The position numbers and the translations under genes are program-made. From a virus: a DNA stretch of 24,078 bases. This document shows, in pieces, positions 1 through 24,078 of this stretch. The stretch covers positions 1-24,078 of the IMG/VR virus record IMGVR_UViG_3300047469_000035; one strand, written 5' to 3'. Under the pieces are notes generated by a model. That model did no database searches and was not told the DNA's origin. It was given only the letters and a program-made list of their open reading frames with translations. Positions within the stretch are counted from its first letter, which is position 1. Each line of letters begins with the position of its first letter.

Positions 1-1719
1 CGTCACCTGCTGGACGTCCAGCGGAAAGCCCGTGGTGTCCATGGTCACGTTACCGTTGTCCCAGGTTATACCTGTGCTGTCCCAAGTCAGTGGAACGCCG
101 ACCGAGGCAATCGAGCGAGACACGGCCTTGCCGTTGGGCATGATCAGCGTGATCGTGTCGCCCGGATACGCTGTGACGTCGGCATCCAGCACCAGCGAGT
201 CGAGCGTTGCCGAGCGCAGGCGACCGCCGATACGGCGACCGGCCCGGTCGTTGTCAGCAATCCGAATTACCTGCCCTGGCCGCGCCAGCACGCCGTCGAG
301 ACCTACTGAGAAAGCGACGGTCTCGGTTTCCAGCCGGTTCGTCAGGAGCGCCCACTTGCCAATTCGCTGTGCCTGCGCCTGGGAGGCACATCCGGTCGCG
401 GTGATTTCCGTTTGCTGGATACCGTACCGCTGAATCCCATCCTGATCGTCGACATACTCGACTTTCTGCCGATAAAAGTCGGTTGGGTCGTTCCAGCTCA
501 CCAGCGCGACGGTGTATCGAGTCTTCTTGGCAGAACCGCTGTAGACGAAGCGGCCCTCAATTACGTTGGCGTTTGCGTAGGTATAGACCGGGTCTTCTGG
601 CATGTCGGCCGTGGTGAGAACAGACCCTGCCCCCCAGTAAGAAAGCCCTCTGAAAGTGGTAGCCAGATCTTGCAACACCTTCACTGCGTCAGCTCGCACC
701 GACAGATAAAGGTTGCAGGCAAATCGCGGCTCGGTGCCGCCCTTTCCATCCGGGACCATCTGATCGCAATACTGCGCGATGCGGTACAGCTCCCACTTGT
801 CCACCTGGCCGGCGTTGAGCAGGTGACCCAGGCCATACCGGAAATGCAGAATCAGGTCGTAATAGATCCAGGCTGGGTTATCAGTCCAGGCTGGCTTGAA
901 CGATCCATCCCAAACACCTGAATACGTGCGGGTGTCTGGGTAATAGTTCGAGGGCACGCTGATGATGCGGCCGTACATGTCGAATGAGCGGGTAGGAATC
1001 GCTTGGAACTGCGAGGCATCGAACTGCACTCCGACCATTGCAGATCCTGGATATCGAAGCTTGGCGTCGATCACCTCGGTGATAGCCTCAACATTCGTCG
1101 TGTCCGCAATGGTGCTGCTGGTGCTGTTAGGAGTTATACGACGAACGCGGACCGTCCAGCCCGAAGTGGCGACAGGCAACTCTACACGGTGGGATCGCTC
1201 ATACTTGGTTGTGGTTTTGCCGGAGAATGAGGCTGAGAGGACCTGCACGTAAGCTCCACCGTCAGTGGACACATCAATTGCGTAGGAAACCTTATAGCCA
1301 TTTGTGTCACCATTTTCGGAATCGGTTTGCGCGAGGCGCGACACTGACAGGCGAACGCGTACAGCGGACAGTTGAAGGTTGTTTACCGCCTTCACCCAAG
1401 GTTGGTCGCTGCGCAGCTCTACGCCTACGGACGTTTCGCTCTCTACCGACGGAAATCCTGCGATGTAGTCCTGATCCTGGCTCCCAGTGCGTGTATCTAC
1501 TGTGACGCCACCAAAATTTAGATCGCCAGCGCTATTTTGAAGTGGGGTTTCATCAAGGAAAATCGACTGATTTCCGTTGGCAAGGCCGCGCACTTCCCCC
1601 TCGCTAACCAGGTCAAGAATCTTCGCGTAGGCAGTGCTTTGGAGGCTGTCCGGCGCCTCGACAGATGGGCGCGGCTGAGATTCGCCACTTTTACTGCCGG
1701 CGATGATGAAATCTGTCAT
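1..1719 (-). CDS. J: Central tail tip / host specificity protein J, 3' end missing
   Basis: Lambda gpJ-like central tail protein that forms the tail tip and contacts the host receptor. The reading frame starts at ATG 1719-1717 and stays open for 573 codons to the window edge, so the C-terminal half, including any receptor-binding region, is outside. The N-terminus reads MTDFIIAGSKSGE and is followed near residues 25-55 by the family-typical stretch SLQSTAYAKILDLVSEGEV and then FLDETPL. Later segments (YAIDVSTDGG, HFRYGLGHLLN, YRQKVEYVDDQDG) fit the phage-tail_3 and fibronectin-like portions of J. The start is supported by an AAGGAAAG ribosome binding site just upstream. It follows I after a terminator-like hairpin. 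The family assignment is by recognition, with no search run. Confidence 0.93.
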   Translation of the reverse strand, partial: MTDFIIAGSKSGESQPRPSVEAPDSLQSTAYAKILDLVSEGEVRGLANGNQSIFLDETPLQNSAGDLNFGGVTVDTRTGSQDQDYIAGFPSVESETSVGVELRSDQPWVKAVNNLQLSAVRVRLSVSRLAQTDSENGDTNGYKVSYAIDVSTDGGAYVQVLSASFSGKTTTKYERSHRVELPVATSGWTVRVRRITPNSTSSTIADTTNVEAITEVIDAKLRYPGSAMVGVQFDASQFQAIPTRSFDMYGRIISVPSNYYPDTRTYSGVWDGSFKPAWTDNPAWIYYDLILHFRYGLGHLLNAGQVDKWELYRIAQYCDQMVPDGKGGTEPRFACNLYLSVRADAVKVLQDLATTFRGLSYWGAGSVLTTADMPEDPVYTYANANVIEGRFVYSGSAKKTRYTVALVSWNDPTDFYRQKVEYVDDQDGIQRYGIQQTEITATGCASQAQAQRIGKWALLTNRLETETVAFSVGLDGVLARPGQVIRIADNDRAGRRIGGRLRSATLDSLVLDADVTAYPGDTITLIMPNGKAVSRSIASVGVPLTWDSTGITWDNGNVTMDTTGFPLDVQQVT

Positions 1720-1735
1720 AGCTTTCCTTTGGGCG

Positions 1736-1757
1736 AAAAAAAACCGCACATGGCGGT
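1736..1757 (-). terminator. Intrinsic terminator-like hairpin between I and J
   Basis: On the minus strand ACCGC, a 5-nt loop and GCGGT (stem 1743-1747 with 1753-1757) are followed by a run of eight T (1736-1743). It lies after the stop of I (1777) and just before the ribosome binding site of J. The stem is short but the T-run is strong. J lacks a recognisable promoter of its own, so transcription must read through at some rate. Confidence 0.6.
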
Positions 1758-1776
1758 CTTGGTTAGCTGAGCGGGT

Positions 1777-2361
1777 TCAGAGTTGATCTTCGGCATATAT
1801 GCCCGCGCTGATGACAGCGCTGCCAACGATCATTCGCCCATAAAGCAATGGAACAGGATTCCCCTGAACACTTGTATTGACTGGGCCGTTGAAGCTGTAG
1901 CTTGGGCGATTATTTGGCCCATCCTCAGCCCCTAGTCCCTTGGCTTGAGGGCTGAGCATCTGGATTACGCCGCCCAAAGCAAGGGAGGCGCCCAAAGCCT
2001 GGCCCCAGCCAGCCATAGCAGGAACAAAGAAGGAAACAACAAAAATTACAGCCCCAAGAACTGTTTGTAAAAGACCTGCGCGCTTGGATCCGGCTATCAC
2101 CGGGACTATACGAATTACGTTTCGACCGGACGGCTTTGCGAGATCATCTTGTGAAATATTCTCTTTCCCATTGAAAATAGCGAAAAGCTGACCGTTATCT
2201 TTGGAAGCCAGCATGTGTTCTTCCCATCCTGGAAACTGTCGGAAGTAACCCATTATGTCGCGATAGTGATTTCCAGTGGTCATTCGGTGACGTCGACCAA
2301 ACTTACGAGCTAGAGATCCAGAGAGCAGAACGGTTTGCATTTTTTCAGTAAGCTGCGCCAT
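1777..2361 (-). CDS. I: Tail assembly protein I (lambda gpI family)
   Basis: 194-aa tail tip assembly protein of the lambda gpI family, which acts with J, K and L during tip assembly. Visible traits are the N-terminal region with FGRRHRM, a middle domain, a strongly hydrophobic segment around residues 100-135 (VLGAVIFVVSFFVPAMAG and a following Gly/Ala-rich stretch), and the conserved end NPVPLLYGRMIVGSAVISAG. I chose ATG 2361 because a GGAG motif lies 10 nt upstream; a longer reading from 2391 would start inside the terminator-like hairpin at 2381-2404. K, I and J are collinear as in lambda, but a lipoprotein gene separates K from I here. Confidence 0.88.
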   Translation of the reverse strand: MAQLTEKMQTVLLSGSLARKFGRRHRMTTGNHYRDIMGYFRQFPGWEEHMLASKDNGQLFAIFNGKENISQDDLAKPSGRNVIRIVPVIAGSKRAGLLQTVLGAVIFVVSFFVPAMAGWGQALGASLALGGVIQMLSPQAKGLGAEDGPNNRPSYSFNGPVNTSVQGNPVPLLYGRMIVGSAVISAGIYAEDQL

Positions 2362-2380
2362 GTTTTTTTGCTCCGAAAAC

Positions 2381-2404
2381 AAAAAAGCCACCGATCGGTG
2401 GCTT
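2381..2404 (-). terminator. Intrinsic terminator after the lipoprotein accessory gene
   Basis: Perfect inverted repeat AAGCCACC / GGTGGCTT around GATC (2385-2404). On the minus strand it is followed by a T-run (2386-2381). It lies 20 nt after the lipoprotein stop and upstream of the ribosome binding site of I. This is one of the cleanest terminators in the window and closes the accessory gene as its own unit. Confidence 0.75.
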
Positions 2405-2423
2405 GGAGAGAATTTATCTGTTT

Positions 2424-2858
2424 TTAAAAAGAGCTCGGCGCAATGGAGAATCCTCCGTTCATGTCACCGGAAATTCGGAATCGTTTTGATTCGCTTTGTT
2501 TCACGTTGGCATTGACTTCACGAAGCGTTACCCCACCGAATGCGCAGAGACCATTTCCCTCAGGATCACTACCAGACCCAATCAAGTTATCGCCAGCAGG
2601 AACATTGAATACAACACGCTCTCCCGGCCCTATCCGTGCAGATAACCTGCCGTTAACAAACACGCCAAGATAGCATCCAGAGCCAAGAACCCCGCCATCT
2701 CGGGTTACAAGGAGCTTTGCGGCGGCGCCGCTAACAGGTCCCTGAAAAGAAAGCGCCCGGCTGGATGGAATAGACCTTGCGTTATCAAAAGAGGTCTGAT
2801 TCGTCGAGCATCCCGCCATAAGCGCGACTGCCAGCGCGCCAAACATCATCCGCTTCAT
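2424..2858 (-). CDS. Small secreted lipoprotein, probable accessory (moron) gene
   Basis: 144-aa lipoprotein. It begins MKRMMFGALAVALMAGCSTN: basic n-region, hydrophobic core and lipobox LMAG|C, predicting signal peptidase II cleavage and lipidation at Cys17. The mature part contains LLVTRDGGVLGSGCYLGVFV, an NGR turn and a GERVVFNVPAG segment, which recalls DUF2846-like small beta-sandwich lipoproteins; this link is tentative. ATG 2858 is chosen for its strong AAGGAG site and signal peptide. The gene sits between K and I, is not needed for virion structure in relatives, and is followed by a terminator. Lipoproteins in this position in lambdoid phages (Cor-like) can block superinfection, but that role is inferred from location only. 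GC is lower than in neighbouring tail genes (about 49% by hand count over 2461-2580). Confidence 0.8.
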   Translation of the reverse strand: MKRMMFGALAVALMAGCSTNQTSFDNARSIPSSRALSFQGPVSGAAAKLLVTRDGGVLGSGCYLGVFVNGRLSARIGPGERVVFNVPAGDNLIGSGSDPEGNGLCAFGGVTLREVNANVKQSESKRFRISGDMNGGFSIAPSSF

Positions 2859-2897
2859 GAACTGCTCCTTTGGGCTTTCGCGCACGATAGCATTTCC

Positions 2898-3668
2898 TCA
2901 ATCCTGCGTGCCCGTGTAGCGCCAGTAGCCCACGGTCACTTCGCGCCAGTATCCGCCGTAGGTGTCGCGCTTGCTGTCTCGCCCGTACATGTGGTGCAGG
3001 ATCGACCCGGGTGCCGGGTAATGCTCCGGCTCGGTTTTGAGGACGCCGTCTTCCAGGAAGATTCCGGCATGGTTCGGCACAGATGATCGGACCTGCATCA
3101 GCACGATATCGCCATGCGCTGGCGTCGATACCTGCTCGAAGCCCGCCTCGGGCAGATGCTCCAGGTACAGGTTGCCGCCGCGCTCCCACCATCCATCCTC
3201 ACGGTCGTAGTTGCCCAGATCGATACCCAGTTCACGCCGGTAGTAATCGAGGATGATGCTGAGACAGTCGTGCACGCCGTGGGCGAACTTGCGACCAATC
3301 AGCGGTGCTGTGTACCCCGAAGGCTCAATGCTCGCCATCTCGCCTATGCGGACCTGCTCGTCATCACCTTTGCGCACCTCGATGATGTGCCAGGGCAACG
3401 CCGAGGCCTCGCATGATGAAAGGTCGGCTTCACTCGGGCGCGCAGGATAATCGGGGTGGCTGTGCACAACCGCCAGCACCACACCGCGATCTTCGGCCGC
3501 CGCATAATCCTCGGGCGCCAGACGGAAATGCTCGCCTGGGCTCGTTGCGGTGTTTCGGCACGGCACGTACAGCTGCTTGCGGTTCTCACGAATGACCAGG
3601 CCGCAGCACTCGCGCGGATATTCGGCCAGCGCGTGCCGCTCGATGTCGGCAATGGTCGCTTTGTTCAT
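2898..3668 (-). CDS. K: Tail tip assembly protein K: JAB/MPN plus NlpC/P60 peptidase
   Basis: 256-aa two-domain enzyme of the lambda gpK type. The N-terminal JAB/MPN metallopeptidase domain shows Glu20 in YPRECCGL and the JAMM motif H69-x-H71-x7-S79-x2-D82. The C-terminal NlpC/P60 domain (about residues 120-256) has the nucleophile Cys135 in the HGVHDCLS context and the general base His200 in NHAGIF. The family is thought to trim tail tip components or peptidoglycan. Both active sites look intact. It starts at ATG 3668, one base after the stop of L, with an AGGAG site inside the end of L. The order L-K is as in lambda. Confidence 0.95.
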   Translation of the reverse strand: MNKATIADIERHALAEYPRECCGLVIRENRKQLYVPCRNTATSPGEHFRLAPEDYAAAEDRGVVLAVVHSHPDYPARPSEADLSSCEASALPWHIIEVRKGDDEQVRIGEMASIEPSGYTAPLIGRKFAHGVHDCLSIILDYYRRELGIDLGNYDREDGWWERGGNLYLEHLPEAGFEQVSTPAHGDIVLMQVRSSVPNHAGIFLEDGVLKTEPEHYPAPGSILHHMYGRDSKRDTYGGYWREVTVGYWRYTGTQD

Positions 3669-3669
3669 G

Positions 3670-4353
3670 TCAGCTCCTGATCAGGCCGGCGGCTGGGAAA
3701 GAGCCGTATGGCAGCGGGTTTGTCGCGCCGAAGCGAAGCTTGCAGCTGGTCAGCCTGCCGCCGCACTTATCCAGCGCCGCATCCGTCACAATGATGTCAT
3801 TGGCATCGGCAACCGGCGGCCCGTTGTAGCCGCAATACGGACCACGATATCCGCCGCAACTCAGCCACCAACAAACGTTCGCGACGATCTGGCGGCGCGG
3901 CAGCTGGACGCCCATGAAATCGAGGGCGCTCGATAGCTCGAACTGCACCTGTTCCCGGTCCTCGCCGGACTTGCGCTCGACATACCAGATGTCCGGCACC
4001 AGCTCTTCGTCCGGATCAGCCTCGGGTTGCCCGTCCAGGTACTTGCCCAGCGTGCGATGTCTGATCAGCTTGGCGCCGACGAGGTCATCAAAATAGAGGA
4101 CCAAGGCGGTGATGAACCCGCCAACGTTGCCGACTGACAGCGTTGGGGTAGGCTGGGTGCCTTGCCCGGTCATTTCGAAGCCTTCCGCCTGAATTGGCCA
4201 GGGCGAGTATTCGTTCCCTTGCCAGAGAATCGGTGATTCCTGCGGGTAACCGTGAAACCGGTAAAGTTCTGCGCCCAGCGCGGTGGCATCAAGCTCGAAC
4301 AACTCAACCCACTGCCCAGGCTCAAGCGTCTGAATATCAGCCGTGATCGGCAT
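3670..4353 (-). CDS. L: Minor tail protein L (probable Fe-S tail tip protein)
   Basis: 227-aa member of the lambda gpL family, which links the tail tip to the tube. The N-terminal domain begins with the family-typical ITADIQTLEPGQWVELFELD. The C-terminal region holds five cysteines at about 161, 166, 174, 197 and 204. Lambda gpL binds an iron-sulfur cluster through four C-terminal cysteines, and the spacing of 174/197/204 here (23, then 7) matches the last three as I recall them; Cys166 is the likely fourth. ATG 4353 directly follows the TAA of the upstream DUF1353 gene, so the two are probably translationally coupled. K follows after one base. Confidence 0.93.
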   Translation of the reverse strand: MPITADIQTLEPGQWVELFELDATALGAELYRFHGYPQESPILWQGNEYSPWPIQAEGFEMTGQGTQPTPTLSVGNVGGFITALVLYFDDLVGAKLIRHRTLGKYLDGQPEADPDEELVPDIWYVERKSGEDREQVQFELSSALDFMGVQLPRRQIVANVCWWLSCGGYRGPYCGYNGPPVADANDIIVTDAALDKCGGRLTSCKLRFGATNPLPYGSFPAAGLIRS

Positions 4354-4863
4354 TTACTGATCTCCAGAAACAGAAGACCCCGAACTCGTCGGGGTCTTGG
4401 TGTAGTGGCTTGCGCCGAATATTCGGACTGCCGGGTAGAACAGGCCCAACGATCGCCATCGGGCCGTGCCGTCGCCGGTGTGGAGCGCTCGCTCGAACAT
4501 CGCATCGCAGGCCGCGCGCGGCAGTTCGCCAATGGTGTACTCGTAATCATGCAGAATCGCAGCCCGCATGCCGTAGCCGACGACAAGGCCGTAAAGCGCC
4601 AGCGCGATGACGGAGACGACCCAGCACAGCGTGCTGAACCAGCCAGGCAGGAAGAGGCCGCCGATGATCGCAGCGATGGCTGCCCAGCGGCATATCTCCC
4701 GCAGGATCCTGATCGAGGCCAGATTGCTGGTGAACCCTGTCGGGACGATGCGCAGGCCGTTGACCGGATCGTTGAACACCAGGTCCTCAAGGGCCTGGAA
4801 TCCCCAACGGCTGATTTGCCGAGTCGCCACGCCGGCGCCGAACTTACCGATGGCAGGCATCAT
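4354..4863 (-). CDS. DUF1353-family protein with inserted membrane segment
   Basis: 169-aa protein. The two conserved blocks of DUF1353 are visible: an N-terminal PTGFTSNLASI block (about residues 42-52) and a C-terminal AAILHDYEY...ELPRAACDAMF...ALH block followed by YPAVRIFGA. Between them lies a hydrophobic stretch of about 40 residues (WAAIAAIIGGLFLPGW and LCWVVSVIALALYGLVVGYG) that should form two transmembrane helices. ATG 4863 is chosen because it overlaps the preceding stop as ATGA and has a GAGGG site; a TTG three codons earlier is less likely. The function of DUF1353 is unknown. It sits between the fibre chaperone and L, so it travels with the fibre cassette. The end of the gene encodes a 10-bp hairpin. 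Confidence 0.8.
   Translation of the reverse strand: MMPAIGKFGAGVATRQISRWGFQALEDLVFNDPVNGLRIVPTGFTSNLASIRILREICRWAAIAAIIGGLFLPGWFSTLCWVVSVIALALYGLVVGYGMRAAILHDYEYTIGELPRAACDAMFERALHTGDGTARWRSLGLFYPAVRIFGASHYTKTPTSSGSSVSGDQ
4374..4398 (-). other. 10-bp perfect hairpin in the 3' end of the DUF1353 gene
   Basis: AAGACCCCGA / TCGGGGTCTT form a perfect 10-bp stem with a 5-nt loop, lying within the last 15 codons of the DUF1353 gene. On the minus strand it is followed by CTGTTT rather than a solid T-run, so it would be a weak terminator at best. It could instead be an mRNA processing or stability element upstream of L. Confidence 0.5.
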
Positions 4864-5339
4864 GCTGGCCAACCCTCGTCGAGCATGGCATCGGTATAGG
4901 TGCCGGCGGCGAGCGCTTCCAGCAACGCAGCTTCGCGGTCAAAGCAGGCCTGCACATGCACGCGCACAGCCTTGGAAACCGAAATCAGCGTGGGGGCGTC
5001 AATCTCGACGAAGCCATCAGGGGTTTTCCAGTTGCAGATGTAGGTGTCATCCATGAACGCGGACAGGGCCGCGCCGGTGATCAGCGCCTGGCTGTCACGC
5101 CCGGTGTCGATGAACATGCCGTTGACTGTGATGCCTGCGATCTCGGCGTCATACCGGGCTGATGAGATGTTCGCCGGGATCAATTCGCCCGGAAGCGTCC
5201 ATCCGGTATTAATCAGTTTCATCGCCGCATTAGGTGGAGGGTCCTGCACCTGAACAGAACCGCTCGGGGGTTCGACACCACAGTAACCGCCAAGGTAATT
5301 ACCGGCGGCGTCTACGAAATATAGAGTTTCCTGAGTCAT
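4860..5339 (-). CDS. Tail fibre assembly chaperone-like protein (DUF4376)
   Basis: 159-aa protein encoded directly after the tail fibre. Its C-terminal half carries the DUF4376 pattern: RYDAEIAGITVNG, then DSQALITGAALSAFM, WKTPDGFVEIDAPTLISVSKAV and VHVQACFDREAALL, ending in DAMLDEGWPA. DUF4376 proteins accompany fibres in many Gammaproteobacterial phages and are taken to be fibre assembly proteins or fibre tips. I chose ATG 5339, which overlaps the fibre stop as ATGA (5336-5339); a reading nine codons longer lacks support. The next gene also overlaps by ATGA. The chaperone role is inferred from position and family. Confidence 0.85.
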   Translation of the reverse strand: MTQETLYFVDAAGNYLGGYCGVEPPSGSVQVQDPPPNAAMKLINTGWTLPGELIPANISSARYDAEIAGITVNGMFIDTGRDSQALITGAALSAFMDDTYICNWKTPDGFVEIDAPTLISVSKAVRVHVQACFDREAALLEALAAGTYTDAMLDEGWPA

Positions 5340-6745
5340 ACGTAAGCCCTCACAACTAAACGCCAAGAAGTATCGGTAAATGTAGCTGCGACACCCGTAC
5401 CCTTCGTCATGCCGATAATAGTGGGGTTCCCACTATTCCCATACTGCACAATGACGCTAGTCGAGTCTTTTTGAACCAGTACGCCACGCATAGCACTAGC
5501 GGAACTGACCGTGTAATACTGTATGGGAATATTATCTATCACATCACCAACTGCATACCCAGAGTTAGCTACTACACAAACTATCTGGCATAAGATCAGC
5601 TTTGGAACAACACCAAGTCCATGCGCAAGTGTGATCGTGCCGCCCGGCGTGATGGTTTGTTGAGCGCTTACATATTCTTGCGAAAACGGACCGCCGCCGG
5701 TTGTCCACGCCGACCATGTCCCACTGAGTCTGCCTCTCGAATAAACAGCGCCAGTATCATAAGTCACGTAAATCTGTGTAGTTATTGCTCCTAGATTTGT
5801 AACTGTTAGTGATCCTGCTCGCGCAACCGGGTAGTTCAGCGCGAGGGTGGCATTGGCATTTGCTTGCTGTAGATATGGGCCTGTCGATTGGATGCTGTTC
5901 AGGTCGGTGCCGGCCACAATATTTGTGGCGACATTGATACCGAGCGCTGTTTGAGCGCCAGAAACCGTTACAGCCCCCGTCCCACCCTGCGCAACAGAGA
6001 GGGCAGTACTCAACGCCAAAAGCGATGTGATGTCGTTATTCGCCCCGCTACTTGCCTTATTGGCAACAGTCGCAGCAAGGTCGGTGATCTGCTTCTGGAG
6101 CTTGCCGAAAGCCGCAATTACGCTGTCCGTCGATACGATGGCCCCGCCCGTAGTGAGCGAAAGTCCACTCAGTACAATGGCAAGAACCCGCGCCGCGGTG
6201 AAATAACGATTGGTTGTGCCTTCCGGCAAACTGTCGGTATTTGCAGGGCCGCCGCCAGTAGCGCCCTGCATAACCCATTTGGTGTCGGTGGCGTCCCAGA
6301 TATAACGCTGAACATCGGAGCCGACGCCCGCATCTACGTCGCCGTAATCGCCAGCCACAGGCGTGGTGACGCCAGACTGGAGTGCTGCCAGGGTAGTGAA
6401 CGTGCCGCGATAGTGGCCTGGCTGTAGGCCTGCCAGTTTCGCCTTCTCGCCGGTGGTGTAATCCTCGGTGCTCAGTCCTTTGCCGGTGACCTTGTCGACC
6501 TTCAGGTCCAGAGCCTGAGCGAATTGCTGCTGGTCAATCGCAGCGTCAGCTGCTGCCTGCGCACTTGCTGCGGTTTCTGCGGCGGACTGAGCAACCTCCC
6601 CAGCCGAATCGGCCGTAGCCTGGGCCGTCGAGGTGCGCAGATCCAGTTCGGCGAAATTCGCATTGATCACCTCGCCACCTGAGCGCAGGTCTTGACCGGT
6701 GCCGTCATTCGCAGTGGTGCCGATATTTAGCGGCGTGATCGTCAT
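5336..6745 (-). CDS. Tail fibre / receptor-binding protein with pyocin-knob-like domain
   Basis: 469-aa fibre. The N-terminal attachment part (MTITPLNIGTTANDGTGQDL to about residue 40) is followed by an Ala-rich coiled coil (about 40-80), a GYLxxG-type shaft with PEGTTNRYFTAARVLA and the LSVAQGGTGAVTVSGAQTALGI motif common in phage fibres. A pyocin-knob-like module follows (STGPYLQQANANATLALNYP to GTWSAW), then a C-terminal domain of about 120 residues that probably binds the receptor. It overlaps the M gene by ATGA. The 3' third is AT-richer than neighbouring genes (about 49% GC over 5341-5520 by hand count), consistent with exchange of the receptor-binding end. Its location between M and L, rather than after J, is unusual for a lambda-type tail. 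Confidence 0.88.
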   Translation of the reverse strand: MTITPLNIGTTANDGTGQDLRSGGEVINANFAELDLRTSTAQATADSAGEVAQSAAETAASAQAAADAAIDQQQFAQALDLKVDKVTGKGLSTEDYTTGEKAKLAGLQPGHYRGTFTTLAALQSGVTTPVAGDYGDVDAGVGSDVQRYIWDATDTKWVMQGATGGGPANTDSLPEGTTNRYFTAARVLAIVLSGLSLTTGGAIVSTDSVIAAFGKLQKQITDLAATVANKASSGANNDITSLLALSTALSVAQGGTGAVTVSGAQTALGINVATNIVAGTDLNSIQSTGPYLQQANANATLALNYPVARAGSLTVTNLGAITTQIYVTYDTGAVYSRGRLSGTWSAWTTGGGPFSQEYVSAQQTITPGGTITLAHGLGVVPKLILCQIVCVVANSGYAVGDVIDNIPIQYYTVSSASAMRGVLVQKDSTSVIVQYGNSGNPTIIGMTKGTGVAATFTDTSWRLVVRAYV

Positions 6746-7080
6746 GGGTGGAAAGCCTGTTCAAAGGTTGCACTGAGGGTGTAGACGCCACCGCCCAAGG
6801 ATCTGGGTTGGTACGAACTGCATCGGTAAAGTGCCTGCTCAGCAAGTGGAGCCGTCCAGTAAAACGGCGTCGCGCCTGCCTGCCGGTCAAGGAAGTCACG
6901 AATCTCGATAATCCTTGCTCTCTGCCCGGTGAAAGTCAGCGGCCACGACTCGGATTTGTTGTTGATGCCGTCCTGGGTGCGCTGCTCATAGCCGTCGCCG
7001 AACTTTGACGACTTCGTTCGGAAGGTGACGGTGCCGGTTGGCTCTTTGTCGGGTGTCCATGTAAACGTCTCAGTCGCCAT
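6742..7080 (-). CDS. M: Minor tail protein M (lambda gpM family)
   Basis: 112-aa minor tail protein of the lambda gpM family, which closes the tail tube at the tip before L joins. Typical motifs are the N-terminal ETFTWTPD, VTFRTKSSKFGDGYEQR, SESWPLTFTG, FLDRQAGATPFYWTAP and the C-terminal VYTLSATFEQAF. I chose ATG 7080 (MATETFTW), which has a GGAG site 7 nt upstream; an in-frame reading beginning at 7146 would run through the terminator hairpin after the tape measure gene and lacks family similarity. The end overlaps the fibre start by ATGA. Confidence 0.93.
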   Translation of the reverse strand: MATETFTWTPDKEPTGTVTFRTKSSKFGDGYEQRTQDGINNKSESWPLTFTGQRARIIEIRDFLDRQAGATPFYWTAPLAEQALYRCSSYQPRSLGGGVYTLSATFEQAFHP

Positions 7081-7093
7081 GTTTTCTCCAGGC

Positions 7094-7118
7094 AAAAGAA
7101 ACCCCGCATTGAGCGGGG
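7094..7118 (-). terminator. Intrinsic terminator after the tape measure gene
   Basis: CCCCGC / GCGGGG 6-bp GC-only stem (7102-7107 with 7113-7118), 5-nt loop, followed on the minus strand by TTTCTTTT (7101-7094). It lies in the 41-nt gap between the tape measure stop (7122) and the start of M (7080). Confidence 0.75.
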
Positions 7119-7121
7119 CGG

Positions 7122-10100
7122 TTATCGGCCGTTGATGGCCCGCCAAATAAGGCCGTTTTGCTTGAGTTCTTTCGCGATCTGCTCCGTTGCGCCTTGCTTG
7201 GCTGCTGAGGCGTAGGCTTTGGCAACAGTTGTGGCTTGCTTATCCGAATCGGCGCTATCGCCGTCGCCAACCTGGAACGTCTGCTGGATGACGACCTGAT
7301 TGCTGCTCTGCCCGCCGCCGGAGTTGCCCACCGCGCGAATACCCAAGGCGCCACCGGCCGTCCGTGTCAGCGGCATGATCGCCTCTGGGCCCGCCTCACC
7401 CATGACGCCAGTTTGGCCGCCGGCCATGCCAAACGCAGTGGGAGTGCTGACGACGCTGTTGCTGAACGCACCCCCATTGGCGAACATCTGCACGCCATCC
7501 GACCATGCCCCGCCTTTTGCCTGCGGGAAATAGGTCGAGCTGTATCCGGCTTGCGTAGATCCGAGCGAGCTCGAACTGCCGAAGTAAGCTGACGCTGCCG
7601 TAGTTGCCAGCCCAAACAGGGCGCTAAGCCCCGATGAAGCTGCCTGCCGGGCCTCGATCCGCACCAAGTCGGCGATGATCGACTTGGCGAAGTCCGAGAA
7701 CGAGAGCTTGCCGGTCAGCGCAAAGTTGACGATCGCATCTTCCATGCTGCTGAAAGCGTTGGTGAACAGACTTTTGGTCTGCCCTGCGACGTCGCGCGCG
7801 CTGTCGAGGTAGTTTTCCCAGGCAGAGGTCGCGCCATTCGTCCAGTCGCCTTGGGCGGTTTGCACGTCGGCGTAGTTCTGGCGGATCTGGTCCGTTGCCT
7901 TTTTGTTGGCATCGGCCAAAGCTTGAGACTTCTGGGCGAACTCCTCTTCCGACATGTTGCGAGACGGATCGGACTTTTGGTTGGCGAGGTCTAGCGACTG
8001 CTGGGCAAACCGGTCTTGCTGACTGTTGAGCTCGCCATTGAGAGCGTTCTGCCTATCGCCACGCCCGACACCGACCACCGCACGCTGCCCGGCGAGTTCC
8101 AATGCTTTCTGCTGCTGATCAAGCGCTTGGACGTACTGGTTGATGGACCGCGTCTGCTTGTCGATGCGGCCCTTTTCGTTGTTGGCCAGCACCTCTAGCT
8201 GCGAATCAGCGTCTTTCTGCGCCTTGACCATGCTGGTCCGGGCGTCAGCGATCTTCTGGTCCAGCTGAATCCGCTGCTCACTTGTCGTCGACGATTTCCC
8301 ACGAACAACTTCGAGCGCAGCAATTTCCGCCTCATAGGCTGCGGTGAGATCGCCCTTTTCCTGCTCGACAATTGCAACACGCTGGCTGCTGTACGACTCA
8401 GCCGAAACCAGACCTGCCTTCTGCGCCGAATCCAGTTCCTTTTCGAGGTTCTGGTAGTACCCGGTGATGGATTTGAGCTGATTCTGTGCATCGTTGAAGC
8501 CGGTCAGATCCAGCTGGCTTGCTGGCCCTTTGGGATCCTTGAACTTGTCATTGATGTTGGCAATGTTCTTGTCGACGTTTACCTGGCTGAGCCGGGCATC
8601 ATTCGGATCGGTCTTCCGAATGTCATCGAGCCACTTCTTGTATTCCTTTACTGCCTCGGTACGCTTCTGCTCGTTGGTCAGCGATGATTTAGTAAGAGCG
8701 TCTACCTTGCCCATCGATGTGATGGAATTTTTATGCGCCTCGTCCTGGTCCGCGTCGTATTGGGCGATGTCAGCGTTCGCCGCCTTCGTATCCTTGAGGA
8801 AGGTCAGCTTGTCTGTGTAGTACTCGATCATCTCCTGTTTGTTTTGAAACAGGCCGACGTCGCCGTTTTGCGCCTGGTCCAGATCGCGCTGCGCATTGGC
8901 GATATCTGCGTCGATATCGGAACGCCCAAGATTCTTCAACCCATCAGCAGCTTTCGCCACAGCCAGGTAACCGCGCTCCCAAAAACTCAGGTTTTCGAGG
9001 ATCTTCGGTGTGCGCTCATTGATCGCGTCAGCGTACTGCTCAGTGGCGAGTTTCACCGCCCCAGCGTGGTCACCCTGCTCATCCAGAGCGGCAATCTGCG
9101 AGTAAACCGACGCTGTCAGATAGTGATACTGCTCGTTGAGCGCAGCAGATGCTTTGACTGGGTCGTCTGCCAGCTTGACGAATTCGGCAATCGTCGCACT
9201 GACGGCCGTGCCGGTCGCCTCCTGCATGCCGATAGCGGCTTGGGTGATCGCGCCGAAACTGTCGCCAGCGATCTTGCCATTCGCGGCCAGGGTCGCGAGT
9301 ACTTCAGCGGCTGCACCAGTGGTCCCGACGGTGGCGCTCACCTGTCGAGCCATTGCGCCAAGCTGACTGGCGCTGACCCCAGCAGCATTGCCGGTGGTGA
9401 TCAGTGCGTTGTTGTAAGCATCACCCTCCTCGCTGCCCTTGTACCAAGCGATGCCTAGGGTGGCGACCACAGCAACAACCGCAGCAATAGGCGCAAGGAT
9501 CGCGGCCAGGCGCAGAGCGGAAGTGCCAGCGCTTGTGCCGATCTCAAGCAGGTTGTGTGCGGCCACACGGAAGTTTCCTTCGGCGAGGGCATTGCCCAGC
9601 TGCAGGACGTTTTCGCGTGCGCCTTTGGTGGTCAGGCTGAACTTTGATGTCTCGTCGCCAAGGCCTTTAATTCTTTGGCGCGCGGCGTCGATGTCGGCTG
9701 AATAGGCCTTGAAGTCACCCTCGTCAATATTTCCGGCAGCGCGATGTTTGTTCAGTTCTTCCTGTTGATCGTCAAGCTTTTGCAGTGCCGCCAGCGCCGG
9801 GCTGATCTTGCCGATCAGGGCCTGCAAACCTTCGGTCTGAACGCCGGTGGCTGCCGCTGCATCCTTCGCAGCCTTGGCGTTGTTTTGAGTCGTGCCGACG
9901 AGTGCGTCTGACTCGGCCTGCATCCGCTTCTGGAGCGCGAGAAAACTTGCTGTCGAATCTCTGCTGGCGTCCATCGCTCCAGCAGTGCTGGTGACGCTGG
10001 TGGTGAGGCGCTGGTAGTACTCGCTGTTTTGAAGTGAGGTCTTCGCGGTTTCCAGAAGGCGCGACTTTGCATCCTCCGTGGCCTGCGCGGCGCGCGTCTC

Positions 10101-10274
10101 AGCTTCTGCCAGCTTGTCTGCCGCGTCGGCAGTCTTCTTGAAACCGGTTGCGACGTCGCCGGCAGCTTTCTCCGCCTTTGCCCCCGCCTCTGTGAGCTTA
10201 TCCAGATCGGTCGCGGCCTGGACGGCATCACCTGAATCAACGGCAATCCCGAGCTGAGCGATTGTTCCCGACAT
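7122..10274 (-). CDS. H: Tail length tape measure protein
   Basis: 1050-aa tape measure protein, which sets tail length and is injected with the DNA. The N-terminal region (about residues 1-240) is Ala/Lys/Asp-rich coiled coil. A hydrophobic segment LAPIAAVVAVVATLGIAWY follows at about 258-277, then a TMP_2-type domain (about 280-450). A long coiled-coil central part follows to about 820. A lambda tape-measure C-terminal domain with SSMEDAIVNFALTGKLSFSD and LVRIEARQAA lies near 840-900, and the Gly/Ala tail contains GEAGPEAIMPL. At roughly 1.5 Å per residue this length would predict a tail near 150-160 nm. It starts at ATG 10274 with a GGAG site, 10 nt after the frameshift extension of the tail chaperone. 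The tape measure following the chaperone pair is the standard siphovirus order. Confidence 0.97.
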   Translation of the reverse strand: MSGTIAQLGIAVDSGDAVQAATDLDKLTEAGAKAEKAAGDVATGFKKTADAADKLAEAETRAAQATEDAKSRLLETAKTSLQNSEYYQRLTTSVTSTAGAMDASRDSTASFLALQKRMQAESDALVGTTQNNAKAAKDAAAATGVQTEGLQALIGKISPALAALQKLDDQQEELNKHRAAGNIDEGDFKAYSADIDAARQRIKGLGDETSKFSLTTKGARENVLQLGNALAEGNFRVAAHNLLEIGTSAGTSALRLAAILAPIAAVVAVVATLGIAWYKGSEEGDAYNNALITTGNAAGVSASQLGAMARQVSATVGTTGAAAEVLATLAANGKIAGDSFGAITQAAIGMQEATGTAVSATIAEFVKLADDPVKASAALNEQYHYLTASVYSQIAALDEQGDHAGAVKLATEQYADAINERTPKILENLSFWERGYLAVAKAADGLKNLGRSDIDADIANAQRDLDQAQNGDVGLFQNKQEMIEYYTDKLTFLKDTKAANADIAQYDADQDEAHKNSITSMGKVDALTKSSLTNEQKRTEAVKEYKKWLDDIRKTDPNDARLSQVNVDKNIANINDKFKDPKGPASQLDLTGFNDAQNQLKSITGYYQNLEKELDSAQKAGLVSAESYSSQRVAIVEQEKGDLTAAYEAEIAALEVVRGKSSTTSEQRIQLDQKIADARTSMVKAQKDADSQLEVLANNEKGRIDKQTRSINQYVQALDQQQKALELAGQRAVVGVGRGDRQNALNGELNSQQDRFAQQSLDLANQKSDPSRNMSEEEFAQKSQALADANKKATDQIRQNYADVQTAQGDWTNGATSAWENYLDSARDVAGQTKSLFTNAFSSMEDAIVNFALTGKLSFSDFAKSIIADLVRIEARQAASSGLSALFGLATTAASAYFGSSSSLGSTQAGYSSTYFPQAKGGAWSDGVQMFANGGAFSNSVVSTPTAFGMAGGQTGVMGEAGPEAIMPLTRTAGGALGIRAVGNSGGGQSSNQVVIQQTFQVGDGDSADSDKQATTVAKAYASAAKQGATEQIAKELKQNGLIWRAINGR

Positions 10275-10284
10275 GATTGCTCCG

Positions 10285-10599
10285 CTATTTCGATTCGCTC
10301 ATGACGAGCAACGCCTCCGCCTCCATCACCCGCAGGTCCGGAAAGAGCTTGGCAGTCTGTTTTTTGGTGAAACCGAGGAATGCGGTCACGTCGTTGATGA
10401 CGCCATAGTCGAGCCCAACGGCGCCGCCCATGCCGACGCGCCACTGGGTGGATAAGGCGTTGAAGGTTGCAAACGCCGGCCAGACATCAGGGAAGACTTC
10501 GAACTCTTCATCTGGCACATCGGCGCTGGTCAACCCGAACGCCGCCAGATCGGAATCCGACGGCCCCGCTTCGTACATCAAACGCGCGACCGCTCTCAG
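10285..10599 (-). CDS. T: Tail assembly chaperone T extension (DUF1799), made by -1 frameshift
   Basis: DUF1799-family segment (contains GPSDSDLAAFGL, FNALSTQWRVG, GLDYGVI and FLGFTKKQT) encoded in the -1 frame directly after the chaperone gene ending at 10596. The frame is open from the slippery site: after GGGAAAC the ribosome would continue CTG AGA GCG GTC GCG CGT TTG ATG, giving LRAVARLM and then the DUF1799 domain. The extension adds 104 residues, making a fusion of about 234 aa. A separate start at TTG 10581 or ATG 10578 is conceivable, but no good ribosome binding site precedes it. In lambda the equivalent gpGT fusion recruits tube subunits and the tape measure. Confidence 0.88.
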   Translation of the reverse strand: MRAVARLMYEAGPSDSDLAAFGLTSADVPDEEFEVFPDVWPAFATFNALSTQWRVGMGGAVGLDYGVINDVTAFLGFTKKQTAKLFPDLRVMEAEALLVMSESK

Positions 10600-10988
10600 T
10601 TTCCCTGGCGGGCTACCGAAAAAGCGTTCTGGTATGCGGCGACAATGGCGTCGCCGGCACCAGCAGACGTTTCAACCAAGGCACGGATGTTTTCAGGGGT
10701 GAATTTGTCATCGAATCCCCAGCCCACCACCAGTTCGCCTACCTGTTCAATCTGACGCTCGATGTGAGCGTCGGTGATGTCGACGAGAGTGATGTCATCC
10801 CCTTTCTCTTTGAACCGCTGCTGGTCTTCTTTGGCGGACTGCTGCCAACCCGCGAACAGCGCTGCCAGCTCTTTGCGGTTGCGATATTTGAACTCGAACG
10901 ACACCTTGTTGAAGCTGCCTCCGACCCGGGGGATATCCACGTCCGCCTTGAAAGTTGCGGACTGGGCAATCTTGAACTTGGTCGCCAT
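10596..10988 (-). CDS. G: Tail assembly chaperone (lambda gpG analogue, Phage_TAC_4 type)
   Basis: 130-aa tail assembly chaperone. It begins MATKFKIAQSATFKADVDIP, with the FEFKYRNRKELAALFAGW and VVGWGFDDKFTPENIRALV blocks typical of the Phage_TAC_4 family. Its place between the tube protein and the tape measure, followed by a DUF1799 reading frame, is diagnostic. The last sense codons are GGA AAC and form part of a slippery heptamer. It starts 3 nt after the tube protein stop. The protein is expected in the cytoplasm during assembly and absent from the mature virion. Confidence 0.92.
   Translation of the reverse strand: MATKFKIAQSATFKADVDIPRVGGSFNKVSFEFKYRNRKELAALFAGWQQSAKEDQQRFKEKGDDITLVDITDAHIERQIEQVGELVVGWGFDDKFTPENIRALVETSAGAGDAIVAAYQNAFSVARQGN
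10599..10605 (-). other. Programmed -1 ribosomal frameshift site GGGAAAC
   Basis: The minus strand reads CAG GGA AAC TGA at the end of the chaperone gene, giving the heptamer G GGA AAC in phase (X XXY YYZ). The next zero-frame codon is the stop TGA. Slipping back one base lets both tRNAs re-pair as GGG and AAA and opens the DUF1799 frame. Lambda uses GGGAAAG at the same gene junction. I did not find an obvious strong stem immediately downstream; the adjacent stop codon may itself provide the pause. Confidence 0.9.
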
Positions 10989-10991
10989 GGG

Positions 10992-11642
10992 TTAGGCCGC
11001 CTGGTAACGAGTCGGGCGGGATGCCAGTGACAGGGTGATGACACGGGTCATGATGTTGTTGCGCGACAGCGTTGGGGTCGAGGTGATCGACACATACGCG
11101 TTGTAGTAGATCACGGAGCCGTTCGGCAGAGTCAGGCGAACCACTCGCGCCTCTTTGTCCTCGTCAGCGGTCTCGCAGACCGGCACGTAAGCGAGCAGCG
11201 GATCATCCGCGACGGTGATGGTCATGCTGATTGGCGACTTGGTGGTAGGCAGCTGACGATCATCGTCATCTTCCAGGAAGCCGAAGGTAGCGAACTGTTG
11301 ATCGCCACCGCTCGTCGCCACTTCGGTGATTTGAGCAATCTGAGCCCAGCTGGATACCGAACGAACCGAGCCTGCACCAGACCCTTCGGTGTAAACGGTG
11401 GTCTTGGTGGTGTCTATTCCTTCGAGAGCGAAGGTTCCTGTTTCGGAGTCAGCAACGCGCGCAACTTTGCCGTTCAGCCGAGTCCAGCCAGAGTTAACGA
11501 CGATGATGTCGCCGTCGTCCAGGCCGTGCGCTGCAGCCGACACAACCGCCGGATTGGCGTTGCTGATGGCGGTTGCCAGAATAGCGGTGCTGAATGCGGC
11601 CGCGATTTCCATGATTGCGCCGTTGGGCAGTTTGAAAGCCAT
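10992..11642 (-). CDS. V: Major tail tube protein
   Basis: 216-aa tail tube subunit. Features seen are the N-terminal LPNGAIMEIAAAF, a beta-rich domain with ITEVATSGGDQQFATFGFLEDDDDRQLPT, and the C-terminal NAYVSITSTPTLSRNNIMTRVITLSL typical of this tube family. The protein has no cysteine-rich or membrane segments. It lies between the tail terminator and the tail chaperone, the invariant place of the tube gene. It follows a terminator-like hairpin at 11667-11688, yet should be among the most highly expressed late genes. Confidence 0.92.
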   Translation of the reverse strand: MAFKLPNGAIMEIAAAFSTAILATAISNANPAVVSAAAHGLDDGDIIVVNSGWTRLNGKVARVADSETGTFALEGIDTTKTTVYTEGSGAGSVRSVSSWAQIAQITEVATSGGDQQFATFGFLEDDDDRQLPTTKSPISMTITVADDPLLAYVPVCETADEDKEARVVRLTLPNGSVIYYNAYVSITSTPTLSRNNIMTRVITLSLASRPTRYQAA

Positions 11643-11666
11643 GTGGGTTTTCCTCGTACAGAAATG

Positions 11667-11688
11667 AAAAAACCCGCACAGGGCGGGC
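11667..11688 (-). terminator. Terminator-like hairpin upstream of the tail tube gene
   Basis: On the minus strand CCCGC, a 5-nt loop and GCGGG are followed by TTTTTT (11672-11667). It lies in the 69-nt gap between the tail terminator gene stop (11712) and the tube start (11642). No promoter is obvious between it and the tube gene. Confidence 0.6.
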
Positions 11689-11711
11689 TCAGGGGTTGCC
11701 CAACGGGCGGG

Positions 11712-12122
11712 TCAGTTGGTATCGGCGCGGTACTGGAACGAGGCCGATACGGAAAGTGTGGTGTCGCCAGGGATTGGCGGGCTTTGCTCTACAGGTGTTA
11801 GCACCATAACTTCGAAGTCGTTGCGGCGGAGCCTCAGGTAGGCTGGGAAAAGATCGCCCAGATCATCCACAAGCCCTTCGGCATCGCCAGTGCCGCCGCC
11901 AGCAGGCGTGACCACGTTTATTTGAAAGACTCCGGTATAGACGCGGTGGTCACCGGAGAGCGTGTTGGTGTTAGTGCCAGCTGGTAGCGTGAACGCAGCC
12001 AGGTAGGTTTCATCTGTCTCTGGGTCAAAGATGTCGCCCTCATAGGCGATGCGCAGGCTTCTGGCAGCAGCCCACGCCGTGAGGCGCTGCTCGAACAGGG
12101 AGCGGATGATTTTGTGGCTCAT
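11712..12122 (-). CDS. U: Tail terminator protein (DUF4128, lambda gpU-like position)
   Basis: 136-aa protein of the DUF4128 family: starts SHKIIRSLFEQRLTAW, has the ALRIAYEG-like turn (here SLRIAYEGDIF), a VYTGVFQINVVTPAGGGTG strand pair, LVDDLGDLFPAYLRL helix and a C-terminal beta strand LSVSASFQYRAD. These features and its place immediately upstream of the tube gene indicate the tail terminator, a ring that stops tube growth and joins the head. The start ATG 12122 follows the previous stop after two bases. The gpU analogy is inferred from family and position. Confidence 0.88.
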   Translation of the reverse strand: MSHKIIRSLFEQRLTAWAAARSLRIAYEGDIFDPETDETYLAAFTLPAGTNTNTLSGDHRVYTGVFQINVVTPAGGGTGDAEGLVDDLGDLFPAYLRLRRNDFEVMVLTPVEQSPPIPGDTTLSVSASFQYRADTN

Positions 12123-12124
12123 AC

Positions 12125-12775
12125 CTAGTTGTTCCTTATCGCCTCGTTGACGATTTCTTGAAACTTGGCAAGTGTCACGCGGACCATACCCAAGGGTGCC
12201 TGCCTGCTATGACCAAATTCCAGAGGGATACCGTAGGGAAGGTTGTTAACTATGTAGGCTGTTTGGCCTGCTGTAAGGCCTGCCACTTGAGCTTTTAGCG
12301 CCGCTATAGTGGCGTTGCCGGAACGATCAAACGTGTCGAGCTCTCCCTGAGCAGGGACATCGATAGAGAACTGCCAATTTCCTCGAAACCTGCCGCCGAC
12401 GTAGTCCTTTCCGGACACTAATCCGTTCACATTGAAGTTTTGGTCGCGCTCGGCCTTGGTAAGCGGTTTGGCGTACTTCACACCCTTGCGCAATTTGCCG
12501 GACTTGGTGAAGTTGCTGTCGTCCAGATTGATCAGGGTGTTGCGGACGGAGACCTTGAAGTCGTAGTCATCGGCGGACTGGGTGTTCTTTTGTCGGTGGG
12601 CGATATTAGCGGCCCAGATCTCTGGATTACCAACTGGCGATTTCCGGATAACGCTGGAACCAAGCTCGATCACAACCTCTCTGATGGTCGCATCAATTGC
12701 GCCACTTGCCAGCTCCGCAAACTCTTTGATCTGAGCCGAAAAGCTGCCGGACTGTCCGGCGCCCGCGCGGCTCAT
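12125..12775 (-). CDS. HK97 gp10-like head-tail / minor tail component
   Basis: 216-aa protein with KSPVGNPEIWAANI (about residues 45-60), a long basic middle, GRFRGNWQFSIDVPA (about 130-145) and a C-terminal AYIVNNLPYGIPLEFGHSRQAPLGMVRVTL block. The R-GNW and NN-PY-..-LEFGHS-QAP-GMVR motifs are characteristic of gp10-like head-tail connector and neck proteins. It overlaps the upstream adaptor gene by ATGA (12772-12775) and precedes the tail terminator, the usual order in head-tail modules. It probably sits at the neck between connector and tail. Confidence 0.85.
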   Translation of the reverse strand: MSRAGAGQSGSFSAQIKEFAELASGAIDATIREVVIELGSSVIRKSPVGNPEIWAANIAHRQKNTQSADDYDFKVSVRNTLINLDDSNFTKSGKLRKGVKYAKPLTKAERDQNFNVNGLVSGKDYVGGRFRGNWQFSIDVPAQGELDTFDRSGNATIAALKAQVAGLTAGQTAYIVNNLPYGIPLEFGHSRQAPLGMVRVTLAKFQEIVNEAIRNN

Positions 12776-13140
12776 GACCTCACCTGCAGCTCGTACAGCA
12801 ATGGCGTGCCGGCAGGATTGATCTCTTTCAGTGGTGGGATGATCGACCAGGTCTTGCCCTGGATGACTGCCTTGCTCAGCAGCGTGGGCGGCGAACTGAG
12901 CCCGCTCGCGGCGATCTTCAGTTTCTTGTCGCCAACCTTGATCAGGCTGTTGTTCTGGAATTCTTGGCCGGTGAAGTCGAGCAGGATGCCTTGGGCGATC
13001 CGTTCGGTGACCGTGTCCGGGCCGGTCTTGCCGGTGGCTGGGTCGTATACGCCCTTGGCCGTGTCGCGAAGGGTTACTGGTTGGCCGAACTCGGTGATCA
13101 GCTCAAGGGCCATCACGGCCATCTCGTCGTAGAAGGCCAT
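12772..13140 (-). CDS. Head-tail joining / head closure protein
   Basis: 122-aa protein with an N-terminal helix (MAFYDEMAVMALELITEFGQ) and a beta-rich body: VTLRDTAKGVYDPATGK, ILLDFTGQEFQNNSLIKVGDKKL, and WSIIPPLKEINPAGTPLLYELQVR. This pattern (an N-terminal DM helix, then a beta barrel with a GD-K-L strand) is that of phage head closure or adaptor proteins, placed before gp10-like genes. I do not recognise a named family with certainty. The start ATG 13140 has a GGAG site. Confidence 0.78.
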   Translation of the reverse strand: MAFYDEMAVMALELITEFGQPVTLRDTAKGVYDPATGKTGPDTVTERIAQGILLDFTGQEFQNNSLIKVGDKKLKIAASGLSSPPTLLSKAVIQGKTWSIIPPLKEINPAGTPLLYELQVRS

Positions 13141-13156
13141 GAGGGCTCCGAATTAT

Positions 13157-13345
13157 TTAATCTGCTTGGTCTTGTCGACTACGGCGCTGGATTAACAGCG
13201 CATCAGCTGCATCTGCAGCTTTCTTGGCAGCGTTGTTTGGGCTCATGGATTCACGCCCAAGAGCGCCGGATAAAGCAGCTGCTGCATAGCTATCCCATGT
13301 TGATAACTCTTCTTCACTGACAAGGCCGAGATCTTTGTTGGTCAT
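13157..13345 (-). CDS. Small phage protein, 62 aa, function unknown
   Basis: Starts MTNKDLGLVSEEELSTWDSY and ends with an Ala-rich helix (NAAKKAADAADALL) and a basic tail (IQRRSRQDQAD). It looks mostly helical with no signal peptide or membrane segment. ATG 13345 has a near-perfect AAGGAG site, which decides this start over a longer in-frame reading from 13405 that overlaps the upstream gene. Small proteins of this layout occur in the head-tail region of Pseudomonas phages, but I know no function. Confidence 0.75.
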   Translation of the reverse strand: MTNKDLGLVSEEELSTWDSYAAAALSGALGRESMSPNNAAKKAADAADALLIQRRSRQDQAD

Positions 13346-13379
13346 AACCAGCTCCTTTGGATGAGAGCCAGATTCAACA

Positions 13380-13883
13380 CTAAGCGCGCACTGCAAACAA
13401 CCCACGCTTCAGCAGATAGTCAGCAAACTGCGTTGCACTGGGCCGATCCGGCGCCGCTGGCAGGAGTCGAGAGCTGTTGCTGGGGATCACGGCATATTCC
13501 CGCGCCACAGCACCCTCCACGCGATCCAGCGTTACAGCGCCCTTCCGTTGTTCAATCGGATCGATGTCATCCGCGTGGATCTCAGCCGCCAATGCCATCT
13601 GTCCGTACTCGATCCGGGCTGGCAGGTAGTTGTCGGGCTTGATCTCGCAATCCAGCTCGACACCACGTCGAGGCCAGACCAGAGCCTGATCACTCGACAT
13701 TTTCCTGCCCTTCCACGTCATGCCATCCATCGCCAGGGCGGCCCGGCGCAGCAATGCTTCCTGCGCTGGCTCGTCTGCCGGGATCGTCACGCCGAACTTT
13801 CCAGCGTAGATGACCAGATCGGCAGCGCTCGCGTAGCTTTCGGCATCAGGCTTGCCGGTACCGTCCTCGACGATGAGTGCCAT
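13380..13883 (-). CDS. Head-tail connector, DnaT-like fold annotation family
   Basis: 167-aa protein: MALIVEDGTGKPDAESYASAADLVIYAGKFGV-type N-terminus, LLRRAALAMDGMTWKGRKMSSDQALVWPRRGV core, helix KPDNYLPARIEYGQMALAAEI and C-terminal SSRLLPAAPDRPSATQFADYLLKRG. These are the hallmarks of the family annotated as putative DnaT-like ssDNA-binding protein, which in phage head modules is taken to be the head-tail connector beneath the portal. The DNA-binding label is probably a naming artefact here. It starts 3 nt after the upstream stop. Confidence 0.87.
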   Translation of the reverse strand: MALIVEDGTGKPDAESYASAADLVIYAGKFGVTIPADEPAQEALLRRAALAMDGMTWKGRKMSSDQALVWPRRGVELDCEIKPDNYLPARIEYGQMALAAEIHADDIDPIEQRKGAVTLDRVEGAVAREYAVIPSNSSRLLPAAPDRPSATQFADYLLKRGLFAVRA

Positions 13884-13886
13884 GGG

Positions 13887-14201
13887 TTATTCCGCTGGGA
13901 TGAGGGCTTGAAGGTCCGGCTTCAGTGCACTGGCATCATACTCGATGCCCTTAGACGTCAGCCAAGCGCGCAGGTCTTCAACGTTCATTTTCTTCGGATC
14001 GGTTTCAGGACCGGTCTTTTCAGACTTGGCCGACCATTCAGGTTTCAGCTTGGCAGTCGGTGTTTTTTCAGCGGCACCGCCACGACTGTCCGTCACGTTC
14101 GCATCGACGATGATCAGGCCGGCCTTCTTGGCCTGCGCTTTCACGTCGCCTTCGTAACGGTGGAAAGGGCCTGGCAGATACCAGATGTTGTTCTCGCTCA
14201 T
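13887..14201 (-). CDS. HeH/LEM-domain protein of the head module
   Basis: 104-aa protein. The N-terminal half (IWYLPGPFHRYEGDVKAQAKKAGLIIVD) resembles small head-completion proteins that follow the capsid gene. The middle is a charged Lys/Pro/Thr linker. The last 35 residues (VEDLRAWLTSKGIEYDASALKPDLQALI) form an HeH/LEM-like SAP-type two-helix domain that in other proteins binds DNA or protein. The start ATG 14201 has GGAG. A role in head completion or DNA contact is inferred. Confidence 0.8.
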   Translation of the reverse strand: MSENNIWYLPGPFHRYEGDVKAQAKKAGLIIVDANVTDSRGGAAEKTPTAKLKPEWSAKSEKTGPETDPKKMNVEDLRAWLTSKGIEYDASALKPDLQALIPAE

Positions 14202-14216
14202 GATTGCATCTCCGCC

Positions 14217-14239
14217 AAGCCGAGCACACGTCCCGGCTT
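14217..14239 (-). other. Hairpin in the gap after the major capsid gene
   Basis: AAGCCG / CGGCTT form a 6-bp stem with an 11-nt loop, in the 51-nt gap between the capsid stop (14253) and the next start (14201). It ends close to the GGAG ribosome binding site and has no T-run, so it is better seen as an mRNA stability or processing element than as a terminator. Confidence 0.35.
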
Positions 14240-14252
14240 AGACATCAAAGGG

Positions 14253-15221
14253 TTACTTGGAAGCGTCACCGATCAGGGCAACACCGGCGGTGTCCTTGAT
14301 GCTGGCTGCAGTCTTGTCCCAGTTGGTGCCGGTGGCCAGCGCCGCGCTGGAAGGCGACTTGCCGCCGTTGGCGGTGTCCCAGGTGTAACCTTTCAGGCCG
14401 AGGCCAAAGGTGTAATCGACCTGAATGGTGGTCTCGATACGAGTCTGGCCGTTGCTGGTCTCGACGTTCGAGATGATGTCGCGGCTGTCATGCACCAGCG
14501 CGGCGCCGGAGGCTAGGCTGAGGATGATTTCCTTGTTCGGCGTGCCGGTCTGGGAAAGCGCCGGAGCATCGGTGACCACGGAAGTCTTGCCGAGGATGTC
14601 AACGACGCGCACGTTGCCCGCGAGGAACAGATTCTGGGCGTTGGCCAGGTTCTGGCCCACCAGCTTGTGCCAGGTGCTGCCGGTCATGACCTGAGCGACG
14701 AGGGTCTGACTGGCATCGCCGAACTTGGCATGCGAGCTGTTCAAGCCAGCCTGCGAGATGCCAGCGGTTGCCGACACATCGTTGACCGCTGCAGCCTGAG
14801 CGGTGATCGCGGCGACCAGGGCGGCGATGGCCGTGTTCAACTGGTCCTTCAGCAGGATTTCAGCGAACGCGCGCGAAGCAACCTCGATGCCTTGTGCAGT
14901 CGGACGCTGCAGCCAGGTCATCTGAGATGGCTCGTAGCGAACCGGGCCGAAGCCACCCGCCACCTTCACGGTAGTGTTCTGCAGTTCGGTCAGGTCGACC
15001 GGAGTCACAGCAGCTTGAGCGGCGTAACGGTTCACGCGACGCTGAGCGGCAGCAAGGTTCTGAAAGAACGACTCTTGCAGGAAGTCGCCAGTGAAGCCGT
15101 CCGGGGACAGCACGATGGCGCCGTTGCTGGCAGCGTTGAAGGCCGCGAGCATTTGATCCAAGGTCTCCAGGGTCGCCGGCATGACGTAATCGTTGAAGAC
15201 CTGCATTTGAGACAGGGACAT
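14253..15221 (-). CDS. Major capsid protein
   Basis: 322-aa major head protein. The N-terminal SLSQMQVFNDYVMPATLETLDQ helix, FLQESFFQNLAAAQRRVNRY, the conserved KVAGGFGPVRYEPSQMTWLQ segment and the C-terminal IETTIQVDYTFGLGLKGYTWD are typical of the coat family found with DUF4055 portals in Pseudomonas and Burkholderia phages. A long Ala-rich helix (about 120-150) probably forms the spine. There is no visible N-terminal delta domain; the scaffold is separate. ATG 15221 has an AAGGAA site. It lies directly downstream of the scaffold gene (10-nt gap), the standard order. Confidence 0.93.
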   Translation of the reverse strand: MSLSQMQVFNDYVMPATLETLDQMLAAFNAASNGAIVLSPDGFTGDFLQESFFQNLAAAQRRVNRYAAQAAVTPVDLTELQNTTVKVAGGFGPVRYEPSQMTWLQRPTAQGIEVASRAFAEILLKDQLNTAIAALVAAITAQAAAVNDVSATAGISQAGLNSSHAKFGDASQTLVAQVMTGSTWHKLVGQNLANAQNLFLAGNVRVVDILGKTSVVTDAPALSQTGTPNKEIILSLASGAALVHDSRDIISNVETSNGQTRIETTIQVDYTFGLGLKGYTWDTANGGKSPSSAALATGTNWDKTAASIKDTAGVALIGDASK

Positions 15222-15231
15222 GGGTTATTCC

Positions 15232-15942
15232 TTAATTGAGAGGGAGGTCCGGGAACTTGCTGGCGATTGCCGCTGTGCGTTCCGTTTTAGTGCCGCCGAT
15301 GTTGCCTTTTGCGGCCCCGCCGCCATTCCCGGCACCAGCAGCCCCGCCGCCAGATGCCTTACTGCCAGCGATCAGCGGCGCGAACGCCGTGTCGTTGGTG
15401 AATTCTGCTTTCAGCTCATCCAGCGTTGCCGCAGAGAGCTTGCCGGCCTGATCAAGAACCACGACGGTGGGTTTACCGTCACGCAGTTCGACGCTCAGGC
15501 GGCGTTCGATGTGAGGAAGCAACGCCTTGGCGCTGCCTGGGATTGCCAATGCTGCTGCGATGTCGGTCGCGGTACGGCCCACGGTCAGATCCCGGATCTG
15601 ACTGCCAAGGCTGCCACGCTCCTGTTCGAGCAAGCCGTTTAACTCTGCTTCGCGACGGTTGTACTTTTCCGACCAGGACTTTTCGAGCTCCTCGACGTTG
15701 CCGGACTTGCGCGCGGCTTCTTCACGTTCCAGGCGTGCGGCCTCTTCGGCATCCTTACGCGCCTTCTCGGCGGCTTTCTTCTCGCCGAGCAGCTCTTCAA
15801 CCTTGGATTTCAGGCCGGAGACGTCTTCTGGTTGTGGCAGGCCTTCAATACCGAGGACAAACTTGCCTTCCTTCTCGGTGTAGAGCGATTTAACGGAGTC
15901 ATCGAGACCATCAAGAGTGTCCAGCTGATATTTCAAACCCAT
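15232..15942 (-). CDS. Capsid scaffolding protein
   Basis: 236-aa scaffold-like protein. The N-terminus (GLKYQLDTLDGLDDSVKSLY) is the usual start of this family. It is followed by a strongly charged coiled coil (about residues 38-110, rich in K/E/A: EELLGEKKAAEKARKDAEEA), a middle domain and a Gly/Ala-rich linker (about 195-215) with a short C-terminal tail that may contact the coat. ATG 15942 has a GGGAG site; a longer reading from 15987 is not supported. Its place before the capsid gene and its composition indicate the internal scaffold. No protease motif is seen. Confidence 0.87.
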   Translation of the reverse strand: MGLKYQLDTLDGLDDSVKSLYTEKEGKFVLGIEGLPQPEDVSGLKSKVEELLGEKKAAEKARKDAEEAARLEREEAARKSGNVEELEKSWSEKYNRREAELNGLLEQERGSLGSQIRDLTVGRTATDIAAALAIPGSAKALLPHIERRLSVELRDGKPTVVVLDQAGKLSAATLDELKAEFTNDTAFAPLIAGSKASGGGAAGAGNGGGAAKGNIGGTKTERTAAIASKFPDLPLN

Positions 15943-15988
15943 TTGCTTGTCTCCCAGAGACGATTTGCAGGCCCGGCCCGCAGACATT

Positions 15989-16010
15989 AAAAAACCGGCT
16001 CATGGCCGGC
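15989..16010 (-). terminator. Intrinsic terminator after the two-domain accessory gene
   Basis: CCGGC / GCCGG stem (15995-15999 with 16005-16009), 5-nt loop, followed on the minus strand by TTTTTT (15994-15989). It lies after the stop at 16031 and before the scaffold start at 15942. Together with the odd gene before it, this marks an inserted unit within the head operon. Confidence 0.7.
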
Positions 16011-16030
16011 TTGTAGAAATCAAAGTTTGC

Positions 16031-16462
16031 TTAGACAAATTTGGAGGTGCGGGTGTTGAGAATGCCCATGTACAGGACCATCGCGTCCGCCTGCATCTTT
16101 AAAAGCTGCCGTTCATCCTCGGGCAGACCTGCGCATAGCGGCGTGGCAAGAAACGCTTCCAGCTTCTGAATACGATCGGCGAGCTGTTCAAGCTCGGCAA
16201 CCACGCGCTGCTGGTGCGGCGCCAGATGGCCAACCTCGCCTACTTCAACGTAACCTGCATCGAACTGCGCCTTGGGCGACCAGCTGATGTAGCCGGAGTG
16301 CCCGGGATGGTTTGGCGCACCGCCATCGGTGTACTCAACCAGATATCCGTCGTCTGCGCCGTTCTCGTTGGCTGGCAGATCCCAGCCCCGGTACTCGTTG
16401 TAGGCCAGGCGAGTCATTGCTAGCACCAAGACAATCTTGGTGCCGATGAAGTGCTTTTTCAT
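16031..16462 (-). CDS. Two-domain accessory phage protein (YLVEY/SWSP domain plus crAss001_48-related domain)
   Basis: 143-aa protein. Residues 1-72 contain a phage domain with MTRLAYNEYRGW, DGYLVEY and GYISWSPKAQFDAGY. In other phages I know this domain fused to a C-terminal DUF2829 (Tad2-like) domain, but that Tad2 part is absent here. Residues 80-143 (PHQQRVVAELEQLADRIQKL ... GLPEDERQLLKMQADAMVLY) fit the short helical crAss001_48-related domain. ATG 16462 has a GGAG site. The gene interrupts the conserved MuF-to-scaffold junction and is followed by a terminator, so it is a probable moron rather than a head protein. Its function is unknown; an anti-defence role is only suggested by the domain company these modules keep. 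Confidence 0.82.
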   Translation of the reverse strand: MKKHFIGTKIVLVLAMTRLAYNEYRGWDLPANENGADDGYLVEYTDGGAPNHPGHSGYISWSPKAQFDAGYVEVGEVGHLAPHQQRVVAELEQLADRIQKLEAFLATPLCAGLPEDERQLLKMQADAMVLYMGILNTRTSKFV

Positions 16463-16474
16463 GGGGATCTCCAG

Positions 16475-17563
16475 TTACTTGATTCCTGCCCGCTCAAATG
16501 CGAGAGGCTCAAGAGCCTTCATCTGATCGAGGGTCAGTGGTGCGAAATTGCGGTCGAGCTGCAGTTCGGAGAACCGTTCGACGCTGAGGCCACCATCGCG
16601 GAGCAGCTTTGCTCGCACGGGGCCGATGGCCTTGTCCTGAAATGCAGCTGGCTGCTGTGTGAGCCAGTCGTAATAGCTGAGGTCCGCCCTGACCTGCTGC
16701 GGCCCGCTGTCGCCGACCGAGGCGCGCGTACCGTCCTTGGATAGCAGCGCGCTAAACCGCGTGACTGCTACCACCGTTGAGCGGCAGTTGATGTGGATCG
16801 GCGGCCGAGGCCCCTCAATCAGCTTGAATCGCCGGCCGTCTAGCGTCCTGCACTGAGCGGTCGTCTTCGAATCCAACGTGCTGACCCACTCGATAGCCTG
16901 AACGACATCGCTGTTTTCCTTCAGCGTTTCCATTCGCGCTTGGGTGGCGACGTGCTGGACTGCTGTGCGCACGACTGAACCGGCATTGCGGTTGGTTGTG
17001 GCCAGGATGCCGTCGTTGTAGTTGAGCGCCTTGGTACCGCGAATATTCTTGATGATCTGGAAGTTGGTCTGGCCCTCGAAGAAGCCCTGCCTGATCGCGC
17101 CAGTGAGGCGTTGCCGCTCTGTTGACGTGAAGCCCTCGATGAACGAGTCGAGCAGCTTGCCGCCGTCCGCACCGCGCACGCTGAGCGGGTTGGTGAGGAT
17201 GGCAGCTCTGATTGCAGCCGTGCCTGGCACAGCAGCGTCGAACGTGATGCTCGGCGGCGCCGCGCGCGTCAAACTGGTGGCTTCGAACTGAGCCTCGTAA
17301 TTGGCGATGTCCACCAGATCAAGATTCAGTTGATCGCTGAACCGGTCGAAGATGCCCAGCAGTAGGCTGTCGACCTCTTTCAGCAGGCGCTCAAGGCGCA
17401 CCGCCGTGTAATCGGTCAGATCAGCGTTGGTCAGCCGGTCACGGATGCTACGGTCGATCTCCTTCAGGAACGGGGCAAACTTCTTCACCTCGCCTGACTT
17501 CAGCTGCTCCAGGAAGACGGCGTGCCGGATGGTGGCGTCAAGGATTGCTTGGTTGGCCGCCAT
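16475..17563 (-). CDS. Head morphogenesis protein (MuF / SPP1 gp7-like minor capsid)
   Basis: 362-aa minor capsid protein. The N-terminal half is helical and portal-binding in type. The C-terminal MuF domain has RTAVQHVATQARMETLK, EWVSTLDSKTTAQCRTLDGR and the Cys-containing PPIHINCRSTVVAV motif (about residues 205-275). Proteins of this class attach to the portal and often enter the cell with the DNA. No toxin or ADP-ribosyltransferase domain is fused after MuF; the tail of about 85 residues is short. The start ATG 17563 overlaps the portal gene by 26 nt and has a GAGGATC site. Confidence 0.92.
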   Translation of the reverse strand: MAANQAILDATIRHAVFLEQLKSGEVKKFAPFLKEIDRSIRDRLTNADLTDYTAVRLERLLKEVDSLLLGIFDRFSDQLNLDLVDIANYEAQFEATSLTRAAPPSITFDAAVPGTAAIRAAILTNPLSVRGADGGKLLDSFIEGFTSTERQRLTGAIRQGFFEGQTNFQIIKNIRGTKALNYNDGILATTNRNAGSVVRTAVQHVATQARMETLKENSDVVQAIEWVSTLDSKTTAQCRTLDGRRFKLIEGPRPPIHINCRSTVVAVTRFSALLSKDGTRASVGDSGPQQVRADLSYYDWLTQQPAAFQDKAIGPVRAKLLRDGGLSVERFSELQLDRNFAPLTLDQMKALEPLAFERAGIK

Positions 17564-18998
17564 TCGGTTGATCCTCGTTATCCAGGTTCAGGCTGGCCGC
17601 GTCCGTCTCAAGCTCATCACGGATCTGATCGTCATCCTTTTCAGGATTGATGATTCCGCGATCGCGCAGGTACTGCCAGAAGTCGGTAACCGGCAGGCGA
17701 CCGCCCTGCACTGCGTTGAACAGGCCGGCCATGATGTTCGCGTCCAGGCTGATCTGCGTGAAGTCCTGATTCAGCTTGTACTCAGCCTTGCCAGTGGCAG
17801 CTGTGAACTCAGCCATCCATGCCAGGCACTGGGTGTAAGCTTCGCTGACGTTGCTGACCACCAACGAAAGCACGCTGTGTTCGGCGGCGCTGTCGCTATC
17901 GGCCTGCGTGGCGGTCTTCACCGCGCTGCCTCGTTCGATCAACCGGGCACCCAAGGAGACCAACTGCTCTTCCTTGGCGTCCATAGCCTCCTTGATCATC
18001 GTGTTGGCTTGAGCCTGCAGGATGCCAGCCGAACCATTTGCCGGCAGCGGTAGGATCGCCCGCGAGCCGAAGTAGATGCCCTTCTCTTCCAGCATCTTGA
18101 CCCACTGCTCATCAAGGCCGGCCATGAACACCTGCGGCTGGCCCATGAGGAATGCCGCATCTTCGTAGTCAGCGCTGTTCCGGTAATGCCCGATGTTGAC
18201 CTCGGCCATGTCGTACAGCGGTGAGTCATCGATGCTGGTGTCGTTGTTCTCGCTGCCGAGGAACTGGAACGGGATCAACTTCCACTGTTGGCCGGAGCCG
18301 TTGAGCGGGGTGAACGGCGGCACAACCATCTCGGTGGCTGCCGTGCTCTCCTGCCAGACCTCTTGCGTGTAGATGCCGGCGGCGTCCAGCCGAAGCACGC
18401 GGTACTGAATCACCTGCTCGCTGCCGAAGCCGTCATCGGTGTCGACGTCGACAGTCTCGCGCAGAACCACCAGGCTCAGCAGGTGCTGACCGCCGACCTG
18501 TCGGGTCTTCCAATTAAGGATGGCCTCGGCTGGGTAGCTGCTGACGTTCGCCCGGGCGCGACCGGCGATCTCATCGGCTTTGCTGACGCTGCCAGCCTCG
18601 ACCGCGGCGTAGTCCACCAGCAGGCCGTGCCGACCGACCTCGAGCAGATGCCCGATCACCGATTGGGACTGCTGGTAGATGCTGACGCCTTGCCCGTCGA
18701 TGTCCTTCGACACGTATTCGAGCGCGCCAGGGATGGTGAGCGTGGGCCAAGTGCGGAACACCGCTCCCACGAGGCTGTGTTTCGTCCGGCCCGTGGCGTT
18801 GTAGAACACGGCGCGCTTGAGGTAGCCCTTGTAGCGCTGCTTGTTCTCCTCGGTCTGGTCGTGAGCGTTGGGCTTTGGCAGATACAGCTCGCCAGCCGCC
18901 TTGATCGTTTCCGAGCCCTTGCAAACGTCACGCACCAGGCGCCAGCGGTTCTTCGCCGCGTCGTACTCGGGGCGGGTGAATGTGACGTCATTGGCCAT
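17538..18998 (-). CDS. Portal protein (DUF4055 family)
   Basis: 486-aa portal. The family signature is visible from the N-terminus: EYDAAKNRWRLVRDVCKG, AGELYLPKPN, RYKGYLKRAVFYNATGRT, then GRHGLLVDYA and the NSADYEDAAFLMGQPQVFMAG block, and the C-terminal YLRDRGIINPEKDDDQI typical of portals that end in an acidic tail. It forms the dodecameric ring through which DNA is packaged. The ATG shares one base with the stop of TerL (TGATG), so the genes are translationally coupled. Confidence 0.95.
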   Translation of the reverse strand: MANDVTFTRPEYDAAKNRWRLVRDVCKGSETIKAAGELYLPKPNAHDQTEENKQRYKGYLKRAVFYNATGRTKHSLVGAVFRTWPTLTIPGALEYVSKDIDGQGVSIYQQSQSVIGHLLEVGRHGLLVDYAAVEAGSVSKADEIAGRARANVSSYPAEAILNWKTRQVGGQHLLSLVVLRETVDVDTDDGFGSEQVIQYRVLRLDAAGIYTQEVWQESTAATEMVVPPFTPLNGSGQQWKLIPFQFLGSENNDTSIDDSPLYDMAEVNIGHYRNSADYEDAAFLMGQPQVFMAGLDEQWVKMLEEKGIYFGSRAILPLPANGSAGILQAQANTMIKEAMDAKEEQLVSLGARLIERGSAVKTATQADSDSAAEHSVLSLVVSNVSEAYTQCLAWMAEFTAATGKAEYKLNQDFTQISLDANIMAGLFNAVQGGRLPVTDFWQYLRDRGIINPEKDDDQIRDELETDAASLNLDNEDQPNGGQPSNP

Positions 18999-20299
18999 CA
19001 GCGAGCAAACCCCATATTCAAGGTGGTGACAGGTTTAATGATCGGGAATTCTTTGTGAATGAAGTAGCCGCCCGCGTCGTTCGCGTGGTCATTGCCTTGC
19101 GTCTTGTCAGGCTCGCCGTTGGGCGCCCAGATCTGCTGTTCCAGGCCATCGGCGTAGGTCGGGCAGGTGAACGGGTTGACCTTGTAGCGGCGCTCGCCCT
19201 GCGCGTTGCAGAACATGGCGTTCATGGCGTTAATCCGGTCTTTCACTGGCGGGTTTGCTGCTGGAGCAATCACCGTGAACCCGGCTTGCTTGAGCATGGC
19301 GATGTCAGTAAGGCTGGCATTCACCGACTTGCGAGAGTCACCCGAGGCGTCCGGGTAAATCCGGATCTCGCAGGTCTTTTCAAAATCGTTGCCGTTGTAG
19401 CGCCAGTAGCGCTCTTTGATGCGCTTGATCATGTCCGGCGTGTCGTAGCCGTTCGTGAGTTCATCAACGGCGCGCGGCATGCCCTTATCCCGCTTCACAT
19501 GGGTGATCGCCGCCATCTTCCCGACGTTGAAGTCCATACCAATGAACAGCGGCTCACCAGGCTCGACCTTGTCGAAGCACTGATTCAGCTTTCGGTCGTA
19601 CGCGTGGTAAATCGAGCCCGACGTCAGGTTGACGAACTGGCCGTCGAGATACGCCTGAATCAGCTGCTCGGGGTATGACTCCATCAACGACGGTATGTAA
19701 TCGTCCGGCAGGTTCAGCTCATTGTCGAATGTGCTTGCCTGGATCAGGCCATACATGGAAGCAAGCGCGGGCTTCTCGCGTATCTGCTTCATGAACTGCT
19801 GGTAGACGAACTTGAAGCCCTCAGGCGTCGTCGTCACGTCCACGCCGTTCTTCAGGCCCGCTACGTTGTAGCGCATCCGGGCGATGATCTTGCGCCAGGC
19901 GTGCTGAGCCTTGAGCGCGGGCAGCACGTCGAGTTCGTCGACCAGAGCGTGTCCGATCTTGAAGCCGACGATGGTCTGCGGCTTCTCCATCGAACGACAG
20001 ATCGTTGTACTGCGGTACTGCTTGCCGCTGTAGAAATCGACCTCTTTGTCGCTTTCCTTGGTGCGGACCTTCAGGCCCCAGTCGAACGCCACTTCCTCGA
20101 TGGTCGGAAAGAAGATGTCGCGGATCTGCGGATAGGTTGGAGCGAAGTAACCAGAGTTGATGCCCGGCCACTCCCAGACGTGCTTGCAGAGCGCTGCACA
20201 CCCCACCCAGGTCTTACCTGAACCGAACCCGGCGACGAACCCGCGAAACTTGTGCGGCAGCTGCAGGAAGTCAGCCTGGGGAACGTTCAGGCTCGGCAT
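18998..20299 (-). CDS. terL: Terminase large subunit
   Basis: 433-aa packaging motor. The ATPase domain has Walker A GFGSGKT at residues 24-30, PTYPQIRDIFFPT, and Walker B with the catalytic pair in HALVDELDVL. The nuclease domain has the RNase H-like acidic residues in LFIGMDFNVG, IYPDASGDSR and GNDHANDAGGYF. I chose ATG 20299 because GAGGAA lies just upstream; an in-frame TTG at 20317 is unlikely. It overlaps the small subunit gene by 29 nt. TerL cuts and translocates concatemeric DNA; whether by a headful or cos mode cannot be told from this window. Confidence 0.97.
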   Translation of the reverse strand: MPSLNVPQADFLQLPHKFRGFVAGFGSGKTWVGCAALCKHVWEWPGINSGYFAPTYPQIRDIFFPTIEEVAFDWGLKVRTKESDKEVDFYSGKQYRSTTICRSMEKPQTIVGFKIGHALVDELDVLPALKAQHAWRKIIARMRYNVAGLKNGVDVTTTPEGFKFVYQQFMKQIREKPALASMYGLIQASTFDNELNLPDDYIPSLMESYPEQLIQAYLDGQFVNLTSGSIYHAYDRKLNQCFDKVEPGEPLFIGMDFNVGKMAAITHVKRDKGMPRAVDELTNGYDTPDMIKRIKERYWRYNGNDFEKTCEIRIYPDASGDSRKSVNASLTDIAMLKQAGFTVIAPAANPPVKDRINAMNAMFCNAQGERRYKVNPFTCPTYADGLEQQIWAPNGEPDKTQGNDHANDAGGYFIHKEFPIIKPVTTLNMGFAR

Positions 20300-20747
20300 C
20301 CCGCTTCCTCGCATCAATCACATGAACCGACACAGCGGTCGGGACAATCGGTTCCTCGTCAGCATCGGCCTTCTTCTGCCGGTTGACGTACATGTCTCCT
20401 GCCTCCTTAGCGGCCTGCTCCAGCACTTGGAGAGCGAGCGGAAGGTTTCGCATGTTCTCGGCTTTCTCAACGATTCGACCTAAGGCGCGAAGTCGATATG
20501 CGCGATTGGCGATGGGTATGTCAGCGGTCTCTTCGCGGAATCGCTTGCGAGTGTCATAGAACAGGGTTTGCCACTTCAGGGCCAACCCCTTACTGCTCGC
20601 CTTGGTCGGGTCGTGACTCTCAACCTGCTGACGTGTCAGGACTACGCCAAACTCGTTCTTGACCGACTCGACCACCTGAGACGGTGTGTCGAAGCACGCC
20701 AGAGCCTGAACGATGAAGCTCTTCACCTCATTTTTCAGGACTGCCAT
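20271..20747 (-). CDS. terS: Terminase small subunit (DUF2280)
   Basis: 158-aa DUF2280 protein. The N-terminal helix-turn-helix region (VKSFIVQALACFDTPSQVVESVKNEFGV, about residues 8-35) would bind packaging DNA; KWQTLFYDTRKRFREETADIPIANRAYRLRALGRI and a helical oligomerisation part follow. The gene lies directly before TerL and overlaps it. The DUF2280 family regularly occupies this place in Pseudomonas and Burkholderia phages, so TerS is the accepted inference. Ribosome binding site is weak. Confidence 0.9.
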   Translation of the reverse strand: MAVLKNEVKSFIVQALACFDTPSQVVESVKNEFGVVLTRQQVESHDPTKASSKGLALKWQTLFYDTRKRFREETADIPIANRAYRLRALGRIVEKAENMRNLPLALQVLEQAAKEAGDMYVNRQKKADADEEPIVPTAVSVHVIDARKRDAEPERSPG

Positions 20748-20779
20748 ATGTTTTCTATCCGTCTAGGGCCTGTCTGGAA

Positions 20780-21403
20780 TCAGGCCGACTTGAGCAGACA
20801 GGTTCCGCAGGCCCTCGAAATGTTCAATTTTCCTACCTCGGCAGGTTTGTTTGCTGCATCCACCATGGCCTGAACGTCGGGGCTCGCACCATAGCGTCGT
20901 ACTACACCGACGAACTCTTCGACGTCATGACCTTGAAGCTTCAGCTTGGGGCCGCCGTCTTGGGTAAATGCGGGAGCGCCGTACTTATCGAGCGCCTGTG
21001 CGATGTGGTAAAGCTCATGCTCAACCAGTGCGCAGAATTCGACGTCGCTACAGGTTGCGCAGTAATCGGCAGCCAGAGTGATGATGAAGGCCGGCACTTC
21101 GCCGAACCAATCCAGCATCTGCTGTTCCATCCGGGCTTTCTGCCACCCACCAGCGCGGAACGCGACCTGCTCGGCCTGGCCCAACACACGGCGACCCTGC
21201 TTCTCGAAACTAGCCGATGCCCACATCACTGCGATGTCAGCGTCGATCAGGTGTGCATGGTCTTCGTTGTGGATGCTGCCGGTGTCGGCGAGGATCTCGG
21301 TCTGAATCCATTCCAACACTTCGGGTGCGGGGGTCAGGCGGATACCGAGGTCAGATAGCTCAGACAGTTCCAGCAGCGATGCTGGCGGTACTGGTCTGCT
21401 CAT
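20780..21403 (-). CDS. Putative phage zinc metallopeptidase with extra cysteine motifs
   Basis: 207-aa protein with HExxH motif HELYH at residues 129-133 in the ALVEHELYHIAQA context and a second conserved block GHDVEEFVGVVRRYG (His159), matching the putative phage metallopeptidase family (PF18894). His129, His133 and perhaps His159 should bind zinc, with Glu130 catalytic. Just before the motif are Cys115, Cys118 and Cys124, and CxxC recurs at the C-terminus (ACGTC). That could form a second metal site and is not usual in the family as I recall. It overlaps the Ntn hydrolase gene by 44 nt. The target is unknown. Confidence 0.82.
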   Translation of the reverse strand: MSRPVPPASLLELSELSDLGIRLTPAPEVLEWIQTEILADTGSIHNEDHAHLIDADIAVMWASASFEKQGRRVLGQAEQVAFRAGGWQKARMEQQMLDWFGEVPAFIITLAADYCATCSDVEFCALVEHELYHIAQALDKYGAPAFTQDGGPKLKLQGHDVEEFVGVVRRYGASPDVQAMVDAANKPAEVGKLNISRACGTCLLKSA

Positions 21404-21836
21404 CTGGACGCCCCACTGAAAGGATCAACAGGCGAACCTTGCCGCCAGTGCTCGTATCTCGCTTCTTCGCCATCTCCACCGCTTCGCCAGCAGTGGCGCC
21501 CATGTCCATGGCAGTCAGTGCGTGCGCGGTGCCGCTTCCAATGGCGTAACTCCGATCCTGGCGGATAGCAGCCTTCCATAGCCCGTCAGTGTCGTTGTGC
21601 CCAACCTGCCAAATCGTCTCGCCATCGAAGGCCAGCGCGTTCGCGTCGACGTTCTTCTCCACCGATCCGAAGTAGGCGCTGATCAGTCTAGGGAAGTCGC
21701 CAGTCGCGCCAGTGAGGATGAACTTCACTCCCTGGGCTTCTACCAGCTTCTCGTAATCGTCGTAGTCGATGATCGTTCCGCGAGTAATTCGTGAGTCATA
21801 GGCGATGACGCCGTCTTTGTAGGCAATGGTCGTCAT
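21360..21836 (-). CDS. HslV-like N-terminal nucleophile (proteasome-type) peptidase
   Basis: 158-aa Ntn hydrolase. It begins MTTIAYKDGVIAYDSRIT; removal of Met exposes Thr1, the expected nucleophile. Asp13 (AYDSR) and Lys29 (YEKLV) of the mature protein match the HslV catalytic Asp17 and Lys33, and YAIGSGTAHA corresponds to the GSG loop with catalytic Ser. I chose ATG 21836 because GAGGT lies 7 nt upstream and this places the Thr at position 1; a reading 12 codons longer would bury it. No HslU ATPase is nearby. It is downstream of the Acb2-like gene with a 7-nt gap, so both share a transcript. Substrates are unknown. Confidence 0.85.
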   Translation of the reverse strand: MTTIAYKDGVIAYDSRITRGTIIDYDDYEKLVEAQGVKFILTGATGDFPRLISAYFGSVEKNVDANALAFDGETIWQVGHNDTDGLWKAAIRQDRSYAIGSGTAHALTAMDMGATAGEAVEMAKKRDTSTGGKVRLLILSVGRPDEQTSTASIAAGTV

Positions 21837-21843
21837 GCAGACC

Positions 21844-22074
21844 TCAGCTGAACGGATCAGCAGGTTTGGCAATCGAACGCACGAACCACATGAAGCCTTG
21901 CTGCAGGTTGGTCTTCGCCAATGCGAGCAAACGCTGATCTACGCCTTCAATTTGGCCGATCTGCTTGAAGAGTTCACCCGCGTCGGCTTCAAGAGCCTTG
22001 ATGGAGTTCATGCCGTCGATCTCCGACTGCGTCAGATCGCGGTAGCCAGTGATCTTCTTGTGCTGGTTGTCCAT
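21844..22074 (-). CDS. acb2: Acb2/Tad1-family cyclic-nucleotide sponge (anti-CBASS)
   Basis: 76-aa protein that aligns from end to end with Acb2 of Pseudomonas phage PaMx33 as I recall it. Acb2 forms hexamers that sequester cyclic dinucleotides and trinucleotides made by CBASS and so block effector activation. Shared features are MDNQHKKI-GYRDL at the start, Tyr11 and Lys26 (the cyclic-dinucleotide contacts) at identical positions, and a C-terminal helix R-L-A---KT-Q-G-M---RIA-like segment in which Arg48 matches Arg67 of Acb2 (trinucleotide contact). The central part is about 19 residues shorter. The start has a GAGGG site. It sits between lysis genes and two peptidase genes. Assignment rests on memory of the family; binding is predicted, not shown. 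Confidence 0.9.
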   Translation of the reverse strand: MDNQHKKITGYRDLTQSEIDGMNSIKALEADAGELFKQIGQIEGVDQRLLALAKTNLQQGFMWFVRSIAKPADPFS

Positions 22075-22097
22075 GATGTTGCCCTCTGAAAGAACTC

Positions 22098-22134
22098 CGC
22101 GCCACGAAACGGACGCATCTGAATTTGTGGCGCG
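22098..22134. other. 8-bp inverted repeat in the gap before the Acb2 gene
   Basis: CGCGCCAC (22098-22105) and GTGGCGCG (22127-22134) form an 8-bp GC-rich stem with a 21-nt loop in the 62-nt gap between the small gene ending at 22137 and the Acb2-like start at 22074. There is no clear T-run. It could be a weak terminator, a regulatory RNA structure or an operator for local control of the Acb2 gene. Confidence 0.4.
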
Positions 22135-22136
22135 AG

Positions 22137-22388
22137 TTACAGCGCCTTCTTGGCGAGGGCCACGGCTTCATCCCAGAACACTGGTAGCTCATGGCCCAGT
22201 GCGGACAGGATGGTTTCCAGCTTGGCGATTAGGTCAGGCTCAGGGACAGCTTCTTTCATCACAACAACAGTCGAGTCTGCGTCAGCGGCAATGGATGCAG
22301 TCGCGCCTACGTCAGTATTGGTTTCGTCAGCCATGGTCGTGCCCTTCGTGAAAAGCCCGGAGAACCAGGCGAGGATTGATTTGATCAT
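22137..22388 (-). CDS. Small protein of unknown function in the lysis cassette
   Basis: 83 aa. The N-terminus MIKSILAWFSGLF is short, hydrophobic and amphipathic. It is followed by an acidic Ala/Asp/Thr-rich stretch and a C-terminal helix (DLIAKLETILSALGHEL, FWDEAVALAKKAL). The ATG at 22388 overlaps the holin stop as ATGA, which favours this start; a second ATG at 22334 (MADETNTD) with an AAGGGC motif could give a soluble 65-aa form. Two products from dual starts, as in some holin/antiholin systems, is possible but speculative. Confidence 0.65.
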   Translation of the reverse strand: MIKSILAWFSGLFTKGTTMADETNTDVGATASIAADADSTVVVMKEAVPEPDLIAKLETILSALGHELPVFWDEAVALAKKAL

Positions 22389-22612
22389 TGCGGGTCACCG
22401 TTCGGTGGTTCGCGGAGTTTGGATTGCTGCACCACTCGGGCAACGGCGACGGCCACACTGAGCGCCATGTTCACGCTGGCGAATACCAGCGGGTTCACCG
22501 CTCCCTGAAACACAGCCCATGCCACCGCAGCAGCATTCACGGCAGCAATCAGCGCGGCGATCTGCACACTGGTCATTCGCCAGGCCTTACGCCATTCAGG
22601 GATGAGTGCCAT
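22385..22612 (-). CDS. Holin (DUF7940-like)
   Basis: 75-aa protein beginning MALIPEWRKAWRM, the typical start of a Pseudomonas/Xanthomonas holin family (DUF7940). Two membrane helices are visible, about residues 14-34 (SVQIAALIAAVNAAAVAWAV) and 41-62 (LVFASVNMALSVAVAVARVV), with a basic, Pro-containing C-terminal tail. Holins form membrane holes at a set time to release endolysin. I chose ATG 22612 over a longer reading from 22672 because of the family N-terminus; it overlaps the upstream lipoprotein gene by 17 nt. Confidence 0.85.
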   Translation of the reverse strand: MALIPEWRKAWRMTSVQIAALIAAVNAAAVAWAVFQGAVNPLVFASVNMALSVAVAVARVVQQSKLREPPNGDPQ

Positions 22613-22844
22613 GGTTCGTGTCCGGGGGCAGAAGTTTTTCGAGGCTTTCGGCGTACTGCCTCCATTCGTCACGGCTTTTCGTCACGCGGCGCACTGCGGC
22701 CTTTGGTGGCTCTGGCTCAGGACACATCGATGGCGCGGACGTGAAACGGAAGACCGTTGTTTTGTGCTCGGCTGGTTGCGGGGTTACTGCGTCCTGCTGT
22801 GCGCACCCGGCAAGCAGTAGCACAGCTACCAGTGCGCACCTCAC
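22596..22844 (-). CDS. Small lipoprotein, o-spanin-like (Rz1 type)
   Basis: 82 aa, GTG start. The signal peptide MRCALVAVLLLAGCAQQ has lipobox LLAG|C (lipidated Cys14). The mature part is Pro-rich (PEPEPP) and ends in a helical stretch (DEWRQYAESLEKLLPP). Its GTG overlaps the upstream stop as GTGA, and its partner encodes a membrane-anchored periplasmic protein, the arrangement of an i-spanin/o-spanin pair that fuses inner and outer membranes in the last step of lysis. The role is inferred from architecture, not from sequence identity to Rz1. Confidence 0.7.
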   Translation of the reverse strand: MRCALVAVLLLAGCAQQDAVTPQPAEHKTTVFRFTSAPSMCPEPEPPKAAVRRVTKSRDEWRQYAESLEKLLPPDTNHGTHP

Positions 22845-23158
22845 TTTGGCCGCCCATTGAGCGTCAGCTGCTTCAAGGTGTCTGTAAGTGTGTCAACGCG
22901 GTATTCCTGCTTCTCGGTCGAGGTCTTCACCACGCCAAGGGTCACCCCGTATGCGTCGAGTGTTCGCTCGATGGAGCCGATCCTCTGGATCGTCACGGCC
23001 TGGGTCGTCTGGTAGCTGTTCAGCGCCACCTGAAGGGAGGACAGCGAGGACACCACGTAGCTGAACGCTGCCAAGGCGCCGAGCGAGATCACAGTTTGCA
23101 GGATGGGCACGACGAGCTTGAACATCGTGCTGTCGGCGATGCGCGAGACTTCGGTCAT
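22841..23158 (-). CDS. Membrane-anchored periplasmic protein, possible i-spanin
   Basis: 105 aa. One membrane helix at about residues 14-38 (FKLVVPILQTVISLGALAAFSYVV) is followed by a polar, helix-prone region of about 65 residues (SLQVALNSYQTTQAV, IQRIGSIERTLDAYG, EKQEYRVDTLTDTLKQL) that could form a coiled coil in the periplasm. As the first gene after the late leader, overlapping a lipoprotein gene, it fits an i-spanin. A single-helix regulator of the holin is the main alternative. The ribosome binding site is weak. Confidence 0.62.
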   Translation of the reverse strand: MTEVSRIADSTMFKLVVPILQTVISLGALAAFSYVVSSLSSLQVALNSYQTTQAVTIQRIGSIERTLDAYGVTLGVVKTSTEKQEYRVDTLTDTLKQLTLNGRPK

Positions 23159-23173
23159 GGTGACATCCGTAAT

Positions 23174-23196
23174 AAAAAAGCCCGATGGATCCGGGC
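23174..23196 (-). terminator. Terminator-like hairpin at the end of the late leader
   Basis: GCCCG / CGGGC stem (23180-23184 with 23192-23196), 7-nt loop, followed on the minus strand by six T (23179-23174). It is 16 nt before the start of the first lysis gene at 23158, so any late transcript has to pass it. Confidence 0.7.
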
Positions 23197-23201
23197 AAAG
23201 G

Positions 23202-23245
23202 CGCTGGAGGAGCAGCGATGGATCTGGATGGGCCTTATGAGGCCC
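23202..23245 (-). other. Two further hairpins in the late leader
   Basis: GGGCCT/AGGCCC with a 4-nt loop (23230-23245) and CGCTG/CAGCG with a 6-nt loop (23202-23217). On the minus strand the second loop reads CTCCTC, which is complementary to a GAGGAG ribosome binding site. Lying between the two terminators, they make the leader almost continuously structured. Confidence 0.55.
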
Positions 23246-23253
23246 TGAAACGT

Positions 23254-23279
23254 AAAAACCCGGCGCAATGGCCGGGTTT
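23254..23279 (-). terminator. First terminator-like hairpin of the late leader
   Basis: AAACCCGGC / GCCGGGTTT, a 9-bp stem (23256-23264 with 23271-23279) with a 6-nt loop. On the minus strand the T-run TTTTT (23258-23254) follows. The near-symmetric stem could also act in the other direction. Confidence 0.75.
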
Positions 23280-23320
23280 CGATATCTGCGTGCGTCGGTG
23301 GTGAGTTGCGCACTATGGGA

Positions 23321-23349
23321 AAATTACCCCAAAAACCCCAACATGGCAA
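23321..23349 (-). promoter_or_regulatory. Candidate sigma70-type late promoter
   Basis: On the minus strand TTGCCA (-35, five of six consensus bases, 23344-23349), a 17-nt spacer and TAATTT (-10, three of six, 23321-23326). It lies in the non-coding gap directly after the 225-aa gene and before two terminators, where lambda has pR'. Transcription would begin near 23313-23315. The weak -10 box fits a promoter that needs a phage factor or a pausing mechanism. Confidence 0.5.
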
Positions 23350-23353
23350 TAGT

Positions 23354-24031
23354 TCATGCAGCATTTTCCGCATTTTCTGCATGAATTACGCGCCACACTG
23401 GCTCCTGAGCCTGAATATCAACCTCTTCAATTGCATCGCGAAGGAAATCCCATACCTCCTTCCAGTCACGATTCCAGACCTTTGGCTCGATGGTGATGCC
23501 ATACAGCTTGAGCATCCCGTCGGCCACCCGCGCCGGCCCCCATTGCGCGCCACCATGAACCTCAGCCTTGTACGACTGCAGCGCGACGGTGATCAGGCAA
23601 TGAACCTTGTGCGCTTTGGCGTCCGTCAGCACCGAGAAGTCGACTTCGTTCCAAATCACCTTCTCGGCGTTGAGCATGTGCACTGCGGTCATGCATGGGT
23701 GGTAGAGGTAGTGCCCGAACTGCTGCACCTGGAACGGCAGCGTGTCGATGGCGCGCAGCACTTTGCCGATCGTAGCCAGATGCGCGGCGCGTGCCGTTGA
23801 CCTGCCAATCGGCGTGCGGCGCGTTTCCGAGATACTGATCCGCTGGCGCACTACCTGAATGCGCTCAGCCTTATCGTCACCTATGGCTGGGAACACGGCC
23901 TCTCGGCGCTTCACCCTCTCGGTCTTGATCTTGGTCGCGGTCTCCGCCTTCTCGGCCGCCACCGCGCTGATGGATGCATTGGATTCGTGCTGCGCGTCTG
24001 ACCACGCTTGTCGTGCTCCGATAAGTCTCAT
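23354..24031 (-). CDS. Unrecognised 225-aa protein in the late-regulator position
   Basis: The N-terminal 60 residues are helical and charged (DAQHESNASISAVAAEKAETATKIKTERVKRREAV region), then SISETRRTPIGRSTARAAHLATIGKVL, an aromatic middle (FGHYLYHPCMTAVHMLNAEKVIW), HKVHCLITVALQSYKAEVHGG and the C-terminal WNRDWKEVWDFLRDAIEEVDI. No signal peptide, membrane helix or zinc motif of classic lambda Q is present. ATG 24031 overlaps the previous stop as ATGA and has a GGGGAG site. It ends just before a candidate late promoter and tandem terminators, where lambdoid phages place the antiterminator Q, so a Q-like function is a reasonable but unproven guess. I believe similar proteins occur in Pseudomonas prophages without assigned function. 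Confidence 0.75.
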   Translation of the reverse strand: MRLIGARQAWSDAQHESNASISAVAAEKAETATKIKTERVKRREAVFPAIGDDKAERIQVVRQRISISETRRTPIGRSTARAAHLATIGKVLRAIDTLPFQVQQFGHYLYHPCMTAVHMLNAEKVIWNEVDFSVLTDAKAHKVHCLITVALQSYKAEVHGGAQWGPARVADGMLKLYGITIEPKVWNRDWKEVWDFLRDAIEEVDIQAQEPVWRVIHAENAENAA

Positions 24032-24078
24032 GCAACTGCTCTCCCCTTCAGCTCTTTGGTCTTTGCCCGGTACTCGGC
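24028..24078 (-). CDS. 3' end of an upstream gene, identity unknown
   Basis: An open frame enters from the right edge and reads AEYRAKTKELKGRAVA before TGA at 24030-24028. That stop overlaps the start of the 225-aa gene as ATGA, indicating a real coupled gene. Sixteen basic residues are too few to name it; nin-region proteins such as NinG or a Holliday junction resolvase would be usual in this place. Confidence 0.55.
   Translation of the reverse strand, partial: AEYRAKTKELKGRAVA

Follow-up and report, generated by a model that had tools for sequence, protein, structure and literature searches.

A Pseudomonas phage gene next to an Acb2-like gene encodes a PPH-type proteasome homologue carried as accessory cargo

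The gene described here, carried by a 24,078-nt stretch of viral DNA (IMG/VR record IMGVR_UViG_3300047469_000035, positions 1 to 24,078; hereafter the window), is a Pseudomonas phage gene and a further member of the known PPH family, not HslV proper. PPH was named as a phage family in 2021 by Fuchs, Alva and Lupas, who reported neither an AAA+ partner nor an informative genomic neighbourhood (PMC8665760); the published family features place the window protein there almost certainly. A literature search for an experimentally tested role of HslV-like phage proteins led only to that 2021 study. Such virus-borne relatives of the proteasome are widespread, with homologues of the window protein found by tblastn in 558 phage records. 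Our results narrow the picture: PPH is an accessory gene, its active site is retained, it probably does not depend on HslU, and it is tied neither to Acb2 nor to head maturation. Its best reading, which we hold with moderate confidence, is that of an ATP-independent, self-assembling threonine peptidase active late in infection.

The initial annotation had assigned Thr1, Asp13, Lys29 and a GSG loop to the ORF when read from position 21836. All of these assignments are right, and an RDTSTGG motif, unmentioned before, can be added to them (Table 1). The protein opens with MTTIAYKDGVIAYDSRIT. Its 46 non-redundant homologues all have Met/Val-Thr-Thr as their N-terminus, start at the equivalent position with ATG (43/46) or GTG (3/46), and have no propeptide. 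Given these start codons and the GAGG just upstream, we conclude that the start is correct; a longer TTG start at 21872 is unconserved among the homologues. Intact homologues measure 142-162 aa, each beginning with Met/Val-Thr, and the window protein reaches its length through a low-confidence C-terminal tail.

Table 1. Coordinates of the PPH gene, its catalytic elements and its neighbours in the window
Feature	Position	Strand	Evidence or remark
41-nt conserved inverted-repeat element, upstream edge of the cargo slot	22094..22134	-	CGCGCCACAAATTCAGATGCGTCCGTTTCGTGGCGCGGAGT, immediately before acb2
Acb2-like cyclic-nucleotide sponge gene, 76 aa	21844..22074	-	PF24729 1.3e-19; PDB 8h2j 4e-13
GAGG, likely ribosome-binding site	21842..21845	-	Overlaps the Acb2 stop codon
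PPH-type proteasome homologue gene	21360..21836	-	158 aa, ATG start at 21836, intact ORF
Thr1 codon (nucleophile)	21831..21833	-	46/46 homologues; aligned to residue 1 of HslV/proteasome beta chains
Asp13 codon (= Asp17 of proteasome/HslV)	21795..21797	-	45/46 homologues
Lys29 codon (= Lys33)	21747..21749	-	46/46 homologues
GSG loop (Ser129 region of proteasome)	21531..21539	-	Both Gly 46/46, Ser 44/46; aligns with beta-subunit GSGS
RDTSTGG (= RDxxSGG, Asp166/Ser169 of proteasome beta)	21441..21461	-	R, D, T, G, G invariant in 46
Putative phage metallopeptidase (PF18894, HELYH)	20780..21403	-	E 5e-42; overlaps PPH 3' end by 44 nt
DUF2280 protein, start of head module	20271..20747	-	PF10045 1.4e-47
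Terminase large subunit (TerL)	18998..20317	-	phrog_2

Published PPHs are proteins of about 140 residues from tailed phages or prophages, with no propeptide, with helix H2 missing and with Thr1, Asp17, Lys33 and Gly47 as their catalytic signature (PMC8665760). The window protein resembles them in size (a shared core of about 139 residues plus a variable tail) and in having neither propeptide, H2 nor AAA+ partner, the differences being its longer C-terminal tail and the overlap of that tail with the next gene. The signature residues correspond to T2, D14, K30 and G43 of the protein (P0001, Met counted), which are conserved in 45-46 of the 46 homologues, and carriage by tailed phages or prophages applies here as well. 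Thr1 and Lys29, whose loss from homologues would have spoken against a peptidase of this type, are present in every one of the 46, as are both glycines of the GSG loop, the Arg-Asp pair and the TGG. Even phage homologues at 28-43% identity, from hosts that include Vibrio, Rhizobium, Sinorhizobium, Escherichia, Klebsiella and Salmonella, still keep the active site, with Asp or Glu at Asp17 and with Lys33, GSG and the Asp166/Ser(Thr)169 pair retained; the exception is BarnCat, whose annotated start falls past the Thr1 position, so that Thr1 is unreadable there. An alignment-based second scan of viral contigs returned largely the same PPH loci.

The gene is under strong purifying selection, with dN/dS of 0.02-0.21 across all pairs tested and 0.022 against the nearest relative. 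A natural variant (L016:6001-6432) has Tyr in place of Asp13, and two metagenomic copies (L002 and L003) have lost the start codon and about 16 residues; hence activity is not retained in every copy.

Database searches named the protein unevenly. Its PHROG match is phrog_1040, 'peptidase HslV family' (E = 5e-38); Pfam and NCBIfam offered no name, and it did not match PF00227 even with E values of up to 1 allowed, although 36 of the 46 homologues match it weakly (best 1.7e-5). A profile built from the 46 PPHs matches proteasome beta chains at 1e-6 among PDB sequences, rather than HslV. By hhalign, the match to a three-sequence HslV set is weak (probability 15%) and confined to the first 56 residues, probably because that set is shallow, and structural comparison was used instead.

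An AlphaFold2 model was built with the 46 aligned homologues as input (pLDDT 86). Structure prediction had been proposed as a check on the fold, and it returned an HslV-type Ntn fold and no non-Ntn fold. The best structural match is HslV (Z 15.9, rmsd 2.5 A over 136 residues), with proteasome beta chains at Z of about 14-15, and model residue 2, which is Thr1, superposes on residue 1 of HslV and of the proteasome beta chains. The model contains helix H1 (45-55), then strands, and helices at 103-111 and 116-126; helix H2 is absent after H1. As modelled, PPH thus has the proteasome/HslV-type Ntn-hydrolase fold without helix H2. The earlier description of the protein as HslV-like therefore stands for the fold and for the nearest structure, but not for the family: H2 is lacking, the profile matches proteasome beta chains, and the features are those of PPHs.

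Comparison with the known systems sharpens this placement. PPH shares with HslV the Ntn fold and a Thr1 N-terminus; HslV, however, has about 176 aa, possesses both H1 and H2 and works with HslU, whereas in PPH both H2 and part of the docking pocket are missing and no phage HslU accompanies it. The RDxxSGG and GSG motifs agree with those of the proteasome beta subunit, which differs in being much longer and in having a propeptide and H2. BPH and Anbu are alike in having no propeptide and no known unfoldase; in contrast to PPH, they are bacterial rather than phage-borne and retain helix H2. Both are oligomeric, yet inert on standard substrates (PMC5777263, PMC6376114), and PPH may accordingly depend on an activator or on a particular kind of substrate.

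The claim that this is a proteasome-type peptidase without a phage-encoded unfoldase was borne out. The active site is complete, and AAA_2 unfoldases numbered zero in the window record and zero in 20 PPH-carrying phage contigs (49-77 kb, which may be incomplete), with 14 of 14 control genomes scoring positive. PF00004 matches occur in 6 of these 20 contigs, in frames of 275-481 aa that may be replication proteins.

From these features a mechanism can be proposed. The host would strip the initiator Met and so expose Thr1. The protein would then assemble with itself through its H3/H4 face. H3/H4 form the ring-ring contacts in proteasomes (PMC8665760), and per-element entropy among the homologues is 0.8 for H3/H4 versus 1.4-1.9 for H1 and the following linker; since H3/H4 is better conserved than the H1 face, with which HslV contacts HslU, assembly is probably kept. 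PPH would act by threonine catalysis, with no unfoldase dedicated to it, and we regard an active, HslU-independent hydrolase as probable. Late in infection, a timing read from gene position only, it might cut peptides or unfolded protein, or else a single particular protein; that it cuts peptides or unfolded proteins broadly rather than one specific target we give somewhat less than an even chance. Its benefit to the phage would be conditional, and the gene would not be essential.

The surroundings of the gene show it to be accessory cargo, with the lysis genes on one side and the metallopeptidase/terminase module on the other. The PF18894 metallopeptidase downstream is present in all DUF2280-type loci examined and is a core gene of that module, in which the DUF2280 protein is likely the small terminase subunit, judging from its position beside TerL. 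Upstream, the gene directly before PPH changes from phage to phage: across 117 loci it is a member of the phrog_9557 family in 34, often with an ATGA overlap, phrog_15190 in 21, Acb2 within 7-8 nt in 8, and phrog_3540 and others elsewhere. Different phages again carry PPH between genes for head completion and head closure, between TerL and portal, or ahead of holins. The gene is paired with several terminase types, and terminase type changes state 25 times on the PPH tree, which is consistent with frequent shuffling.

At the start of the gene, codons 1-16 (21789-21836 in the window, and in the homologues) have a same-codon frequency of 0.70, versus 0.36-0.52 in codons 32-139, and the sequence immediately upstream varies among phages, unlike these conserved first codons. 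It is as if the gene start were a recombination boundary. A promoter scan of positions 20000 to 24078 gave no promoter-like site, and no Rfam family came up either.

The main rival to a self-assembling late peptidase is an anti-defence protease: PPH and Acb2 would travel together as counter-defence cargo, with PPH cutting an immune protein of the host or a peptide that signals immunity. In favour of an anti-defence role, at least one gene of the slot is an anti-defence gene and a conditional benefit suits a patchily distributed gene, but on balance we consider this role unlikely. The assignment of the upstream gene as Acb2-like in the initial annotation is sound (Table 1; PDB 8h2j is a solved phage Acb2, annotated p26). 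Its end lies 7 nt from the PPH start, and spacing and shared strand make cotranscription of the two likely. PPH is, moreover, accessory, and its slot is one in which Acb2 is found as well: among the 71 PPH loci with enough flank, the window included, Acb2 lies upstream in 14, scattered over the PPH tree with at least nine changes. Even the distant P. aeruginosa phage HHBS14_1 (L085, PQ287643; region 3434-4186), whose PPH has 41% identity to that of the window, carries Acb2 at 3434-3658 and PPH from 3761, about 100 nt apart.

Against this, none of 56 terminase-anchored (DUF2280) viral loci with sufficient flank carried both genes, 14 having PPH only, 4 Acb2 only and 38 neither. In the contig of the nearest PPH relative (94%) no Acb2 could be detected; with its control set silent this search is weak taken singly, but blastp of the flank agrees. 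The genes immediately upstream of PPH are highly varied, the other slot genes are without assigned function, PPH adjoins head-completion, terminase or lysis genes in other phages, and PADLOC gave no match. When loci were anchored on Acb2 instead, tblastn placed PPH no more than 4 kb away in 27 of 67, and an HMM search did so in 22 of 67, rates modestly above the 14 of 56 of the terminase-anchored loci and confounded by lineage. Hence the Acb2-PPH linkage is not conserved, and the two genes look as though they assort independently, sharing a slot rather than forming a fixed partnership. The initial annotation had taken the proximity of Acb2 as a hint that the protease itself could counter a host defence, and had proposed clustering of homologues with anti-defence genes as a check; with PPH and Acb2 together at none of the terminase-anchored loci, and with Acb2 undetected beside the nearest relative, the proximity fails to establish such a role. 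The more specific version is distinctly improbable: a counter-defence enzyme, working with no unfoldase, that would destroy a protein or a peptide signal of host immunity and pass from phage to phage through the slot used by Acb2.

In many phages the Acb2 protein is 95-99% identical to that of the window while the DNA is only about 84-87% identical, which marks the Acb2 protein as very strongly constrained.

A far weaker alternative to the degradative peptidase is a specific transpeptidase or ligase resembling connectase. Connectase offers a precedent, being a divergent proteasome homologue that acts as a monomeric, specific ligase (PMC8665760). Its signature element, however, is a helical insertion of two helices between S3 and S4 (PMC8665760), which is absent from both the PPH model and the alignment, and we consider this reading very improbable.

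The initial annotation had also suggested that the phage protein could hijack host HslU; in doing so it would take the place of host HslV or compete with it. Intact HslV and HslU are indeed encoded in three host genomes with related prophages, and the nearest solved fold to PPH is HslV. The HslU C-terminus, however, docks on HslV around Phe54, Phe57, 79-80 and 114 (PMC6429459). In PPH, by alignment numbering, the equivalent of Phe54 is variable and non-aromatic (Pro, Gln, Ala, Ser or Glu), that of Phe57 is Ile, Val or Gln, and helix H2, which bears positions 79-80 of the pocket, is missing from the model. Furthermore, BPH, a related family without these contacts, showed no HslU binding (PMC5777263). 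From the alignment and the model at Phe54, Phe57 and 79-80, docking with HslU appears unlikely, and the hijacking of host HslU as the function of PPH can be given very little credence.

A head-maturation protease that cuts a scaffold or capsid protein is just as hard to credit: in several phages PPH is a neighbour of terminase or head genes, and the head genes of the window include no other recognised head protease, but sister phages without PPH (L214, L216, L218 and L220) have TerL 97-98%, portal 86-95%, scaffold 96-99% and capsid about 98% identical to those of the window, and the phiM5 record annotates its portal, scaffold and capsid proteins, but not its PPH, as particle components. Given that phages with nearly identical head genes do without it, PPH is accessory and not a required head protease. 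In two of these sister phages that were inspected, the PPH site holds unrelated small genes.

Several minor observations concern the slot and its neighbours. The 35-nt core of the inverted-repeat element at its upstream edge is exact in 16 viral contigs (L375-L389 and L039), where it sits 10-43 nt ahead of about ten different small genes, Acb2 included. The full 41-nt element matches no Rfam family and has an RNA fold z of only -1.0; it looks like a boundary or linker of the cargo slot. The PHROG label for the family of the downstream metallopeptidase, 'transposase', looks wrong. Finally, a phrog_32732 protein is encoded at 16031-16462 of the window, within the head-gene region, where the minor head and scaffold proteins flank it, and a relative with a crAss001_48-type C-terminus (PF21825) occurs as an upstream neighbour of PPH in another contig (L110:5514-5861).
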